From contig DATLUM010000138.1 in the NCBI GenBank assembly GCA_035533095.1, forward strand, positions 1 to 64,000: 64,000 bases of DNA. The letters are read 5' to 3'. This document shows positions 1-64,000 of this stretch, piece by piece. Numbering within the stretch: the first letter of the stretch is position 1; each line of letters starts with the position of its first letter. A model generated the notes under the pieces. That model was not told the origin of the DNA. It saw only the letters and a program-made list of their open reading frames with translations, and did no database searches. The translations under genes and the position numbers were made by a program. The stretch comes from Acidimicrobiales bacterium (GTDB lineage: Bacteria > Actinomycetota > Acidimicrobiia > Acidimicrobiales > Palsa-688).

Positions 1-57
1 AACGAATCCGACGCTAAGGCCGGCCAGCGTTGACGGCGGAGGTATCGTGAGGGCCAT
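1..57 (-). CDS. Partial protein, N-terminus only, unknown
   Basis: An ATG at 55-57 on the minus strand is preceded by a good ribosome binding site (GGAGG, six bases upstream). It opens a frame reading MALTIPPPSTLAGLSVGF that leaves the window at base 1. Only about 19 codons are visible, ending in a hydrophobic stretch that could begin a membrane segment. No family can be named. The call rests on the start site and the absence of a stop. Confidence 0.45.
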   Translation of the reverse strand, partial: MALTIPPPSTLAGLSVGFV

Positions 58-259
58 TGGGGAACCTCCCTGGTTAGTGAACGCATTCGCTTGATGCGCT
101 ACCAGGGTCCGGAGCAACGCCCCCGGGAGAGTGCCGAAGCCGATGGCAAGGTCCAACACGGTACGGGAATGCATCCCGTGTCAACTCCAGACGATACACC
201 TCCCTTGCGTCATTCGCCACCCACGCACACGGGCAGCTGTCGACTAACAAGAGATCCCG

Positions 260-928
260 ATGACCCACTCCCAAGCAGCGGGTGACCCGGTGGCCAGGCG
301 GCCCTTCTCGACGGCGGCGCGCTTGATCGGGGGCTTGGCGGTCGGTGCTGTCACGGGTCTGATCGCAGCTTTTTGGGCCCCATGGCAGGCCGTGCCCCTG
401 TTGGTTTGGGTAGCGGCATCGCTGACATGGGTGGCGTCGGTGTGGATAAGCATTACACCGATGGACGCTGTGTCCACGAGCCTGAACGCTACCCGGGAGG
501 ATCCGCACGGACCGCCTGCGGATGCCCTGTTGTTATCGGCCAGTGTGGCCAGTCTCGGTGCAGTGGTACTCGGCGTTCTCAAGGCTGCGCACGCACATGG
601 TTCTGAGAAGGTGTTGCTGTTGACCGCTGGCGTCACCACCATCATTGGCTCCTGGGCTGTGGTACACACCGTGTTCACGTTGCGATACGCCGCGCTCTAC
701 TACAGAGGTCCCGACGAGGGGGTGAACTTCAACGAGGACGATAAGCCGTGCTATCTGGACTTCGCTTATTTGGCGTTCACCGTTGGGATGACCTACCAGG
801 TGTCAGACACCAACTTGACGACCAAGGCGATGCGCCACACCGCCTTGCGCCATGCCTTGATGTCTTATCTTCTCGGCACCGTCATCATCGCTGCGACGAT
901 CAATGTGGCCGCAGGGCTTGCCCATTAG
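260..928 (+). CDS. DUF1345 family integral membrane protein
   Basis: 222 residues with about five hydrophobic segments (roughly residues 22-65, 88-108, 115-140 and 190-220). The C-terminal signature FAYLAFTVGMTYQVSD followed by a histidine-rich helix and a final membrane helix is the hallmark of the DUF1345 family of predicted inner-membrane proteins, whose function is not established. The ATG at 260 has an AAGAGA ribosome binding site. It stands alone, 117 bases before the DUF1326 gene. Family assignment is by motif; a function cannot be given. Confidence 0.85.
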   Translation: MTHSQAAGDPVARRPFSTAARLIGGLAVGAVTGLIAAFWAPWQAVPLLVWVAASLTWVASVWISITPMDAVSTSLNATREDPHGPPADALLLSASVASLGAVVLGVLKAAHAHGSEKVLLLTAGVTTIIGSWAVVHTVFTLRYAALYYRGPDEGVNFNEDDKPCYLDFAYLAFTVGMTYQVSDTNLTTKAMRHTALRHALMSYLLGTVIIAATINVAAGLAH

Positions 929-1045
929 CTGGGCAACGTCGTGGGCGGCGCGCAGTCCGAGGTCGAGGTTGGACGTTCGGCTGAACATCGTTGCGCTCGA
1001 GTTGGAGGGGCGGTAGCTAAGGGTCTTTCAAAGAGGAGGTGGGCT

Positions 1046-1648
1046 GTGTCCTGGAACCTCAAGGGAAGCTACGTCGAGACCTGCTCGTGCGAGCTGATGT
1101 GCCCGTGCAACCTGTCCTTCGACCACGGTGCGACCTACGACTTCTGCCGGGTGTGCCTGGTGTTCAACATCCGGGAGGGTGACATCGACGGGACCGGTAT
1201 CGGCGGACGGCGGGTTGTCCTGATCGCCGATACGCCAAAGGTGATGACCGAGGGCAACTGGCGGCTCGGTGTCTACATCGACGACGCCGCGAGCGACGAG
1301 CAGTTCGACAAGCTGATCCAGGTCTTCTCCGGTCAGCTCGGGGGGCCGATGGCGGGTCTCGCTCCGCTTGTCGGCGAGATCCTCGGCGCTGAGCGCGCTG
1401 CGATCGAGGTGCGCGACAACGGTCTCGTGCACAGCGTCCGCGTCGGCGACTCGATCGACTTCGAGATCCAGGACATCGTCCCGTTCGGCGTCGAGGACGG
1501 CAAGCCGATCCGTTTCGATGGTATGTTCCACCCTGTCGGATCCAACCTCACGATGGCCGAGGCGAAACGTTCGCGCATCAACGCCTTCGGGATCCAATAC
1601 GAGGGCAAGACCGCCCTCTCGACTGCTGAGTTCGCCTGGAGCGCGTAG
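1046..1648 (+). CDS. DUF1326 domain protein
   Basis: 200 residues. The GTG at 1046 is chosen because AAGAGGAGG lies 6-7 bases upstream; a longer frame to 941 has no such signal. The N-terminus carries a cysteine cluster, ETCSCELMCPC, followed by CRVC near residue 36, which looks metal-binding. The rest matches the DUF1326 pattern, including the conserved core around residues 85-150 and the SNLTMAEAKRS segment near the end. Its stop overlaps the start of the DUF2182 gene by one base, so the two are translationally coupled. DUF1326 and DUF2182 proteins are commonly neighbours; their joint function is unknown, perhaps metal handling (inference). Confidence 0.88.
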   Translation: MSWNLKGSYVETCSCELMCPCNLSFDHGATYDFCRVCLVFNIREGDIDGTGIGGRRVVLIADTPKVMTEGNWRLGVYIDDAASDEQFDKLIQVFSGQLGGPMAGLAPLVGEILGAERAAIEVRDNGLVHSVRVGDSIDFEIQDIVPFGVEDGKPIRFDGMFHPVGSNLTMAEAKRSRINAFGIQYEGKTALSTAEFAWSA

Positions 1649-2430
1649 TGCTAGCGAGTCAAGGACTGGCGCCGGCTTTCAACGCAGCAAGGGCCAGGCT
1701 GGCTCTGGTCCTTCTCCTCTTCCTTCTCGCGGGCGCCTGCTGGTGGTGGACAGTCCACGAGATGAGCGGCATGGACGCCGGGCCGTGGACCGGATTGGGC
1801 CGGCTCGGATGGTTCCTAGGTGTATGGGTCGTGATGATGGCCGCGATGATGCTGCCCTCCGTGGCGCCCACGGTCGCGTTGTACTCGAAAATGACACGGT
1901 CCGCGTCGCCGCTCTCGGCCCTGTTCTTCTGCAGCGGCTACCTGGCGACGTGGGCGGGAGCAGGTCTGCTCGCCTTTGCGATCGGCAGGGGATCGAGTGC
2001 CGTGTTCGGCGGCAGCCTCGCCTGGGGCCAGGCTGGCCGCCCGCTCGCCGGAACCGTCCTGATCGTGGCGGCCGCGTACCAGCTCACCCCGTACAAGGAC
2101 GTTTGCCTCGGCAAGTGCCGGAGCCCGCTCGGAATGCTGCTCGGCTCGTGGCGCGATGGCTTGGCCGGCGCCCTGCGGATGGGGGCGAAGAACGGAGGGT
2201 GGTGCGTCGGCTGCTGCTGGGCGTTGATGGCGTCCCTGTTCGCGCTCGGAGTAATGAGTGTTTCCTGGATGGCCCTGGTCGCCGGTCTGGTTGCGATCGA
2301 GAAGACCCTGCCGTGGCGGCGAGCAGCGACCTATGCCACAGCTGTGGTTCTGTCGAGTTTGGGGGTCATGGTGCTCGCCGCGCCGCATGTGTTGCCGCTG
2401 CTCACCGTTCCGGGCTCCCGGATGGTGTAG
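1648..2430 (+). CDS. DUF2182 predicted metal-binding membrane protein
   Basis: 260 residues, GTG start overlapping the upstream stop codon by one base. Several membrane helices are visible. Family motifs are VVMMAAMMLPS (about residue 60), YQLTPYKDVCLGKCRSP (about 148-164) and GWCVGCCWALM (about 188-198). The methionine-rich helix and the cysteine pairs suggest copper or another soft metal as ligand, but no function is proven for the family. It forms a two-gene unit with the DUF1326 protein. A 20-base convergent gap separates it from the SpoU methyltransferase. Confidence 0.88.
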   Translation: MLASQGLAPAFNAARARLALVLLLFLLAGACWWWTVHEMSGMDAGPWTGLGRLGWFLGVWVVMMAAMMLPSVAPTVALYSKMTRSASPLSALFFCSGYLATWAGAGLLAFAIGRGSSAVFGGSLAWGQAGRPLAGTVLIVAAAYQLTPYKDVCLGKCRSPLGMLLGSWRDGLAGALRMGAKNGGWCVGCCWALMASLFALGVMSVSWMALVAGLVAIEKTLPWRRAATYATAVVLSSLGVMVLAAPHVLPLLTVPGSRMV

Positions 2431-2450
2431 GGGGCATCGGCGACCTGCGG

Positions 2451-3248
2451 CTAATTGGCAAAGTGGTGTAGAGCGATCGCCAGGGCGGTGGCGACGTTGA
2501 GCGAGTCGACTCCGGCGGCCATGGGGATTCGTGCGGTGTGGGTAGCGAGCTTGCGCGCTTCGTCTGTGAGGCCGCTTCCTTCGCTCCCGACGAGCAGAGC
2601 CGTTGGTGGCTCGATGTTGACTGCATCGATCGTCACCTGAGCGTGAGGGTCGAGAGCCACTACCGAGAACCCCACCGAGGTGAGCAATCCGAGGCTGCCA
2701 GGCCAGGGTTCGAGCCTGGTGAACGGGACGCGCAGCACGTTCCCGAGCGACACCCGGACAGAGCGCCGGTAGAGCGGGTCGCACGAGGTCGGGTCCAGGA
2801 GGACTGCGCCGCCGCCTAGGGCCGCTGCGTTGCGGAAGATGGCGCCGAGATTCTCGTGGTCGTTGATGCCTTCGACCACCACGGCTGTGGTCACCCCGGC
2901 GAGGACCGTCTCGGGGTCGGGGAGCGGTTGTCTCGCTGCGAGGGCGAGGACGCCGCGGTGCACAGGGTAGCCAGCTATGCCGTCGAAGATCTCTGAGCCG
3001 GCTACGTAGACGGGCGCGCCGCGCGACTCGGCTGCGTCCACCATGTCGCGGAGTGCGGCGGCCCGTGATGGTGTCAGGAGCACGGACACGAGCGGCCAGG
3101 GTGAGTCGAGGAGTGTCTCGAGCGATCGTGCGCCTTCGATCACGAATACGCCTTCGTCGCGGTCGATGGCTTCGCGCAGTTGCCTGTCGCGTAGGTTGCG
3201 GTAGGGGGCTACGCGGGGGTCGTCGGCGTGTTCGATGTCGATGGGCAT
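2451..3248 (-). CDS. SpoU/TrmH-family RNA 2'-O-methyltransferase
   Basis: 265 residues. It transfers a methyl group from S-adenosylmethionine to a ribose 2'-OH in rRNA or tRNA. The N-terminal substrate-binding part (about 1-100) has the L-x-E-G core as FVIEGARS. The C-terminal SPOUT domain has motif 1 (NDHENLGAIFRNAAALG, about residue 120), motif 2 (LLVGSEGSGL, about 213) and motif 3 (IPMAAGVDSLNVATALAIA, near the end), which form the trefoil knot. The start at 3248 is where family similarity begins; upstream frame to 3902 is antisense to the next gene. Exact target nucleotide cannot be told. Confidence 0.92.
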   Translation of the reverse strand: MPIDIEHADDPRVAPYRNLRDRQLREAIDRDEGVFVIEGARSLETLLDSPWPLVSVLLTPSRAAALRDMVDAAESRGAPVYVAGSEIFDGIAGYPVHRGVLALAARQPLPDPETVLAGVTTAVVVEGINDHENLGAIFRNAAALGGGAVLLDPTSCDPLYRRSVRVSLGNVLRVPFTRLEPWPGSLGLLTSVGFSVVALDPHAQVTIDAVNIEPPTALLVGSEGSGLTDEARKLATHTARIPMAAGVDSLNVATALAIALHHFAN

Positions 3249-3280
3249 GGGCTGGTGCCCATGTTGGCAGGGCGACCTCC

Positions 3281-4891
3281 CTACGGCGTCGAAGGTGCCA
3301 CCGCGGGGCAGCCGGCCCGTATGTCCGAGCAGGTTACGAGCGATCCGGCCGGCGAGGCCAGCGAGTATTCCGACTCGTAGTAGAACGACACCCGGTTCGC
3401 CACCGGCAGACCCGCTATCAGGTACGGCTGGTTGCCGGCAGCGGGATCCGTCGGATCGGCGGCAGCCGCGGTCGGCGAGTAGGCGCCAGCGCCGATCGCA
3501 TGCGCGTCCGCGCTCGAGTCGAACGTGGTCGCCACCAGTCGCTGGAAGCCGGAGGCGTCGTGGCGCAGGTAGTAGTCGAACCAGGCAAGCGTGTAGTAGA
3601 ACGCGACCCGCTCTCCGAGGGAGCTCGCCGGCAGGATGTACGGCACGTACGAGTACTCGAGGTGCATCGACGCCCGCAGCGCGACCTGCATCGTGTCGAC
3701 GCCGGCGGAGGACAGTTGCTTGAAGGCCTGGTCTTTTGCGTGCGGGTCGGGTGGGGAGCTCATCGGGGTCGTGTTGAAGAAGTACTCGGAGTTGAGACCG
3801 AGCGCGGGCGTGTGCACCGACGCCGGCGAGGAGCTGCCGTCGCACGTTGTGGCCGGAGCGAGGTTGTCCCACGCGACGATCGCCTTCACCCGCGGGTCGC
3901 ATTGTCCGACCTGGCTGACAGCTGACGCCCCGAGGGAATGGCCGGCGATGCCCACCTCGCTGGTGTCGAGGTCAGCCCACTCCGGGTTGAACGGATCGAG
4001 GTTCTGGCCGACCGACGAGGTCGCCGGCTGACCCGCGATGTACTTCGTGTTCGGGTACGGCGCGGAGGGCGTGGAGAAGAAGAAGTTCAGCGCGTCGGTC
4101 GTGCCTTGGTAGAAGTTGTACGACTGCTGAAACGGCACGCCGGTGCAGATCGATCCGGATTGGAGTTGCGAAGGATCCGGTGTGCAAGACGCCGGCAGGG
4201 TGTCGGAGCTGCCTTGGCCCTGCACGTCGTAGGTGAGGACCATGTAGCCCGCTTCCGCCAGACCCTCCGCGGCCCAGAAGTACAGCTGCTGGTAACCCTG
4301 AATGGACCCGGTGGTTATGACGACGCCGGGGTAGGGGCCTGCGACGCTCGACGGAGGCTCGAACAGGAATCCGTTGAGCTGGGCCCCGTCGCTCGCAGCG
4401 AAGCTGACAGGGCGCACCCGTCCTCGGCCCGCGGCCGTCCAGCGATCCAGGGTGCGGAACGGGTCCGCCGTCGTGCCGCCAGGAATGACCTGCGCCAGCG
4501 TGATGTGCGGGTGGCCGGGCTCCTCGAACATCGCCACGTTCTGGTTGGCGTACATGGTCGGGGTCTCCTCGCCGAAGACGGCCGCGAACGCGGGGTTGTC
4601 GAGCTCGTCAGCGATTCGCTGGTTGGCGCAGTACTGGTTCTCCTCGTCGCGGATCGTCCACGCCTGCGTTCCTGGCGCCGGGTTGCCGGCCGGACCGGTG
4701 CAGTCGACCGGTCCGGGCAGGTCATATGGTGCGCCGGCGAGGATGGCCCGGGCGCGCGCTTGGAGCTGCGCGACCGTGGGCGCCGGCGTGGCGCGAACTG
4801 CCGGGCTGATGGCCAGCGCAACCAGCGCCACCGCTGCACCGCCGCCGGCCAGCACCCGCTTGCGCCGGCTGAATCGCCTGTCCATCGCCAT
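3281..4891 (-). CDS. Secreted alpha/beta hydrolase
   Basis: About 536 residues. Residues 1-33 form a signal peptide with a basic start (DRRFSRRKR, with an Arg pair), a hydrophobic core and an AxA-like end. A peptidase or esterase fold follows: an early strand-loop PGVVITTGS, then GHSLG with the nucleophile serine near residue 283, and a probable histidine in a SMHLEYSY segment near 430. Four or more cysteines suggest disulfides, as expected for an exported enzyme. The start is either the ATG at 4891 or the one at 4885; the GGGGG motif upstream fits 4885 best. Substrate unknown. It is monocistronic and converges with nothing on its left except the SpoU gene in the same direction. Confidence 0.82.
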   Translation of the reverse strand: MAMDRRFSRRKRVLAGGGAAVALVALAISPAVRATPAPTVAQLQARARAILAGAPYDLPGPVDCTGPAGNPAPGTQAWTIRDEENQYCANQRIADELDNPAFAAVFGEETPTMYANQNVAMFEEPGHPHITLAQVIPGGTTADPFRTLDRWTAAGRGRVRPVSFAASDGAQLNGFLFEPPSSVAGPYPGVVITTGSIQGYQQLYFWAAEGLAEAGYMVLTYDVQGQGSSDTLPASCTPDPSQLQSGSICTGVPFQQSYNFYQGTTDALNFFFSTPSAPYPNTKYIAGQPATSSVGQNLDPFNPEWADLDTSEVGIAGHSLGASAVSQVGQCDPRVKAIVAWDNLAPATTCDGSSSPASVHTPALGLNSEYFFNTTPMSSPPDPHAKDQAFKQLSSAGVDTMQVALRASMHLEYSYVPYILPASSLGERVAFYYTLAWFDYYLRHDASGFQRLVATTFDSSADAHAIGAGAYSPTAAAADPTDPAAGNQPYLIAGLPVANRVSFYYESEYSLASPAGSLVTCSDIRAGCPAVAPSTP

Positions 4892-5015
4892 CCCCCAGTC
4901 TTTTCCATCCTTCGGACAATTGTGACGAAACAATACATCCGGACAGAGCCGTTCGAAGGAGGTGCAAGAAAGACCCGACAGCCGCCGGCGCAAGGCCATC
5001 GCAGCTTCAAGGACG

Positions 5016-5450
5016 TCAGACGCAGTCGGCGCAGTATCCGAGGATGTCCAGACGGTGTCCGTGGGGTTGGAATCCCCGGTCGGCGGCGAGCTGCTCCACC
5101 GTCTTGCTCACGCTGCGTTCGAAAGAGGCGGGGGGAGTGACGTCGATGACTTTGCCGCAGTGGGTGCACAGCAAGTGATGGTGGTGTTCGGTGAGGTCCT
5201 CGGCGAGCTCGAACCGGCCGAACTCGTCATTGGCGGCGACCCGTCGGACCACTCCAGCGGCCTGCAGATCCACCAAGTGCCTATAGGCAGAGCTGCGGGG
5301 CAGAACGGGCAGGCTGTCGGCGATGTCGCTGATGCTCACCGGATGCCCGGTCTCGATCAGCAGCTCGACGATGGCGCGCCGCCCACTCGTATAGCGCTGG
5401 TCCGCACGCCGGAGACGGTCGGCAATTTCCTCGTGAAGCGTGTCGATCAC
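5016..5450 (-). CDS. zur: Fur-family regulator, probably zinc-responsive Zur
   Basis: 144 residues from the GTG at 5450, which has AGGTGG four bases upstream; the GTG at 5471 is an alternative. Winged helix in about residues 15-80, then the dimerisation domain with HHHHLLCTHCGKVIDV and a C-terminal YCADC, which gives the paired CxxC structural zinc site. It is divergent from a zinc ABC importer operon with a 15-bp palindrome between them, so Zur is preferred over Fur or PerR. Known Zur proteins bind such sites with zinc and repress uptake genes. Confidence 0.88.
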   Translation of the reverse strand: MIDTLHEEIADRLRRADQRYTSGRRAIVELLIETGHPVSISDIADSLPVLPRSSAYRHLVDLQAAGVVRRVAANDEFGRFELAEDLTEHHHHLLCTHCGKVIDVTPPASFERSVSKTVEQLAADRGFQPHGHRLDILGYCADCV

Positions 5451-5480
5451 CTGGCCACCTACCACCTCCACACACTATTG

Positions 5481-5494
5481 CCATCGGCCGATGG
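5481..5494. promoter_or_regulatory. 14-bp perfect palindrome in the zur-znuA gap
   Basis: CCATCGGCCGATGG is a perfect 14-bp palindrome lying between zur and znuA, 9 bases left of the Zur-box-like site. It may be a second protein-binding site or chance; nothing more can be said from sequence. Confidence 0.35.
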
Positions 5495-5502
5495 ACTTGT
5501 GT

Positions 5503-5517
5503 TGAGACTCAGTCTCA
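5503..5517. promoter_or_regulatory. Probable Zur box (7-1-7 palindrome)
   Basis: TGAGACT-C-AGTCTCA is a perfect 7-1-7 inverted repeat. Fur-family operators of this architecture start with TGA and end with TCA, as seen for actinobacterial Zur boxes. It lies 15 bases before the znuA start and 52 bases before the zur start, so it could control both directions. Confidence 0.72.
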
Positions 5518-5532
5518 GCCTAGGTTGGTGGC

Positions 5533-6489
5533 ATGGACTCCGGGTGGCGAGCCTTCAGCGGCCGGTGCCGGATCGTGCCGGCTGCTTCGACCGCCGTCGC
5601 GCTGATGGCCCTGGCGCCTCTCACCGCCGCCTGCAGCAGCAGTACTTCACCGAGCACACCTGGGGTCATCAATGCCATCGGAGCGCAAAGCCAATACGCG
5701 GACGTGTTGTCTCAGATCGGCGGGAAGTACGTGCACGTCTCGTCGATCCTGAACAACCCCAACACCGACCCCCACACCTTCGAATCGTCGCCGAGCATCG
5801 CCCGTGAGGTAAGCGCCGCCGAGCTGATCGTCCAGAACGGGCTCGGCTACGACGACTTCATGTCCAAGATCGAGTCGGCCTCGTCGAACTCGGCACGCAA
5901 GGTGATCGTGGTCCAGCACGTCATGAACCTGCCGGACAACACACCCGACCCACATCTCTGGTACGACCCGAACACGATGCCGGCCGTGGCCCGGGCGGTG
6001 GCCGACGACCTGTCGGTCCTGCAGCCGTCGCACGCCGCCTACTTCCAGTCCAACCTGGCAGCCTTCGACTCGTCGCTCACACCGCTCCACGACGCGATAG
6101 CGACCTTCAAGTCCAAGTATGCCGGCACCCCGGTAGCGACCACCGAGCCGGTCGCCGACTATCTGCTGACCGCGATGGGCTTGGACAACCTGACCCCGTT
6201 CGGTTTCCAGGCCGACATCATGAACGGCGTGGACCCGACTCCACAGGACATCAGCCTCGAGGAAGCTCTCTTCACCAAGCATCAGGTCAAGGTGTTCTGT
6301 TACAACCAGCAGGTGGTCGACAGCCTCACGACCTCGATCCGCCAGGCCGCCATCCGTGCGGGCATACCGGTGGTGGGGGTGTACGAGACCATGCCCACCC
6401 CGGGCTATCACTTCCAGAGCTGGATGCTCGCCGAGGTCAACGCCATCGAGAAGGCGGTTAGCGCCGGTACCTCGACGGAGCACCTATGA
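5533..6489 (+). CDS. znuA: Zinc ABC transporter substrate-binding lipoprotein
   Basis: 318 residues. It binds zinc (or manganese) outside the membrane and delivers it to the permease. A lipoprotein signal ends at LTAAC near residue 36. Cluster A-I features follow: the metal-ligand histidines in DPHTFESS (about residue 77) and DPHLWYDP (about 138), NGLGYDDF typical of the family, and an acidic ligand region near TPQDIS. It is the first gene of an operon, overlapping znuC by four bases (ATGA). The long His-rich loop of some ZnuA proteins is absent. Regulation by Zur is likely from the operator just upstream. Confidence 0.92.
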   Translation: MDSGWRAFSGRCRIVPAASTAVALMALAPLTAACSSSTSPSTPGVINAIGAQSQYADVLSQIGGKYVHVSSILNNPNTDPHTFESSPSIAREVSAAELIVQNGLGYDDFMSKIESASSNSARKVIVVQHVMNLPDNTPDPHLWYDPNTMPAVARAVADDLSVLQPSHAAYFQSNLAAFDSSLTPLHDAIATFKSKYAGTPVATTEPVADYLLTAMGLDNLTPFGFQADIMNGVDPTPQDISLEEALFTKHQVKVFCYNQQVVDSLTTSIRQAAIRAGIPVVGVYETMPTPGYHFQSWMLAEVNAIEKAVSAGTSTEHL

Positions 6490-7307
6490 CGACCGGGGAG
6501 GGAGCCGTGCTCAGCGTGGAGGGCATCAGCGTCTCCCTGGGCGGCCGCCAGATCCTCGACGACGTGACGTTCGGGGTGGCGGCGGGGGAGTTCACGGGGT
6601 TGATCGGCTCGAACGGCGCCGGCAAGACCACCTTGTTGCGGGTGATCCTCGGCCTGCAAACCCCCACTGCCGGCCTGGTCCGCATCGCGGGACGACCCCG
6701 GCGGCGTAGGAATACCGCGATCGGCTACGTGCCCCAGAAGGTCCCCCTCGACCCCGATATGCCGATGCGGGCCCGGGACCTGATCGGCCTCGGTCTCGAC
6801 GGGCACCGCTTCGGGATCCCGATCCCGACGGAGAGGCGGAGGGCGGCAATCGACGAGATGCTCGCCGCGGTTGACGCCGAGTCCTTCGCCGACGCCCGGA
6901 TCGGCACCCTGTCAGGCGGTGAGCAGCAAAGGATCCTGATCGCGCACGCTCTGATCGGCCGGCCCGGGCTGCTGCTGCTCGACGAGCCATTGGCCAACCT
7001 TGACCTCCGCTCGGCGCAGGAGGTCGTGGGCCTGTTGCACCGCATCGCCGTCGAGCAGCGAATCGCGGTGTTGCTGTCGGCGCACGAGATGAACCCGTTA
7101 CTGCCGGTAATGGACCGGGTGGTCTACCTGGCCGGTGGGCGGGCGGCTACCGGTCCGGCGGAGGAAGTGATCCGATCGGATGTGCTGACCAAGCTGTACG
7201 GCCATCACGTCGACGTCCTGCGGGTGCACGGCAGGGTCGTGGTGGTCGCCGGAGATCCTGACGTCACCATCACCGGGCCCGATCTCGCCGCCGACGCGGT
7301 CATCTAG
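6486..7307 (+). CDS. znuC: Zinc ABC transporter ATP-binding protein
   Basis: 273 residues. ATPase subunit of the importer. Walker A is GSNGAGKTT (about residue 40), the signature is LSGGEQQR (about 140), Walker B is LLLLDEPLANLD (about 160), and the switch histidine lies in LLSAHEMN. The ATG overlaps the stop of znuA, and the first permease starts 11 bases after its stop. Family and position make zinc or manganese uptake the likely role. Confidence 0.93.
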   Translation: MTTGEGAVLSVEGISVSLGGRQILDDVTFGVAAGEFTGLIGSNGAGKTTLLRVILGLQTPTAGLVRIAGRPRRRRNTAIGYVPQKVPLDPDMPMRARDLIGLGLDGHRFGIPIPTERRRAAIDEMLAAVDAESFADARIGTLSGGEQQRILIAHALIGRPGLLLLDEPLANLDLRSAQEVVGLLHRIAVEQRIAVLLSAHEMNPLLPVMDRVVYLAGGRAATGPAEEVIRSDVLTKLYGHHVDVLRVHGRVVVVAGDPDVTITGPDLAADAVI

Positions 7308-7318
7308 GTCATCGAGCC

Positions 7319-8182
7319 GTGCACTGGGTGATCGAGCCGGGATTCTTCTCCAGCCAGCCCGTCCACACCGCGCTGGCCATCGGTGGCGTGGTCGCGGTGG
7401 TGTCGGGCGTGGTCGGGGTGTTCACTGTCATGCGGGGGCAGTCCTTCGCGGGTCACGCTCTCACCGACGTGTCCACTGCCGGCGGCTCGGCGGCCTTCCT
7501 CCTCGGGATCAGCCCTCTTCTGGGTTTCATCGGACTCGGGGTGATCGGAGCCGGGTCGATGGACGCCATCGGCGTGCAGCGCGTCCGCGGCCGGGATCTG
7601 GTCACCGGCGTCGTCCTCGGTGCGGCCACCGGGCTCGCCGCGCTGCTCCTCTACTTCGACACCACGTCGCATGCCACGACGGGCGCGACCCAGACGATCC
7701 TGTTCGGATCCATCTTCTCGGTAGCGCCGGGAACGACACCGGTCGTGGTCGCCTTCAGCCTCGCGACCGTCGCGATCATGGCCGTCCTCTACCGCCCTCT
7801 GCTCCTGGCTTCCACGAACCCTGATATGGCCGCCGCCAGAGGGGTTCCGGTGCGGGCCATTGGGCTCTGCTTCATGGCAGCGTTGGCGGTCGCCGTCGGC
7901 CTGTCGTCGCTCGCCATCGGGACCATCCTGTCCACCGCTTTGCTTATCGGGCCTGCGGCGACTGCCCTGCGCCTGACCCGACGGGTCGGTGCCGCGGTCG
8001 CTGCCGCCGCGGCAATCGGCGTCGCAGCGACGTGGATCGGCGTGCTTCTCGCCTACGACAGTTACTCGTGGGGGTCGAGCCACAAGGGGTTCCCTGTGAG
8101 TTTCTTCATCGTGGCTGTGACCTTCCTCGCGTACTTGATCTCAGGGGTGACCCGAGTACGGGCCGGGGCGAGAGAAGGGTGA
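7319..8182 (+). CDS. znuB: Zinc ABC transporter permease (first copy)
   Basis: 287 residues, GTG start. ABC-3 (ZnuB/TroC) family membrane subunit with about eight helices, including the early GVVGVFTVMRGQSFAGHALTD segment, which is the family hallmark: a conserved R-x-x-S/A-F-x-G/A-H-A loop. A run of small residues, LAIGTILSTALLIGPAA, near residue 205 is the ATPase-coupling region. A second permease follows at once, so the transporter probably has two different membrane subunits, or one is a spare. Confidence 0.9.
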   Translation: MHWVIEPGFFSSQPVHTALAIGGVVAVVSGVVGVFTVMRGQSFAGHALTDVSTAGGSAAFLLGISPLLGFIGLGVIGAGSMDAIGVQRVRGRDLVTGVVLGAATGLAALLLYFDTTSHATTGATQTILFGSIFSVAPGTTPVVVAFSLATVAIMAVLYRPLLLASTNPDMAAARGVPVRAIGLCFMAALAVAVGLSSLAIGTILSTALLIGPAATALRLTRRVGAAVAAAAAIGVAATWIGVLLAYDSYSWGSSHKGFPVSFFIVAVTFLAYLISGVTRVRAGAREG

Positions 8183-8184
8183 GC

Positions 8185-8961
8185 ATGTTCTCGGGATTCA
8201 TGACCAACGCCTGGATCGTGGCCACCATCGTGGCGGTGATCGCGGGCGTCGTCGGGTTCTTCGTGGTGCTTCGCGGTTCGGCGTTCCCCGCGCACGCCAT
8301 TCCCAACAGTGCCTTCGCCGGTGCCGCGGCTGCGAACGTGTTCGGGTTCAATGCCCTCTTGGGGTTGGCCGGTTTCGCCGCCGCGGCGGCGGTCGGGGTC
8401 GCAACGCTGGGACGGCGCGGCCGCCACGACGTGGCCACCGCGCTGGCTCTCGTCATGGGACTTGCCATTGGAGCGGTGTTCTTGAGCAGGTCGCAGGAGT
8501 ACGAGCCGCGACTGTTCGCACTTCTCTTCGGGGAGGTGCTGGGTGTCTCCACAACCGACCTCTTGCCGGTCGCAGGCCTCGCCCTAGCCTGCATCGCAGG
8601 CATACTCGTGCTCTACCGGCCTCTCCTGCTCTCCTCCGCCGTCCCACAGATCGGCGAAGCGCGAGGGGTGAACCCGTTCCGGATCGAGTTGGCCTTCCTC
8701 CTGGTCGTCGCGGCCGCGACCGCCATGACCGTACCGGTCGTCGGAGCGTTGCTGATCTTCTCGCTGATGGTCGGCGCGCCGGCAGCGGCGCGGTCGTTGA
8801 CCAACCGACCTCCGGTGGCGATCATCTTCTCGGTCGTGATCGCCCTGCTCACAGTATGGGTGGCGATTGCTGCGTCCTACACGACCAACTGGCCAATCGG
8901 CTTCTTCGTCGGCACGATCAGCGCCGCGGCCTACGCGGCCGGACGGATCTGGTTCAAGTGA
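8185..8961 (+). CDS. znuB: Zinc ABC transporter permease (second copy)
   Basis: 258 residues from the ATG at 8185, which has AGAAGG six bases upstream; a GTG at 8179 overlapping the previous stop is an alternative. Same ABC-3 family as its neighbour, with the matching VVLRGSAFPAHAIPNSAFAGAAAA segment and MTVPVVGALLIFSLMVGAPAAA near residue 195. It is clearly paralogous to the first permease but diverged, as in transporters with a permease heterodimer. Its stop overlaps by eight bases the 3' end of the small basic gene on the other strand. Confidence 0.9.
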   Translation: MFSGFMTNAWIVATIVAVIAGVVGFFVVLRGSAFPAHAIPNSAFAGAAAANVFGFNALLGLAGFAAAAAVGVATLGRRGRHDVATALALVMGLAIGAVFLSRSQEYEPRLFALLFGEVLGVSTTDLLPVAGLALACIAGILVLYRPLLLSSAVPQIGEARGVNPFRIELAFLLVVAAATAMTVPVVGALLIFSLMVGAPAAARSLTNRPPVAIIFSVVIALLTVWVAIAASYTTNWPIGFFVGTISAAAYAAGRIWFK

Positions 8962-9067
8962 TGAGACCCTTGCGGACCTGCTGCTTGTCCTTCTTGTCCC
9001 GGCGTTTCTCCTTGAGCGTCTTGCCGGATTTCTTCGACGCGACCTTCCGGGGCGACTTGTCAGCCAT
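8954..9067 (-). CDS. 37-residue lysine-rich conserved small protein
   Basis: A short frame with a strong ribosome binding site (AAAGGGGG, about seven bases upstream) encodes MADKSPRKVASKKSG followed by KTLKEKRRDKKDK and QQVRKGLIT. About 40 percent of residues are Lys or Arg. I recall similar tiny KKSGKSLKEKR-type proteins as widespread, unnamed actinobacterial proteins, which supports it being real; the function is unknown. RNA or ribosome binding would be a guess from charge alone. It overlaps the end of the permease gene by eight bases. It could be missed by gene finders because of its length. Confidence 0.72.
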   Translation of the reverse strand: MADKSPRKVASKKSGKTLKEKRRDKKDKQQVRKGLIT

Positions 9068-9084
9068 GTCTACCCCCTTTCGTT

Positions 9085-9104
9085 GCCCGATCCTACTCTC
9101 GGGC
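9085..9104. other. Hairpin before the small basic gene
   Basis: GCCCGA and TCGGGC flank an 8-base loop and could fold into a short hairpin between mreB and the lysine-rich gene. No T run follows on either strand, so it is not a convincing intrinsic terminator. Confidence 0.3.
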
Positions 9105-9106
9105 GA

Positions 9107-9121
9107 CGCACCCGGGGTGCG
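9107..9121 (-). terminator. Hairpin just after mreB, possible terminator
   Basis: CGCACCC-G-GGGTGCG is a perfect 7-1-7 inverted repeat starting five bases past the mreB stop. It is GC-rich but lacks a T run, so it could be a terminator of the actinobacterial type, an mRNA stabiliser, or chance. Confidence 0.3.
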
Positions 9122-9125
9122 CCGT

Positions 9126-10190
9126 TCACCGCATCGACCAGGGGTCGAACCGGGGGCCTCCCGATGAGATCAGCACGCCGCTGAGGACTTTGAAGTCCTC
9201 GAGACACTGGCCGGCCCCGATGGCCACCGACTGCAGAGGGTTCTCGGCGATCCGAACCACCATGCCCGTCTCGGCGCTCAGGTGGGCGTCGAGCCCGTGC
9301 AGCAAAGCGCCGCCACCGGTGAGAGCCAAGCCCTGCGCCATGATGTCAGCGGCCAGCTCGGGCGGTGTGTTGTCCAGAGTCTCCTTCAGGGCGTCGACTA
9401 TGGCCGCCACCGGCTCCTCGAGGGCCCGGCGGATCTCGTCGCTGTTGATGGAGACGGTCCTGGGCAGCCCCGTGAGGAGATCGCGACCACGAACCTCGCC
9501 GTAGATCTCCTCTTCGAGTGGGCAGGCGGAACCGAAGGCGATCTTGATCTCTTCCGCCGTGGAGTCACCGACGGCCAGGCTGTACTCCTTCTTGATGAAC
9601 TGGACGATCGCTTCGTCCATCCGGTCGCCGCCGACGCGTACCGATGTGCTGGTCACGATCCCCCCCAAGGAGATGACCGCCACCTCAGTCGTGCCACCTC
9701 CGATATCGACGATGAGGTTCCCGGTCGGCTCATGGACCGGCAGGCCGGCGCCGATCGCGGCGGCCATCGGCTCTTCGATGATGAACGCGGGCTTGCGCGC
9801 CCCGGCCAGCTCGGCGACTTCCTGAACTGCCCGCTGCTCTACCGCGGTGATCCCCGACGGAACGCAGATGACCATGCGGGGTTTGGCCACCCGCCGGGCG
9901 CCGTGCACCCGGCGGATGAAATAGGCGAGCATCTTCTCGCAGATCTCGAGGTCGGTGATCACCCCGTCGCGGAGGGGTCGGATGACATGTATGTGGCCGG
10001 GGGTGCGGCCGATCATGCGCTTGGCCCGCATCCCTACGGCCAGAAGACGCTTGTCTTTGGTGCTGACGGCGACCACCGACGCTTCGTTGAGCACGATCCC
10101 CTTGCCGCGCACGTACACGACGGTGTTGGCAGTGCCAAGGTCCACGGCCAGGTCCCGGCCTAAGGAGCCACCAAAGCGGTTACCAGACAC
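9126..10190 (-). CDS. mreB: Rod shape-determining protein MreB
   Basis: 354 residues from a GTG at 10190, chosen because GGAGG sits eight bases upstream; the ATG at 10205 lacks a ribosome binding site. MreB is the bacterial actin that directs side-wall synthesis. Phosphate 1 motif GRDLAVDLGTANT is near residue 10, connect 1 and phosphate 2 include NLIVDIGGGTTEVAVIS near 160, and the adenosine motif LTGGGALLHGLD is near 290. Full length for the family. It is solitary: no mreC, mreD, rodA or penicillin-binding protein gene is adjacent, so it may be an Mbl- or MreB-like paralogue or simply displaced. Confidence 0.93.
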   Translation of the reverse strand: MSGNRFGGSLGRDLAVDLGTANTVVYVRGKGIVLNEASVVAVSTKDKRLLAVGMRAKRMIGRTPGHIHVIRPLRDGVITDLEICEKMLAYFIRRVHGARRVAKPRMVICVPSGITAVEQRAVQEVAELAGARKPAFIIEEPMAAAIGAGLPVHEPTGNLIVDIGGGTTEVAVISLGGIVTSTSVRVGGDRMDEAIVQFIKKEYSLAVGDSTAEEIKIAFGSACPLEEEIYGEVRGRDLLTGLPRTVSINSDEIRRALEEPVAAIVDALKETLDNTPPELAADIMAQGLALTGGGALLHGLDAHLSAETGMVVRIAENPLQSVAIGAGQCLEDFKVLSGVLISSGGPRFDPWSMR

Positions 10191-10428
10191 GAGCTTGGCC
10201 TCCAAATGAGAGGGTCGGAGGCGAGACGTGCCGTCCTACCGCCCAAGACCGATCGCGCGCCTCTCTCTGGGTTCAAGTTAACGCCCCAGCGACCCGAAGC
10301 GGCGGGAGGTTCTGGTGGTAGGGTGAGAGTAGCTCAATGTGAGCGATAGCGCCCCTGCTAGACGGGGGAGGATCGGGGGTTCCGATGGGAACCCGCACGT
10401 TCAGCACCACGGCCGGCGGTGGCCGGAT

Positions 10429-10605
10429 ATGAGCCTCGAGGCGGACGAGCTGATCCGGGACGACGGACGGATCGCCGTGCCTCTCCCGCAACGTCATTGC
10501 GGGCGTTGCCAGCGCCCCTTCCTTGGCGACCCGACCTTGTTCTTTCAGACGGATTGGGTGCTGTGCCCCGCATGCGAAGCGATTCTTCTCCCGAACGATC
10601 GGTGA
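10429..10605 (+). CDS. Small zinc-ribbon protein, unknown
   Basis: 58 residues from the ATG at 10429, with GGTGG six bases upstream; a GTG at 10339 would add 30 low-complexity residues. Two pairs of cysteines, CGRC and CPAC, are separated by 18 residues and make a zinc-ribbon. The segment before the second pair reads FFQTDWVLCPAC, similar to DWVCPRC in the protein at 12290-12601. No family is recognised. It lies 62 bases before the next gene on the same strand. Confidence 0.55.
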   Translation: MSLEADELIRDDGRIAVPLPQRHCGRCQRPFLGDPTLFFQTDWVLCPACEAILLPNDR

Positions 10606-10667
10606 TGCCCCCTTCGGGAGGGCCTGGCGGATTGGTCATCTGACACTCACTCCGAGGAGGAGCAACC

Positions 10668-11213
10668 ATGCAGAACCATTCAACCCCCAGCGTCGAGTTC
10701 ACGGTCGACGAAGCGTCGGATGATCCGCTCGCTGAGATCGACCATCTAATGCAAAAGCGAGTCGACGAGGAACGCCGATCGACTGCGCGGAGCGCCGAGC
10801 TCCTCGCCGACCGAGTGGAGTTCTCCGCGCAGTTCTCGGCCCTGTGCGACCAGCAGGTGCGGCCTCGGATGGAAGAGATCATCGAGCGTCTCCGCCGCAA
10901 CGGTGGCGATGGTGCCATCGAGGAGCTCCCCGAGGATGAAAGCCTTCGCCGCGGTCACCGGCTGATCCTCTGGATGTCCCTCGACGGCGAGATCATCGGA
11001 ACACCCCGCCAGGACCGCCATCCCTACCTGCAACTCGACGCGGATGTGGACAAGCGATCCGTCTCGGTATCGGAAGGCGATATGTGGCAAGGACATGGAG
11101 GCAACCGCAGCGGCAGGGTCGGGGAATGGCGAATCTCGGAGATCACTCCAGCGCTGGTCACGAAAGAGGCCCTTGCCGTCCTCCGCCGGTCCGTTCGCGC
11201 GCCCTCCACATGA
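10668..11213 (+). CDS. Hypothetical protein
   Basis: 181 residues preceded by GAGGAGGAG, a strong ribosome binding site. The first two-thirds is rich in Glu, Arg and Leu and predicted helical (about residues 20-90), possibly a short coiled coil; residues 100-150 look like mixed strand (LILWMSLDGEIIG, PYLQLDADVDKRSVSVS). No signal peptide, membrane helix or named motif is visible. Not recognised. Confidence 0.7.
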   Translation: MQNHSTPSVEFTVDEASDDPLAEIDHLMQKRVDEERRSTARSAELLADRVEFSAQFSALCDQQVRPRMEEIIERLRRNGGDGAIEELPEDESLRRGHRLILWMSLDGEIIGTPRQDRHPYLQLDADVDKRSVSVSEGDMWQGHGGNRSGRVGEWRISEITPALVTKEALAVLRRSVRAPST

Positions 11214-11224
11214 TCCACTACTTG

Positions 11225-12268
11225 TCAGGCGACCAGAGGCAGGGTATAGCCGCGGATGACATTCTCGTAGAAGTTGAGGTGATCGGCGACCATACGATCA
11301 GCTGAGAACCGGCCGGCCACGTCTTTGCGGCATTCGTTCCTGTCGAGATTGGCCGAAGCCGCTACGGCCTTGGCGAGAGCGACCTCTCCGGAGCAGATGA
11401 AACCGGTCTTGCCGTGCTTGACGATTTCGGGGGCCGCTCCCATTGGGGTGGCGACCACCGGGGTCCCATATGCGAGGGCTTCTATCATCACCATGCCGAA
11501 AGGCTCGGGCCAGTCGATCGGGTTGAGCAGGCAGACAGCGCCGCCCAGCAGACCTGCCTTGTCGGCACCTCCGACCTCGCCGACGTAGTCGATCTCGCCG
11601 CCGAGGAGCGGCTTGACGTGCCGCTCGAAGTAAAGCAGTTCAGCAGGTTCGGACATCTTCGCCGCGATTCGCAGCGGGATGCCGGCCCGACGGGCGGCTC
11701 GAATGGCCGTGGGGACTCCCTTTTCCGGGCACATCCGACCCAAGAACAGCGCGTAGCCACCGTCGCCGCTGCCGGCCGCGAAACGCTCAGGGTCGACTCC
11801 GTGGTGGATGACCGCGGCGATCGGGATGTCTGTCGCCTCCGATGCTTGATGGTGGGAGATGGCGATGATCGGGGTGTCGGCCGCGATGGCCCGGTAGTAG
11901 TCGCCCAGCTCGCTTTGGAACGGTCCGTGGTTGGTGGTGACGACGGGTAGCCCGGCGAAACGATTCGCGTATACCGGGCCAGCCAATGTGTGGTCGTGGA
12001 CGATGTCGGTCTTGGTGTCGATGGCGGCCTCATACGCGTGGATTACGTGACGCAGTTCGGTGGCCGAGCCGCCCTTGCCGACTCCGATTGCGGCGGGCAG
12101 CACCCAGTCTCGCGGCACGTCGCACGTGCTGTCTCCGGTAGCGAACAGCACGACGTCGTGGCCGGCGCGATGCAGGCCCCGGGCGAGAGTGTCAAGGACC
12201 GCCTCGGTACCGCCGTAGGCGGCGGGGGGGACCGCCACCCATGGAGGGGCGATCAGCATGATGCGCAT
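11225..12268 (-). CDS. Family 4 glycosyltransferase
   Basis: 347 residues. GT-B fold glycosyltransferase moving a sugar from a nucleotide donor to a lipid, glycan or small-molecule acceptor. The N-terminal half has MLIAPPWVAVPPAAYGGTE and the acceptor-side HDHTLAG. The donor-binding half has ALFLGRMCPEKGV near residue 178 and the E-x7-E signature as WPEPFGMVMIEALAYGTPVVA near 255. Similar proteins are often annotated as sugar or trehalose-type synthases, but the acceptor cannot be read here. It follows a zinc-ribbon gene by 21 bases on the same strand, so they may share a transcript. Confidence 0.88.
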   Translation of the reverse strand: MRIMLIAPPWVAVPPAAYGGTEAVLDTLARGLHRAGHDVVLFATGDSTCDVPRDWVLPAAIGVGKGGSATELRHVIHAYEAAIDTKTDIVHDHTLAGPVYANRFAGLPVVTTNHGPFQSELGDYYRAIAADTPIIAISHHQASEATDIPIAAVIHHGVDPERFAAGSGDGGYALFLGRMCPEKGVPTAIRAARRAGIPLRIAAKMSEPAELLYFERHVKPLLGGEIDYVGEVGGADKAGLLGGAVCLLNPIDWPEPFGMVMIEALAYGTPVVATPMGAAPEIVKHGKTGFICSGEVALAKAVAASANLDRNECRKDVAGRFSADRMVADHLNFYENVIRGYTLPLVA

Positions 12269-12289
12269 TTCTGTGGTTCCTCTCGAGCG

Positions 12290-12601
12290 TCAGGACGATC
12301 GAGCTTCGCCCTGCGATTCGCCTAGACACCGCGGGCAGACCCAATCCGCCGCTGGGGCAGATGCTCGCCACCCGATAGGGGAGAGATAGGTGATCCTGCA
12401 GGCCGTGCAAGTGATCGGCGGGAAACGTCGTCGCAGGTCGATGCCGGGCGTCGAGCGAACGAAGGTGCCCGTGTCGGAGGCTCGTTCGGCACACGACGGA
12501 TGTGGGACGGGCTGCGAGCCCGAGATGGATGTGGTGACTGTGGCTGGGGTTTCCATCGGGAAACCACCGATCTGCCCTGAGTACGCCAGGGCTGCTAGCA
12601 A
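12290..12601 (-). CDS. Small zinc-ribbon protein, unknown
   Basis: Up to 103 residues; an internal ATG at 12556 is an alternative start. The C-terminal half has CTAC and CPRC about 20 residues apart, with the second pair in the context DWVCPRCLGES, resembling the zinc-ribbon protein at 10429-10605. The N-terminal part is Ser/Thr/Pro-rich and probably disordered. It sits 21 bases upstream of the glycosyltransferase gene. A competing frame on the same strand lacks any motif and is rejected. Function unknown. Confidence 0.5.
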   Translation of the reverse strand: MLAALAYSGQIGGFPMETPATVTTSISGSQPVPHPSCAERASDTGTFVRSTPGIDLRRRFPPITCTACRITYLSPIGWRASAPAADWVCPRCLGESQGEARSS

Positions 12602-12722
12602 CTCAAGTTTGAGCGCAACAAGCAGCCTACACCTTCGGCAACGCCGACCTGTCAGGAGAAGTCAGAGGCTCCGAGACCAAGGGCGACGGTTTGCGGGTCT
12701 CGCTCACCGTCGCCCCGGCGTC

Positions 12723-12926
12723 TCAGAGGCGGTTCACGTTGGCGGCCTGGAGGCCTTTGGGTCCCTGGGTGGTCTCGTACTCGACCTTTTGGCCTTCGTC
12801 GAGATTGCGGTATCCGTTGCCGGCGATGGCGCTGAAGTGTACGAACACGTCAGGGCCGCCGTCGTCTTGGGTGATGAAACCGAAACCTTTTTCACCGTTG
12901 AACCATTTCACGGTGCCGGTTGGCAT
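12723..12926 (-). CDS. cspA: Cold-shock-domain protein
   Basis: 67 residues, the usual length. Five-stranded OB fold with RNP1 ([12 protein letters not shown], residues 7-18) and RNP2 (DVFVHFSAI, about 27-35). It binds single-stranded nucleic acid and acts as an RNA chaperone. The start at 12926 has an excellent AAAGGAGG ribosome binding site; a longer frame to 12968 only adds its leader. A DEAD-box helicase and an S18 paralogue lie nearby, which fits an RNA-handling neighbourhood. Confidence 0.95.
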
Positions 12927-13173
12927 GCGATCCCCTCCTTTCTTCGCCTGAATCGACCCTGGGATCACAGGAATCGCGGCGTGGCTATGGTCAGCCGGAG
13001 GGAGATCATTCGATGCTTAAACCCTCGCCACCACTTTACAGTTTCTGGATCCTGCCGTGCGCCGCTGTTCGCCAGGGAGGTAGGGTTTGCTTTCTAGCGT
13101 GTGTCGGGAGACGTTGCCTGCTTCCCATTCGCTCAGGCCAAGACCCCGCCGGGGGTGACGCAGAGGAGCGGGA

Positions 13174-13686
13174 ATGGCACGGAATTCCAAGGTGGCCAAG
13201 AAGACATCGAGCCGTAAGCCTCGGCCGACAGAAGGAAAGGGTCGGCTGCGGCGTGGCCGCCCTAAGGTGTGCCGATTCTGCTCGGAGCACACGGTCTGGG
13301 TGGATTACAAAGACGTGAACGTGCTCGCGCGGTTCCTGAACGACCGTGGCCGCATCAAGGCTCGCGCGGCGACGGGCACGTGCGCCCAGCACCAGCGTGA
13401 CGTGGCCGTGGCGATCAAGACGGCGCGGGAGCTGGTCCTGCTGCCCTACGCGGTGCGCACCATGTCCGCCGATCCTTCCGATCGGCGCGGCGGCGGCCGG
13501 CGCGGCCCTGGCCGGCCAGCGCCGTCGGCCGAGACCGAAGCGTCCCAAGAGGGCGGGTCGGAGATGGACACCGTCGCCGCCGATGGGGTCGAAGACGGAA
13601 CCGCTGACGAGGCCGTCGACCGCCCGGAGGCAGATGTCGCCGATGACGGCCAGCTCGCTGCAGAAACGGCCGCGACGATCTCATAG
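13174..13686 (+). CDS. rpsR: Ribosomal protein bS18 paralogue with acidic C-terminal tail
   Basis: 170 residues, about twice the usual length. Residues 1-31 are very basic (KKTSSRKPRP, RLRRGRPK). Residues 32-95 match bS18: CRFCSEHTVWVDYKDVN, RFLNDRGRI and GTCAQHQRDVAVAIKTARELVLLPY, with the cysteines C33, C36 and C70 of the zinc-binding (C+) form. Residues 96-170 are an acidic, Ala/Asp/Glu-rich tail not found in standard S18. The usual S6-SSB-L9 neighbours are missing, so this is probably a second, specialised copy. Whether it replaces the main copy under zinc stress cannot be told; the Cys-bearing form argues against a zinc-sparing role. Confidence 0.85.
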   Translation: MARNSKVAKKTSSRKPRPTEGKGRLRRGRPKVCRFCSEHTVWVDYKDVNVLARFLNDRGRIKARAATGTCAQHQRDVAVAIKTARELVLLPYAVRTMSADPSDRRGGGRRGPGRPAPSAETEASQEGGSEMDTVAADGVEDGTADEAVDRPEADVADDGQLAAETAATIS

Positions 13687-13736
13687 CCGCGGCGCCCGAG
13701 CCTTCGTCTCGTCGGTGCGAGGCGGAGTTGGTCAGC

Positions 13737-14930
13737 TCAAGCGGCGCGGCTGCGTCGACGCGATGATCGAGGGCGGCGGGATGCTCGATCGGACGACGGT
13801 TGTGGCTCGGGTGCGCCCTTGGAGCCCGGCTTCGGCGAGAGAGGATGACCGATCGCTCGCTGCAGGGCCCTCACGGGTGCCACGTCGGCTGGTGTCACCA
13901 AGGAGATGACCACGCCCTCGGCCCCGGCTCGGCCGGTTCGTCCGGACCGGTGCAGGTAGTCCTTTGGGGTGGCGGGCGGGTCGAAATGCACGACGCACCC
14001 CACTCCGTCGACGTGGATCCCGCGGGCCGCCACGTCTGTGGCGACCAGCGCCTGGGCCCGTCCGGACGAGAAGGCCTTCAGGGCCCGCTCCCGCTGGGAT
14101 TGCGTTCGGCCCCCGTGGAGGGCTACGGCTTTGACGCCGGCCGCGACCAGTTGTTTGGCGACCCGGTCGGCGCCGTGTTTGGTGCGGCAGAACACGACTG
14201 TCGACCCGTGGGAGGCGACCAAGCCGGCCGCTACGGCCACCCGGTCCTCTCGCATGGTGTCGACCCAGTGGTGGATCGTGGAGGGAGATGTCTGCTCGTC
14301 GTCGTCGACCGACACGCGCACTGGTGAGCGCTGATACCGCCTCACCAACGTGTCGACCTCGCCGTCGAGGGTGGCCGAGAAGAGCAGGGTCTGGCGGTCG
14401 GGGCGGACCTGGTCGAGGATCGCCTTCACATCTGGCAGGAAGCCCATGTCGGCCATACGGTCGGCCTCGTCGATCACGACGATGGAGACGTCGGCGAGGG
14501 TTACAGCTCCACGTCCGATCAGGTCCTTGAGCCGGCCGGGGCAGGCGACGGCGACATCGACCCCGCGGCGCAAGGAGTTGAGCTGGGCGGCGAAGCCGGC
14601 ACCGCCATAGAAGGCAGCGACGCGGCGGCGACGGTCTGCACCCATCAGCTGGGACATCTCGGCTTCGATCTGTGCGGCCAGTTCCCGGGTGGGCGCCAGT
14701 ATCAGCGCGCGGGGGCTTCCGGGGCGGGCACGCCCGACCCTGGCGGCGACGGGGATGCCGAAGGCGATGGTCTTCCCGGACCCGGTTGGGGCACGGCCGC
14801 AGATGTCCTTGCCTGCCAGGGCGGGGGGGATGGCCAAGGCTTGAATGGGGAACGCCGAGGTTATGCCGCGCACGCGTAGAGAACAGGCGACTTCGGCGGG
14901 CACGCCGAGATCGGCGAAAGATGAAGACAA
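13737..14930 (-). CDS. DEAD-box RNA helicase
   Basis: 397 residues. ATP-dependent RNA unwinding. Motifs: Q motif at ITSAFPIQALAIP, I APTGSGKT, Ia PTRELA, Ib CPGRL (usually TPGRL), II DEAD as VIDEADRM, III SAT, IV VVFCRTKHGAD, V ATDVAARGIHVDGV, VI HRSGRTGRAG. The C-terminal 35 residues are basic and Ser/Pro-rich, a likely RNA-binding tail. Convergent with the S18 paralogue (50-base gap) and near a cold-shock gene. Full length for the RhlE/CsdA group; the precise orthologue is not determined. Confidence 0.93.
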   Translation of the reverse strand: MSSSFADLGVPAEVACSLRVRGITSAFPIQALAIPPALAGKDICGRAPTGSGKTIAFGIPVAARVGRARPGSPRALILAPTRELAAQIEAEMSQLMGADRRRRVAAFYGGAGFAAQLNSLRRGVDVAVACPGRLKDLIGRGAVTLADVSIVVIDEADRMADMGFLPDVKAILDQVRPDRQTLLFSATLDGEVDTLVRRYQRSPVRVSVDDDEQTSPSTIHHWVDTMREDRVAVAAGLVASHGSTVVFCRTKHGADRVAKQLVAAGVKAVALHGGRTQSQRERALKAFSSGRAQALVATDVAARGIHVDGVGCVVHFDPPATPKDYLHRSGRTGRAGAEGVVISLVTPADVAPVRALQRAIGHPLSPKPGSKGAPEPQPSSDRASRRPRSSRRRSRAA

Positions 14931-15053
14931 CTGAACACTCCTGAGTTAGGCGACCAGCCGGTGCGACCTCAAGAGGGGACACGGGATCGCCGCAAGGTGG
15001 GGTGACTCCACCCTAGCTCAACTCAACGATGATCCCGCCGAGTCTTGCGTCAG

Positions 15054-15356
15054 TCAAGCGTCCTCGAGTATCTGGCTTCGCATGCGGTCGATCGTCTTGA
15101 GCTGTCGCGCTCGGTCGAGGTCGCTCTTGGTGGAATCGGCGCGAACTCGCTCGGCGAGGCGATCCAGGCGCGATACCTCCTCGCCGCGGACCCGTTGGCG
15201 TTCCGGGTCTGGAAGACCCCGAACCGCCCGGTGGAAGGCGCGCTGCGCGTCGACGCCGCGTTCGAGACCCAAGTCTCTGCTGATGCGAGCGAAGGCGCGC
15301 CCCATGCTTCGGAGCCGTAGTACTTCGCTATCAACCGATTCGGACGGCTCCGACAT
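15054..15356 (-). CDS. Hypothetical helical protein
   Basis: 100 residues from an ATG at 15356 with AGGAGGTGA directly upstream, a very strong start. Residues 10-50 (LRLRSMGRAFARISRDLGL) look like a helix-turn-helix: a conserved pattern of the type that follows a recognition helix of small DNA-binding proteins, but this is inference. The rest is charged and helical, with many Arg and Asp. Not recognised as a named family. Confidence 0.68.
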   Translation of the reverse strand: MSEPSESVDSEVLRLRSMGRAFARISRDLGLERGVDAQRAFHRAVRGLPDPERQRVRGEEVSRLDRLAERVRADSTKSDLDRARQLKTIDRMRSQILEDA

Positions 15357-15545
15357 GGCGTCACCTCCTGAGCCTCGAGGCTCGGCCCTACCGGAGGGGA
15401 CAATTTCCCGACCGCTAATCAAGCGTACCGCTTGCGGTCGTCATCGGCAGGGTGGCCATCGGATACGCTGTGACTCCTGGGCAGGTCTGTGACCCGGAGC
15501 AGCAGTCGCCCAAGTTGTCCCGGGTGAATCGAGAGACGAGGACGA

Positions 15546-16481
15546 GTGCCCACCAAGCGAGCGGCACAACCCGAAGAGGACTTGGTTCGTCTCTACCTCA
15601 ACGACGTCGGCAAACATGCTCTGCTCACGAGGGAGGACGAGGTCCGGCTGGCTCAGAGCGTCGAAGCCGGCCTGAAGGCCCGAGGCGAGCTGGCTGGTGC
15701 GGAAGGCATTGCCCCGTCCCGCCAGCGGGAGTTGCGCAGGCTCATTCGCGACGGCGACAAGGCAGCCGACACTTTCGTCACCGCCAATCTGCGATTGGTG
15801 GTCTCCATCGCCAAGAAGTACCACGCGGCCGACCTTCCGCTTCTGGACCTGGTCCAAGAGGGCAACCTCGGACTGATGCACGCGGTGGAGAAATTCGATT
15901 GGCGCAAGGGGTTCAAGTTCTCCACCTACGCCACTTGGTGGATCCGCCAGGGCATCACCCGTGGGATCGCCAACAACGGGCGCACCGTGCGCCTCCCTGT
16001 CCACGCCGGCGACCTACTCGTCAGGGTGACCAAAGCCCGCGGCCGCCTCGAAGGACAGCTGGGCAGGCGCCCGAGCATCGCGGAGCTGGCTGCCGACCTC
16101 GACTTGGACGAGACCAAAGTGACCGAGATCCTCCGTTACGTCGGCGAGCCCGCATCGCTTTCCGAGCCGCTGCGGAGCGACAGCGACGCCGAGCTGGGCG
16201 ACATCGTCGAAGACCCGACCGCGGTATCGCCCTTCGACGCCGCCGCGTCCGCCCTCCTGGTTGGCGAGGTCGCCAAGATGCTCGAGGTTCTCGACCAGCG
16301 CGAGCGCGAAATCCTGCGGCTGCGTTTCGGCCTCGACAAGGGAGAGCCCTGCACCCTCGACGAAGTCGGAGCCCATTTCAACCTGACCCGCGAGCGGATA
16401 CGCCAGATCGAAGCACGAGCAATGTCCAAGCTTCGCCACCCCATGCTCGACCGCCGGGCCCACGAACTGCTCACCGGCTAG
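15546..16481 (+). CDS. Sigma-70 family group 2 RNA polymerase sigma factor
   Basis: 311 residues, GTG start. Region 1.2 is residues 11-45 (DLVRLYLNDVGKHALLT). Region 2 contains DLVQEGNLGLMHAVEKFD and FKFSTYATWWIRQGITRGIA (about 102-145), nearly the housekeeping sequence, so it should read a standard -10 element. Region 3 follows and region 4 holds TLDEVGAHFNLTRERIRQIEA near the end for -35 contact. It lacks the long region 1.1 and the nonconserved insert of the primary sigma factor. It is therefore a stationary-phase or stress-type alternative of the SigB/HrdA class. No anti-sigma gene is adjacent. Confidence 0.92.
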   Translation: MPTKRAAQPEEDLVRLYLNDVGKHALLTREDEVRLAQSVEAGLKARGELAGAEGIAPSRQRELRRLIRDGDKAADTFVTANLRLVVSIAKKYHAADLPLLDLVQEGNLGLMHAVEKFDWRKGFKFSTYATWWIRQGITRGIANNGRTVRLPVHAGDLLVRVTKARGRLEGQLGRRPSIAELAADLDLDETKVTEILRYVGEPASLSEPLRSDSDAELGDIVEDPTAVSPFDAAASALLVGEVAKMLEVLDQREREILRLRFGLDKGEPCTLDEVGAHFNLTRERIRQIEARAMSKLRHPMLDRRAHELLTG

Positions 16482-16503
16482 CGCACGCCGGGTTCGCTCT
16501 CGG

Positions 16504-17100
16504 TCATCGCCGTACGGCGCGCACCAGGGCGTCGATCGCGGTCTTCTCGCCTTCATCTGTCTTGACGGTCCTGAGCACCTGCTGCGCCTTGACGATCTCG
16601 AGGCCGGCCAGGTCGCCGGCGACGTCGTTGGTGCTGAAGAGCACCGACGGATCCTGCGGGCCGCCGTAGCCCCGGGCGAGGTTGTCGGAGTCATGGCCCA
16701 CCACCAGGATCGTGCCGCCCGGGGCCAGGCCGGCCGCCATGTTCCGGTACACCTTCCTGCGCCGGTCTGCGGGCAACTGCAGGTAGAAGATGATGACCAG
16801 GTCGAAGGCCTCTGAATCGGGTGCCCATTCCATGAGGTCCGCAACGACCCAGTCGACGTCCACACCGCTGCGCCGGCCGAGACGGTCCGCCTTGGCTAGG
16901 CCCACCTCGGAGAAGTCGACTCCCGTTGCTCGCCAACCGCGGCTGGCGAGCCAGATCGCGTTGCGACCCTCCCCGCAAGCGACGTCCAGGACCCGCCCAG
17001 GCGGCAGGTCGGAGACCTCCTCCACCAAGAAGCGGTTCGGCTCGGCCGACCAGAGCAACTCGTCGCCGGCGTAGCGGGCGTCCCAGTCGTTTCGGTCCAT
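16504..17100 (-). CDS. Class I SAM-dependent methyltransferase
   Basis: 198 residues. Rossmann-fold methyltransferase with motif [17 protein letters not shown] (about residue 37), the acidic ribose contact in GVDFSEVG and motif post-[11 protein letters not shown]. The opening [12 protein letters not shown] and WSAEPNRFL resemble the UbiE/tellurite-resistance (TehB)-like small methyltransferases. Substrate unknown; placement at the head of a sulfur and arsenic gene cluster makes a detoxifying methylation possible (inference). It shares strand and near spacing (49 bases) with the TauE/SafE gene upstream. Confidence 0.88.
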
Positions 17101-17149
17101 CGTCTGTTACCTCCTCCTCTGGGCGCCGGGGGCGGCCCTTCTCGACAGC

Positions 17150-17983
17150 TCAGTTCACCAGGCCGGTCCCGGCGCGCACGGCTATGTATATGGCGACGGC
17201 GACCAACACGGCTGCGAAGTACCGCAGGCTGCGTTCGGGGTCGAGCCCGCTTCCCAACCGCTTGCCGGACACGACTCCCGCGACAGCGGCGACCGTGAAG
17301 GGCAGGGCGACCCGCCAGTCGATGCCGGTGGTGGCCACCCGGGTCACCAGAGCGCTGGCCGAGTTGATGGCGATGACGAGCAGGGATGTCCCGATCGCGT
17401 CGGGCATGTTCAGGCCGAGCAGGAGGGTGAGGGCGGGTACTATCACGAAGCCTCCGCCGACACCGAACAGCCCCGTGACGACCCCGATGCCAGTGCCGGC
17501 GGCCAGCACGGCGGCGGCGACCTTGGCGTCGACACGGTGGCGAAGTGCAACTCGCAGGCCCCCGCCCTCCTGGCCCGGCGGCACCGGGCGGGTCAGTGCC
17601 CGGCTCTCCCCGGCACGCGTGCAGGTCGGGCAGCCCACGAGCATCCGCCACGCCGCCACCAGCACCATCACGCTGAAAGCGAGGAGAAGGGCGTTGGGGT
17701 CGAGGTGGCGGTTCAGGACGCTGCCCGCGACAGACCCGCCGACCCCGGCGAGACCGAAGGCCACCCCCATGCCGACCCGAACCCGTCCTACCCGGTGGTG
17801 AGCGACCATCCCCACGACCGCGGCGGCGCCGACCACCAGGAGGCTGGTGGCGGTCGCAGCGCGAGCGCCTTCGCCGGCGGCGTACACGAGGACGGGCACC
17901 GCGAGTACCGAGCCGCCTGCTCCGAGGGCCCCCAGCGACAGGCCGATCAGGAAACCGAGTGGGGAGGCTATAAGCGCTCGCAC
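17150..17983 (-). CDS. TauE/SafE family sulfite or organosulfur exporter (first copy)
   Basis: 277 residues, eight or so hydrophobic segments. The TSUP-family pattern is duplicated: [27 protein letters not shown] at the N-terminus and [26 protein letters not shown] in the second half (about residue 170). Members export sulfite, sulfoacetate or thiosulfate-type anions. It starts three bases after the stop of the MBL-rhodanese gene, so the two are surely one operon; the likely cargo is therefore sulfite or thiosulfate made from persulfide (inference from neighbours). Confidence 0.9.
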
Positions 17984-17986
17984 CGC

Positions 17987-19381
17987 TCAAACCCTGGGGC
18001 CGGCGACCGGAAGCCCCGCCGACGCCCACGCGTCGAAGCCGCCGAGCAGGTCGGCGACGGTGGCGAAACCCTCCGATCGGAGCAACGACGCGGCCATGGA
18101 GGAGCGGCTACCTGACGCGCACACGACCACGACGTCGCGCCCAGGGTCGAGCTCGCCCAGCCGGTCGCGTAGCACTGCGAGCGGCACCGCCTTCGATCCG
18201 GGGATCATCCCGCCCTGTAGCTCGGAGGAGTTGCGCACGTCGAGCACCTGCAGGTCTGGATCCGCGGACATCCACTCGGCGAGGTCCGCGTTGGGGAGGC
18301 GCCTGGCGCGGCTGGACATGCCGGGATGGTCCGCCAGCACCACTTCGATTGCGGGGAGGTGCCCGACGACGTTGTCGCAGCCGACCCGCGCGAGCCTCGT
18401 CCTGGCCTCGGCCTCCCTGCCGGCGTCGGTCACCACGACGACCGGCCGTCCCGGCTCCACCAGGGCGCCGGCGTACTCGGCGAAGCGCCCGTCGAGGTCG
18501 ACGTTGACCGACCCTTCGAGGTGCCCCGAACTGAAGGCCTGTGGCGATCGGGCGTCGACCACCACCGCGCCGAGCCGCTGGTGTTCGCTGACCTCCTCGA
18601 TTGACAGCGACGGGGGAAGCTCGCTGTCGTCGTGCAGAACGTGGTGGCGGCGGTTGGTGGAAGCGGCGAAAGCGAAGTACGCGGGGACGGTCGGCTGGTC
18701 GCCGGCAACCGCGGCTACGAACGCTTCCTCGCCGATCGGGGCCAGCGCGTAGTTGGTCCTGCGTTGCTCGCCGATGGTGGAGCTGGGATCCGACGACATG
18801 GCCCGCCCGCACGACGATCCCGCGCCGTGGGCGGGGAAGACCCGGGTCGCCTCGGGGAGCGTCAGTAGCTTCTCGTGCAGCGAGCGGTACAGCTGCCGTG
18901 CCAGAGCTTCCGGGGAGATCCCCGCGGATGCCAGCAGGTCCGGCCGGCCGACGTCACCGATGAACAGGGTGTCCCCGGTCAGCACGGCCCACGGGTCGCC
19001 GGCGCCTCCGTTCTCCCAGACGACGAGCGAGATCGATTCAGGAGTATGGCCGGGGGTGGCGCGTACCTCCAGTACGACATCTCCCAGCAGCAGCCGCTGC
19101 CCGTCGGCAAGGGGCTCGATCGGGAATTCCGTCTCGGCTCCGGGGCCGTACGAGATGACGGCCCCCGTCGCGCGGGCCAACTCCAAATGGCCGGAGACGA
19201 AATCGGCGTGGAAGTGGGTTTCGATCACCCGCTCGATCTTCAGGCCGCTCGCGGCGGCTTCTTCGAGGTAGATGCCGATGTCTCGCTGCGGGTCGATCAC
19301 CACGGCCCGCCCGGTGGTCGTGTCGCCGATCATGTAGCTGTAGAGCGACAGGCATCCAAGCTCGTACTGGCGGAAGAACAC
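17987..19381 (-). CDS. MBL-fold persulfide dioxygenase fused to two rhodanese domains
   Basis: 464 residues. Residues 1-235 are a metallo-beta-lactamase fold with THFHADFVSGH (metal ligands), GHTPESIS, TGDTLFIGDVGRPDL and PAHGAGSSCGRAMS, the ETHE1/CstB pattern: oxidation of glutathione- or thiol-persulfide to sulfite. Rhodanese 1 (about 265-355) lacks the catalytic cysteine, its loop reading VVVVTDAGREAEA. Rhodanese 2 (about 365-460) has VVVCASGSRSSMA with the active cysteine. So one sulfurtransferase domain is functional and the other is structural. It is downstream of an ArsR-type gene (19 bases) and upstream of the sulfite exporter, a coherent sulfide/persulfide detoxification unit. Confidence 0.93.
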   Translation of the reverse strand: MFFRQYELGCLSLYSYMIGDTTTGRAVVIDPQRDIGIYLEEAAASGLKIERVIETHFHADFVSGHLELARATGAVISYGPGAETEFPIEPLADGQRLLLGDVVLEVRATPGHTPESISLVVWENGGAGDPWAVLTGDTLFIGDVGRPDLLASAGISPEALARQLYRSLHEKLLTLPEATRVFPAHGAGSSCGRAMSSDPSSTIGEQRRTNYALAPIGEEAFVAAVAGDQPTVPAYFAFAASTNRRHHVLHDDSELPPSLSIEEVSEHQRLGAVVVDARSPQAFSSGHLEGSVNVDLDGRFAEYAGALVEPGRPVVVVTDAGREAEARTRLARVGCDNVVGHLPAIEVVLADHPGMSSRARRLPNADLAEWMSADPDLQVLDVRNSSELQGGMIPGSKAVPLAVLRDRLGELDPGRDVVVVCASGSRSSMAASLLRSEGFATVADLLGGFDAWASAGLPVAGPRV

Positions 19382-19400
19382 GTTCCTCTCCTCGATGAGG

Positions 19401-19739
19401 TCAGCCGGCGCGGATGGCTCGGCGGCGGTCCAACTCGTCGCTCATGATCGCCCGCAGGACGTCGATGGCCTCGACGACCCTGGGGTCGCGCAGCGCGTAG
19501 ATCACCCTGTTGGCCTCGCGCTGAGGCTCGACGAGGCCCCGGTCGCGCAGAAGGCCCAGATGCTGCGAGACGTTCGACGGCGACACCTCCAGGAGCTCCG
19601 CGAGCTCACCCACCGCACGGGGTTGCTCGGCCAGCGCGTAGAGGATCATCAGCCGCTTCGGGTCCGACAACGCGCGGCATACCCCCGCAGTCAGCTCCTC
19701 CAGCTCCTCCCGTAACCGGGTATCGAACCGTACGGTCAC
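19401..19739 (-). CDS. ArsR-family repressor of the sulfur genes
   Basis: 112 residues from the GTG at 19739, which has AAGGAGGG four to five bases upstream; the ATG at 19766 lies beyond it. Winged helix with VCRALSDPKRLMILYALAE and the recognition helix SPSNVSQHLGLLRDRGLV. The metal-binding cysteines typical of ArsR/SmtB (ELCVCDL type) are missing, but a single cysteine precedes RALSD near residue 20. Sulfur-sensing relatives such as BigR and SqrR use two cysteines, so this may sense persulfide differently. Divergent from DUF302 across a perfect palindrome, which it probably binds. Confidence 0.85.
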   Translation of the reverse strand: MTVRFDTRLREELEELTAGVCRALSDPKRLMILYALAEQPRAVGELAELLEVSPSNVSQHLGLLRDRGLVEPQREANRVIYALRDPRVVEAIDVLRAIMSDELDRRRAIRAG

Positions 19740-19798
19740 CGGCCCTCCTTCGTCAACCACATCCAAGAAACCTCATCCCCAAAAACCGAAATCCAAGT

Positions 19799-19818
19799 AT
19801 ATTCGTATCTACGAATAT
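19799..19818. promoter_or_regulatory. 20-bp perfect palindrome, probable ArsR-type operator
   Basis: ATATTCGTA-TC-TACGAATAT is a perfect 9-2-9 inverted repeat in the gap between the ArsR-type regulator and DUF302. The AT-rich form stands out in a GC-rich genome and matches the design of BigR and other ArsR-family operators. It sits 60 bases from the regulator start and 79 bases from DUF302, so it could repress both. Confidence 0.75.
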
Positions 19819-19896
19819 AGGGAACAACCTAGTCCAGGGGCTTGTTCCCTACACATGTCCGAGTTCCCACCCGTGACCGAGAGAGAGGAACACCCG

Positions 19897-20292
19897 ATGC
19901 AGTACGGCAAGAGCGTCAGGTTGAAGGTCGCCTTCACAGAGGCGGTGCCCAGGGTCAAGGAGGCATTCGCCGCCCAGGGCTTCGGGACACTCACCGAGAT
20001 CGACGTGCGCGCAACCCTGCAGGCGAAGCTGGGTGCGGAGATCGAGCCGTACGTGATCCTCGGCGCGTGCAACCCTCAACTCGCCCAGCGGGCCCTGGAC
20101 GTGACACGCGACATCGGTCTCCTGCTGCCCTGCAACGTCGTGGTCCGCGAGGAGGACGGCGGCGTTGTGGTCCAGGCGCTCGACCCCTCGATCATCGCAA
20201 CGGTCCCAGGCATCGCCGAGCTCGAACCCATCGCCGCGGAAGCCGCCCGTCGCATCGACGCAGCGCTCGCCACATTGGAGGAAACGCGATGA
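19897..20292 (+). CDS. DUF302 domain protein
   Basis: 131 residues from the ATG at 19897, with GAGAGAGGA eight bases upstream. Typical DUF302 core: MQYGKSVRLKVAFTEAV at the start, GFGTLTEIDV near 30, then CNPQLAQRALD and GLLLPCNVVV near 55-80. DUF302 proteins are small and their function is not established; they recur beside sulfur-metabolism and ArsR-type genes. The stop overlaps the thioredoxin start (ATGA). Likely expressed with thioredoxin under the palindromic operator. Confidence 0.9.
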   Translation: MQYGKSVRLKVAFTEAVPRVKEAFAAQGFGTLTEIDVRATLQAKLGAEIEPYVILGACNPQLAQRALDVTRDIGLLLPCNVVVREEDGGVVVQALDPSIIATVPGIAELEPIAAEAARRIDAALATLEETR

Positions 20293-20735
20293 CCAACAAA
20301 ATCGTGGCCTGCCCGTCCTGCGACGTCCGCAATCGGGTCCCCGGTGCGGCGTCCGGTGTCCCCCGGTGCGCGTCCTGCCACAGCCCGCTTCCTTGGCTGG
20401 TGGAGGCCACCGATTCTGACTTCGACGCCGCCAGTCACGCCCCTGTGCCCGTCCTGGTGGACCTGTGGGCGCCGTGGTGCGGACCCTGCCACATGGTCTC
20501 CCCGGCCGTCGAGCGTGCCGCGCTGGAACTCGCCGGGCAGCTGAAGGTGGTCAAGGTCGACGTGGACCGAGCCCCGGGTATCTCCACGCGGCTGGGAGTG
20601 CAAGGCATCCCGACCCTTCTCGTGCTCGAGGGGGGTGAGGAGGTCGCCCGCCAGGTCGGAGCGGTACCCGAGAACCACCTCCTGGCGTGGATCCGGTCCT
20701 TCACCGCGGCTCCCGCGTCCAAGGTCGGGTCCTGA
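20289..20735 (+). CDS. Thioredoxin 2-type thiol-disulfide protein
   Basis: 148 residues. N-terminal zinc ribbon with CPSC and CASC (residues 8-32) followed by a thioredoxin fold with WAPWCGPCHMVSP (about 57-70) and the cis-proline loop GIPTLLVL. This is the TrxC (thioredoxin 2) layout. It reduces disulfides, and in this setting may recycle persulfides or the arsenate reductase. It overlaps the DUF302 stop and is followed after four bases by the MMPL transporter gene, so the three form an operon. Confidence 0.92.
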   Translation: MTNKIVACPSCDVRNRVPGAASGVPRCASCHSPLPWLVEATDSDFDAASHAPVPVLVDLWAPWCGPCHMVSPAVERAALELAGQLKVVKVDVDRAPGISTRLGVQGIPTLLVLEGGEEVARQVGAVPENHLLAWIRSFTAAPASKVGS

Positions 20736-20739
20736 CGGC

Positions 20740-22989
20740 ATGCCCGCCACCCGACGCTCCGCCGGTGCCCGGCGGCCATACCTAAGCGCCGTGAACAACC
20801 TGGACCCCGAACCCCGCCCTGCCGGCGGCGAAGCGGATGTCGCGCACCACAGCGGCTGGATGCCGCGGCTGGGAGCTTGGGCCGCAACACACCTGAGGGC
20901 GGTCCTGCTGATCTGGGCCGTGGTCATCGTGGCGTTCGGTTTCTTCGCCCCGAAGGTTCAGTCCGCGCTCGCCGGCGCCGGCTGGCAGGACTCGACCAGC
21001 CAGTCCGTCGCTGCTCGCAACGTCATCCAGCGTGACTTCTCCGGTCTGGGCGCCAGCGCGCTGCAGGTCGTCGTCGTCGACCACCAAAGACCGATCGCCA
21101 CCGACCCGGCCGCCCGGGCGGTCGTCGCCCATGTGACGGCCTTGTTGCGCGGCGATTCACGGATCTCCACGGTCGTCGCCCCCCAGCCGGGACTGTCTCT
21201 GTCGGCTGACGGGCGCACCGGGATCATCACCGCCGGGGCTGCCGCCGACACCAACGCGATGGTCAAGGCGGCCGAGCAACTCGCCGGGCCCGTCACCCGG
21301 GCGGGGAACGCATCGGTCAGCGCGACGTTGACGGGCGACAGCGCCCTGTGGGCAAACTTCAACACCGCCAACCACTCGGCCATGATGCGCTCGGAGTTGC
21401 TGTCCTGGCCGGTCACCTTGGCCATCCTGGCCGTGGCATTCGGCAGCCTTGTCGCCGCCGGCCTCCCCCTCATGCTCACCATGGCCGGGCTGCTCGTCGC
21501 CGCCGGGGCCCTGGTCCTCGCCGACAAGGTGGCACCGGTCTCCATCTGGGCGTTGAACTTCGCCTTGATGTTCGCCCTCGCCTTGGGCATCGACTACGCC
21601 CTGTTCGTGGTGGTCCGCTTCCGATCCGCCCTGCATCGACGCGGCGCCGTCCCAGGGGACCGCTCGGCCACGGTCGAATCGATCGCCGAGACGATGGCCA
21701 CCGCCGGCAAGGCCGTTGCCTTCTCCGCTCTGACGGTACTGGCCTCACTGGCGGCGATACTGCTGGTACCCAGCCCCGCCTTCCGTTCCATGGCCCTGGG
21801 CATCATGGTGGCCGTGGTGGCCGTGCTGGCCGCGACCTTGACCCTCCTACCGGCGGTCCTGGGCCGGCTGGGCACCAGAATCGACGCCGGGCGGATCCGG
21901 CTTCGCCGCGGTTCCGCGGCCGCCGGCCATGTCCACGGCCACCAACTCGAACAGCGCCTCCACGCCTGGGGCCGGGCCGTCTGGCGCCACCCCATCCCCG
22001 CCGCGCTCGGCGCCCTCGTCGTGCTGGCGCTGGCCGCGGCCCCCGTCATCGGCCTTCGCACCTCGATGCCATCGATAACCATCATCCCCGCGTCGGCCAA
22101 TGCCCGCATCGGCTACGACCAGGTCACCCAGGCGTTTGGGCCCGGAGCGCCCGGCACGCTTCAGGTACTGGTCCCCGCCGCCCAACAGAGCGCCGCCTTG
22201 CACAGCCTGCAAGGCGCACCCGGCGTCGCCGCCGTTGTCCCCGGACCCAGCGCCGCGGGCTGGACCCTCGACCAGGTGGTGCCGGTAAGCGGACCGTCGA
22301 CCGCAGAGACCGGCGCGACCATCGACCGCGTGCGGCACCTGCTTCCGGCCGGCAGCCTGGTCGGGGGTGCCGCCGCCGAGAACCACGACCTGCAACACGC
22401 GCTGGCGAGCCGCACCCCGCTCGTGTTCGGCGTGCTCGCCGGGATGGGATTCCTCCTGCTGCTCGTTGCCCTGGGCGCGCCGCTGGTCGCCGCGGCCGGG
22501 GTGGCCGTCACCGGGCTGTCGGTCGCCGGCGCCTTCGGCGTCGCCAGGCTCATCTTCCAAGACGGACACCTCTCCGGGCTGCTCAGCTTCACCCCCCAGG
22601 GATTCGTCGACGCATGGGGCCCGTTGTTCTTCGGGGCCATGGTCTTCGGGGTCGCCATGGACTACACCCTGTTCCTTCTGTCCGCGGCCAAGGAACGCTA
22701 CGAGACCCATCCCGACGCGGAGCACGCAATGACCGGCTCGGTCGGCACGTCCGGGCGTGTGGTGCTCTCCGCGGCGGCGGTCATGATCGCGGTGTTCTTG
22801 ACCTTCGCCCTCTCCGGCCCACTCGCGCCCAAGGAGATGGGGGTGATCCTGGCTGTAGCCGTGGCCCTGGACGCATTCGTGGCCCGGCTGGTCCTGCTGC
22901 CCGTCCTGCTCCGATTCGGCGGCCACCGCATCTGGCACCGCCCCGCGTGGCTGAACGCAGTACTACCCCATGTGCACTTTTCCCACTGA
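20740..22989 (+). CDS. MMPL-family RND transporter
   Basis: About 749 residues from the ATG at 20740; a GTG at 20791 is an alternative. Two repeated halves of one plus five membrane helices with large extracytoplasmic loops after helix 1 (about residues 75-210) and after helix 7 (about 450-560). Family features include the first helix AVLLIWAVVIVAFGFFAPKV and the buried motifs MFALALGIDYALFVVVRF and MVFGVAMDYTLFLLSAAKERYE. Proton-driven exporter of lipids or hydrophobic compounds; the substrate cannot be read. Four bases after the thioredoxin stop; its 3' end overlaps the converging arsC gene by 27 bases. Confidence 0.88.
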   Translation: MPATRRSAGARRPYLSAVNNLDPEPRPAGGEADVAHHSGWMPRLGAWAATHLRAVLLIWAVVIVAFGFFAPKVQSALAGAGWQDSTSQSVAARNVIQRDFSGLGASALQVVVVDHQRPIATDPAARAVVAHVTALLRGDSRISTVVAPQPGLSLSADGRTGIITAGAAADTNAMVKAAEQLAGPVTRAGNASVSATLTGDSALWANFNTANHSAMMRSELLSWPVTLAILAVAFGSLVAAGLPLMLTMAGLLVAAGALVLADKVAPVSIWALNFALMFALALGIDYALFVVVRFRSALHRRGAVPGDRSATVESIAETMATAGKAVAFSALTVLASLAAILLVPSPAFRSMALGIMVAVVAVLAATLTLLPAVLGRLGTRIDAGRIRLRRGSAAAGHVHGHQLEQRLHAWGRAVWRHPIPAALGALVVLALAAAPVIGLRTSMPSITIIPASANARIGYDQVTQAFGPGAPGTLQVLVPAAQQSAALHSLQGAPGVAAVVPGPSAAGWTLDQVVPVSGPSTAETGATIDRVRHLLPAGSLVGGAAAENHDLQHALASRTPLVFGVLAGMGFLLLLVALGAPLVAAAGVAVTGLSVAGAFGVARLIFQDGHLSGLLSFTPQGFVDAWGPLFFGAMVFGVAMDYTLFLLSAAKERYETHPDAEHAMTGSVGTSGRVVLSAAAVMIAVFLTFALSGPLAPKEMGVILAVAVALDAFVARLVLLPVLLRFGGHRIWHRPAWLNAVLPHVHFSH

Positions 22990-23388
22990 GCCTGCCAACT
23001 CGGCCAGTAAGGACCGGACCCGTCGGTCGATGTCGGCGACGATGGGCCGCACCAGTTCGATCGGCAGGCCGGCGGGGTCTTGGAGTTCCCAGTCGAGGTA
23101 GCGCTTGCCGGGGAAGATGGGGCAGGTGTCGCCGCATCCCATGGTGACCACGACATCGGCAGCTTCGGCGTCGCCGTCGGTGAGGGGTTTCGGGAACTCT
23201 TTCGAAGTGTCGAGCCCGCGTTCTTGCAGCACGGCGACGACGGACGGGTTGAGCTGTGCGCCAGGTTCGGAGCCGGCGGAGCGGACCTCGACGCGGCCTC
23301 GGGCGTAGTGGTCGAGCAGCACCTTCGCTGCCAGGCTGCGGCCAGAGTTGTGGATGCACAGGAACAGCACCACGGGCTTGCGGGTCAC
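22963..23388 (-). CDS. arsC: Arsenate reductase, low-molecular-weight phosphatase type
   Basis: 141 residues, GTG start overlapping the acr3 stop and preceded by AAAGGAAG. The catalytic loop is CIHNSGRS (residues 11-17, C-x5-R). GCGDTCPIFPGKRYLDWELQDPAG (about 89-111) is the thioredoxin-coupled ArsC segment, providing the further cysteines of the reduction relay. Reduces arsenate to arsenite, which Acr3 exports. The thioredoxin at 20289 could be its electron donor. Confidence 0.93.
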   Translation of the reverse strand: MTRKPVVLFLCIHNSGRSLAAKVLLDHYARGRVEVRSAGSEPGAQLNPSVVAVLQERGLDTSKEFPKPLTDGDAEAADVVVTMGCGDTCPIFPGKRYLDWELQDPAGLPIELVRPIVADIDRRVRSLLAELAGSVGKVHMG

Positions 23389-24500
23389 CTGACTTCCTTT
23401 GCTCGGGGGGTGGAGAGCTCTGGGTACAAGCGCCTGCGGGCCCACAATGCGACGTATACCAGCCCCACCAGGACTGGGACTTCGATGAGCGGACCGACGA
23501 CGCCGGCCAGGGCTTCGCCGCTGGTCACGCCGAACACACCGATGGCGACTGCGATGGCCAGCTCGAAGTTGTTTCCGGCCGCGGTGAACGCCAGGGTGGC
23601 GGTGCGTTCGTAGCCGAGGCCGATGCGCCGGCCGAGCATGAACGATCCGAACCACATGACGGCGAAGTAGGCCAGCAGTGGCAGTGCGATGCGGGCGACG
23701 TCCTCGGGGCGGGAGGTGATGGTGTGGCCCTGGAGGGCGAAGAGGATGACGATGGTGTAGAGCAGGCCGTAGAGGGCGAAGGGGCCGAGCCGGGGCAGCA
23801 GCACGCTCTCGTACCATTCCCGTCCTCTGGTGCGCTCTCCGATGGTGCGCGTGAGGAAGCCCGCGACGAGAGGCACTCCCAAGAAAATGGCCACCGTCTC
23901 GGCGATACGGCCGATCGACAGATGAAGCCCGACCGTCGACAGGCCCAGCCACCCGGGGAGGACTTTCAGGTAGAAGTAGCCGAGAACCGAGAACATCACG
24001 ATCTGGAACAGCGAGTTCAGCGCGACGAGCACGGCGGCGGCTTCGCGGTCGCCGCAGGAGAGGTCGTTCCAGATGAGGACCATCGCGATGCAGCGAGCCA
24101 GGCCGACGATGATCAGACCGGTGCGGTAAGCGGGTTGGTCGGGGAGCATCAGCCAGGCAAAGGCGAACATCACTGCCGGGCCGACAAGCCAGTTGAGCAC
24201 CAGGGACGAGATCAGCATCGGCCGGTCTTGGGTGACCGAGCCGATCTGGCCGTAGCGGACCTTGGCCAGCACCGGGTACATCATCACGAGCAGTCCGATG
24301 AAGATGGGCAGCGACGTACCGGAGGTGACCTGGATGGCGTTGAGATGCGTGTTCAGGCTCGGTATCGCCCGGCCCAGGCCGATGCCGGCGGCCATGGCAA
24401 GGATGATCCACACCGGCAGGAAGCGGTCCACGAACGACAGCCGGGCGATGACGGGCCGGTCGTCGTCGGGCACCGGCCCGGCTGTCAGAACGTCACCCAA
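23385..24500 (-). CDS. acr3: Arsenite efflux transporter, ACR3 type
   Basis: 371 residues, ten hydrophobic segments. Contains GLARCIAMVLIWNDLSCGD (about residues 127-145) with the essential cysteine of Acr3 permeases, and FTAAGNNFELAIAVAIGVFG near 300, the second diagnostic segment. Carries arsenite out with the proton gradient. Four-base overlap with arsC downstream. The arsI gene on the same strand begins 42 bases upstream, so the order arsI, acr3, arsC probably forms one transcript. Confidence 0.95.
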   Translation of the reverse strand: MGDVLTAGPVPDDDRPVIARLSFVDRFLPVWIILAMAAGIGLGRAIPSLNTHLNAIQVTSGTSLPIFIGLLVMMYPVLAKVRYGQIGSVTQDRPMLISSLVLNWLVGPAVMFAFAWLMLPDQPAYRTGLIIVGLARCIAMVLIWNDLSCGDREAAAVLVALNSLFQIVMFSVLGYFYLKVLPGWLGLSTVGLHLSIGRIAETVAIFLGVPLVAGFLTRTIGERTRGREWYESVLLPRLGPFALYGLLYTIVILFALQGHTITSRPEDVARIALPLLAYFAVMWFGSFMLGRRIGLGYERTATLAFTAAGNNFELAIAVAIGVFGVTSGEALAGVVGPLIEVPVLVGLVYVALWARRRLYPELSTPRAKEVR

Positions 24501-24541
24501 GGCTCATCTCCGCCGGTTCTCTCACGAGCCGGCAGAAGCGT

Positions 24542-25018
24542 TCAGCAGCACGAGCCGCGCTGGCTGGTCGACAGACCGACCGGTTCGGGTCGGGTGGTGC
24601 AGCATGCGGATTCGCCGGGCGCGGCGGAGCGCAGCTGTCCCGCCGGCATCTCGGTGTCGGCCAGCACGGTGTAGATCTCCCACGGCTCTCCGCTAGGGCC
24701 GTCCACCCACACCTTGTCCTGCACGGCGTAGCAGCATGCTGTTTGCTCCTCCACCGCAGTTGCCAGGCCCTCTCCGGCCAGGCGGGCCTCGGCGGCGGCC
24801 ACCAGCTCGGTGGTCTCCACCTCGACGCCCAGGTGGTTCAGGGAACCGGGGGTCTGGTTGGGGTCTTCGATGAGGACCAGCTTGAGGGGCGGGTCAGCGA
24901 TTGCGAAGTTGGCGTAGCCGTCCCTGACCTTGGCCGGCTCGGTGGCGAAGAGCTTCGAGTAGAAGGCCACGGCCTCGTCGATATCGGCGACGTTCAAGGC
25001 GAGTTGGACACGAGACAC
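24542..25018 (-). CDS. arsI: ArsI/CadI-type C-As lyase, vicinal oxygen chelate fold
   Basis: 158 residues from the GTG at 25018, with GGAGGT four to five bases upstream. Vicinal-oxygen-chelate domain with the extradiol-type metal ligands Gln5, His62 and Glu114, and a vicinal cysteine pair ACCYAV (C95-C96) near the substrate pocket, as in ArsI, which breaks the C-As bond of trivalent organoarsenicals using iron and oxygen. The C-terminus adds two more CC pairs (SACC and GSCC), probably extra metal or arsenic binding. Cadmium-induced CadI is the alternative name for the same family. Divergent from the arsR gene at 25098. Confidence 0.88.
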   Translation of the reverse strand: MSRVQLALNVADIDEAVAFYSKLFATEPAKVRDGYANFAIADPPLKLVLIEDPNQTPGSLNHLGVEVETTELVAAAEARLAGEGLATAVEEQTACCYAVQDKVWVDGPSGEPWEIYTVLADTEMPAGQLRSAAPGESACCTTRPEPVGLSTSQRGSCC

Positions 25019-25037
25019 GCTGACCTCCGAGGTAACA

Positions 25038-25072
25038 TTGACAAACATCGATGCTTCGATAATGATCGATGC
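25038..25072. promoter_or_regulatory. arsR promoter with overlapping operator
   Basis: TTGACA (25038-25043) and AATGAT (25061-25066) are a -35/-10 pair with a 17-base spacer. CATCGATG (25046-25053) and ATCGATG (25065-25071) repeat the ATCGA motif inside and just after the -10 box. Such ATCGAT repeats around the promoter fit an ArsR/SmtB operator that blocks RNA polymerase. The start codons of arsI and arsR are 20 and 26 bases from its edges, so both directions may be controlled. Confidence 0.65.
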
Positions 25073-25097
25073 AATCACAGTTGTCAATGGGAGACAC

Positions 25098-25460
25098 ATG
25101 GCAAAGACGGCCGTAGCAGCCAGAGCCGCCGTGGCAGACGCGACCAGCGCCGTGTGCTGCCCTTCGGTACTGGCCGCCCCCTTGGACCTCGACGACGCCC
25201 AGGAACTGTCCCGCGGGTTCGGCGCTCTGGGAGACCCGGTGCGCCTGCGGGTCCTGTCGATGCTGGCAGCCGCCCCGCAGGGCGAGATCTGCGTCTGCGA
25301 CTTCGTCGGACCGCTCGGCAAGACCCAGGGGACTGTGTCACACCACCTCAGGATCCTTGCCGAGGCGGGCCTCGTGCACGGCGACCGGCGAGGTAGGTGG
25401 GTGTGGTACTCCCTCGACCGCGACCGGTTGGCCACCTTGAAAGGCGCCCTCGAAGCCTGA
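25098..25460 (+). CDS. arsR: ArsR-family arsenic-responsive repressor
   Basis: 120 residues from the ATG at 25098; an earlier ATG is unsupported by a ribosome binding site. Winged helix with DPVRLRVLSMLA and recognition helix KTQGTVSHHLRILAEAGLV. Metal-binding cysteines: ICVCDF (C65 and C67) and an N-terminal CC pair (C20-C21), an arrangement like that of arsenite-sensing ArsR proteins with paired N-terminal cysteines. Binds arsenite and releases the operator. It faces arsI-acr3-arsC across the promoter. Confidence 0.92.
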   Translation: MAKTAVAARAAVADATSAVCCPSVLAAPLDLDDAQELSRGFGALGDPVRLRVLSMLAAAPQGEICVCDFVGPLGKTQGTVSHHLRILAEAGLVHGDRRGRWVWYSLDRDRLATLKGALEA

Positions 25461-25614
25461 GCACAGCACACGGTGCGGCGGTTCACCGCGGTTGCCATAG
25501 CTAAGGGCCGAACTACCCTACGCCGCTCTAGGTGAGCGTTCCTACGGTGGTTGGCGTGACCGAGAACCACGCCCCGTCGGGGTTGGCCCAGGTGCAAAGA
25601 TGAGAGGAAGCGCT

Positions 25615-26067
25615 ATGACGAGCGTGATCGAAGTCGCGGCGCCGTCTGCCGTAGGGCGGACGACCAACAAGATGTCGATCGTGATGTTCAGCGGCACGGC
25701 CGACAAGTTCATTCCGCTCGGTGTCCTCGCGCAGGCCGGCGCAGCCATGGGCATGGAGGTGGAGATCTTCGTGACCGGTTTCGCCTTGCGGGCTTTCACC
25801 AAGGAGCACCCGCAGCTGCCGTTCCCGGCCGAGTTCGCGGAGATGGCACCCGCGCTCGCACAGGGCATGGAGGCAAGCCATGTCGCGAGCTGGGACGCCA
25901 TGATGCGCCAGGCCAAGCACCTGGGTGCCAAGGTGCATGTTTGCTCGATGATGTGCGGGGTGATGGGGCTCACCCTCGACGACTTCGACGCCGAGCTGGT
26001 CGACGACATGGTGGGTGCTGCCACGTTCGTGCAGTCGGCCGAGGGAAGCGAGACCTTCTTCATCTGA
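25615..26067 (+). CDS. DsrE/DsrF-like sulfur-relay protein
   Basis: 150 residues from the ATG at 25615, which has AGAGGA upstream. DsrE/F-type fold: strand-helix start (NKMSIVMFSGTADKF), glycine-rich LAQAGAAMGMEVEIFVTGFA, and a loop with HVCSMMCGVMGL (about residue 112) carrying two cysteines likely to accept sulfur. Close relatives act with TusA and rhodanese in moving persulfide sulfur in the cytoplasm. It is followed by tusA after 57 bases and an SQR-like gene, giving a sulfur-transfer set. A 15-bp direct repeat at its end is noted separately. Confidence 0.88.
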   Translation: MTSVIEVAAPSAVGRTTNKMSIVMFSGTADKFIPLGVLAQAGAAMGMEVEIFVTGFALRAFTKEHPQLPFPAEFAEMAPALAQGMEASHVASWDAMMRQAKHLGAKVHVCSMMCGVMGLTLDDFDAELVDDMVGAATFVQSAEGSETFFI

Positions 26068-26089
26068 TCCCGGGCTTCATCTGATCCCG
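26058..26089 (+). repeat. 15-bp direct repeat at the end of the DsrE-like gene
   Basis: CTTCATCTGATCCCG occurs at 26058-26072 and 26075-26089. The first copy includes the last codons and stop of the DsrE-like gene, the second lies after it, as in a short tandem duplication of the gene end. Confidence 0.8.
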
Positions 26090-26124
26090 TGCGTGGGCAC
26101 GGGCGAACCGATCGGAGGATCGCG

Positions 26125-26367
26125 ATGGAACAGACGGCAACGACGACCCTGGTTGACTCGCGGGGTTCCGCGTGCCCGGGGCCCATCACCGACCTGGCCC
26201 TCGCCTACAGGCGCTCAAAGGTCGGGGACGTGATCGAGCTGTGGGCGACCGACCCCGGTGTCAAGCCGGACGTGCGGGCCTGGGCGGCCAAGACCGGCAA
26301 CCAGGTCATGTCGATCGAGGACCACGACGGCAAAATCGTCGTCGTGGTGCAGATCACCAAGCGCTGA
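26125..26367 (+). CDS. tusA: TusA-family sulfurtransferase
   Basis: 80 residues from the ATG at 26125, which has GGAGG seven bases upstream. The SACPGPI motif (Cys18) is the family's CPxP sulfur-carrying site in a slightly changed form, and GDVIELWATDPG and MSIEDHDGKIVVVVQITK complete the small alpha/beta fold. Carries persulfide sulfur between enzymes. Two bases separate its stop from the SQR-like gene; the DsrE-like protein lies upstream. Confidence 0.92.
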   Translation: MEQTATTTLVDSRGSACPGPITDLALAYRRSKVGDVIELWATDPGVKPDVRAWAAKTGNQVMSIEDHDGKIVVVVQITKR

Positions 26368-26368
26368 C

Positions 26369-27556
26369 ATGACAAAACAGGTCCTGATCATCGGCGGCGG
26401 CGCCGGCGCCACCATCCTCGCCAACAGCTTGAACAAGCGGGACTTCGAGACGACGGTGGTGAGCGCGTCGGCGCAGCACCTGTTCCAGCCGGCGCTTCTC
26501 TACATCGCCTTCTCGAACGCCAGCGCCAAGGTGACCCGTGACGAGCGGTCACTGCTTGCGCGCCATGTTCGCTTCGTCCACGACGCTGTGACGCACGTAG
26601 ACCTGAACCGCCAGGTCGCCACCACGGCAGGCGGAGCTCACCTCGAATACGACTACGTCGTGCTGGCGACAGGGATGAGCCCGGACCTGTCGTCGATCCC
26701 AGGCCTGAGCGAGGTCGACGACCGCTACGGCGACTACCACTCCTCCGTCGCCCAAGCCCAGAAACTGTGGCGCAACCTCGACAACTTCGAGGGTGGCACC
26801 ATCGCCTTGGGCCAGAGCTTCCCGATCATCAAGTGCCCACCGTCTCCGCTGGAAGGGATCCTGCTGGCGGACCGGCTGCTGCGCCGGCGTGGCCTGAGGG
26901 AAAAGAGCCACCTGGTGTATTTCACCCCATACCCGCGGCCCTACCCGGCGGCGCCAATGAGCGAACTGATCGAACCGATCCTGAAAGACCGGGGGATCGA
27001 GGTGTTCACCTTCTTCGACGTGGACCGGATTGACCCGGCCACCCAGACGATCCACTCCATCGAGGGAGACCAGATCCACTACGACCTGCCGATAGTCATC
27101 CCGCCCTTCGGCGGTGCCAAGGTCACCTTCGAGCCGCCCGAGGTCGTCGACGCGGACCGTTTCGTCATCGTCGACAAACAGACGCTCCGGGTCAAGGGCA
27201 CCGACAGCGCGTTCGCCATCGGCGATGGCTCCAACGTGCCCACCTCCAAAGCCGGCGTGGGAGCGCACCTGGAGGCGAAGGTGGTCGCCCGGACCCTTGC
27301 CGGACACGCGGCGACCTTCGACGGGCGTACGAACTGCCCCTTCGACCTCGGTGACGGACGCGGAACGTTCGTGGTCGGATCATTCGACGCCCCCGTGGTC
27401 AAGGCGGCGCCCAGCCGGCTCAAGCACTTCATGAAGATGGCCTTCGCGCGGATCTACTGGCTCAGCCTGCGCGGGACGCTCGAGCCCATCTTTTCCGCCT
27501 ACTTCGCGCTCACCCGGCCGGCGCGCCGACCGGCAGAGCCGCAGGCGCGGGTCTGA
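26369..27556 (+). CDS. Sulfide:quinone oxidoreductase-like flavoprotein
   Basis: 395 residues. N-terminal FAD-binding Rossmann motif LIIGGGAGATILAN, then VVLATGMSPDLSS, and FAIGDGSNVPTSKAGVG near residue 285, a typical SQR/NDH-2 second FAD motif. A conserved cysteine is present in IIKCPPSPLEG (about residue 155), a position used by SQR to take up sulfide; the second redox cysteine is not clear. C-terminal helix MAFARIYWLSLRGTLEP may attach it to the membrane. Oxidises sulfide (or another donor) to quinone; with TusA and DsrE-like proteins, product sulfur could enter the relay. Type of SQR uncertain. Confidence 0.82.
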   Translation: MTKQVLIIGGGAGATILANSLNKRDFETTVVSASAQHLFQPALLYIAFSNASAKVTRDERSLLARHVRFVHDAVTHVDLNRQVATTAGGAHLEYDYVVLATGMSPDLSSIPGLSEVDDRYGDYHSSVAQAQKLWRNLDNFEGGTIALGQSFPIIKCPPSPLEGILLADRLLRRRGLREKSHLVYFTPYPRPYPAAPMSELIEPILKDRGIEVFTFFDVDRIDPATQTIHSIEGDQIHYDLPIVIPPFGGAKVTFEPPEVVDADRFVIVDKQTLRVKGTDSAFAIGDGSNVPTSKAGVGAHLEAKVVARTLAGHAATFDGRTNCPFDLGDGRGTFVVGSFDAPVVKAAPSRLKHFMKMAFARIYWLSLRGTLEPIFSAYFALTRPARRPAEPQARV

Positions 27557-27582
27557 GCTGGTTGTGGCAGCGGGAAGTGCTT

Positions 27583-28053
27583 TCAGGCCGGGGCGGGTGC
27601 GTCGATTGCCTGCGCGACTCCTTGGAGGGTCTCCTGGTCCGAGGACATGGCGAAGGTGTCGCTGATCCACGCGCCTGCGTGTTCATCGTGGATGAAGCGG
27701 GGGTTTCCGTCGTCGAGTTGCAGCGCAGTGTCGAGGAGCCCGGCTCGGGCCAAGGCCTCGAATGGTTCGGGGTCGTAGCCTTTGGCGGCGAAGACCGCCT
27801 TGATCTCGTCCAACGCCAAGGTTGACTCGCTCCAGCGGGCTGCACAGGCGGCGATCTCATCCGCTCGGTTACCCCCGGCCAGGTAGCGCATGGTCTCCTG
27901 GTCGGCCATCACCAGGCCGGCGACTTCCCACAGCCGACCGGACCAGTGCTCTTCGGCGTCGATCAGTCCCAGGCTGCTTGGGTAGACCTGGCCGCTCGAA
28001 GAGGCGTGGCGGGCCAGGGCGGCTTGGAGGCCTTCTACGCTCGGTTCGATCAC
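27583..28053 (-). CDS. Hypothetical protein
   Basis: 156 residues, GTG start with GAAGGAAGG six bases upstream. Acidic, predicted mostly helical (LQAALARHASSS, HWSGRLWEVAGLVMA, TLALDEIKAVFAAKG), no signal peptide or membrane segment. The longer frame to 28140 lacks a start signal. Sits between the SQR-like gene and the second TauE/SafE gene, on the opposite strand to both. Not recognised. Confidence 0.65.
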   Translation of the reverse strand: MIEPSVEGLQAALARHASSSGQVYPSSLGLIDAEEHWSGRLWEVAGLVMADQETMRYLAGGNRADEIAACAARWSESTLALDEIKAVFAAKGYDPEPFEALARAGLLDTALQLDDGNPRFIHDEHAGAWISDTFAMSSDQETLQGVAQAIDAPAPA

Positions 28054-28223
28054 TGCGCACCTTCCTTCATTGTTTGCCAGCTGCTGAAAACCGTTGCTCG
28101 CTACTGAACCGCGCTGCGAGGGGCCGTGAGCAGAGCCCAACGGCCCGAATCCTGCGGGTCTTCCGGCATCACTGAGCGTGGTGCGCCGACTCGGACGTTG
28201 TCGGCGGGCTTGCGGCCCAGGCG

Positions 28224-28252
28224 AAGTGGGTCAAGAAGTGGGCTAAGAAGTG
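28224..28252 (+). repeat. 12-bp tandem repeat at the TauE/SafE start
   Basis: AAGTGGGTCAAG (28224-28235) is followed by AAGTGGGCTAAG (28236-28247) and a partial third copy AAGTG. The GTG start codon of the gene lies inside the third copy, so the repeat makes the 5' boundary. Confidence 0.7.
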
Positions 28253-28990
28253 TCTCCCGTGGATGTCACGATTGGGGCGGTCGCAGCGGCGGTGGTGGCG
28301 ACGGCCGTCGGTGCGACCGTGCAGGGGTCCCTCGGGTTTGGCATGAACCTCGTGAGCGTCCCGGTACTTGCTCTGGTGCTGCCGAAGGCACTGCCGGTGA
28401 CGGTGATCGTGCTCGGCATTCCGGTCTCGATCGGAATGCTCCGCTACGAACGCCACGCCGTCGACCGGGCCGGCGTCGGGTGGATCATCTCCGGTCGCGT
28501 CCCCGGCACCGTCATCGGCGCGTGGGTCGTCGCCACAGTGTCGACGACGATCCTGCAGGCGCTCGCCGGCGCCATCGTGCTGGCTCTCGTGGTGGCGAGT
28601 GTGGCGATACCACCGTTGCGGATGCGGCGCAGCACTCAGTTCGCGGCCGGGCTGGTATCGGGCGTGACAGGGACATCGGCCGGCATCGGCGGCCCCCCGC
28701 TGGCCCTGCTCTACCAGCATCATCCCGGACCGACCATGCGGTCGACGTTGGCTGCCGCGTTCACCTTCGGCACCGTGCTCTCGCTTGTCACGCTCGGTGC
28801 TGCACGACAGGTCGACCTGGGCCAGGTGCTGCTCGGTGTGGGTCTCGCTCCGGTGGTCGTGGCTGGTTCGGTCGCCGGTCGCCGGTTGCACGGGTTCCTC
28901 GACCGCGGGTGGTTGCGCCCGGGGGTGCTCGTCTTCGCCGGGATCACAGCCGTGAGCGCGCTGGTGCACGCCCTCATCGGTCATGCGTAA
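28250..28990 (+). CDS. TauE/SafE family exporter (second copy)
   Basis: 246 residues, about eight hydrophobic segments, shorter than the copy at 17150. TSUP repeats are GATVQGSLGFGMNLVSVPVLALV (about 22-45) and GVTGTSAGIGGPPLALLYQ (about 135-155). Transport of a sulfur anion is the family's known role; the cargo here is inferred from the nearby sulfur genes. The GTG start is weakly supported by ribosome binding. It is followed by a two-gene ABC exporter 53 bases on. Confidence 0.85.
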   Translation: MSPVDVTIGAVAAAVVATAVGATVQGSLGFGMNLVSVPVLALVLPKALPVTVIVLGIPVSIGMLRYERHAVDRAGVGWIISGRVPGTVIGAWVVATVSTTILQALAGAIVLALVVASVAIPPLRMRRSTQFAAGLVSGVTGTSAGIGGPPLALLYQHHPGPTMRSTLAAAFTFGTVLSLVTLGAARQVDLGQVLLGVGLAPVVVAGSVAGRRLHGFLDRGWLRPGVLVFAGITAVSALVHALIGHA

Positions 28991-29043
28991 AGGGTATTTG
29001 GGCCCTGTCCGGTCGCGCCCGACCAGATGCTCAATGGTCGTGC

Positions 29044-29985
29044 ATGACCGAGATAGTGGTGGACCACCTGTCCAAGGACTTTGGGCCGGTGCGGGCCGTC
29101 GACGACCTGACATTCGCGGTGCCGTCCGGGGAGGTCACGGGCTTTCTCGGACCGAACGGAGCCGGCAAGACCACCACGCTGCGATGCTTGCTCGGGCTGA
29201 TTGCGCCCACGTCCGGCAAGGCCCTCATCGCCGGCGCCCGTTACAGCGATCTGGCCGAACCGGCCCGAACGGTGGGCGCCGCGTTGGAGGCATCGAGCTT
29301 CCACCCCGGGCGTACGGCCCGGAATCATCTGCGGGTACTGTGCGCAGCGGCGGGGCTCCCGGATCGAAGGGCTGAAGAAGTCCTCGACCTGACGGGTCTG
29401 ACCAGTGACGCTGACCGGCGGGTCGGGGGCTACTCGACGGGGATGCGGCAACGGCTGGCGCTGTCCGCTGCTCTGCTCGGTGACCCCGGCTACCTGGTAC
29501 TGGACGAACCGGCAACCGGTCTCGATCCGGCCGGTATCAGCTGGCTGCGCGAGCTCCTCGAGTACATGGCGCACGACCTCGGCAAGACGGTCCTTGTATC
29601 CAGCCATCTGCTGGCCGAGATGGAACACACCGCCGACAGGGTCGTGATCATCACCGGCGGCCGGCTGGTGAAGCAGGGGCAGCTGGAGGACATCATCAAC
29701 GCTGCAGGGGCGGGAGTCCGGGTGCGGACCCCCTCAGCGACGCGAATGAGCGAGGTGCTTCGCGACGCGGGCCTGTCCGGTGAACTGCGCGGAGAAGAGC
29801 TGTTCGTCCCGAGCACCACTGCCGAACGCGTTGGGCACCTGGCCTATGTCAACGGCATCGAACTGTCCGGGCTAGCGGAACGACCCGCCGACCTCGAAGC
29901 TGTCTTCCTCCAGCTCACCAACTCGGACCATCATCAGGAGCCGGCTTCCGAACGACCGGCAGCAGTCACGAGCGGGCGTCCATGA
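29044..29985 (+). CDS. ABC transporter ATP-binding protein, DrrA type
   Basis: 313 residues. Walker A GPNGAGKTT (about residue 37), signature YSTGMRQRL (about 131) and Walker B YLVLDEPATGLDP (about 152), then a C-terminal extension (230-313) typical of ABC-2 type drug or lipid exporters. Together with the permease that overlaps its stop by four bases, it forms a small exporter. Cargo unknown. A frame starting at 28126 was trimmed to the ATG at 29044. Confidence 0.9.
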   Translation: MTEIVVDHLSKDFGPVRAVDDLTFAVPSGEVTGFLGPNGAGKTTTLRCLLGLIAPTSGKALIAGARYSDLAEPARTVGAALEASSFHPGRTARNHLRVLCAAAGLPDRRAEEVLDLTGLTSDADRRVGGYSTGMRQRLALSAALLGDPGYLVLDEPATGLDPAGISWLRELLEYMAHDLGKTVLVSSHLLAEMEHTADRVVIITGGRLVKQGQLEDIINAAGAGVRVRTPSATRMSEVLRDAGLSGELRGEELFVPSTTAERVGHLAYVNGIELSGLAERPADLEAVFLQLTNSDHHQEPASERPAAVTSGRP

Positions 29986-30767
29986 CCAGGCTGATCCGCG
30001 CCGAGGTACGAAAGCTGCTCACCACCCGAATGCTTCTGGGTCTCACCCTCGGCGGGATCGTATTGGTTGCGTTCTACGTGGTGGTGATCGTGTTCACCGC
30101 TGGCAACAACCAAGCGGGCACCAACGCGTTGAGGAGTCTCTCGGATCCGGGCTCGCTCCGGGCCGTGTACGGCGTTCCCTTCGAGATCGGCTACCTGATG
30201 CCACTGATAATGGGCGTGATCCTGATCAGCGGGGAGTTTCGTCACAAGACCATCACCCCGACGCTTCTGGTAGCCCCGCGACGCTCGCGCGTGCTCACAG
30301 CAAAAGCAGTAGTCGCCGCCGGCACCGGGTTGGCCATGGGGCTCGTGTACACAGCCATCGCTGCTGCACTCGGCGCTGTGCTGATCGCGGCCCGCGGGTA
30401 TCCGGTGCACATCGGTTCCTACGGCATACCCCGCATGCTGGTGCTGATGGTCCTCGGCCTCGCCGTTTGGGCAGTCTTCGGGTTGGGGTTCGGGGCGCTG
30501 CTCAAGAACCAGACCGCGGCCGTCCTCGCCGCACTGGCCATCGTGACCATCGTCGAAGGACTCCTGGAACTCTTCCTGCGATGGGCGCACCTGGGATGGG
30601 CCGCCAAGGTTCTGCCCTCGGCGGCATCGAGTGCGATGGTCCAAGCCTCGAACGTCAAGGCTGCCAACATCCTGCCCTGGTGGGGCGGGGCGCTAACCCT
30701 TCTCGCCTGGGGTGTGCTGATGGTTGTACTCGGTGCAGTCTTCACGATGCGCCGCGACGTGACCTGA
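29982..30767 (+). CDS. ABC-2 type transporter permease
   Basis: 261 residues with six predicted helices (about 20-40, 62-80, 108-128, 145-165, 175-195, 230-255). The segment EIGYLMPLIMGVILISGEFRHKTITPTLL is characteristic of ABC-2 permeases that move antibiotics or lipids. ATGA overlap with the ATPase gene gives tight coupling. Nothing else downstream in this transcript is intact. Confidence 0.88.
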   Translation: MTRLIRAEVRKLLTTRMLLGLTLGGIVLVAFYVVVIVFTAGNNQAGTNALRSLSDPGSLRAVYGVPFEIGYLMPLIMGVILISGEFRHKTITPTLLVAPRRSRVLTAKAVVAAGTGLAMGLVYTAIAAALGAVLIAARGYPVHIGSYGIPRMLVLMVLGLAVWAVFGLGFGALLKNQTAAVLAALAIVTIVEGLLELFLRWAHLGWAAKVLPSAASSAMVQASNVKAANILPWWGGALTLLAWGVLMVVLGAVFTMRRDVT

Positions 30768-30824
30768 ACTCGACACGGGAATGCTTCGCGTCGCCCAATA
30801 CGGCCGCTCGCCCTGGGTCGTCAG

Positions 30825-31102
30825 GCCTGGTCTCTCGCGTGGGTCCCGGAGTGACCCGCTTGCACGAAGGTGATCGTGTAGCGATCCCGTGGCTAGGCAG
30901 GGCGTGTGGGGCGTGTGGGGCGTGTGGGGCGTGTGAGGCGTGTGAGGCGTGCCGCGTCGATCTGGCAGAGACCTTCGAGCTTCACGCCGACGGCCGCACC
31001 CACATCGTCCGGGAATCACGCAAGCTCGAGGACGTCAACGAATCGATCGGCCAGGTCGAAAGGGGTGAGATCGAGGGCCGGATCGTCTTTGATCTTCGCT
31101 GA
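30825..31102 (+). pseudogene. Remnant of zinc alcohol dehydrogenase
   Basis: The translated frame reads LVSRVGPGVTRLHEGDRVAIPWLGRACG near the start and ends in LAETFELHADGRTHIVRESRKLEDVNESIGQVERGEIEGRIVFDL. The first part is the segment before the structural zinc of Adh-type proteins and the second is their C-terminus; about 200 residues between, including the nucleotide-binding domain, are missing. A 9-bp repeat replaces the structural zinc site. No start codon is in place. So it is a deleted, degraded gene rather than a working enzyme. Confidence 0.8.
30901..30952 (+). repeat. 9-bp tandem repeat in the alcohol dehydrogenase remnant
   Basis: GGCGTGTGG is repeated about five to six times with small changes (last units GGCGTGTGA, GGCGTGCCG). 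In the remnant frame it spells Gly-Ala-Cys repeats at the place of the zinc-binding loop, as expected from replication slippage in a gene no longer under selection. Confidence 0.88.
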
Positions 31103-31192
31103 AGGCAGCCAGCCGTTGAAGCCGGCCGCTGCAGTCTTGCTATCGCTGCCAGAGGAGGCTGCGGCGGCGGCACGGGGAACGGGGGCGGCGTC

Positions 31193-31282
31193 GGCTCGGG
31201 CGGCGGTAGCGGTTCGGGCGGCGGTAGCGGTTCGGGCGGGGGTAGCGGTTCGGGCGGTGGGGTCGGCTCCGGCGGTGGGTTA
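31193..31282 (+). repeat. 18-bp minisatellite, five copies
   Basis: Five 18-base units, GGTTCGGGCGGCGGTAGC with variants, run from 31193 to 31282. They code Gly-Ser-rich repeats on the plus strand or Pro-Glu-Pro repeats on the minus strand. It is placed between the alcohol dehydrogenase remnant and the 3' end of the hydrolase gene. Confidence 0.92.
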
Positions 31283-31295
31283 GGTGGCGTCGGAG

Positions 31296-32627
31296 TCATG
31301 CGGCGGGCCTTTGCGTCCCGTGGAGGTGATCCAGGAACCAGCTCCTCGCCAGATCGGAGGCTTCGCCGAGTGTTCCGGGCTCCTCGAACAGGTGGGTGGC
31401 GCCCGGCACGACTGCGAGACGGTTCTCGCATGCCAGCCGGGACTGGGCATCCCGGTTGAGGCGGAGAACCTCAGTGTCGCTGCCTCCCACGATGAGAAGC
31501 GTGGGAGCACGAACCAGGCCCAAACGCGAGCCGGCCAGGTCTGGCCGGCCTCCGCGCGACACCACGGCGGCGATCTCCGTACCGGGCTGGGCCGCGGCCC
31601 ACAAAGCGGCGGCGGCACCGGTGCTCGCTCCGAAGTACCCGATCGGAAGCCGATCGGTATCTGGATGATCTCGCACCCAGGCGGTTGCTTCGACGAGACG
31701 CCCGGCCAACAGTTCGATGTCGAACACGTTGCGCCGGTCGGCCTCCTCCGACACCGTGAGCAGGTCGAAGAGCAACGTAGCCAGCCGCGCTTGGTTGAGC
31801 CGGGCTGCGACGAACCGGTTGCGAGGGCTGTGGCGGCTGCTGCCGCTGCCGTGAGCGAAGACCACGATGCCGGCAGGGTCGTCCGGCATGGTGAGATCGC
31901 CTTGTAGGGTCACGTTCCCGGTGTCGATGTCGACGCTGGACGTTGTCTCGACGAGGGGGGCGCCGGCCTGGTGGCTGCTGCGATCGCCGGGTCCGGCTTG
32001 CGCTGCCTTCTCCAGCAACTCGACGACTTCGTGGTCGGACGTTTGACTGAAGTCTCTGTACCACTGGCCCACTGCCCAGAGGTCGTGCGGGGTTTGCAGA
32101 CATACCACTTCTGCCTCGTGACTCAGGTCGGCCACGGCCTCGGGACTGGCGACCGGGACCGCCAGGATGACCCGCTCGGCACCTCGGGCTTTGGCCGCTC
32201 GGCACGCGGCGCGGGCGGTGGAACCGGTGGCCATCCCGTCGTCGACGACCACCGCGATGCGGCCTTGGAGTGGGACGGCAGGCCGGCCGCGACGCAGGAC
32301 ATCGGCCCGCTGAACCACCGCTCCGCTTTCTCTCTCCGCGACGGCGGACAGCTCGGTCGTGCTGATGTCAGCCATGCGGACCACCTGGTCGTTGATGACC
32401 CGCACGCCCCCCTCGGCTACGGCCCCCATTCCGAGCTCGGGCTGGAACGGCACGCCCAGCTTGCGAACCACGATCACGTCCAGTGGGGCGTGCAAGGCCG
32501 AGGCTACCTGGAAGGCGACCGGCACCCCGCCGCGGGGGAGGCCCAGTACGACGACGTCCTGGCCTTGAAGGAACATCAGCTGATCGGCAAGTCGCCGTCC
32601 GGCATCGACCCGGTTGCGAAAAGCCAC
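31296..32627 (-). CDS. Phosphoribosyltransferase-alpha/beta hydrolase fusion
   Basis: 443 residues, GTG start with GGAAGGAGG eight bases upstream. Residues 1-215 are a type I phosphoribosyltransferase with VVLGLPRGGVPVAF at the start and the PRPP loop VVVDDGMATGSTARA. Residues 230-440 are a dienelactone-hydrolase-like domain: VFAHGSGSSRHSP, GYFGASTGAAAALWAA with nucleophile Ser, DxxG-like IVGGSDTEV, and GATHLFEEPG with the catalytic His. The two domains are joined by a short linker, and I recall the same fusion elsewhere, where the role is unknown. The ring substrate cannot be read. Confidence 0.85.
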   Translation of the reverse strand: MAFRNRVDAGRRLADQLMFLQGQDVVVLGLPRGGVPVAFQVASALHAPLDVIVVRKLGVPFQPELGMGAVAEGGVRVINDQVVRMADISTTELSAVAERESGAVVQRADVLRRGRPAVPLQGRIAVVVDDGMATGSTARAACRAAKARGAERVILAVPVASPEAVADLSHEAEVVCLQTPHDLWAVGQWYRDFSQTSDHEVVELLEKAAQAGPGDRSSHQAGAPLVETTSSVDIDTGNVTLQGDLTMPDDPAGIVVFAHGSGSSRHSPRNRFVAARLNQARLATLLFDLLTVSEEADRRNVFDIELLAGRLVEATAWVRDHPDTDRLPIGYFGASTGAAAALWAAAQPGTEIAAVVSRGGRPDLAGSRLGLVRAPTLLIVGGSDTEVLRLNRDAQSRLACENRLAVVPGATHLFEEPGTLGEASDLARSWFLDHLHGTQRPAA

Positions 32628-32834
32628 GGCAAGCCTCCTTCCTCACCCTCCTGATCTTCCGCCTCCTTCCCGGCGATTGCCAGAGGCAAAAGTCAGGGAA
32701 TTTGCACGGGCAGCCCTCCGAACCGGCGGTACGCCATCCAGAGGGGTCTTTTGGCCCTGGATCCTCGGGGCCCTCGCCGCACATCCTGGAATCCGTACGA
32801 ATTGTCGCGTAACGGTCCGAGGAAGGTCGGCGAG

Positions 32835-33953
32835 GTGTCGTTTGCCGGGTTGATATTGCACAACATCACGGTGAGGAAACTGCGCCTGGCGCTCACGGCC
32901 CTGGCCGTCGCCATCGGTGTTCTCACGGTGGTGTCGCTTGGTGTCGTCACCCACAGCCTGGAGTCCAGCGACCTCGCGTTGCTCAAGACCGGGCAAGCGG
33001 ATTTCACGATCGCCCAGAAGGGTGTCGCGGACCTGCTCTCCAGCAGCATCGACGGCGCGTCTGTCGCGCGTGTGAAGTTGGTGCCCGGTGTGGCCGGCGT
33101 GACGGGCGTGTTGATAGGCACGGCAAAGCTCAACTCCGACAACCCGCAGTTCCTGGAGATCGGGATCAACCCGTCGCAGCTCAGCGCCTTCGGCGTCACG
33201 GTCGTGGCGGGAAGTCCGTTCCAGGCGCAGGCGGCGAACCAGCTGATGTTGGGATGGAAGGCCGCGCAGAGTCTCGGGCTGCACGTGGGTGACACCATCA
33301 CCCTTGACAAGAACGTCTTCAAAGTGGTCGGCATCTACTCGACGGGGCAGTCCCTCGGGGACACGGGCGCGATGCTCCCGTTGGCGTGGTTCCAGACCTA
33401 CCAGCGCCAACCAGACCAGTACACCCTGCTTTTCGTGCAGATCGCGCCGGGAAGCTCGGTGACGGCTGTGCAGAGCCGGGTTGACCGTGAATTCCCGCAG
33501 CTCGTGTCGATACGGACCCTCCAGCAGTTCGGCAGGGCGGATCGCAGCCTCTCGCTGATCCTGGCTGCTGATCGGGGAGCCACGGTGCTCGCAGTAATCA
33601 TCGGGGCGATCGTGGTGATGAGCGCCATGACGATGAGCTTCATCGAACGAACCCGCGAATTCGGGGTGCTCAGCGCTCTGGGATGGACCCGCCGCAGGGT
33701 CGGCAGCATGATCATGTCGGAGGCGCTGTTGATCGGGCTGATCGGCGTGGCCGGTGGGCTCGCGCTTGCGGTGCTGGCCGTCCTGGGAATCCAGCATCTG
33801 CCGAGCTTGAGGGGCGTGCTGCACCCGGACTACACGGTCGGGGTGTTCGGCCGGGCTCTGTACACCGCCGCTGCCATGGTCGTCCTCGGTGGGCTCGCCC
33901 CGGCTTTCCGTGCCGCTTTGTCGAGGCCATTGGAGGCGCTTCGCCATGAGTGA
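32835..33953 (+). CDS. MacB/FtsX-like ABC transporter permease
   Basis: 372 residues from the GTG at 32835, with AGGAAGG eight bases upstream; frames to 32751 are unsupported. One N-terminal helix (RLALTALAVAIGVLTVVSLGVV), an extracytoplasmic domain (about 45-250), then three helices near the C-terminus. The segment SFIERTREFGVLSALGWTRRRVG is the FtsX/MacB cytoplasmic loop. It overlaps the ATPase gene by eight bases. Exports a lipoprotein, peptide or lipid, probably; identity unknown. Confidence 0.86.
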   Translation: MSFAGLILHNITVRKLRLALTALAVAIGVLTVVSLGVVTHSLESSDLALLKTGQADFTIAQKGVADLLSSSIDGASVARVKLVPGVAGVTGVLIGTAKLNSDNPQFLEIGINPSQLSAFGVTVVAGSPFQAQAANQLMLGWKAAQSLGLHVGDTITLDKNVFKVVGIYSTGQSLGDTGAMLPLAWFQTYQRQPDQYTLLFVQIAPGSSVTAVQSRVDREFPQLVSIRTLQQFGRADRSLSLILAADRGATVLAVIIGAIVVMSAMTMSFIERTREFGVLSALGWTRRRVGSMIMSEALLIGLIGVAGGLALAVLAVLGIQHLPSLRGVLHPDYTVGVFGRALYTAAAMVVLGGLAPAFRAALSRPLEALRHE

Positions 33954-34692
33954 TCTGCGTACGCAGGCGTCCCAGCGATCAGCCGAAGGTGCCGCGCTCG
34001 GCGATGGCTCACTCGGGACCCCAGCGGTGGAGATGTCGCAGGTGTGCAAGTACTTCGACGGTGGGCTGGTGAAGGCGCTCGACGGGCTGACGCTGCGGGT
34101 CGAACGCGGCGAGTGCGTTGCGGTCACAGGACCTTCCGGCTGCGGGAAATCGACCATGCTCCATCTGATTGCCGCGCTCGACAGCCCGACCTCCGGAACG
34201 ATCCGGGTCAGCGGCATCGACCTGTCGGAGGAGCGCGACCTGGCCGGATACCGCCGAGGGCACCTGGGTCTGGTGTTCCAGCTGCACAACCTTCTCCCTC
34301 AGCTCAGCGCGCGGCAGAACGTAGAGGTCGCGATGTTCGGAACCGGCATGAACCGGCATCAGCGCTCCGCTCGTGCCCGGCTCTTGCTGGCGGACGTGGA
34401 TCTGGAGGGGATGGAGTCGAGACCCCCTACGAGACTTTCGGGCGGGGAGCGCCAGCGGGTCGCGATAGCGAGGGCGCTGTCCAACGAACCCGACCTGTTG
34501 CTAGCCGACGAACCGACCGGAAACCTCGACGAGCGTTCCGTCGACCGCGTTCTCGACATGTTCCGCCGGCTGCGTTCCGAGAGGCCTGCCATGACGATGA
34601 TCATCGTCACCCACGATCCCCGCGTCGCTGCCTCCGCCGACCGGACGGTCCGCCTCCGGGATGGGCGGGTCGACCAGCACTCAGCTATCTGA
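33946..34692 (+). CDS. MacB/LolD-type ABC ATP-binding protein
   Basis: 248 residues from the ATG at 33946, eight bases inside the permease gene. About 35 extra residues precede the ATPase. Walker A GPSGCGKST (about residue 62), signature LSGGERQRVAIA (about 165), Walker B LLLADEPTGNLDE (about 185), and His switch IVTHDPRV. The TGNLDE form is the MacB/LolD/FtsE hallmark. Works with the permease. Confidence 0.92.
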   Translation: MSDLRTQASQRSAEGAALGDGSLGTPAVEMSQVCKYFDGGLVKALDGLTLRVERGECVAVTGPSGCGKSTMLHLIAALDSPTSGTIRVSGIDLSEERDLAGYRRGHLGLVFQLHNLLPQLSARQNVEVAMFGTGMNRHQRSARARLLLADVDLEGMESRPPTRLSGGERQRVAIARALSNEPDLLLADEPTGNLDERSVDRVLDMFRRLRSERPAMTMIIVTHDPRVAASADRTVRLRDGRVDQHSAI

Positions 34693-34734
34693 ACCGGGGA
34701 GGGGCCCGGTCCGAGAGGATCAGGTTCGAACCTT

Positions 34735-34887
34735 TCAGCCCGATGTCAGGGCGATCAGCGCCCGGTGGACGTCCTGCGACGCCTCGCCCAGGACCACAGA
34801 ATCCTCGCTGCCATGGCTGACGGCGTCTGTCCACAGCTCGTCCAGTTCCATGCCTGCCTGCTCCAACGAGTCGACGATCGAACTCAT
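34735..34887 (-). CDS. Small hypothetical protein
   Basis: 50 residues on the minus strand; an ATG at 34929 would add 14. The sequence (MSSIVDSLEQAGMELDEL, then EASQDVHRALIALTS) looks like an acidic amphipathic helix. The 330-base gap between the ABC ATPase and the acyl carrier protein holds only this frame; the ribosome binding site is poor. Could be spurious. Confidence 0.35.
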   Translation of the reverse strand: MSSIVDSLEQAGMELDELWTDAVSHGSEDSVVLGEASQDVHRALIALTSG

Positions 34888-35023
34888 GTTCAACCGATCG
34901 TGCCTGCTATCACGAGATGTCTGCAGCATGAGGTGACGTTAGTCATGCCCCAGGTTGGACCGGTAGGGTCGAAAGTCCTTATACGAGTGGCTGGTGGCCG
35001 AGCGAGGCCAACGGTCGATTCCC

Positions 35024-35275
35024 TCATGCGACGGGGCTTCGTGCCACGAGATAGGAGACGCACCCTTCGAGGGTCGAAAGCTGCGGGTAGTCGCGTTCGG
35101 GGATCTCGATGCTGGTCGCCTCGTTGAGACCGGTGACGAAGTTGAGGAAGTCGATCGAGTCCAGATCGAGCGCCTCCTGGAGCGTCTCGCCTGACATCAC
35201 CTGTGCCAGATCGGCTTCTGGGGCGACCTGCCGTAACGTCTCGCTGATCAAGGTGCGGGCTTCGTCGGTGTTCAT
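35024..35275 (-). CDS. Acyl carrier protein in the dehydrogenase operon
   Basis: 83 residues. Four-helix acyl carrier fold with the phosphopantetheine serine in LDLDSIDFLNF (Ser41-ish), the DSL-type motif in the variant DSI. It carries an acyl group on a phosphopantetheine arm. The ATG overlaps the E2 stop (ATGA), so it is the last gene of the acyl-CoA synthetase-E1-E2 operon. An acyl carrier protein is not a normal part of a 2-oxoacid dehydrogenase, so the acyl group made there may be passed to it (inference). Confidence 0.92.
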   Translation of the reverse strand: MNTDEARTLISETLRQVAPEADLAQVMSGETLQEALDLDSIDFLNFVTGLNEATSIEIPERDYPQLSTLEGCVSYLVARSPVA

Positions 35276-36621
35276 AGTTTCTCTGGCTCCTGCAGCAGGC
35301 GATCTATTTGGGCGAGGAAGCGACCCCCACGGTGCCCGTCGCTCACGCGGTGGTCGGCGGACAGGGTCGCGGTGAGGCAGGGACGGACGCCGAGGAGCCC
35401 GTCCTTGGCGACGGGACGTTCGGTGACCGCTCCGAATCCGACAACGGCGACCTGGGGTGGGTAGATCACGCCGAAGACGGATTCCACTCCCAGGTCGCCG
35501 AGGTTGCTGACGGTGATCGTCGGGTCGCTCATCTCCGAGCTTCGGAGCACCCCGGCGCGGGCGCGGCGGACGAGGTCGTTGAGCTTCAACATCAGCTCGT
35601 CGAGGCTGAGCCGGTTCGCGTCGTGGATTGCGGGTGCTATCACTCCGCCGGCGCGCAGGGAGATCGCGACGCCTACGTGGACCGCCTCGCTCGCCAGGAA
35701 CTCGCCATCGGTGAAGAACCCGTTCACTTCTGGGGCCTTCGCCACGGCCAAAGCGGTTGCTTTGATGAGCAGGACCGGCAGCACGAGCCGGTCTCGCACA
35801 CTGCGGGACAGGTTCGCCTTCTCCAGCCACGCGGTGGCTGCGCCCGCGTCGACCGTCGTGCTCAGGTAGTAGTGGGGTATTTCCCGCTTGGAGCGCGCCA
35901 TCAGCGCGCCGATCGCCCTGCGGAGACTCTCCTGCCGCGCGGAGCCCGACGAGCGGGAAGGCGCCACGACTTTGGATGTCGGGACTCGCGCCTCGCGCAG
36001 GTCGCGCTCGACGACCGCTCCACCGGGCCCCGTTCCTGTCAAGCCGTTCAGATCGATTCCGAGCTCACCGGCGACGCGCCGCGCCAGGGGAGAAGCGCGC
36101 GTGGGCGCGTGCGGCGGCGCCTGCGCCGCCCGTTCCACGTCGGCTCTCGTCACCTCTCCTCCGGGACCGCTCGCGGCGACCCCAGCCAGGTCCACGCCGA
36201 GTTGCTCGGCGAGGTGGCGGATCACCGGCGAGTGCGACATCGGTGCCCTCCGAGGCTCGGGTCCGGCCAGTGTGATCTCGGGTCCGGGCAGTGTGATCTC
36301 GGGATGCTCGGGGACGGGGCTCGGAGCGGCTTCTATCGGGGCGGCGGGTACAGGCGCCAAGCCCGCGGCAGGAACCGCGGCGGTGCCGGGCGCGCTCACC
36401 CGGGCGAGGACGCTCCCTACAGGGACGTTCTCGCCTTCCTTGACGACCAGTTCTCCGACGACTCCGTTCTCGAATATCTCGATCTCGATCGTCGACTTCT
36501 CGGTGTCGACGACCGCGACGATGTCACCCCGATGGACCGGGTCCCCGGGCTTCACCAGCCACTGCGTCAGGGTGCCGCTCTCCATGTCGGCCCCCAGGGA
36601 GGGCATCGTGAAGTCGCCCAC
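35272..36621 (-). CDS. pdhC: 2-oxoacid dehydrogenase E2 (dihydrolipoamide acyltransferase)
   Basis: 449 residues, GTG start directly after the E1 beta stop with GGAGG in front. Lipoyl domain 1-76 with the lipoylated Lys42 in DTEKST. Two peripheral-subunit-binding domains follow (about 128-162 and 176-210), each with the GVDLAGVAASGPGG or GIDLNGLTGTGPGG pattern; one is usual. Catalytic domain 230-449 ends in DHRVSDG with the active His. It transfers the acyl group from lipoamide to CoA (or, here, perhaps to an acyl carrier). The acceptor-side acyl group could be acetyl, acetoin-derived or branched; no lipoamide dehydrogenase (E3) gene is nearby. Confidence 0.93.
   Translation of the reverse strand: MGDFTMPSLGADMESGTLTQWLVKPGDPVHRGDIVAVVDTEKSTIEIEIFENGVVGELVVKEGENVPVGSVLARVSAPGTAAVPAAGLAPVPAAPIEAAPSPVPEHPEITLPGPEITLAGPEPRRAPMSHSPVIRHLAEQLGVDLAGVAASGPGGEVTRADVERAAQAPPHAPTRASPLARRVAGELGIDLNGLTGTGPGGAVVERDLREARVPTSKVVAPSRSSGSARQESLRRAIGALMARSKREIPHYYLSTTVDAGAATAWLEKANLSRSVRDRLVLPVLLIKATALAVAKAPEVNGFFTDGEFLASEAVHVGVAISLRAGGVIAPAIHDANRLSLDELMLKLNDLVRRARAGVLRSSEMSDPTITVSNLGDLGVESVFGVIYPPQVAVVGFGAVTERPVAKDGLLGVRPCLTATLSADHRVSDGHRGGRFLAQIDRLLQEPEKL
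36257..36300 (+). repeat. 21-bp duplication in the E2 linker
   Basis: Two near-identical 21-base units, GGTCCGGCCAGTGTGATCTC and the same with GGGCAG, lie side by side and encode PEITLPG and PEITLAG in the linker between lipoyl and binding domains. It looks like a recent tandem duplication in a flexible, constraint-free region. Confidence 0.8.
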
Positions 36622-37596
36622 TCATCCTCCCATCCGCCGTACCGCCGCCACGACCTGCTCGGCCTGGGGGAGCGCTGCATCCTCCATGTGCTTCGAGTAG
36701 GGCATCGGTACTTCCGCCGAGCACACCCGTGCCACCGGGGCATCCAGGTCGTAGAACACCTCTTCCGTTATGCGAGCGGACAGCTCTGCCGAGAGGCTGC
36801 CGCTGCGCCATCCTTCGTCCACCACGACGGCCCTGTGCGTGCGCGACACCGAACCGAGGACCGTCGCGTCGTCCAAAGGCCGCAGGCAACGCAGGTCGAT
36901 CACCTCCGCACCCACACCGTCGCCGGCCAGCGACTGGGCTGCTACCAGGGCGGTGTCGAGGGTGCCGCCGTACGCGATCAGCGTGACGTCGTCGCCTTGC
37001 CGGCGCACCTTCGCAGACGAGATGTCGACCGGCTGCGGATCTTCGGCGAGGTCGCCGTGCGCGTTATAGAGGTTGCCGTGCTCGAAGATGATCACCGGGT
37101 CCGGGTCGCAAAGTGCGGGCCAGAGCATCCCTCTCGCGTCCTCGACGGTGGCGGGGGCGAGGATGCGCAGGCCCGGGATGTGCGTGTACCAACCTTCGAG
37201 GCTGTGGGAGTGCTGTGCGGCGAGCTGCCGTCCGGCGCCTGTGGTCATCCGGATCACGAGCGGGACGTTGAACTGTCCGCCCGACATGTACAGGAGGGTG
37301 GCGGCGTTGTTGACGATCTGGTCCAGGGCAAGGAGGCTGAAGTTGACCGTCATGATCTCCACGATCGGTCGCATCCCGCCGAGCGCGGCCCCGATACCTG
37401 CGCCGACGAACGCGGATTCCGACAGAGGGGTGTCACGGATGCGATCCGGCCCGAAGTCCTCGAGCAGCCCGAGGCTCACGGCGAAGCTGCCGCCGTAACG
37501 CCCGACGTCCTCACCCATCAGGAAGACCCGCTCGTCGCGCTCGAGTGCATCGCGCAGCCCTTCGCGCGCCGCCTCGCGGTAGCTGATCGTCCTCAT
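36622..37596 (-). CDS. pdhB: 2-oxoacid dehydrogenase E1 beta subunit
   Basis: 324 residues, ATG overlapping the E1 alpha stop (ATGA) with a GGGAG site. Transketolase-like fold: [59 protein letters not shown] and [14 protein letters not shown]. Forms an alpha2beta2 E1 that decarboxylates the 2-oxoacid with thiamine diphosphate. The motif [17 protein letters not shown] and the C-terminal transketolase domain are as in pyruvate or acetoin dehydrogenases. Adjacent base-to-base to E2. Confidence 0.93.
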
Positions 37597-38666
37597 GGCA
37601 CTCCCGCCCCTCGATCTGGCTCCGACGTCACCCATCGCCGCAGATCCGCGACGTCCTCCAGCGTCCCGCTATCAGCGAACGCGACCGCGTCGTCTACCTC
37701 GGCGGCCACGTCGGCCTCGATCAGTTCGAGGGCGTCGCTGCTCAGGAGCCCTTCTTCGGACAGCCGCGCGGACAGGGTGGTGATCGGGTCGCGTTCCTCC
37801 CAGCGCTTGATCTCCGTCTTTTCCCGGTAGCGGTCGGGGTCGTACATGGAGTGGGCCCTGAACCGGTAGGTCCGCAGCTCCAGGAAGTGCGGGCCACCTC
37901 CGCTCCGGACGGTCTCGGCGGCGCTGCGCGCAGCGGACTCCACGGCCAGCACGTCCATCCCGTCGACCTCCCACGCCGGGATCCGGTAGCTGGCTGCCTT
38001 GAGCGAAAGGTCGGTCTCCGACTCCGAACGATCCAACGCCGTCCCCATCGCGTAGAGGTTGTTCTCGCAGCAGAAAAGCACGGGTAGGTGCCACAGAGCG
38101 GCCAGATTCATGGACTCGTGGAACTCGCCTTCGGCGACCGCGCCGTCGCCGAAGAAGCACGCCGTCACCCGCTGGTCGCCGCGTAGGTGATCGGCCAGCG
38201 CCAGTCCCACCGCTACCGGAAGGCCGCCAGCGACGATCGCGTTGCCACCGTAGAAGCGCGTCGAGGCGTCGAAGATGTGCATCGAACCGCCGCGCCCCCT
38301 GCACGTGCCTTCGAGTTTGCCTTCGAGCTCGGCCATCGTCGCACGCATCGAAATCCCCCGCGCGAGAGCATGACCGTGCTCCCGGTAGGTGGACACGATC
38401 GAGTCCGACGGCAGAAGAGCCTCCATGACACCGACGGCACACGCCTCTTCGCCGATGCCCAGGTGCAGGAACCCGCGGATCTTCGTGTGGCTGTACAGCT
38501 CCACGCATCGCTCCTCGAAGCGCCGGATGCGCAGCATCTCCCGGAGCAGATGCACTCGGCGATCGCCATCTGGGATGGTCGCGGTCGCGGCCACCGCGGC
38601 GATGGGAGCTTCGCCGGGCATGGCCGGATCCAGTCGCGTTGCACTTCTGTCGTTGGTCTGGCTCAT
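37593..38666 (-). CDS. pdhA: 2-oxoacid dehydrogenase E1 alpha subunit
   Basis: 357 residues. Thiamine-diphosphate motif [20 protein letters not shown] followed by [10 protein letters not shown] (about residues 170-210). The active-site loop [15 protein letters not shown] and [10 protein letters not shown] is as in pyruvate or acetoin dehydrogenase E1. [12 protein letters not shown] near 290 carries the phosphorylation-loop-like His-Ser seen in the family. The ATG overlaps the acyl-CoA synthetase stop. Choice between pyruvate, acetoin and branched-chain substrate remains open. Confidence 0.93.
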
Positions 38667-40453
38667 CGCTGCGGCTCCAGAGTCGAGATGTCTCCCTCGG
38701 GTAGCCCGAGCTCCCGGGCCTTGAGGAGGCGGCGCATGATCTTCCCGCTCTTGGTGTGCGGAAGGTTCTGGTCGAACGTGATCTCGCGGGGGGCCACGGC
38801 GGCGCCCAGGCGTCGCCGGCCGAACCCGAGTATCTCCAACCTCAGCTCCTCGGTCGGCTGGTAACCGGTTCCCAGGGACACGAACGCCTTGACGACTTCG
38901 CCGACGAGGGGGTCCGGTTTGCCGATCACACCCGCTTCGGCCACCGCGGGATGCTCCATCAGCGCTGACTCCACCTCGAAAGGACCGATGAGGTGACCGG
39001 CCGACTTGATCACGTCGTCGCCACGGCCTACGAACCAGAAGTAGCCGTCCCCGTCGCGGCGGGCCAGGTCGCCGCTCAGGTACCAGCCGCCGGCGAAGCA
39101 GGAGCGGTAGCGATCCTCGTCGCCCAGGTATCCCCGGAACATGGAGGGCCAGCCGGGGCGCAAAGCCAGTTCGCCGTCCTGGCCGGTCATGGCCTCAACG
39201 GCAGCGCCGGCCGCATCGAGCACGACGTCGCCTCGCTCGTCGCGCATGAGCACCGTGGCTTCTATCCCCGGCAGAGGGCGGCCCATAGAACCGGGCCGGA
39301 TGTCCATGCAGGGGTAGTTGGCGACCATGATCCCGCCCGTCTCGGTCTGCCACCAGTTGTCATGGATGGGAAGCCCGAGCGCCTCCTGACCCCAGACGAC
39401 GACCTCTGGGTTGAGCGGCTCACCGACGCTCGCCACGAATCGCAAGCGGCTCAGGTCGTGTGCCTTCGCCGACTCCGGCCCGGCTTGCATCAACCACCGC
39501 AGAGCCGTGGGGGCCGTGTACCAAACGGAGACCTGCTCGGATGCGAGCACCTGGTACCAGCGGTCGGCATCGAAGTCACCCTCGTCGACGATGCTCGTCA
39601 CGCCGTGCACCAGCGGAGCGATGATCCCGTAGGACATGCCGGTCACCCACCCCGGATCCGCCGTGCACCAGAACACGTCTTCGGCATGGAGGTCCAGAGC
39701 GATCCGCCCGGTGGCGTAGTGGGATACAACCGCATCGTGCACATGGATCGCGGCCTTCGGGGTTCCGGTGGTGCCGCTGGTGAAGTGAAGCAACGCCATG
39801 TCCTCAGGGCTGGTAGCGCCGATCTCGTACTTGTCGCTTGCTGCGGCGAGCAGATCGTCGAGTCGCAATGTCTCCGGTGGCGGCTCATCGATCGGAGATC
39901 CGTCACCGCCGGCGAGCACGACGCGCAGCCCGGGAATTTGATCTCTTATCGGGGCCACCTTCCGGTGATACAGCGCCGGTGTGGTCACGAGGATCGCTGC
40001 GCCACCGAGCACCAGGCGTTGACGGATCGGTTCGGGGCCGAAGGCGGGGAAGAGCGCGCAGGCCACCGAGCGGTGCTTGAGGGTGCCGAGGATCGTGAGA
40101 TACAGGTCGAGTCCTCTCGGCAGCAGGGCGAAAACGCGCGCTCCTGGCTCGACTTCGATCGCGTCCAAGGAGTTGGCGAACCGGTTCGACAGGTCCGCCA
40201 ATTGCCCGAAGGTCACGTCCCGTGCACCGCCGTGCCGGCCGCGGCAACGCAGCGCCACCTTGTCCCCGATGGGTCCCGATGCGTGACGGTCGACTGCTTC
40301 GTAGGCAATGTTGAGCCCGCGCCCACCGGGCAGGCCGTCGAGCGATCGGCGCGCCGACTCCCAGGTGAAGTCGCGGCGCTCCACGTCGTAGTCGGTCATG
40401 TTCGGTGCCACCCCGCCGGGCGGGATCGTCTTGTGGACCGTCATCCAAGGCAC
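38663..40453 (-). CDS. Acetyl-CoA synthetase-like acyl-CoA synthetase
   Basis: 596 residues from the GTG at 40453, which has AAAGGA eight bases upstream. Adenylate-forming ligase: P-loop [17 protein letters not shown], then [25 protein letters not shown], and the C-terminal hinge [31 protein letters not shown] followed by [10 protein letters not shown] with the catalytic lysine. These are acetyl/propionyl-CoA synthetase motifs. The enzyme activates a short acid with ATP and CoA. Its stop overlaps the E1 alpha start, so it is the first gene of the five-gene operon. Confidence 0.92.
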
Positions 40454-40551
40454 CGGCAACGTCCTTTCTCGAAGCCCCGACTCAGAAACTGGTCGTGGCC
40501 CACCCGTCCGAACGCTAAGGGTGGGTCGTTCGGTCCTCCCAGGGGCGAAAG

Positions 40552-41502
40552 TCACCTCTTGGCGGGTTGAGGGGTCAGCCCGTGCTCGCGGGCGAGCCGC
40601 TGAAGGATCTCCACGACGATCGGTTCGCCGGAACTGCGGGGGATCCGCTCGACGGTGGAGTCACCCTCGTCCACCGCGTCGGGCACCACGATGCAGACGG
40701 GGACCGAGGGGCGCGCTGACCGGTGGGCCTCGAGGAGAGCCGCGCCCTGCTCGCCCGGCACAGCGTCGACCACCAGGTCGGCGCCTTCGAACAGCGGGCA
40801 GGTCTCTCCCCGCAGGGCCGGGCAGCAATCCCAGCCGCCCTGCGGTCCGGGGCAGGTCAGAACCTCGAATCCCGCTTCCCGCACTGCATTCTCAGCGCGC
40901 CAGTGACCCCCCGGGACCTCCACGAGCACCCTCGGCTGCTGGTGAACCGGGGGCCAGCTGGGCATCTTTCCGCGTGTCGCGATCGCAACATGAGCTATCG
41001 CCGGATCGGCGTAGTCGACGTGAACCAGACCACGGTGGCGCAGCACTGACAGCATCTGGTGGTTCGTCACCATCACCTGGGCCTCGAGGTTCGGGATCCC
41101 GCGAGCGGCCGCTTCCTCGGTCAGGGCATCGAGCAGGTACGGCCCCAGCCAGCCCCGGGCATCATGGGCGACGGTGATTCCCAGCTCACCGTTGCCGTTC
41201 GGCAACATCCCGTAACTGGCCTCTCCCACCAGCTGGGGCGCCGCCTCCGGACCTTCGATGACCGCCACCAGCCCGAACCCTCCCCGCTGTTCTATTCGCG
41301 TCATCTGCTCCACGAACGACTTGGGCGGGCCGTGACCCGTGAAGAACCGCAGGTAGCGGTCGTTTTCGCTCAGAGATCTGTAGAGCGAGACGAGACCGGG
41401 TCGGTCGCTGGGCCGGATGGCCCGGATCGTCAGGACCCTGGATAGCGGGAGCTCGACGCTTCGGTGCACCGTTCGCTTGGCCGGATCTTCCGATGAAGGC
41501 AC
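40552..41502 (-). CDS. GNAT acetyltransferase with C-terminal cysteine-rich domain
   Basis: About 316 residues; start uncertain (GTG at 41502, poor ribosome binding). Residues about 25-175 are a GNAT domain: [21 protein letters not shown], then [11 protein letters not shown] and the acetyl-CoA loop [23 protein letters not shown], a degenerate R/Q-x-x-G-x-G/A. Residues about 200-300 look like a receiver-type alpha/beta domain carrying [25 protein letters not shown] with four cysteines, an unusual addition. Relatives lie in the acyl-CoA synthetase-protein lysine acetyltransferase group (inference). It stands just upstream of the synthetase operon on the same strand, so it may acetylate the synthetase. 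Confidence 0.75.
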
Positions 41503-41625
41503 GCCTCGATCATCGGGCTCGGGCCGTCGGTAGAAACAGAGGCGATGGTCACCGCCGACTTCGGGTCGTTCGGCCCTGCACGGGGGTCGACTTCCGTGCG
41601 TACGGTCGGATGGGAGGTGGTTTCG

Positions 41626-42012
41626 GTGACCCAGGTCAAGTCGACAGATTCCGGCGCAACGAGGCCTTCCATCGCCGGTGCATGGCGCAACCAGCTGGGA
41701 TCGTTCCTGACCGTCGAGGTCGACGATGACGGAGTGATCCGAGGGACCTTCCACACCGGTACCGGCTCGACACCCGACAAGACCTACCCGGTCGTGGGCT
41801 TCTGTGATGCCGACCGGATCGGCATGTTCATGGTTCTCGGGTTCGTCGTCAACTGGAGCGACAACCAATCCATCACCGTCTGGTCGGGTCTATACGACGC
41901 AGAAGCGGGCACCATCGACGCGACCTGGCTGATGACGAGTGAGACGGGTTCTGCCGACGAATGGAAGGCGACGATGGTCGGCCACGATGTCTTCCGGCGC
42001 GCCGCCTTCTAG
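41626..42012 (+). CDS. Avidin-family (streptavidin-like) biotin-binding protein
   Basis: 128 residues from the GTG at 41626 with GGAGGTGG five bases upstream; an ATG at 41545 is in frame. Single avidin barrel: SIAGAWRNQLGSFLTV, GVIRGTFHT, GFVVNWSDNQSITVWSG, DATWLMTS, DEWKATMVGHDVFRR. Aligned by eye to streptavidin, biotin contacts are kept: Asn22 (N23), Ser26 (S27), Trp77 (W79), Ser82 (S88), Thr84 (T90), Trp86 (W92), Trp101 (W108), Trp113 (W120), Asp121 (D128). Y43 is Phe42 and S45 is Thr44, and the loop between W79 and W92 is four residues shorter. No signal peptide is visible, unlike streptavidin. An MFS gene starts 18 bases after the stop. Confidence 0.9.
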   Translation: MTQVKSTDSGATRPSIAGAWRNQLGSFLTVEVDDDGVIRGTFHTGTGSTPDKTYPVVGFCDADRIGMFMVLGFVVNWSDNQSITVWSGLYDAEAGTIDATWLMTSETGSADEWKATMVGHDVFRRAAF

Positions 42013-42029
42013 GTCGTCGGGCTGACAGG

Positions 42030-43568
42030 GTGACCGCCGTCCTGCCGGCGGATGTCGGGCGCGGCCGGCGGCGCGGGGTCATCCTTGCTGTCCTGTGTGT
42101 CAGTCTCCTGCTGGTCAGCCTGGACAACATGATCCTGAACGTCGCCCTACCGGTGATCGTGCGGGCGATGCACGCCTCCTCGACCCAGCTGCAGTGGTTC
42201 GTCGACGCGTACGTGGTGGTATTCGCGGGGCTGCTGCTGGTGGCAGGCAGCATTGGAGACCGGCTGGGTCGCAAATGGGTCTTCATGGTCGGCCTCACCG
42301 TCTTCGGGGCGGGCTCCGCGGCGTCGGCCTTCTCGGGGACTCCGGACCGCCTCATCGCCGCCCGGGGCCTGATGGGCGTGGGCGGTGCTGCGATCATGCC
42401 GTCCACCCTCTCGATCCTCACGAGCATCTTCAGCGACGATGACGAGCGCGCCCGGGCCATCGGAATCTGGTCGGGGACTTCCGGGATCGGAGTGGCGCTG
42501 GGACCCCTGGCGGGCGGTCTTTTGCTCTCACACTTCTGGTGGGGCTCGGTGTTCCTGGTCAACGTGCCCATCGCGCTCGCCGGCCTGGCGGCCACCGCGC
42601 GGTACATCCCCAACTCCAAGAACCCGGATGCCAAACCTGCCGACCCAGCCGGTGCCGTACTCTCCATCGTCGGCATGGGGCTGCTCCTGTGGGGGATCAT
42701 CGAGGCACCAACCCGTGGTTGGGAATCCCCGGTCACCATCGGCGTGCTCGCCGGGGCTGTGCTGGTACTCGGCATGTTCGTGGGTTGGGAACGGCGTTGC
42801 AGCCACCCCATGTTGGAGCTGGGCTTCTTCCGGTCGCCCAGGTTCTCGGTGGCGATGGGGGCGATGGCATCGGTGATCTTCGCCTTGATGGGCTCGCTGT
42901 TCCTGCTCACGCAGTACTTCCAGTTCTCCCTCGGCTACAGCGCACTCCAGACGGGGGTTCGGGTCGCGCCCGTCGCCGCCGTGCTGCTCGTGGTCGCGCC
43001 GCTGTCCAGCGTGGTGGTACGACTCGTGGGCACCAAGCCGGTGGTGTTCAGCGGGATGGCGCTGGTGGTGGCCGGTCTCGCGATCCTCTCGCGGGTCGGC
43101 GTCAGCTCCACGTACGCCGACTCGCTGCCCGCACTGTTCCTGCTCGGCATCGGGGCCGGCCTGGCCTTCGCGCCGTCCACTGACTCGGTGATGGGATCCC
43201 TCCCGCCGGCGCAATCCGGAATCGGCGCGGCCACGAACAGCACCGCAATCCAGGTTGGCGGTGCTTTGGGGGTCGGCGTGCTCGGCAGCATGCTGAACAC
43301 TCGCTACCAGGGCCGGGTGGCGCCACTCCTGGCGCACAGAGCGATCCCGGCACCCGTCATGCACTACATCACCGGTTCTTTGGGAGGGGCACTCGCGGTT
43401 GCGCAGCAGCTCCCCGGCTCTCTCGGCTCTGCGCTGACGGCCCTGGCACGCGAATCGTTCGTGAGCGGGATGGGCCTGGCGCTCGGGGTCGGCGCCGCGG
43501 TGGTGGCTGTCGCTGCGGTCATCGTGGTGCTGACGTTGCCGAACCGGCCAGTAGCGTCCTCCCCATGA
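42030..43568 (+). CDS. MFS transporter, DHA2 (EmrB/QacA) family
   Basis: 512 residues from the GTG at 42030, about 14 helices. Family signatures: LLLVSLDNMILNVALPVI, then WFVDAYVVVFAGLLLVAGSIGDRLGRK (motif A: GDRLGRKWVF) and ARGLMGVGGAAIMPSTLSIL. Proton-driven exporter of drugs or amphipathic compounds. Separated by 18 bases from the avidin gene and overlapping the quinone oxidoreductase start, so these three are probably an operon. Confidence 0.92.
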   Translation: MTAVLPADVGRGRRRGVILAVLCVSLLLVSLDNMILNVALPVIVRAMHASSTQLQWFVDAYVVVFAGLLLVAGSIGDRLGRKWVFMVGLTVFGAGSAASAFSGTPDRLIAARGLMGVGGAAIMPSTLSILTSIFSDDDERARAIGIWSGTSGIGVALGPLAGGLLLSHFWWGSVFLVNVPIALAGLAATARYIPNSKNPDAKPADPAGAVLSIVGMGLLLWGIIEAPTRGWESPVTIGVLAGAVLVLGMFVGWERRCSHPMLELGFFRSPRFSVAMGAMASVIFALMGSLFLLTQYFQFSLGYSALQTGVRVAPVAAVLLVVAPLSSVVVRLVGTKPVVFSGMALVVAGLAILSRVGVSSTYADSLPALFLLGIGAGLAFAPSTDSVMGSLPPAQSGIGAATNSTAIQVGGALGVGVLGSMLNTRYQGRVAPLLAHRAIPAPVMHYITGSLGGALAVAQQLPGSLGSALTALARESFVSGMGLALGVGAAVVAVAAVIVVLTLPNRPVASSP

Positions 43569-44542
43569 GAGCGGTTGTATGCACCGACTTCACCGGCCCC
43601 GACGCACTCCAGCTGACGGAGATCGACGAGCCCACGGTTGGCCCGGACGACGTCCTGGTCGATGTCAAGGCCTGCGCGATCACATTTCCCGACCTGCTGA
43701 TGACCCGCAACCAGTACCAGTTCAAGACCGACCTGCCCTACGTGGTGGGCAGCGAACTGGCCGGCGTGGTGCGCGAAGTCGGATCGGACGTCGTGGGGAT
43801 AGCGGCGGGGGACAGGGTGCTCGGCTCGTCGATGCTGACCGGGGGGTTGGCAGAGCGGGCGGTCCTGCGCGCCGGCACCATTCACAAGCTGCCGGATAAC
43901 GCCGGCTTCCCCGAGGCCGCCGGGCTGCTGTATGCATACGGAACCTCGCACTACGCGCTGCGTAACCGGGCCGGCCTGCAACCCGGGGAAACCCTTCTGG
44001 TGCTTGGTGCAGCCGGAGCGGTCGGTCTTTCTGCAATAGACATCGGCCACGCGCTCGGAGCCAGAGTCATCGCTGCGGCGTCCAGCGACGAGAAGCTGGA
44101 GCTGTGCCGCAAGCACGGTGCCGACGAGACCATCAATTACGAGACAGAGGACCTGAAGACGACGGTCCGCGAGCTCACACAAGGGCTCGGTGCCGATGTC
44201 GTCTACGACCCGGTCGGGGGCAAGTACGCCGAGCCTGCCCTGCGGTCGACTGCATGGGAGGGCAGGTACCTCGTTATCGGGTTCGCCGCCGGCGACATCC
44301 CGCGCATCCCTCTGAACCTGACGCTGCTGCGAGGGTGCAGCATCGTCGGCGTCTTCTGGGGTTCGTTCGTGGGACGCCAGCCCGAGGACCACCGCCGCAA
44401 CGTCACCGAGCTCATGGACTGGTGGCGCGAGGGTCGCTTCACGCCGTACGTGTCGGCGACCTACCCCCTCGAGCGCGCAGCGGAAGCGTTGCGCGACGTT
44501 GACGGGCGCCGCGTCCTGGGCAAGGTAGTCGTCACGCCTTAG
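43565..44542 (+). CDS. NADPH:quinone oxidoreductase, zeta-crystallin type
   Basis: 325 residues. Medium-chain dehydrogenase without catalytic zinc ligands: N-terminal GroES-like domain with DLLMTRNQYQFKTDLPYVVGSELAGVV and Rossmann motif VLGAAGAVGLSAIDIGHALGARVIAA (about residue 148). KHGADETINYE and VYDPVGGKYAEPALRS match the quinone reductase family, which reduces quinones or enones with NADPH. The ATG overlaps the MFS stop (ATGA). May detoxify an exported compound's derivative (inference). Confidence 0.93.
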   Translation: MRAVVCTDFTGPDALQLTEIDEPTVGPDDVLVDVKACAITFPDLLMTRNQYQFKTDLPYVVGSELAGVVREVGSDVVGIAAGDRVLGSSMLTGGLAERAVLRAGTIHKLPDNAGFPEAAGLLYAYGTSHYALRNRAGLQPGETLLVLGAAGAVGLSAIDIGHALGARVIAAASSDEKLELCRKHGADETINYETEDLKTTVRELTQGLGADVVYDPVGGKYAEPALRSTAWEGRYLVIGFAAGDIPRIPLNLTLLRGCSIVGVFWGSFVGRQPEDHRRNVTELMDWWREGRFTPYVSATYPLERAAEALRDVDGRRVLGKVVVTP

Positions 44543-44583
44543 TCGACCGACCCAGCCGAGTTTCGTTGCCGGGCGGCAGCCCA

Positions 44584-45843
44584 ATGGAAGGGCAAGACCT
44601 GAGCCAGCTACGCCTACACCGTTGGAGCGACCGGGAGATCGTGGCGGTGGCGCTCGCCGCCCTCGCCATCGGCTTCGGGCAGTTCGGGGTGGTGGCCGCC
44701 CTGGGCGATGTGGCGAAGGGCTTCGGCCAGGTCAGCAACGGCGCGACCATCGCCGACCAGGCCGGCCTATCGGGCACGGTGCTCGGCGTGGGGCTGGCGA
44801 TCATCCGTCTCGCCTCCCTGGGCGGGCTCCCTGTCGCCGGGCTCGCCGACCACTTCGGGCGCCGGCGGACCCTCATCGCGACCTTGGTCGCCGGGCTCGT
44901 CGTTACCGCTCTCGCCGCCGCCAGCCCCAGCTACTGGTGGTTCGTCGCGATCTTCGCTGTGGGGCGGCCGCTCCTGAGCGGTGCCGACGCGGTGGCACAG
45001 GTGACCGCGGCGGAGCAGACGGGGCAAGCCGACCGCACCAAGGCCGTGGCGCTGGTCGCCGCCGGGTACGGCGTGGGCGCCGGGATCGCGGCCGTTCTGC
45101 ACAGCATCGGCTTGGGCGCCATCGGGTTCCGTGGTCTGTTCGCGCTCGCGCTGCTGCCGGTGATCGTGCTGGCGCCGCTCCGCCACTGGTTGAGCGAGCC
45201 GGATCGTTTCAATGTCGCTGCCGCGACCGATCGGCCATTGCCTGTGCTGGGCGCGGTGGCGCCCCGCTTCCGGCGCCGGCTTGCCGTGGTGGCGGGGCTG
45301 TCGTTTGCGCTGTCCGTCATCACCGGTCCGGCGAACAGTTTCGTGTTCCTGTACGCGCAGGACATCGTGCACCAGAGCGGCTACGTGACCGCCGCGATGG
45401 TCGTGGGCGCCGGCGCGTCGGGGCTGTTGGGGCTCGTCCTCGGCCAATGGCTCGCTGACCGGATCGGCAGGCGGGTGACGGCGACCATCGGCATGGTCGG
45501 TATCTCTGTGTTCGGCGTGCTCGCCTACACCGGGTCGGGGAGCGCGCTGGCGTTGGGCTACATCATCGGCGTTCTGTTCGGCTCGCTGCTCGCACCGGCT
45601 GCCGGCGCCATGATCAACGAGCTGTTCCCCACCTCGGTTCGGGCGTCGGTGGCCGGGTGGTGGGTCGCGGCGGGAGTCGCAGGTGCGGCCACCGGCCTGA
45701 TCGTGTTCGGTACGGTTGCCGACATCCGTAACCAGTTCACCCTCGCGGCAGCCGTCACGTTCCTGCCGGCCGCGGTCGCCGCGGTGTTGTTCTGGTTGCT
45801 GCCGGAGACGAGAGGGCGTGAGCCAGAGGAGGTCTCGGGATAG
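44584..45843 (+). CDS. MFS transporter
   Basis: 419 residues from the ATG at 44584, about 12 helices. Motif A-like segment ADHFGRRRTLIA (about residue 92) and its counterpart ADRIGRRVTATIG in the second half. NELFPTSVRASVAGWWVAAGV near residue 345 is a sugar/metabolite-transporter-type segment. No cargo can be given. It follows the quinone oxidoreductase after 41 bases on the same strand. Confidence 0.88.
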   Translation: MEGQDLSQLRLHRWSDREIVAVALAALAIGFGQFGVVAALGDVAKGFGQVSNGATIADQAGLSGTVLGVGLAIIRLASLGGLPVAGLADHFGRRRTLIATLVAGLVVTALAAASPSYWWFVAIFAVGRPLLSGADAVAQVTAAEQTGQADRTKAVALVAAGYGVGAGIAAVLHSIGLGAIGFRGLFALALLPVIVLAPLRHWLSEPDRFNVAAATDRPLPVLGAVAPRFRRRLAVVAGLSFALSVITGPANSFVFLYAQDIVHQSGYVTAAMVVGAGASGLLGLVLGQWLADRIGRRVTATIGMVGISVFGVLAYTGSGSALALGYIIGVLFGSLLAPAAGAMINELFPTSVRASVAGWWVAAGVAGAATGLIVFGTVADIRNQFTLAAAVTFLPAAVAAVLFWLLPETRGREPEEVSG

Positions 45844-45859
45844 CCAGCGGTGAGACCGG

Positions 45860-48229
45860 CTAGCCGGAAGTGCCGGTCTGGTCCGCCAACGGCTGGTAGG
45901 TCCGGCACGGCTCGTTGCGCAGGCTCGGGCAGGGCGGGAGAGCCGTCGGCACGTTCACGTCCGGCACCACCGGCAGCACAAGGCTCGAGGGCACGGACGG
46001 AGACGAGAGGATCGACACCGTCGAAGTACCGGCGGCCGGCTCGGTCTGGCCAAAGGACCAGACCGGTTGCGTCCCGTTCGGTGCTGCGATCGTCACCCGG
46101 ATGCGGGACCCGGCCCTGTAGGCGTGGCCCTCGAAGTAGAGCGGTATGGCGACCTGGACGAACTGGTCGGAGGGCATCGGCGCGACGTCGGAGGCCAGCA
46201 TGGTCGGCTCGGGCTCGAGGAGGGTGCTGGGCTGATCGATCGGGTCGTCGGTGCAAGTGTCGCAGGCGAGCGTGCGTTCGCTGGCGCGGATCCAGCCGTC
46301 CTGGACGAACGTTTCCTTGCCGTCGGGGCGCACCTCGCTGATCGTTGCCTGCAGGTCCACGTCGGGGGTCGACGACTCCACCCACAGGTAGACGGCCCCG
46401 CCGCCGATCACGGTCGTGTCGGTGGTGAGCGGCGCCGAGACGTAGGAGACCGCGGTGCTGGCGGGGTTCTGCTTCCAGTTCCACGTCCACTGCGACGCGT
46501 TGCCCCAGAGCCCCCCGCCGCCGGTGTTGTTGCCGGACCAGTCGGTGAGCGGGAGACCGGACGCGTCCGAGGTGTACCAGTTGACGCCGCGATGGGCTGG
46601 CAGCTGGTCGCTGAGCGTCCCGTCGGAGTTGAAGTACCAGGACTCGGCGGCCGTGCCGGGCACAGGGAACGTCGGGAACGTCTGCTCGAAGGCGGGGTAG
46701 GGGTCGCCCGGCTGCTGGGTGCCCGTCGGCGAAGTGCCGGCGCCGTTGTCGAACAGCACCCGGATCCCTCGTGTCGCCTCGAACGCGTTCAACGCGAGCT
46801 GGTAGGTCGGCAGAAGCTGGATCGGGTCGGATGGCAAGGTGATGGGGTCCTGCTGGTTGATCCCCATGGCCGCGTTGTACACGACCGGCGCTGCGGCCCG
46901 CACCGCCGCCTGATTGAGTATCGGCGGCTTGTGCGCGACGAAGAGCTCGAGGAAGTCGTACAACCGGTCGTACGTGGTCGGGTCGAGCGAGTCGATGTGC
47001 GCTCCGTTGGTGAAGGTGAACCACTTCTGGTCGGTGCCGGCGAAGTGCTGCACCAGGTCGGCGCAGTGACCGCCGGTTTGTTCGTCCTCCCACTGGCACA
47101 CCATGAAGGTCGGGACGTTGATCTTGTCGACGAAGGTGACCGGGTCGAGCGGGTCGGCGACCGGCGGGTTGTAAGTGGAGTTGGCCTCGATCTTCGACAT
47201 CAGGTCCGCGGCTTCACCGTGGAGCGCCTGGTTAGCGGCGCAGGTGTGATCGCCGCTCTGGATCTGCTTGAACGCCCATGATTGCCCGCTGTTGGGGCCG
47301 GCCGGCTCGGCCTCCTGCTGGCGTTGCTGCGCCCACGCGACGGCGAAGCCGGTGTTGAGGATGCCACCCGGGTACAGGGTGGTCGCGGTGGCGTCGATCA
47401 CCGACAGCGGGGCGATGGCCTCCAGGTGCGGTGGCTGCAGCTGCGCGGTGAACAGCTGGCTGATGCCCCCGTAGGAGATGCCGAACATGCCGACCTTGTG
47501 GCCGAGGACCCACGGCTGGTTGGCGATCGTCTCGATCACGTCGTAGCCGTCGAGGTTCTGCAGAGGCTCGAAGAAGTCGTACGCGCCGCCGGAGCATCCC
47601 GTGCCGCGCATGTTGACGTCGACCACGGCGAAGCCCATCAAGTTGGCCAGCACCGCGATCCCGCTGTCGGGTCCCGCCGGGTTGGCATAGCCGTAACCGG
47701 AGTACTCGATGAGGGTGGGGTAGGGCGGCGTGTAGTCGGGACCGTTGGGAACCTTGACGCTGCTAGGCAGCCCGGGTTCGCCCGCGGGGCTCGTCGGCGG
47801 GTGGACGTAGATCGCGAGCTGGGTGCCGTCACGCGTCGTCAGGTAGGTGTAGCCGTTGTCGGGGATCGACTGGTCGTAGATCGACGGGTCCCACGGCGCC
47901 GGCGTGGCGTCGTGGACCACGAGGGGGTTGGACGTGGCGCCGGTCGAGTCGTCCCGCACGACGTAGCCGGTGCCGGGCGCGACGTTGCGGAACAGCACAC
48001 CGCCGAGCGAGTCGGCCGGTTGCGTGTAGACAGCGGTGCCCTGTGAGTCGAGCAGAGATACCTGGGACGCTGCGGCCAGCCCGGTGGCGTACACCTGCTC
48101 CACGCTGCCGTGTGCGTCCAAAGCTCCGCTCGAGGTCGCCCTCGCCGAGTAGGTGATAGCCGGCACGAGCAGGGCCGCCACCAGGGCTGCACCGACCGGC
48201 ACCGCGAGCTGTCTCCCCCAGCGCTTCAT
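45860..48229 (-). CDS. Secreted CocE/NonD-type X-Pro dipeptidyl-peptidase-like hydrolase
   Basis: 789 residues. Signal peptide 1-32 (basic start MKRWGRQ, hydrophobic core, SARATS). Alpha/beta hydrolase domain with PTLIEYSGYGYANP, AVVDVNMRGTGCSGG and GISYGGISQLF, where Ser is the nucleophile of the GxSYGG elbow, then VCQWEDEQTGG and the probable His in FTNGAHIDSLD. C-terminal jelly-roll domain (about 560-789) typical of X-Pro peptidases and cocaine esterase. Degrades Pro-peptides or esters outside the cell; substrate unknown. The promoter region suggests a leaderless mRNA (see 48230-48296). Confidence 0.9.
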   Translation of the reverse strand: MKRWGRQLAVPVGAALVAALLVPAITYSARATSSGALDAHGSVEQVYATGLAAASQVSLLDSQGTAVYTQPADSLGGVLFRNVAPGTGYVVRDDSTGATSNPLVVHDATPAPWDPSIYDQSIPDNGYTYLTTRDGTQLAIYVHPPTSPAGEPGLPSSVKVPNGPDYTPPYPTLIEYSGYGYANPAGPDSGIAVLANLMGFAVVDVNMRGTGCSGGAYDFFEPLQNLDGYDVIETIANQPWVLGHKVGMFGISYGGISQLFTAQLQPPHLEAIAPLSVIDATATTLYPGGILNTGFAVAWAQQRQQEAEPAGPNSGQSWAFKQIQSGDHTCAANQALHGEAADLMSKIEANSTYNPPVADPLDPVTFVDKINVPTFMVCQWEDEQTGGHCADLVQHFAGTDQKWFTFTNGAHIDSLDPTTYDRLYDFLELFVAHKPPILNQAAVRAAAPVVYNAAMGINQQDPITLPSDPIQLLPTYQLALNAFEATRGIRVLFDNGAGTSPTGTQQPGDPYPAFEQTFPTFPVPGTAAESWYFNSDGTLSDQLPAHRGVNWYTSDASGLPLTDWSGNNTGGGGLWGNASQWTWNWKQNPASTAVSYVSAPLTTDTTVIGGGAVYLWVESSTPDVDLQATISEVRPDGKETFVQDGWIRASERTLACDTCTDDPIDQPSTLLEPEPTMLASDVAPMPSDQFVQVAIPLYFEGHAYRAGSRIRVTIAAPNGTQPVWSFGQTEPAAGTSTVSILSSPSVPSSLVLPVVPDVNVPTALPPCPSLRNEPCRTYQPLADQTGTSG

Positions 48230-48296
48230 AGGGTGATTTATACTAAATACCCCATTGATCTAGAAAATCCGATCTAGAGCAATCTCGTCGGGAGAG
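48230..48296 (-). promoter_or_regulatory. AT-rich promoter, likely leaderless, with GATCTAGA repeat
   Basis: On the minus strand TATAAAT is 6-7 bases before the hydrolase ATG, with no ribosome binding site in between. A -10 box at this distance puts the transcription start at the start codon, as in leaderless mRNAs of actinobacteria. Two GATCTAGA copies (48257-48264 and 48271-48278) spaced by six bases lie further up and could be an operator. Confidence 0.5.
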
Positions 48297-49577
48297 TCAG
48301 CGGCGGGACTCCATGTAGCGCTGCATCCGGTCCGCGTACTGCTCCAGTTCAGGGTCCTGGGCGAAGAGGTCGGCATACTTCTTGCGGGCCTGCTCGCGCT
48401 TGGCCGGGATGAACTCGCTCGGGAACAGACCCTCGTGGGGCCGGTAGCTCTTGAGGACGTTGCGTGCGACGGTGACCTTGTGGACCTCGTCGACACCGTC
48501 GGCGATGCCCATCGACGGGGCGTTGGCGTACATGTCGCGGATCGGCGTGAGGTTCGTCATCCCCAGCGACCCGAGGATGTGCAGCGACCGGAACGACACA
48601 TCCCTCAACACCTTCGCCATCGTGAACTTCACCGCGGCGATGTCGGTGCGCGTCTCCTGTGTCGACGTGTTGTCGATCTTCCATGCGGTCCACAGCACCA
48701 TCAGGCGGAGCATGTTGATCTCGGTGTACGACTCCGCGATCGCCTCCTGGACCATTTGGTGCTCACCGATGATCTTGCCGTGCGATTCGCGCGACAGTGC
48801 ACGTTCGCACATCATGTCGAGTGCCAGCCTGCACTGCGCGATCGTGCGCATGGCGTGGTGGATGCGACCGCCCCCGAGCCTGCGCTGCGCGAGGACCTTC
48901 GCGCCGTCCTCGGGGCCGAGGAGATGGTCGCGCGGGACGCGCACGTCCTTGTACTTCACCCAGTTGTGCGTCGAGGGGTACGGCTGGATTTCCACGCCCG
49001 GGGTGTCGCGCGGCACGATGAACATGCCGTTGGTGCACATCACGAAGAGGATGTCCGCAGCACGCCCGGCCGAGGTGAACCACTTCTCGCCGTTGATGAC
49101 CCACTCCTCGCCGTCGCGCACCGCGGTGGTCTTGAACAGGTTGGGATCGGACCCCCCCTGCGGCTCGGTCATGGAGTAGGCGGACCAGATCTCCTGGTTC
49201 ATCAGCGGTTTGAGCCACCGCTCCTTCTGCTCCTCGGTGCCGTACGCAGCGAGGATCTCCATGTTGCCGGTGTCGGGCGCCTGGCAGCCGAAGATCGCCG
49301 GCGCCGATCCGTAGCGGCCGAGGATCTCGTTGAGAAGGGCGAGCTTCAGCTGCCCGAAACCGGGGCCGCCGAGTTCCTTGTCGAGGAACACCGCCCAGAG
49401 ACCCTGATCCTTGACCTGCTGCTGCAGCGGATCGACGAGCGCGCGGATCTTGGGGTCGCGTGACCGCACGGCATAGGGGAAGACGAGGTCGAGTGGTTCG
49501 ATCTCGAGCTTGCAGAAGTCTTCGACCCAGTCGAGCTTCGCCTGGAACTCCGGCTCGGTTGAAAAGTCCCACGCCAC
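48297..49577 (-). CDS. Acyl-CoA dehydrogenase family protein
   Basis: 426 residues from the GTG at 49577 with AAGGGGG in front. N-terminal helical domain, middle beta domain with AYSMTEPQGGSDPNLFKTTA and VINGEKWFTSAGRAADILFVM (FAD and substrate contact, about residues 145-185), and C-terminal helical domain with MRTIAQCRLALDMM and IADGVDEVHKVTVARNVL. Oxidises an acyl-CoA between C2 and C3, passing electrons to ETF. The catalytic Glu position is not certain from sequence alone. Gene is minus-strand like the GGDEF gene after a 99-base gap. Confidence 0.9.
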   Translation of the reverse strand: MAWDFSTEPEFQAKLDWVEDFCKLEIEPLDLVFPYAVRSRDPKIRALVDPLQQQVKDQGLWAVFLDKELGGPGFGQLKLALLNEILGRYGSAPAIFGCQAPDTGNMEILAAYGTEEQKERWLKPLMNQEIWSAYSMTEPQGGSDPNLFKTTAVRDGEEWVINGEKWFTSAGRAADILFVMCTNGMFIVPRDTPGVEIQPYPSTHNWVKYKDVRVPRDHLLGPEDGAKVLAQRRLGGGRIHHAMRTIAQCRLALDMMCERALSRESHGKIIGEHQMVQEAIAESYTEINMLRLMVLWTAWKIDNTSTQETRTDIAAVKFTMAKVLRDVSFRSLHILGSLGMTNLTPIRDMYANAPSMGIADGVDEVHKVTVARNVLKSYRPHEGLFPSEFIPAKREQARKKYADLFAQDPELEQYADRMQRYMESRR

Positions 49578-49676
49578 GCTAAGTCCCCCTTGGTACTCGA
49601 ATTGGCTGGGTGCACTATCCATCCGGGAGGCAGGGGGTGGCAAGCTGACGTCGACCCCATTAGCCGTCGGGGAGCG

Positions 49677-51011
49677 TCACACCACCCGGACGGTGTTGCT
49701 CCCTTCCCGCTTCGCTTGGTAGAGGGCGTTGTCCGCCCTTTGAAGTATTTCCTCGTCTATGCGTCGCGCGCTCGCCACCCCGATGCTGGCCCGGATCGAG
49801 ATGCTGGACCCTTGCACGACGATCGGGTTGCGCAATGTTTCGAGTATCCGCTCGGAAAGCCGGCGCGCCTCGTCTGGACCACATCCGCGGCTGATGACGG
49901 CGAACTCGTCGCCGCCCAAGCGCACAGCCAGATCGTTCCCCCGGATGACTGATTGGATCCGCTTGGCGACTATCTTCAGCAGCTCGTCGCCGGTTGCGTG
50001 TCCGTAGGTGTCGTTGACCTCCTTGAACCCGTCCAGGTCCAGGCACAGAACTGACGACTCCACATCACTCACCTGAGCCGAGAACGTCTCGTTCAGCACG
50101 CGGCGGTTGGCCAGCCCGGTGAGAGGGTCCGATTCGGAGCTTCGCTTCAGGCCCTCGATCTGCTGGTGCAGGCGGATGGCCGTAGCGACGAGGTCCTTGA
50201 TCCGGTCCAGCACCTGCGCCGAGCCGGTGGCGTGCGGGACTCCCGGTGGTGTCCAGAGGGTGAGGGTAGCCACGATCCGCCCGTCGAGACCCGCGACTGG
50301 AATCACGCTGACACTCGACAGCCCCTCTCTCCGGGCTGCTTCGGCGGTGTCCTCGTCGAGTTCCGACAACGACTGCGCCGTGACCGCGACACCGTTCTCG
50401 ATCGCAGCCTTCCACGGTGAGCCCACGGGAGTAGACCTGCCGGACAGTTGCGCCGGCAGGCGGTCGCCGATCGCAGCGAGGGACTCGTCGGGAAGCCACA
50501 GCGTGATGCAGAACCGGGTCCCGACATCCGGCAGCATGGCTTCTCCAACGCCTTCCAAGGCCATGGCGAGCGGCTTCTCGTCCAGCAAGCGGTGGAGGAC
50601 TTCGGCGTATATCTCTGCTCGAACCGGACGCCGGCCCAGCAGCCAGAAACCCTTGGCCAGCCCGCCCGTACCATCAGGAGCAGGGCCACCCGAAAGCTCG
50701 AGTGTCACGTACGAGCCGTTCTTGTGGCGCAGGCGGTAGAAGATCGAACCGCGCGGCACGTAGCCGACCGCCGATTGCGCAGCGACCGCGGCGAACAGGC
50801 CGGCGTCGTCGGGGTGCAGGAATTCGAGCCCGTAGCGGCCGACGACCTCCTCGGCCTCGTACCCGAGGATCTCCGTAACACCGCGGCTGGCGAAGCGGAC
50901 TGCCAGCGAGGCATCCGCCACCACCACCAGATCGCTGCTGTGGGACAGCACCTCGGCAACCAGGGACTCCTGATCGCTCGGCTCAGCGATGGCATCGTCC
51001 ACTGCCGGCAT
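49677..51011 (-). CDS. PAS-GAF-GGDEF diguanylate cyclase
   Basis: 444 residues. PAS domain about 12-125 (HSSDLVVVADASLAVRFAS), GAF-like domain about 140-270, and GGDEF domain about 285-444 with SDPLTGLANRRVLNE, CLDLDGFKEVNDTYGH and the catalytic RLGGDEFAV. An allosteric RxxD site (RGND) lies five residues before GGDEF, so product inhibition is likely. It makes cyclic di-GMP from two GTP. Fifty-four bases after the SpoIIE-type gene on the same strand. Confidence 0.94.
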   Translation of the reverse strand: MPAVDDAIAEPSDQESLVAEVLSHSSDLVVVADASLAVRFASRGVTEILGYEAEEVVGRYGLEFLHPDDAGLFAAVAAQSAVGYVPRGSIFYRLRHKNGSYVTLELSGGPAPDGTGGLAKGFWLLGRRPVRAEIYAEVLHRLLDEKPLAMALEGVGEAMLPDVGTRFCITLWLPDESLAAIGDRLPAQLSGRSTPVGSPWKAAIENGVAVTAQSLSELDEDTAEAARREGLSSVSVIPVAGLDGRIVATLTLWTPPGVPHATGSAQVLDRIKDLVATAIRLHQQIEGLKRSSESDPLTGLANRRVLNETFSAQVSDVESSVLCLDLDGFKEVNDTYGHATGDELLKIVAKRIQSVIRGNDLAVRLGGDEFAVISRGCGPDEARRLSERILETLRNPIVVQGSSISIRASIGVASARRIDEEILQRADNALYQAKREGSNTVRVV

Positions 51012-51065
51012 GATAGGCAGCGGGTGGCTACTTCGACGGTCGGCGGTTGCCCGGCAAGGCGGTCG

Positions 51066-52292
51066 TCACGCCGTGACGCGGCGGAGAGCCACCATGGCCA
51101 CATCGTCGGGAGGGCTGTCGAGGCCGAACATGCCGTGGATGACGCGCAGGCAGAGCACCTCGGGGTGAACCGGCTCGACCAGTTCCTGCAGTCGCCGCAG
51201 GCCCTCCGAGAGATGCTCCCCGCGTCTCTCGATGAGGCCGTCGGTGTAGAAGAGGAGCAGCGCGCCGTCTTCCAAAGTGAAGGTCGCGCACTGCGCTTCG
51301 GCTTCGCTGGGGCTGCCGAGCGGCACACCGACCGGTAGGTCGAGGAGCTGCGTTCCGGTCGACGGCGACGCCAGAACGGGAGGCGGATGCCCGGAGCTCG
51401 CGATGCGGAACTCGCGATACGGCGGGTCGCTGACCGCGCACACCGCGGTGGCCAGGATCTCCGGCTCGAAATAGGAGATCTTCCTGGAAGTCAGCGCGAG
51501 GACCTCTCCCGGCTCGAGATCCAGGAGCGCGTACGCTCGCAGAGCACTGCGCGTCCGGCCCATGATGACAGCGGCCGGCAGGCCCCGGCCGGCGATGTCG
51601 CCCACCACGATCCACAGCTGGCCGGACGGGGACACGAAGCCGTCGAACCAGTCACCGCCCACCGTTCGGTCCTCGGGCGTCATGTAGCGGGTGGCGAACT
51701 CCAACCCTGGCAACGGCGGCATCCGCCCCGGCAACAAGCTCTTCTCGAGCAAGGACGCGGCGGACTTCTCGGCGGCCAACTGGAGGGCCTGAGTCGCGCC
51801 GGACACCCGGTCGGCGACGACCTGGAGCAGCTGGGCCTCGGAGGGAGTGAACGGCAGGTCTTGCAGCCGGCCGACGTGCAACACACCGAGCAGGCGCGGC
51901 CCGGCGAGGAGCGGAACGCCGAGCATCACCCGGATGCCCTTCTCCCAGAGGATCGGGTTGGCGACCGTCGTGGAGTCAACCCTGTCCAGCAGGACCGGCT
52001 CGCGCTGAGCGGCGATGCTGCCGGCGAATCCTCTTCCGACAGGAATGCGAACACCCTGCCGGACCTCTTCCTCTATACCGTGGGCGGCCGTCGCGACGAG
52101 CTGGCCGGTGCCCTCGTCGAGGAGCAGCACAGCCGAAGTATCGGCCCGCAGGATGTCGCAGACCCGGGAGAGGAGCTGCTCGAGGAACTCTTCCATCCCG
52201 AGGACCGAAAGCGTGTTGTCGGTCAGGACCTGCAGCTTCTCGAGTGGTCCTGCCACCCCGCGCTCGGTCGGCAGGATTCTTTCCACACTCAC
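51066..52292 (-). CDS. GAF domain-containing SpoIIE-type protein phosphatase
   Basis: 408 residues. GAF domain about 18-170 (ADTSAVLLLDEGTGQLVATAA, RGFAGSIAAQ) followed by a PP2C/SpoIIE catalytic domain about 190-405: TVGGDWFDGF, VVGDIAGRGLPAAVIMGR, LLLFYTDGLIERR and PPDDVAMVALRR, which carry the metal-binding aspartates. Dephosphorylates Ser/Thr of an anti-anti-sigma factor in many systems. No anti-sigma or STAS gene lies next to it, so the partner is elsewhere. Starts 11 bases after the acyl-CoA ligase. Confidence 0.93.
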   Translation of the reverse strand: MSVERILPTERGVAGPLEKLQVLTDNTLSVLGMEEFLEQLLSRVCDILRADTSAVLLLDEGTGQLVATAAHGIEEEVRQGVRIPVGRGFAGSIAAQREPVLLDRVDSTTVANPILWEKGIRVMLGVPLLAGPRLLGVLHVGRLQDLPFTPSEAQLLQVVADRVSGATQALQLAAEKSAASLLEKSLLPGRMPPLPGLEFATRYMTPEDRTVGGDWFDGFVSPSGQLWIVVGDIAGRGLPAAVIMGRTRSALRAYALLDLEPGEVLALTSRKISYFEPEILATAVCAVSDPPYREFRIASSGHPPPVLASPSTGTQLLDLPVGVPLGSPSEAEAQCATFTLEDGALLLFYTDGLIERRGEHLSEGLRRLQELVEPVHPEVLCLRVIHGMFGLDSPPDDVAMVALRRVTA

Positions 52293-52303
52293 TTCCTACC
52301 CAA

Positions 52304-53740
52304 TCAGCATCCAGACAATTCGCCGCCCCCGCTTACCCGCTCCGCCCGCAGCTGCGCGCGGCGGACCTTCCCGGCGTCGTCACGCAGGGCCTCGTCGACG
52401 AACTCGAACGATCTGGGGATCTTGTAATTCACCAGCCTGTCCTGGAGAAAAGACCGGAGTTCTTGCTCGTCGAGCGCCTCTCCTTCGGTTTCTACGATGG
52501 CGTGGAGCCGGTTGCCCAGGTCGTCGTCGGGCAGTCCGATCACCGCAACGGAGCGAACGGCCGGGTGCTCCTGCAAGGCCGACTCGACCTCCGCCGGGTA
52601 GATGTTTGCGCCGCCGCAGAGGACCATGTCCTGCATGCGGTCGCCCAGATACAGGTAGCCGTCCTCATCGACCCAACCCACGTCGCCGAGCGACTCCCAG
52701 CCGCCTTCACGCGACCTCGCTTCGGCGCCGATGTAGCGATAGGTGGGTTTCTCGCGGCCCGAGCGCATCCAGATCTCGCCTTCCGAGCCGGGGGGCAGCT
52801 CGTGGCCGTCGGCGTCGAGGATGACGATCTGCCCGTGGCTCGGCCGGCCGACCGAACCGCGGTGTTCCAGCCACTCCCCGCCGGTGATGACCGTAGCCGC
52901 CTGACCCTCCGTGCCGCCGTAGAGCTCGATGATGCGATCGGGGCCGAGCCAGTCGATCCATGCCTGCTTCAGCCACGCGGGGCACGGCTCGGCCAGGTGC
53001 CAGACCCAGCGTAGCGACGACAGGTCGTACTTGGTGCGCACGTCGTCGCTGAGCCTGAGGATCCGCTTCATCATCGTCGGCACGAGATAGATCACATCGG
53101 CCCTGTGCTCGTCCACCGCAGCGAGCGTCGCTTCCGCATCGAAGCGCGGCAGCACCGCGACGTGGTTGCCTTTCAACAAGGCGCCGCACGACCACACGAT
53201 CGGTCCGTTGTGGTACATCGGTCCCGGCATCACAAACGACCCGTCGTCGCTGAACAGCAGCGGCGAAGGCTGCTCGGGGTCGATCACCGACGGGTCCCCC
53301 GACACGATCAGCTTCGGCCGTCCGGTCGACCCTCCCGACGTGGGGGCCTTCCACGCCGGCGACACCGCGTCTGGCAGCGGCCAGTCGTCGAGATACGGCG
53401 GCACGTCGAGAGGTTCCGGGCCGAGCACCGCCTTCGGGCGGGCGAGCTCGATGATCGCCTCGAACTCCCGCGCCGGCAGCCGCGACGACACCGGTTGGGG
53501 GATGGCGCCGAGCTTCCAGCAGGCGGCGGTAGCGACGAACCACCCGACCGAGTTCGCCAACGCGATGGTGACCATGTCGCCCGTCTCCACACCCTTGGCC
53601 TGGAGGCTGCGGGCCATGCGGTTGGAGAGCGACTCGAACTCGGCCCGGGTCACGCTCTCGGTGCCGCAGGTGATGGCGGGTCGGTCCGGGGCGGCTGTCG
53701 CGAGATCGGTCAGCCTTCTCGAGTAGGAGATCATTGCCAC
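52304..53740 (-). CDS. Acyl-CoA ligase (AMP-dependent synthetase)
   Basis: 478 residues from a GTG at 53740; an ATG at 53734 is possible. Adenylate-forming fold: P-loop APTSGGSTGRPKLIV, then PMYHNGPIVWS, MRTKYDLSS-like WVWHLAEPCPAW, YGGTEGQAATV, GDVGWVDEDGYLYLGDRMQDMVLCGGANIYPAEVE with the D/R pair of the hinge, and a C-terminal NYKIPRSFEFV with the lysine region KVRRAQLR. It activates a carboxylic acid with ATP and CoA; substrate unknown, with the short P-loop VSGDPSV form. Same strand and close to the SpoIIE-type gene. Confidence 0.92.
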   Translation of the reverse strand: MAMISYSRRLTDLATAAPDRPAITCGTESVTRAEFESLSNRMARSLQAKGVETGDMVTIALANSVGWFVATAACWKLGAIPQPVSSRLPAREFEAIIELARPKAVLGPEPLDVPPYLDDWPLPDAVSPAWKAPTSGGSTGRPKLIVSGDPSVIDPEQPSPLLFSDDGSFVMPGPMYHNGPIVWSCGALLKGNHVAVLPRFDAEATLAAVDEHRADVIYLVPTMMKRILRLSDDVRTKYDLSSLRWVWHLAEPCPAWLKQAWIDWLGPDRIIELYGGTEGQAATVITGGEWLEHRGSVGRPSHGQIVILDADGHELPPGSEGEIWMRSGREKPTYRYIGAEARSREGGWESLGDVGWVDEDGYLYLGDRMQDMVLCGGANIYPAEVESALQEHPAVRSVAVIGLPDDDLGNRLHAIVETEGEALDEQELRSFLQDRLVNYKIPRSFEFVDEALRDDAGKVRRAQLRAERVSGGGELSGC

Positions 53741-53782
53741 GGCTTCGCAGCGTAGGTCGGAGTGTATGGCCCCTGGTTTTCT

Positions 53783-53799
53783 CAGGCTTTACGAGCCTG
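53783..53799. other. CAGGCT/AGCCTG hairpin upstream of the MacB-type operon
   Basis: CAGGCT-TTACG-AGCCTG can form a 6-bp stem with a five-base loop in the gap between the ligase and the permease. A related AAGCCTG copy follows. It lacks a T run; it may be a minor operator or nothing. Confidence 0.3.
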
Positions 53800-53827
53800 T
53801 TCGTTAAGCCTGCATTCAGGATGGCCG

Positions 53828-53860
53828 GTCATTGTTGGCCGCCGTGGGGCCAACAATGAC
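53828..53860. promoter_or_regulatory. 13-bp perfect inverted repeat before the permease gene
   Basis: GTCATTGTTGGCC at 53828-53840 and its exact reverse complement at 53848-53860 flank a seven-base spacer. A 13-bp perfect match is far beyond chance at this spot. It lies 18 bases before the start codon, so it could be an operator (for example for a TetR- or MarR-family regulator) or an mRNA hairpin that hides the ribosome binding site. Confidence 0.7.
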
Positions 53861-53878
53861 ATCCGCGGGCGCCAATCC

Positions 53879-55741
53879 ATGCTGAGCCTGGGCTACGTCT
53901 GGAACGAGCTACATCGCAGATCCGGGCGCACCATCGTGACGGCGCTCGGCCTCGCCGCCGGCGTGGGTCTCGTGATGGCGATCAGCGGCGTGTCCGACGG
54001 TTTGTCCCAGGCGCAGAACCGGGTCCTGTCCCCGCTCGGTTCCGTGGGCACCGACATCATCGTCACCAGGACGGTGGCGCCGACCACGTCAACCGCGAGC
54101 AGCTCGACCTCCAACGGAAACCAGGGTTCGCAAGGGAGTGGCTCGCAGGGCGGGGGAGCGGGCCCCGACCGAGGCAGCGGCGGGTTCTTCGCCACCGGTC
54201 CCGGCGGTCCAAACGGACGTTTGAGCCAGCTCAACTCGGCTGACACAAACGCGCTCCTCAACGCCAACTCCTCAGTCCTCACGGACCTGTCCAAGCTCGG
54301 GCCCGCAGGCACCAAGTTCGTGCACGACTTCTTCGTCCCGGGCACCCTCATAACGTTCCCCAGCCAGGCGGTCTCCGTGGTGTCGGCGATACCGCATGTC
54401 ACGTCGGCCGTCGGGGCGCTGACCCTGCAGGCGGTTCACGAGAGCGGGACTGTCCCGTCGGTGGTGGCCACGTTCCAGACCGGTGGACAGACGATCAACG
54501 CCACGACGACGCCCCCACCGCTGACCGCAGCCCAACGCCAGGCCACCTTCGACTGCCTGCAGAAGGCCGGCCTGATCGGGAGTGACTCGACCTCGACCGG
54601 CGGTGGCACCTCGGGCTCGGGCGGCACCGGCGCCACGGGGGGCAGCGGCGGCACCGGCGGCACCGGATTCAGGCGGGTCGGCTTCAACTCCGACAATCCG
54701 GCGTTCATCGCCTGCCTGCCCGCCGCGCAGCAGTCCTACATCACCAAGGTCGTCGTCCCTGCGCAGACCATCCGCCAGGTGCTCAACCCGCCCTCGACCG
54801 ATACCTCCACGTCCACCTACACCGTCGCCGGGGTCGATCCCACCCACCCCAACACCGGCGTCATCACCAAGGCGCAGCTCGTGTCGGGTCACTGGTTCGA
54901 CGCCAACGCTGCCAAGGCGGCGAACGAGGTGCTCGTGAACAATGCCTACGCCAGCACCAAGAAGCTGACCGTCGGCGGGACCCTCACTATCAACGGGACC
55001 AACTACAACATCGTCGGTCTGGTCTCCCCGACGCTCACCGGCAACGTGTCGGACATCTACTTCGAGCTGCCGACCATGCAGAACCTGTCCTCCAGCTCCC
55101 AGCGCGTCAACGAGGTGCTCGTCTCCGTCCACGACTCCAGCCAGGTGAGCGCGGTGGGGGCGGCGATCAAGAAAGCCCTCCCCGGCGCGCAGGTGCTCAC
55201 CTCGAAAGACCTCGCCGACCAGGTAACGGGCAGCCTCGCCAACGCCCACCGCCTGGCCAGTGACCTCGGAGGCGCGCTGGCGATCGTGGTCCTACTCGCG
55301 GCATTCGCCATCGCCGCCCTGCTCACCCTGTCGAACGTCGCCAAGCGCGTCCGTGAGATCGGCTCGCTGCGTGCGATCGGCTGGTCGCGCGGTCTCGTCG
55401 TGCGGCAGCTCATTGCAGAGACGCTCGGCATCGGCGTGCTCGGCGGCGTCCTCGGGATCGGTGTCGGCCTGGTGATCTCGGCAATCATCGGTGCGGTCGG
55501 GCCGGGCCTGACCGTCACGAGCAGCGGCCTCACCGTCGGTGCCTCCTCGGTCAGCTCCCTCATCCACCAATCCACCACCGGATCGATTTCGACGATCGTC
55601 CATCTCACGGCGCCGATCTCCATGAGCTCGCTCCTGCTCGGGTTCGCCGGCGCTCTCCTCGGTGGTCTGCTCGCCGGGATCATCGGAGGTTGGCGAGCGG
55701 CGCGGCTCTCACCTGCTACCGCTCTGAGGGACCTGGGATGA
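53879..55741 (+). CDS. MacB-type ABC transporter permease
   Basis: 620 residues from the ATG at 53879. One N-terminal helix (IVTALGLAAGVGLVMAISGV), a large extracytoplasmic MacB_PCD-like domain with low-complexity Gly/Ser loops (about 70-100 and 240-270), and three C-terminal helices about 460-610 including the FtsX loop SNVAKRVREIGSLRAIGWSRG. ATGA overlap with the ATPase gene. Moves a peptide, lipid or drug outward. The Gly/Ser loops are an unusual insertion in the periplasmic domain. Confidence 0.9.
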   Translation: MLSLGYVWNELHRRSGRTIVTALGLAAGVGLVMAISGVSDGLSQAQNRVLSPLGSVGTDIIVTRTVAPTTSTASSSTSNGNQGSQGSGSQGGGAGPDRGSGGFFATGPGGPNGRLSQLNSADTNALLNANSSVLTDLSKLGPAGTKFVHDFFVPGTLITFPSQAVSVVSAIPHVTSAVGALTLQAVHESGTVPSVVATFQTGGQTINATTTPPPLTAAQRQATFDCLQKAGLIGSDSTSTGGGTSGSGGTGATGGSGGTGGTGFRRVGFNSDNPAFIACLPAAQQSYITKVVVPAQTIRQVLNPPSTDTSTSTYTVAGVDPTHPNTGVITKAQLVSGHWFDANAAKAANEVLVNNAYASTKKLTVGGTLTINGTNYNIVGLVSPTLTGNVSDIYFELPTMQNLSSSSQRVNEVLVSVHDSSQVSAVGAAIKKALPGAQVLTSKDLADQVTGSLANAHRLASDLGGALAIVVLLAAFAIAALLTLSNVAKRVREIGSLRAIGWSRGLVVRQLIAETLGIGVLGGVLGIGVGLVISAIIGAVGPGLTVTSSGLTVGASSVSSLIHQSTTGSISTIVHLTAPISMSSLLLGFAGALLGGLLAGIIGGWRAARLSPATALRDLG

Positions 55742-56412
55742 CCGAGCCGCTGTACTCGCTCGAGGGTGTCGGGCGTTCGTTCTCGAAGGGCGGCGTCACG
55801 GTCGACGCAGTGCGGTCCATCGACCTCGACATCGCCCAAGGAGAGATGGTGTCGATCGAAGGTCCGAGCGGTTCGGGCAAGTCGACGCTGCTGCAGTTGC
55901 TCGGCGCGCTGGACACGCCGACGCGCGGCTCCTTGCGCTTCGACGGCCGCGAGCTGGCGCGCGAGTCCGACAAAAGCCTCACCGGGCTGAGGAGCAAAGA
56001 GATCGGCTTCGTGTTCCAACACTTCAACCTGATCCCCACGCTCACCGCGCAGGAGAACGTCTCCGTCGCGATGGTTCCCGCCGGAATCCCGCACGCCAAG
56101 CGCGCGGAGCGGGCCACCGAGCTTCTGGAGCAGGTCGGTCTCGGCCATCGGGTCGATCACCTCCCGTCGCGCCTGTCGGGTGGCGAGCAGCAGCGGGTCG
56201 CGATCGCGCGAGCACTCGCCAACTCGCCTCGCGTCGTCATCGCCGACGAGCCCACCGGCAACCTCGACTCCGAAACCGCCGCCGAGGTGATCTCCGTCCT
56301 CGCCGGCCTGCGCCAGACCGCCGGCGTCACCCTCATCCTCGCCACCCACGACGACGAGATCGGCCGCATCGCCGAGACCCGCGTACGGCTCAAGGACGGC
56401 TCCATCATCTGA
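55738..56412 (+). CDS. MacB-type ABC ATP-binding protein
   Basis: 224 residues from the ATG at 55738, overlapping the permease stop by four bases. Walker A GPSGSGKST (about residue 42), signature LSGGEQQRVAIARALANSP (about 140), Walker B VVIADEPTGNLDSE. The TGNLDS form marks the MacB/LolD subfamily. Works with the permease; no membrane-fusion gene lies nearby. Confidence 0.93.
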   Translation: MTEPLYSLEGVGRSFSKGGVTVDAVRSIDLDIAQGEMVSIEGPSGSGKSTLLQLLGALDTPTRGSLRFDGRELARESDKSLTGLRSKEIGFVFQHFNLIPTLTAQENVSVAMVPAGIPHAKRAERATELLEQVGLGHRVDHLPSRLSGGEQQRVAIARALANSPRVVIADEPTGNLDSETAAEVISVLAGLRQTAGVTLILATHDDEIGRIAETRVRLKDGSII

Positions 56413-56432
56413 GCGGCGATTGGGCCGCTGGA

Positions 56433-57818
56433 CTAGGTCAAGGCGGCGTACGGACGCTCGATCCAGTGGGTGTGCCGCCAGCGCTCCCACTCGTCCGCGT
56501 CGGTGGATGGCCTGCAGATCAGGTACCCCTGCGCGTGGTCCACGCCGAGGGTCGTGAGAGCGTCCAGCTCCTCTGGTCGCTCGATGCCCTCGGCCGTGAC
56601 GGACGCGCCGAGGTCCAAGGCCAAGAGCATGATCGCGGTGATAAACGACCGGCGGGCCAGGTCGCGGTCTATGTCGATGATGAGGGACCTGTCGATCTTG
56701 ATGATGTCTGGCCGCAGATTCAGTATGTGGTGGAACGACGCGTAACCCGCCCCGGTGTCGTCGACGGCGAGCCGCAGCCCCAGACGTCGGAGCGGATCGA
56801 GCACCGCTTGGATCTCCGGGTAGGAAGCCACGGCGCTGTGCTCGGTGATCTCGAGGATCACACGCGACAGGATGTCCCGGTGCTCGGCGAGCGCATCGGC
56901 GAAGCGCTGGTCGAGGACGCACACGGGTGAGGCGTTGACCGACAGCGCCACCCCTTCTGGGAGAACGGACAGCGCGTCCAGCGCCCGGCTCAGCGTGAGG
57001 AGCTCCAGGTCGGCCGCTCGTCCTACTTCTTCGGCCATTGGGAACACCGTTGAGGGGGAGCTGCCGTCGGTGAATCGCGCGAGCGCCTCCGCCGCGATCC
57101 ACTCGTGCGTCGTCAGGTCGATGACGGGTTGGAGTGCCACCGTGACCGCTTCGCCTTCGATGATCCGCTGGATGTGGCGGGCGGCATCTACGAGCGCGGG
57201 TGTCAGCCGCTCGGAAGACACAACCGTGCGTGCTCCCCGAAAGCCCGCAACACCGCCGTGCGTCCCCAGGACGGGGACGGCGTTGCCGATCATGACCACC
57301 TTGTGGCCGTCCGCGTGCAGCCACGTCAACGCGACGTCGTCCCAACCGGTCCAGTTCTCGACGGCTGCCGCGAAGATCGAACGGGCTCGAGGCACATCGG
57401 CGTCGTCAATGAAGTCGAACATGGACCGACCAACCATTTCCGACGGCGCGCGTCCGAGAAGGCGCGCGACGGCCGGGCCGCAGGACGAGATAACCAGGCG
57501 GGAGTCGGCTTCCCAGGTCCATTCCCGGGTGGTGGCTGCCATGTCGGCGAGCCGGGTGTCGGTCCTGTCCAATCGGTGCCGCAGGCGACGGATCTGTGCC
57601 CGGGAACGCCAGAGGACGCCCGCGAGGAACGCGGGCCACATCAGGGCGGTCCAGGCGGCGTAGCCTTCGCCGGCCCAGAGGTAAACACGTGGTTCGTGCC
57701 CCAGGAGCGGGGCCACCACCGCCACGACGGTGGAGACCGCCAGCGCTGCGGCCAGGGCCATCAGCAGTCGATCACCACCGGCGGTGGCTAGACGCGGCGC
57801 GAATCGCCTCTCGCCCAT
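56433..57818 (-). CDS. Membrane-anchored PAS-EAL cyclic di-GMP phosphodiesterase
   Basis: 461 residues. Two N-terminal hydrophobic segments (about 15-75), a PAS domain about 90-200, and an EAL domain about 215-455 with EALARF, SVNASPVC, LEITEHS, DDTGAGYASF, KIDRSL, AEGIE and AQGYLICRP. All the metal and catalytic positions I can check are kept, so it should hydrolyse cyclic di-GMP. It opposes the GGDEF protein at 49677. Twenty bases separate it tail-to-tail from the ABC ATPase. Confidence 0.93.
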   Translation of the reverse strand: MGERRFAPRLATAGGDRLLMALAAALAVSTVVAVVAPLLGHEPRVYLWAGEGYAAWTALMWPAFLAGVLWRSRAQIRRLRHRLDRTDTRLADMAATTREWTWEADSRLVISSCGPAVARLLGRAPSEMVGRSMFDFIDDADVPRARSIFAAAVENWTGWDDVALTWLHADGHKVVMIGNAVPVLGTHGGVAGFRGARTVVSSERLTPALVDAARHIQRIIEGEAVTVALQPVIDLTTHEWIAAEALARFTDGSSPSTVFPMAEEVGRAADLELLTLSRALDALSVLPEGVALSVNASPVCVLDQRFADALAEHRDILSRVILEITEHSAVASYPEIQAVLDPLRRLGLRLAVDDTGAGYASFHHILNLRPDIIKIDRSLIIDIDRDLARRSFITAIMLLALDLGASVTAEGIERPEELDALTTLGVDHAQGYLICRPSTDADEWERWRHTHWIERPYAALT

Positions 57819-57948
57819 ATCTACCGATTTGGGCCTTCCACGCAGCCATTCTGAGCCAATATTTCACTCTATGTCCAGGCATCAGCACATTCCGTGGCAA
57901 AATCGGGGCCCGTGGCCGAAAAACCCGAAATCCGCGGGCGCTCAGGGG

Positions 57949-58599
57949 CTAGGTAAGGCGAGTCCCCTCGGCCCCTTGTCTCTCGATGCCCTCCAACAGG
58001 TAGTTGAGGCCTTCTGCGAACTGCAGCGGAGTGGTGTAGGCGGCGAGCCGGTCCGCAAGCTCGTGATCCAGCGAGCCTGATCGATCCGGCTCCCATCCGG
58101 ACCTCGAGGCTTCCAGCGCGGCGAACCCGACGGTGTAGGTGTGGATCGCCGCGTAGGCGCGCTGCGCAGATTGCTCGTCGCCGAGGGCGCGCCGCAGTAC
58201 AGCCATGGCCGCCTCCATCCTGGCGACCGCGGCCGGGAACACGACCGGGTGCGTCAGGTACACGTGCAACGCCGCCGGTTGTGAGACAAGGAAGTGCCTC
58301 AGCTTGTCGGCGGCTTCGGAGATCCAGGCCTTCCAGTCGCCTTCGTCGGCTCGTGGCTGCCACGCCCTTGTCAGAAGGCGGTCGACGACCTCGTCGAGGA
58401 GGTCGTTCTTGTCGCGTACGTGGCGGTACAGCGACATCGGGGCGACGCCCAGGTCCGAAGCGAGACTCCGGATGGTCATCTGCTCGAAGCCGCCGGAGCT
58501 TCGCACCGAGCGGATTGCCGCGTCGACGATCTGGTCGCGGCTTATCGAACCCCAAGGTGCTCGGGCGTTGCTGGCGGGAATCTTCGCTGCACGCGCCAC
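57949..58599 (-). CDS. TetR-family transcriptional regulator
   Basis: 216 residues. N-terminal helix-turn-helix (RDQIVDAAIRSV, then TIRSLASDLGVAPMSLYRHVRDKNDLLDEVVDRLL) followed by the C-terminal ligand domain of the TetR_C class. Represses a set of genes and is released by a small molecule. Start GTG at 58599 with AGGG upstream. Two direct 12-bp repeats precede it, and it follows the chloride channel gene after a 49-base gap on the same strand. Confidence 0.92.
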   Translation of the reverse strand: MARAAKIPASNARAPWGSISRDQIVDAAIRSVRSSGGFEQMTIRSLASDLGVAPMSLYRHVRDKNDLLDEVVDRLLTRAWQPRADEGDWKAWISEAADKLRHFLVSQPAALHVYLTHPVVFPAAVARMEAAMAVLRRALGDEQSAQRAYAAIHTYTVGFAALEASRSGWEPDRSGSLDHELADRLAAYTTPLQFAEGLNYLLEGIERQGAEGTRLT

Positions 58600-58627
58600 C
58601 TGCTTACCCTACCAATGGCCTTCCGTT

Positions 58628-58657
58628 CGGCTACCTACCTGCATACGGCTACTTACC
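58628..58657 (-). promoter_or_regulatory. 12-bp direct repeats before the TetR gene
   Basis: CGGCTACCTACC (58628-58639) and CGGCTACTTACC (58646-58657) are direct repeats with one mismatch and an 18-base period. They lie about 29 bases before the TetR start, some inside the ClC 3' end. TetR regulators often bind near their own promoter, so this may be its operator. Confidence 0.45.
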
Positions 58658-60838
58658 CGTTTCAGAGTCGGCGGCCGTGTGGTCGCTGGAACTCACGCCG
58701 ACCTGCTCTTCATCTCGGTCGGGCTTGTCCGGGGCGTGAGGCACCAGGACTATCACGTGGTCACCCGGGCGTAGAACCGTGTCGGCATTGACGACGCGGG
58801 TTCGGTGGCGGTGCCGCACCGCCACAGGTGTGGTCTCAGCAGGCCAGTCGATGTCCTGAAGGCGGCGCTCGGCTCCGGGCATGGTCGCGGAGAGGGCGAC
58901 CTCCAAGATCTCGTAGCCGGGGAGGGGTGAAGGCGGCACCCGTGCGGAGGCGGCGGGATCGGGGGTCGCCCACTCTGCTGCGACGTTGCCTTGGGAAGCA
59001 TCGCGCGGGTAGCTGAGAAGCCGGTTCGACATCGCCTGTATCACGTCGTGACTCGTGATCCACCCGACGATCCTGTTGCGGTCCTCCGACAGGACGGGCA
59101 GCCCGTCAGGTCCGTACAGCACGAGCTGGCGCAAGGCGTGCTCGAGGGTCTCGTCCGGGAAGAGTGCCTGGGGGCTGCGCCGCTCGATCAAATGCCCCAG
59201 GTCGGCAGCCCAGTCCTCGCTCACGGCGCCGTTCTTCAAATCGACTTGACGCCGTTCCTCGGCGGCGACGGCTATACCGGGGATATCGCCTCCCGGGATG
59301 GGTTTCATCGTTTCGGAGACCGTCAGTGTCTGAAGCAGGCTGGCGGGGCGAGGCCGTTCGATGTCGGTCCCTCGCCGGAGCAGCTTCGTCGTGTAGATGG
59401 TCCCGTGGCTGAGCCGCTTGGACAGGCCCGCCGAGATCCCCGCTGCGAGCATCACCGGCAGGGTGAGGCTGAAGTTTCCGGTCATCTCGACCACGCTGGC
59501 CATCGCGGTGAGCGGTGCCTGGGCGGCGCTCGCGAACACCGCGCCCATCGCGATGACCCCATAGATGGCCGGTGATCCCACCCCGGTACCGAACAGATGC
59601 CGTGCGATCTCACCGAACGCCGTACCTGCCATCGCCCCGGTGAACAGAGATGGGGCGAACACGCCGCCCGAACCCCCGATGCCGATGGTCAGGCTGGCGG
59701 CGACCATCTTCGCGACCGTGAGAACGACCAGGAGCCACAACACGACGTGGCCGCTGATCGCCAGGTCCATGACCGGGTAGCCCACCCCGTACATCTGCGG
59801 GAGTGCGAGCAACAACGCGCCCAGGACGACCCCACCGACGGCAGGCCGAGCCCATTCGGGCCGGCCGTGCCAAGCCTTGTCGCAGAAGTCTTCGATCTTG
59901 TACAGCACGGTCTTGAAGCCCACGCCGAGCAATCCTGCGATCAAACCCAGCAGGGCGACGAGGAGGAAGTTGTAGTCACCGACCAGATTCAGGTCGTGGG
60001 GGATCTCGGTGAAGAACGGGGCGGAGCCGAAGAAGGCCCGGCTGATCAGATCGGCGCCGGCGGCCGACAGGATCGCGGCGAACACCGCGTCGATCGACAA
60101 CTCTCTCAGGATCAGCTCGAGGCCGAAGAACACGCCGGTGATCGGTGCGTTGAACGTCGCAGCGATACCGCCGGCGGCACCGCATGCGACCAGGACGCGC
60201 AGCCGGGTCTCGGACATGCGCACCACTTGGCCGAGGCTCGACGCCAGCGCGGAGCCGATCTGCACGATCGGTCCCTCCCGGCCGACCGACCCGCCGACAC
60301 CGATGCACAGGGCGGAGGCCAGCGCCTTGACCACGGTGACCTGGGGACGGATGCGCCCTCCGTCCTCGGCCACGGCGATCATCACTTCCGGCACACCGTG
60401 GCCTCGGGCCTCCCGCGCGAAGCGTTGGATCAAAGGCCCGTAGATCAGCCCGCCCAGGACCGGCACGACCAGCAGGAATCCCGTGCCCAGCCAGGGCAGG
60501 TGCAGGCTGCCGACCCTTCCCTGCTGGCCGAACTGCTGGTGACCGGTGGCCAACCAGGTGAACTCGAAGATGAGCCACCGGAAGCCTACGGCCCCCAGCC
60601 CGGCGCCCGCCCCCACAGCGAGAGCCATCACGATCATCCCTGTGCGCGACGCCCGTAACCAGGCCGAGAGACGAGCTAGCGGCCCATCCGCAAGGTCTTG
60701 TCCAGGCTGTCTTCCGGACTGATTTCCTGACTGATGGCCAGGAGCAAATCCTCCGTCACCGTTGGATGAGCTGGATGTCGAGCGTCCGGGGCCGCGGTCC
60801 TCTCGAATCGCTCTCAACCTCTCCTCCTCGGCGCTCAC
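58649..60838 (-). CDS. ClC-type anion transporter with CBS and RCK_C domains
   Basis: 729 residues, about 12 helices in residues 60-470. Selectivity-filter motifs are EARGHGVPEVM, GGSVGREGPIVQIG (with the gating Glu) and GGSGGVFAPSLF; a Tyr in IYTTKLLRR is in place of the central tyrosine. The exchanger's second proton glutamate looks replaced by Leu in FFGLELILRE by eye alignment. The cytoplasmic end has a CBS-like pair (about 490-620) and a TrkA-C/RCK_C-like domain (about 650-715). The first 50 residues are disordered. Start GTG at 60838. Confidence 0.88.
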   Translation of the reverse strand: MSAEEERLRAIREDRGPGRSTSSSSNGDGGFAPGHQSGNQSGRQPGQDLADGPLARLSAWLRASRTGMIVMALAVGAGAGLGAVGFRWLIFEFTWLATGHQQFGQQGRVGSLHLPWLGTGFLLVVPVLGGLIYGPLIQRFAREARGHGVPEVMIAVAEDGGRIRPQVTVVKALASALCIGVGGSVGREGPIVQIGSALASSLGQVVRMSETRLRVLVACGAAGGIAATFNAPITGVFFGLELILRELSIDAVFAAILSAAGADLISRAFFGSAPFFTEIPHDLNLVGDYNFLLVALLGLIAGLLGVGFKTVLYKIEDFCDKAWHGRPEWARPAVGGVVLGALLLALPQMYGVGYPVMDLAISGHVVLWLLVVLTVAKMVAASLTIGIGGSGGVFAPSLFTGAMAGTAFGEIARHLFGTGVGSPAIYGVIAMGAVFASAAQAPLTAMASVVEMTGNFSLTLPVMLAAGISAGLSKRLSHGTIYTTKLLRRGTDIERPRPASLLQTLTVSETMKPIPGGDIPGIAVAAEERRQVDLKNGAVSEDWAADLGHLIERRSPQALFPDETLEHALRQLVLYGPDGLPVLSEDRNRIVGWITSHDVIQAMSNRLLSYPRDASQGNVAAEWATPDPAASARVPPSPLPGYEILEVALSATMPGAERRLQDIDWPAETTPVAVRHRHRTRVVNADTVLRPGDHVIVLVPHAPDKPDRDEEQVGVSSSDHTAADSETGK

Positions 60839-60886
60839 CAGAGCCGGTGCCAGGGTGCGTACAAGTAAGCATGCTACCAGACTGTC

Positions 60887-60896
60887 GTACTAGTAC
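60887..60896. promoter_or_regulatory. GTACTAGTAC palindrome upstream of the ClC gene
   Basis: A perfect 10-bp palindrome in the 113-base gap between the ClC gene and the UBP zinc-finger gene, in an AT-rich spot. On the minus strand TTGTGT and TAGCAT with an 18-base spacer flank it, making a possible promoter with the palindrome as operator. Confidence 0.45.
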
Positions 60897-60951
60897 ACAA
60901 AGCTGGTCGAGTGGCGGGCCGAGTCTTCGTCGCCAGCCTCGCCGTGCTGCG

Positions 60952-61248
60952 CTACGGGTGCGATGGAGCGGCCGGCGCACCGTCCAGCTCGAACATCAAC
61001 TCGTCCGGGTAGCACCACCACCAGTCCTCGCCCGGCTCGTACGAGCGGATCAGCGGGTGGTCGGGGTGTTCGTGCCAGTGAGCCGTGGCGTGGCGGTTCG
61101 GGGAGTTGTCGCAGCACCCGACGTGCCCGCAGCGCATGCACAGGCGCAGGTGCACCCAACTCCCGCCGATCCGGAGGCAGTCCTCGCAGCCATCGCTCGA
61201 GGGGTTGACCTCCTGCGCGGTGTCGAGGTGGCTGCAAGTCTGAGGCAT
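60952..61248 (-). CDS. UBP-type zinc finger protein
   Basis: 98 residues from the ATG at 61248 with GGAGGGAG upstream. UBP zinc finger: C-SH at the N-terminus, [35 protein letters not shown], which supplies the cysteines and histidines of the fold (two or three zinc ions). Actinobacterial UBP-type zinc-finger proteins of this length are known by family only; some link to ubiquitin-like tags, but here no partner is present. Function unknown. Confidence 0.88.
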
Positions 61249-61394
61249 CGCACTCCCTCCGGGCCAAGGACCGACCCGGTGATACCACACACCGCTCCTG
61301 TACACGGCAACACGCCGGGCGAGGCACCCCACGTGTGCTTCGAACGCCTGGCGCTAGGGTGCATCCCGGTGGTGGCCCAAGAGACTCCTCGACC

Positions 61395-61904
61395 ATGACC
61401 GAGCCGCCGATCCATCCCGACCTTGGGCCTCTCGCCGGCCTACTCGGAACCTGGTTGGGCTCGGGCCGCGGCGACTACCCGACGATCGAGCCGTTCGAAT
61501 ATCACGAGACGGTCACCTTCACCCACGCCGGCAAGCCTTTCCTTATATATACGCAGCGCACGGCGGACGCCCGCGACGGCAAGCTCCTCCACGGCGAGAC
61601 CGGCTACTTCCGTCCGGTGGGGAAGGCCCGGGTCGAGATCGTGATCGCGCAGCCGAGCGGCATAGTCGAGGTGTTGGAAGGCCATTTCGACGGGACGACC
61701 ATGAAGGTGCGGTCCACGCATGTCGGGCGCACTTCCACGGCCAAGGAAGTGACCGAAGTCGAGCGCGACATCACCTTCGCCGGCGACACGCTTCGCTACG
61801 AGCTCCGGATGGCGGCCGTCGGGCAGCCGCTGCTGTACCACCTGTCGGCGACCCTGCAACGCTCTGAAGCGCCGGCGGGCCATGGTTCGGCGGCCGTCGC
61901 CTAG
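61395..61904 (+). CDS. Nitrobindin heme-binding beta-barrel protein
   Basis: 169 residues from the ATG at 61395. FABP-like ten-stranded barrel of the nitrobindin/THAP4 family: [50 protein letters not shown], and the C-terminal [10 protein letters not shown] carrying the axial histidine that binds ferric heme. These proteins bind nitric oxide or peroxynitrite-type ligands through heme. Divergent from the UBP gene with a 146-base gap. Confidence 0.92.
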
Positions 61905-61947
61905 GCTCGGCGGTGCCAATTAGCCGACCTGACGGGGGTTTTCGCTG

Positions 61948-62847
61948 TTGAAGAACACGGTTGATCTTCCAGGCGGGAGGCGCGCGAGCTACCAGGTCGT
62001 GGGCAACGGGCGACCGACGTTGATGTTCCCCGGCGGCCCCGGCTTCGCTGCCGATTACATGCTCCCGGACGCGGAGATGTTCGCGGACGTGCTGCAGAGC
62101 TACTTGATCGACCCGCACGGATCGGGCGAGTCGACGCCTCCGCTGGACCCGGTCGAGTACACGCCGGAAGGTCATGCCGCCTTTTACGAGGAGGTGCGCC
62201 AAGCGCTCGGGTTGCAGGACGTGATTGTGTTCGGCCACTCCTTCGGGGCGATCACCGGGCTTGCTTACTGCGGGATGTACCCGGGGGCGGTGAGCCGTCT
62301 TGTTTGCGTAGCGGGGAGCGCGGCGAGCGGTGAGGCCACCGGCGCGGGACCCGGCTCGGGCATCGAGCAGCAGTGGGAGAGCGCGCTGAGCCGCCACAGC
62401 GACGCCGAGTGGTACCAAGAGGCCCGGTCGATCCTCGACAGCTGGACCGAGCGCGTGCTGGCGACCAACAACCCCGCCGAAGTCGAACAGATGATGGTCA
62501 CCGTCCTTCCGCTCTACACCGCCCACCCGGAGAAGCCGGAGGTGGCACAGGCGCTGCGGGCGATGGACGAGTATCTGACCGCCGACCTCGCGTGCATGAA
62601 GGCGTGGGAGAGCGGCGTGTACCAGAGCTTCGACCTCCGCACCCTGGTGCAGCGGATCCAGTGCCCCACGCTCGTGGTCGCCGGCGAGCTCGATTTCATC
62701 TGCGGGCCGCCGAGCGCAGAGCTCATCGCCGAGACGATCGACGACTGTCAGAAGGTCGTCATCCCCGACTGCGGGCACATCCCCGTCTGCGAGGCGCCGG
62801 CTGTCTACCGCGAAGCGGTCGAGAAGTTTCTGAAGGCCGGCGCCTAA
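61948..62847 (+). CDS. Alpha/beta hydrolase, proline iminopeptidase-like
   Basis: 299 residues, TTG start at 61948 (no ATG or GTG suits). Features: LMFPGGPGFAADYML (oxyanion region, HGGPG variant), DPHGSGESTPP, VFGHSFGAITGLAYCGMYPG with the nucleophile Ser (about residue 101), and the acid and base in VAGELDFICGP and PDCGHIPVCE. Resembles proline iminopeptidases and lipolytic hydrolases. Substrate unknown. It follows the nitrobindin gene after 43 bases, same strand. Confidence 0.9.
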   Translation: MKNTVDLPGGRRASYQVVGNGRPTLMFPGGPGFAADYMLPDAEMFADVLQSYLIDPHGSGESTPPLDPVEYTPEGHAAFYEEVRQALGLQDVIVFGHSFGAITGLAYCGMYPGAVSRLVCVAGSAASGEATGAGPGSGIEQQWESALSRHSDAEWYQEARSILDSWTERVLATNNPAEVEQMMVTVLPLYTAHPEKPEVAQALRAMDEYLTADLACMKAWESGVYQSFDLRTLVQRIQCPTLVVAGELDFICGPPSAELIAETIDDCQKVVIPDCGHIPVCEAPAVYREAVEKFLKAGA

Positions 62848-62900
62848 AACGGTTCGCGCCAGCGCGACGACCGCGGCTCAGCAGCGCTCGGTCAGTGCCG

Positions 62901-64000
62901 CTAGGACGGATCCGCGCGTGCCTCACGGCACATGTCAGGAAGCTTTGTGAGGATGTCGCGTGCCTCGGCCGCGTCGCGATCGCGCGCGACGCAGAACACA
63001 CTGCGCCCAGCGGTGTCGAGATGGATACTCGCTAGACGGAGCCGTCGTTGAAGCGGACCCTCGGTCCAACGCATGCTCTGTACCTTCGCCAGCGGGACCC
63101 GGTCGGTGACGTGCCGCAGTCGCCCGCTCGTCGTGATGACGTAGCGCGGGTTGGCAGCGAAGGAGAGATTGCGGAACCGCAGCGGTGCCTTCCAGCGCGC
63201 CCGCTTCGGAGGCGGGACCGGGTTCGCAGGCACGCCCGGCATCACGAGGTTCACGAGCCAGTCGGCTTCCTCGCGCGTTCCGACAGGGATGAGTGCCTTG
63301 CCGGCTCGGCGCGCCGCTCGGTTCTGGCGGCCTGACACGTTGCGGCCGGCGACGTCGGCTTCGACGCGGACCCAGCCGAAGGGTCGCCACAGGACGGGCT
63401 GGATCGTGCGTAGCGCCTGGATGCGTCCCCACGGGATGGTCTCCGCGCTGGTCTGAATCAGGCCGGTGCGGACGTGCAGTCCGTCACGTCCGGTTCCGAG
63501 GCTCAGGCGGTACTCGCCGTTGAAGCGGGTCCACATGGCGGCGAGAAAGGCGAGGATGGTGCTCGTCGATCCGGCGAAGGCGCCACTGGCGGCGGAGGGT
63601 GCCGCGACAGCGACGCAGACGAGTACCACCACGATGACATACACGTACAGCGCAGCGCTGCTGGTGAGGATCGAGCCGACGAGGCGCGCAGGGTCGACCG
63701 TGAAGAGAGGGGTGAAGTCGATCGCGGCTGTGGGCTGCGGCGCCGGTGCGGCCGCCTCGACGGCAGACGTACGCCTCCGCAACAACTCGGCCCTCACGGC
63801 CTCGGCGTACGGCGCTGGCATGTAGGCGAGACGGCCGGTCGAGCGGCTCCCCGACGCCATGCGGATCCGCAGCTCGGCCAGGCCGAACATGCGCGCCAGG
63901 CCGGGGCTCACGATGTCGATCGCCTGGATCTGGGAGAACGGGAAGCGCAGCGACTGCCGGCGCAGCAGGCCGGTCTCGATCTGCAGCGCGCCGTTGGCGA
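62901..64000 (-). CDS. Partial membrane protein with bacterial PH (YdbS-like) domains
   Basis: The frame is open at the right edge: reading in from 64000 it begins ANGALQIETGLLRRQSLRFP, so the start lies outside. About 366 codons are visible. A YdbS/bPH2-type domain with QIQAIDIVSPGLARMFG and LRIR occurs near the edge, two membrane helices (SSAALYVYVIVVVLVCVAVA and a following one) in the middle, and further bPH2-type repeats with IPWGRIQALRTIQPVLWRPFGWVRVEA and VPLAKVQSMRWTEGPLQRRLRLASI. Such proteins are of unknown function; the paired gene (a shorter PH protein) would lie beyond the window. Confidence 0.85.
   Translation of the reverse strand, partial: ANGALQIETGLLRRQSLRFPFSQIQAIDIVSPGLARMFGLAELRIRMASGSRSTGRLAYMPAPYAEAVRAELLRRRTSAVEAAAPAPQPTAAIDFTPLFTVDPARLVGSILTSSAALYVYVIVVVLVCVAVAAPSAASGAFAGSTSTILAFLAAMWTRFNGEYRLSLGTGRDGLHVRTGLIQTSAETIPWGRIQALRTIQPVLWRPFGWVRVEADVAGRNVSGRQNRAARRAGKALIPVGTREEADWLVNLVMPGVPANPVPPPKRARWKAPLRFRNLSFAANPRYVITTSGRLRHVTDRVPLAKVQSMRWTEGPLQRRLRLASIHLDTAGRSVFCVARDRDAAEARDILTKLPDMCREARADPS

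Follow-up and report, generated by a model that had tools for sequence, protein, structure and literature searches.

Avidins are widely engineered proteins, yet the reason that bacteria make them is unsettled. In the biotin pocket of streptavidin the hydroxyl of Tyr43 bonds the ureido oxygen of biotin, and the dimeric avidins of the rhizavidin type carry a loop disulfide and have lost the equivalent of Trp120. Streptavidin is known as a secreted protein; in a survey published in 2021, only about 50% of the putative avidins of bacteria had a predicted signal peptide (PMC8033661). Avidins without a leader are more difficult to explain, as an intracellular femtomolar trap would be expected to deprive the cell that makes it of biotin. 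Acidomycin, too, occupies the biotin pocket of streptavidins and is neutralized by them, and secretion of the complex has been proposed in a text that mentions neither signal peptides nor an intracellular form (PMC13336041). Here, we describe an extra leaderless example with a nearly full pocket except for replacement of Tyr43 by Phe, encoded in an avidin-poor lineage within a 64,000-nucleotide stretch of DNA (the window).

Identity, predicted fold and biotin pocket of the product

The gene and the features at its start are listed below.

41626..42012, + strand: avidin-family (streptavidin-like) protein, 128 aa, GTG start, without signal peptide (Pfam PF01382, phmmer to streptavidin, AlphaFold2 model with structural match, ligand residues)
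41613..41617, + strand: GGAGG Shine-Dalgarno-like motif, 8 nt before GTG 41626 (read from the sequence, motif only)
41545..41625, + strand: in-frame upstream extension from ATG 41545 (codon-position GC, hydropathy)

The open reading frame at 41626-42012, first picked out in a sequence-only reading of this DNA, is coding-like, with codon-position GC of 0.56/0.51/0.80. Candidate starts ahead of the core are ATG 41545 and the GTGs at 41596, 41617 and 41626, the last of which appears to be the best, with GGAGG eight bases upstream. Codon-position GC between 41545 and 41625 is 0.59/0.63/0.78, with a GC2 that departs from that of coding DNA in the window, and this extension is probably untranslated; in any case it holds no signal peptide. 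The avidin gene is single copy in its own genome (3.44 Mb, 96.8% complete).

Comparison of the 128-aa product with the Pfam Avidin profile (PF01382) gave 90 bits against a cut-off of 24 (E 1.8e-25), and phmmer matched streptavidin PDB chains at E about 1e-17, both of which bear out the avidin fold signature that the sequence-only reading had reported. Alignment with streptavidin shows 41% identity. The streptavidin equivalog model NCBIfam NF047623 scored 74.4 bits against a cut-off of 300, and by this measure the protein is a homologue of streptavidin and not streptavidin itself. An AlphaFold2 model built on a 14-sequence alignment (mean pLDDT 78, pTM 0.70) is an eight-stranded barrel, with predicted strands at residues 18-21, 27-32, 37-43, 53-60, 67-74, 82-91, 96-106 and 113-125. 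Foldseek matched the model to both streptavidin and avidin with a probability of 1.0, and superposition on core streptavidin gave Z 15.0 and rmsd 3.0 over 111 residues. The product of the window gene is almost certainly a true member of the avidin family, of streptavidin type.

Nine of the eleven biotin contacts of streptavidin, previously matched by eye, are identical in the alignment (given as streptavidin=window protein): N23=N22, S27=S26, W79=W77, S88=S82, T90=T84, W92=W86, W108=W101, W120=W113 and D128=D121. The two substituted contacts are Y43=F42 and S45=T44. From sequence, the second of these is a conservative change, and chicken avidin too shows Thr at the S45 position (TYITAV). Because Phe replaces Tyr43, the hydroxyl donor to the ureido oxygen, the first substitution loses one hydroxyl and should come at some cost in affinity. 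With this set of contacts the protein can be expected, with good confidence, to bind biotin at nanomolar or tighter affinity.

W113, V118 and H120 of the window protein align with the streptavidin lid W120 and the interface residues V125 and H127, and because this inter-subunit lid and the interface Val and His are kept, the protein probably assembles as a tetramer. The hallmarks of the dimeric, rhizavidin-type avidins are missing: W120 is retained, and Cys60 is the sole cysteine. The W79 and W92 positions are separated by 8 residues, compared to 12 in streptavidin, so that the hairpin is four residues shorter, as had been noticed. It had further been suggested that the short loop may change affinity or oligomer state, and this part did not hold up: chicken avidin (W-KFSESTTV-F) and xenavidin (W-AFSDSITV-W) have the same 8-residue hairpin, and a Xanthomonas plasmid avidin is without the same four residues. 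Since the length is usual in the family, a short hairpin does not by itself predict a changed affinity or oligomer state, and we rejected it as a special feature in favor of ordinary family length variation.

The missing leader

To look for a leader, we averaged Kyte-Doolittle hydropathy over 15-residue segments of the open frame ahead of the core. No hydrophobic leader was found from any start, which agrees with what had been read from two possible starts and extends it to all four candidate starts. The maximum was 0.89, lying mostly before the first start codon, compared to 2.4-2.7 by the same measure in the leaders of homologues secreted by Streptomyces and Amycolatopsis, and no twin-arginine motif was seen on reading the N-terminal region of the window protein. 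Secretion via the Sec or Tat route is highly unlikely on this evidence, and we infer a cytoplasmic location for the avidin, with non-classical release as the alternative.

The contrast that had been drawn with secreted streptavidin is correct in that the leader is absent here, but its novelty was overstated, as roughly half of bacterial avidins are without a signal peptide. The missing leader is mostly ordinary for bacterial avidins, and the window gene adds a further member to a leaderless kind already known. The idea that leader loss is unique to this lineage was rejected, given the leaderless loci in Streptomyces and Cupriavidus (see below) and the published survey (PMC8033661).

Gene neighbourhood and proposed function

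The genes flanking the avidin gene are as follows.

40552..41529, - strand: divergent GNAT acetyltransferase gene, upstream (Pfam Acetyltransf_3; synteny with relatives G020 and G006)
42030..43568, + strand: DHA2-type MFS efflux transporter (Pfam MFS_1; TIGR00711 EmrB-type; LfrA/SmvA-like)
43565..44542, + strand: zinc-type alcohol dehydrogenase / quinone reductase family gene (Pfam ADH_zinc_N, ADH_N)
44566..45843, + strand: second MFS transporter (NCBIfam MFS models)

The avidin stop is followed after 17 nt by the DHA2 MFS gene, which scores 221 bits against TIGR00711, just below the cut-off of 230. The MFS and alcohol dehydrogenase (ADH) genes overlap by 4 nt, and 23 nt separate ADH from the second MFS gene; avidin, MFS, ADH and MFS probably form one operon with avidin first. 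A promoter scan of the intergenic region found none. A block composed of the GNAT gene, an acyl-CoA synthetase gene and a pyruvate-dehydrogenase-type E1 gene is conserved in G020 and G006, and avidin, MFS, ADH and the second MFS are absent beside the GNAT block in both. Therefore, the avidin cassette lies at a variable spot.

Judging from sequence and model, the product is likely an intracellular avidin with no export signal that binds free biotin or a close analogue and acts by sequestration. Such an avidin would stay in the cytoplasm unless lysis freed it and, once folded as an eight-stranded barrel, would probably assemble with three further copies of itself. The nearly canonical pocket would take free biotin or an analogue, such as desthiobiotin or biotin-like antimetabolites, and the most likely mode of action would be to sequester that ligand inside the cell.

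An unlikely but better-placed alternative than those that follow is immunity or self-protection, in which the avidin would soak up biotin-like antimetabolites (acidomycin, stravidin-type) in the cell and the DHA2 pump would expel them. Neutralization of acidomycin by streptavidin (PMC13336041) is in keeping with this, as is absence of the cassette beside the GNAT block in two relatives, which is expected of an acquired trait. That the avidin directly precedes a gene for multidrug-type efflux, probably within one operon, also fits a self-protection role, but it is no proof. Against it, no genes for biosynthesis of a biotin antimetabolite were recognised among the annotated neighbours (the window from about 29 kb on), tblastn showed no such MFS gene adjoining the leaderless Streptomyces avidins, and a cytoplasmic location of the protein is not claimed in the acidomycin paper (PMC13336041).

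The biotin metabolism of the host bears on two further readings. A clear bioA (423 bits, over cut-off) and, beside it, ORFs that read as BioF and BioD lie on genome contig C106 (L034:6233-9275, - strand), and birA is present in the genome. A profile search found no BioY anywhere in the genome, and no bioB above cut-off. Weak bioB-like matches were rejected, as all are under the cut-off and two cover part of the model only; the lone full-length weak match is beside a ThiG-like gene and by reading looks like ThiH. Absence of bioB may be a real loss, and hence biotin auxotrophy, or an assembly gap. That the cytoplasmic avidin and the co-transcribed efflux pump together constitute an antidote module against biotin-like antimetabolites, in a host whose biotin pathway seemingly stops at desthiobiotin, strikes us as improbable. 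Slightly more doubtful again is an intracellular reservoir of biotin or desthiobiotin, by which a host unable to finish biotin synthesis would keep the scarce imported vitamin. The gene complement just described, with bioA, bioF-like, bioD-like and birA but neither bioB nor BioY, is what a reservoir would call for, and 19 of the 32 same-family genomes do have bioB. However, bioB may sit in a gap of an assembly that is 96.8% complete, several other relatives without bioB carry no avidin, and a femtomolar binder would not usefully release its ligand.

Finally, that the avidin is secreted and its leader was missed through a mis-assigned start, an upstream frameshift or an assembly error is very improbable: canonical streptavidins do start about 42 residues before the core, but here the frame is open back to 41497 with no translated part hydrophobic, GTG 41626 follows a good Shine-Dalgarno motif, and about 100 bases separate the avidin gene from the divergent GNAT gene, space for a promoter region only.

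Sequestration of biotin or an analogue by a cytoplasmic avidin is the reading that we prefer, and the window avidin could serve to examine binding of biotin, desthiobiotin or antimetabolites by avidins that have no leader. More speculatively, an avidin that is free of disulfides and suited to the cytoplasm might be of use as a tool.

Relatives and comparison with known avidins

Scanning of genome contigs with an alignment query yielded a homologue set of 18 loci; the same contigs scanned with a single protein gave no match. Leaders are found in eight of these loci (L006-L013). Seven Streptomyces loci (L014-L020) and likewise two from Cupriavidus (L022, L023) are leaderless, with no more than four residues ahead of the GxWxN core, and locus L021 is broken or incomplete. 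A Streptomyces plasmid copy annotated as an avidin family protein has the same short start. Streptomyces humicola carries two leaderless avidin paralogues (L017, L020) in one genome on different contigs. In the Cupriavidus proteins (about 280 aa) the N-terminal half is avidin-like and a second repeat of the GEWCGGDGT type is present; they may represent a tandem or extended avidin. Matches in three viral contigs (L024-L026) were discounted as chance, since an IAGAWRNE stretch is all the avidin sequence that they share, and no avidin was found in the phage records searched.

An evenly drawn sample of 396 genomes from the phylum gave no match apart from the window's own genome, and among 32 same-family genomes only two others (G006 and G027) have avidin-like genes.

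L003:1471-1854, - strand: divergent leaderless avidin-like gene, same-family genome G006
L002:1468-1851, - strand: divergent leaderless avidin-like gene, same-family genome G027

The distribution of avidins is sporadic, and they are rare in this lineage. The window avidin groups in a tree with the G006 and G027 proteins with modest support (90/76). These proteins have no signal peptide and are about 32% identical to the window protein; they keep N23, W79, S88, T90, W92 and W120, whereas W108 and D128 are lost, and they may bind something other than biotin. Because both genes have lost W108 and D128, the local lineage can, as far as sequence indicates, drift from biotin binding.

The tree does not join the window protein to the leaderless Streptomyces avidins (MPIDGEWYNEFGS... 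group, L014-L020), and most of its branches are unsupported. Members of that group, such as WP_266656289.1 on a plasmid of Streptomyces sp. NBC_01562, are likewise without a signal peptide, have a complete streptavidin-like core and are about 37% identical to the window protein, but they keep a C-terminal extension, whereas the window protein is without one and has a short, polar tail at its N-terminus. Chicken avidin and xenavidin are secreted animal proteins of low identity to it. With streptavidin itself (Streptomyces avidinii, PDB 1STP/1MK5), the window protein has in common the avidin barrel, the W120 lid, V125 and H127, and nine of the eleven biotin contacts, and it differs by being without the signal peptide and the C-terminal extension and by a loop after strand 3 that is one residue longer.
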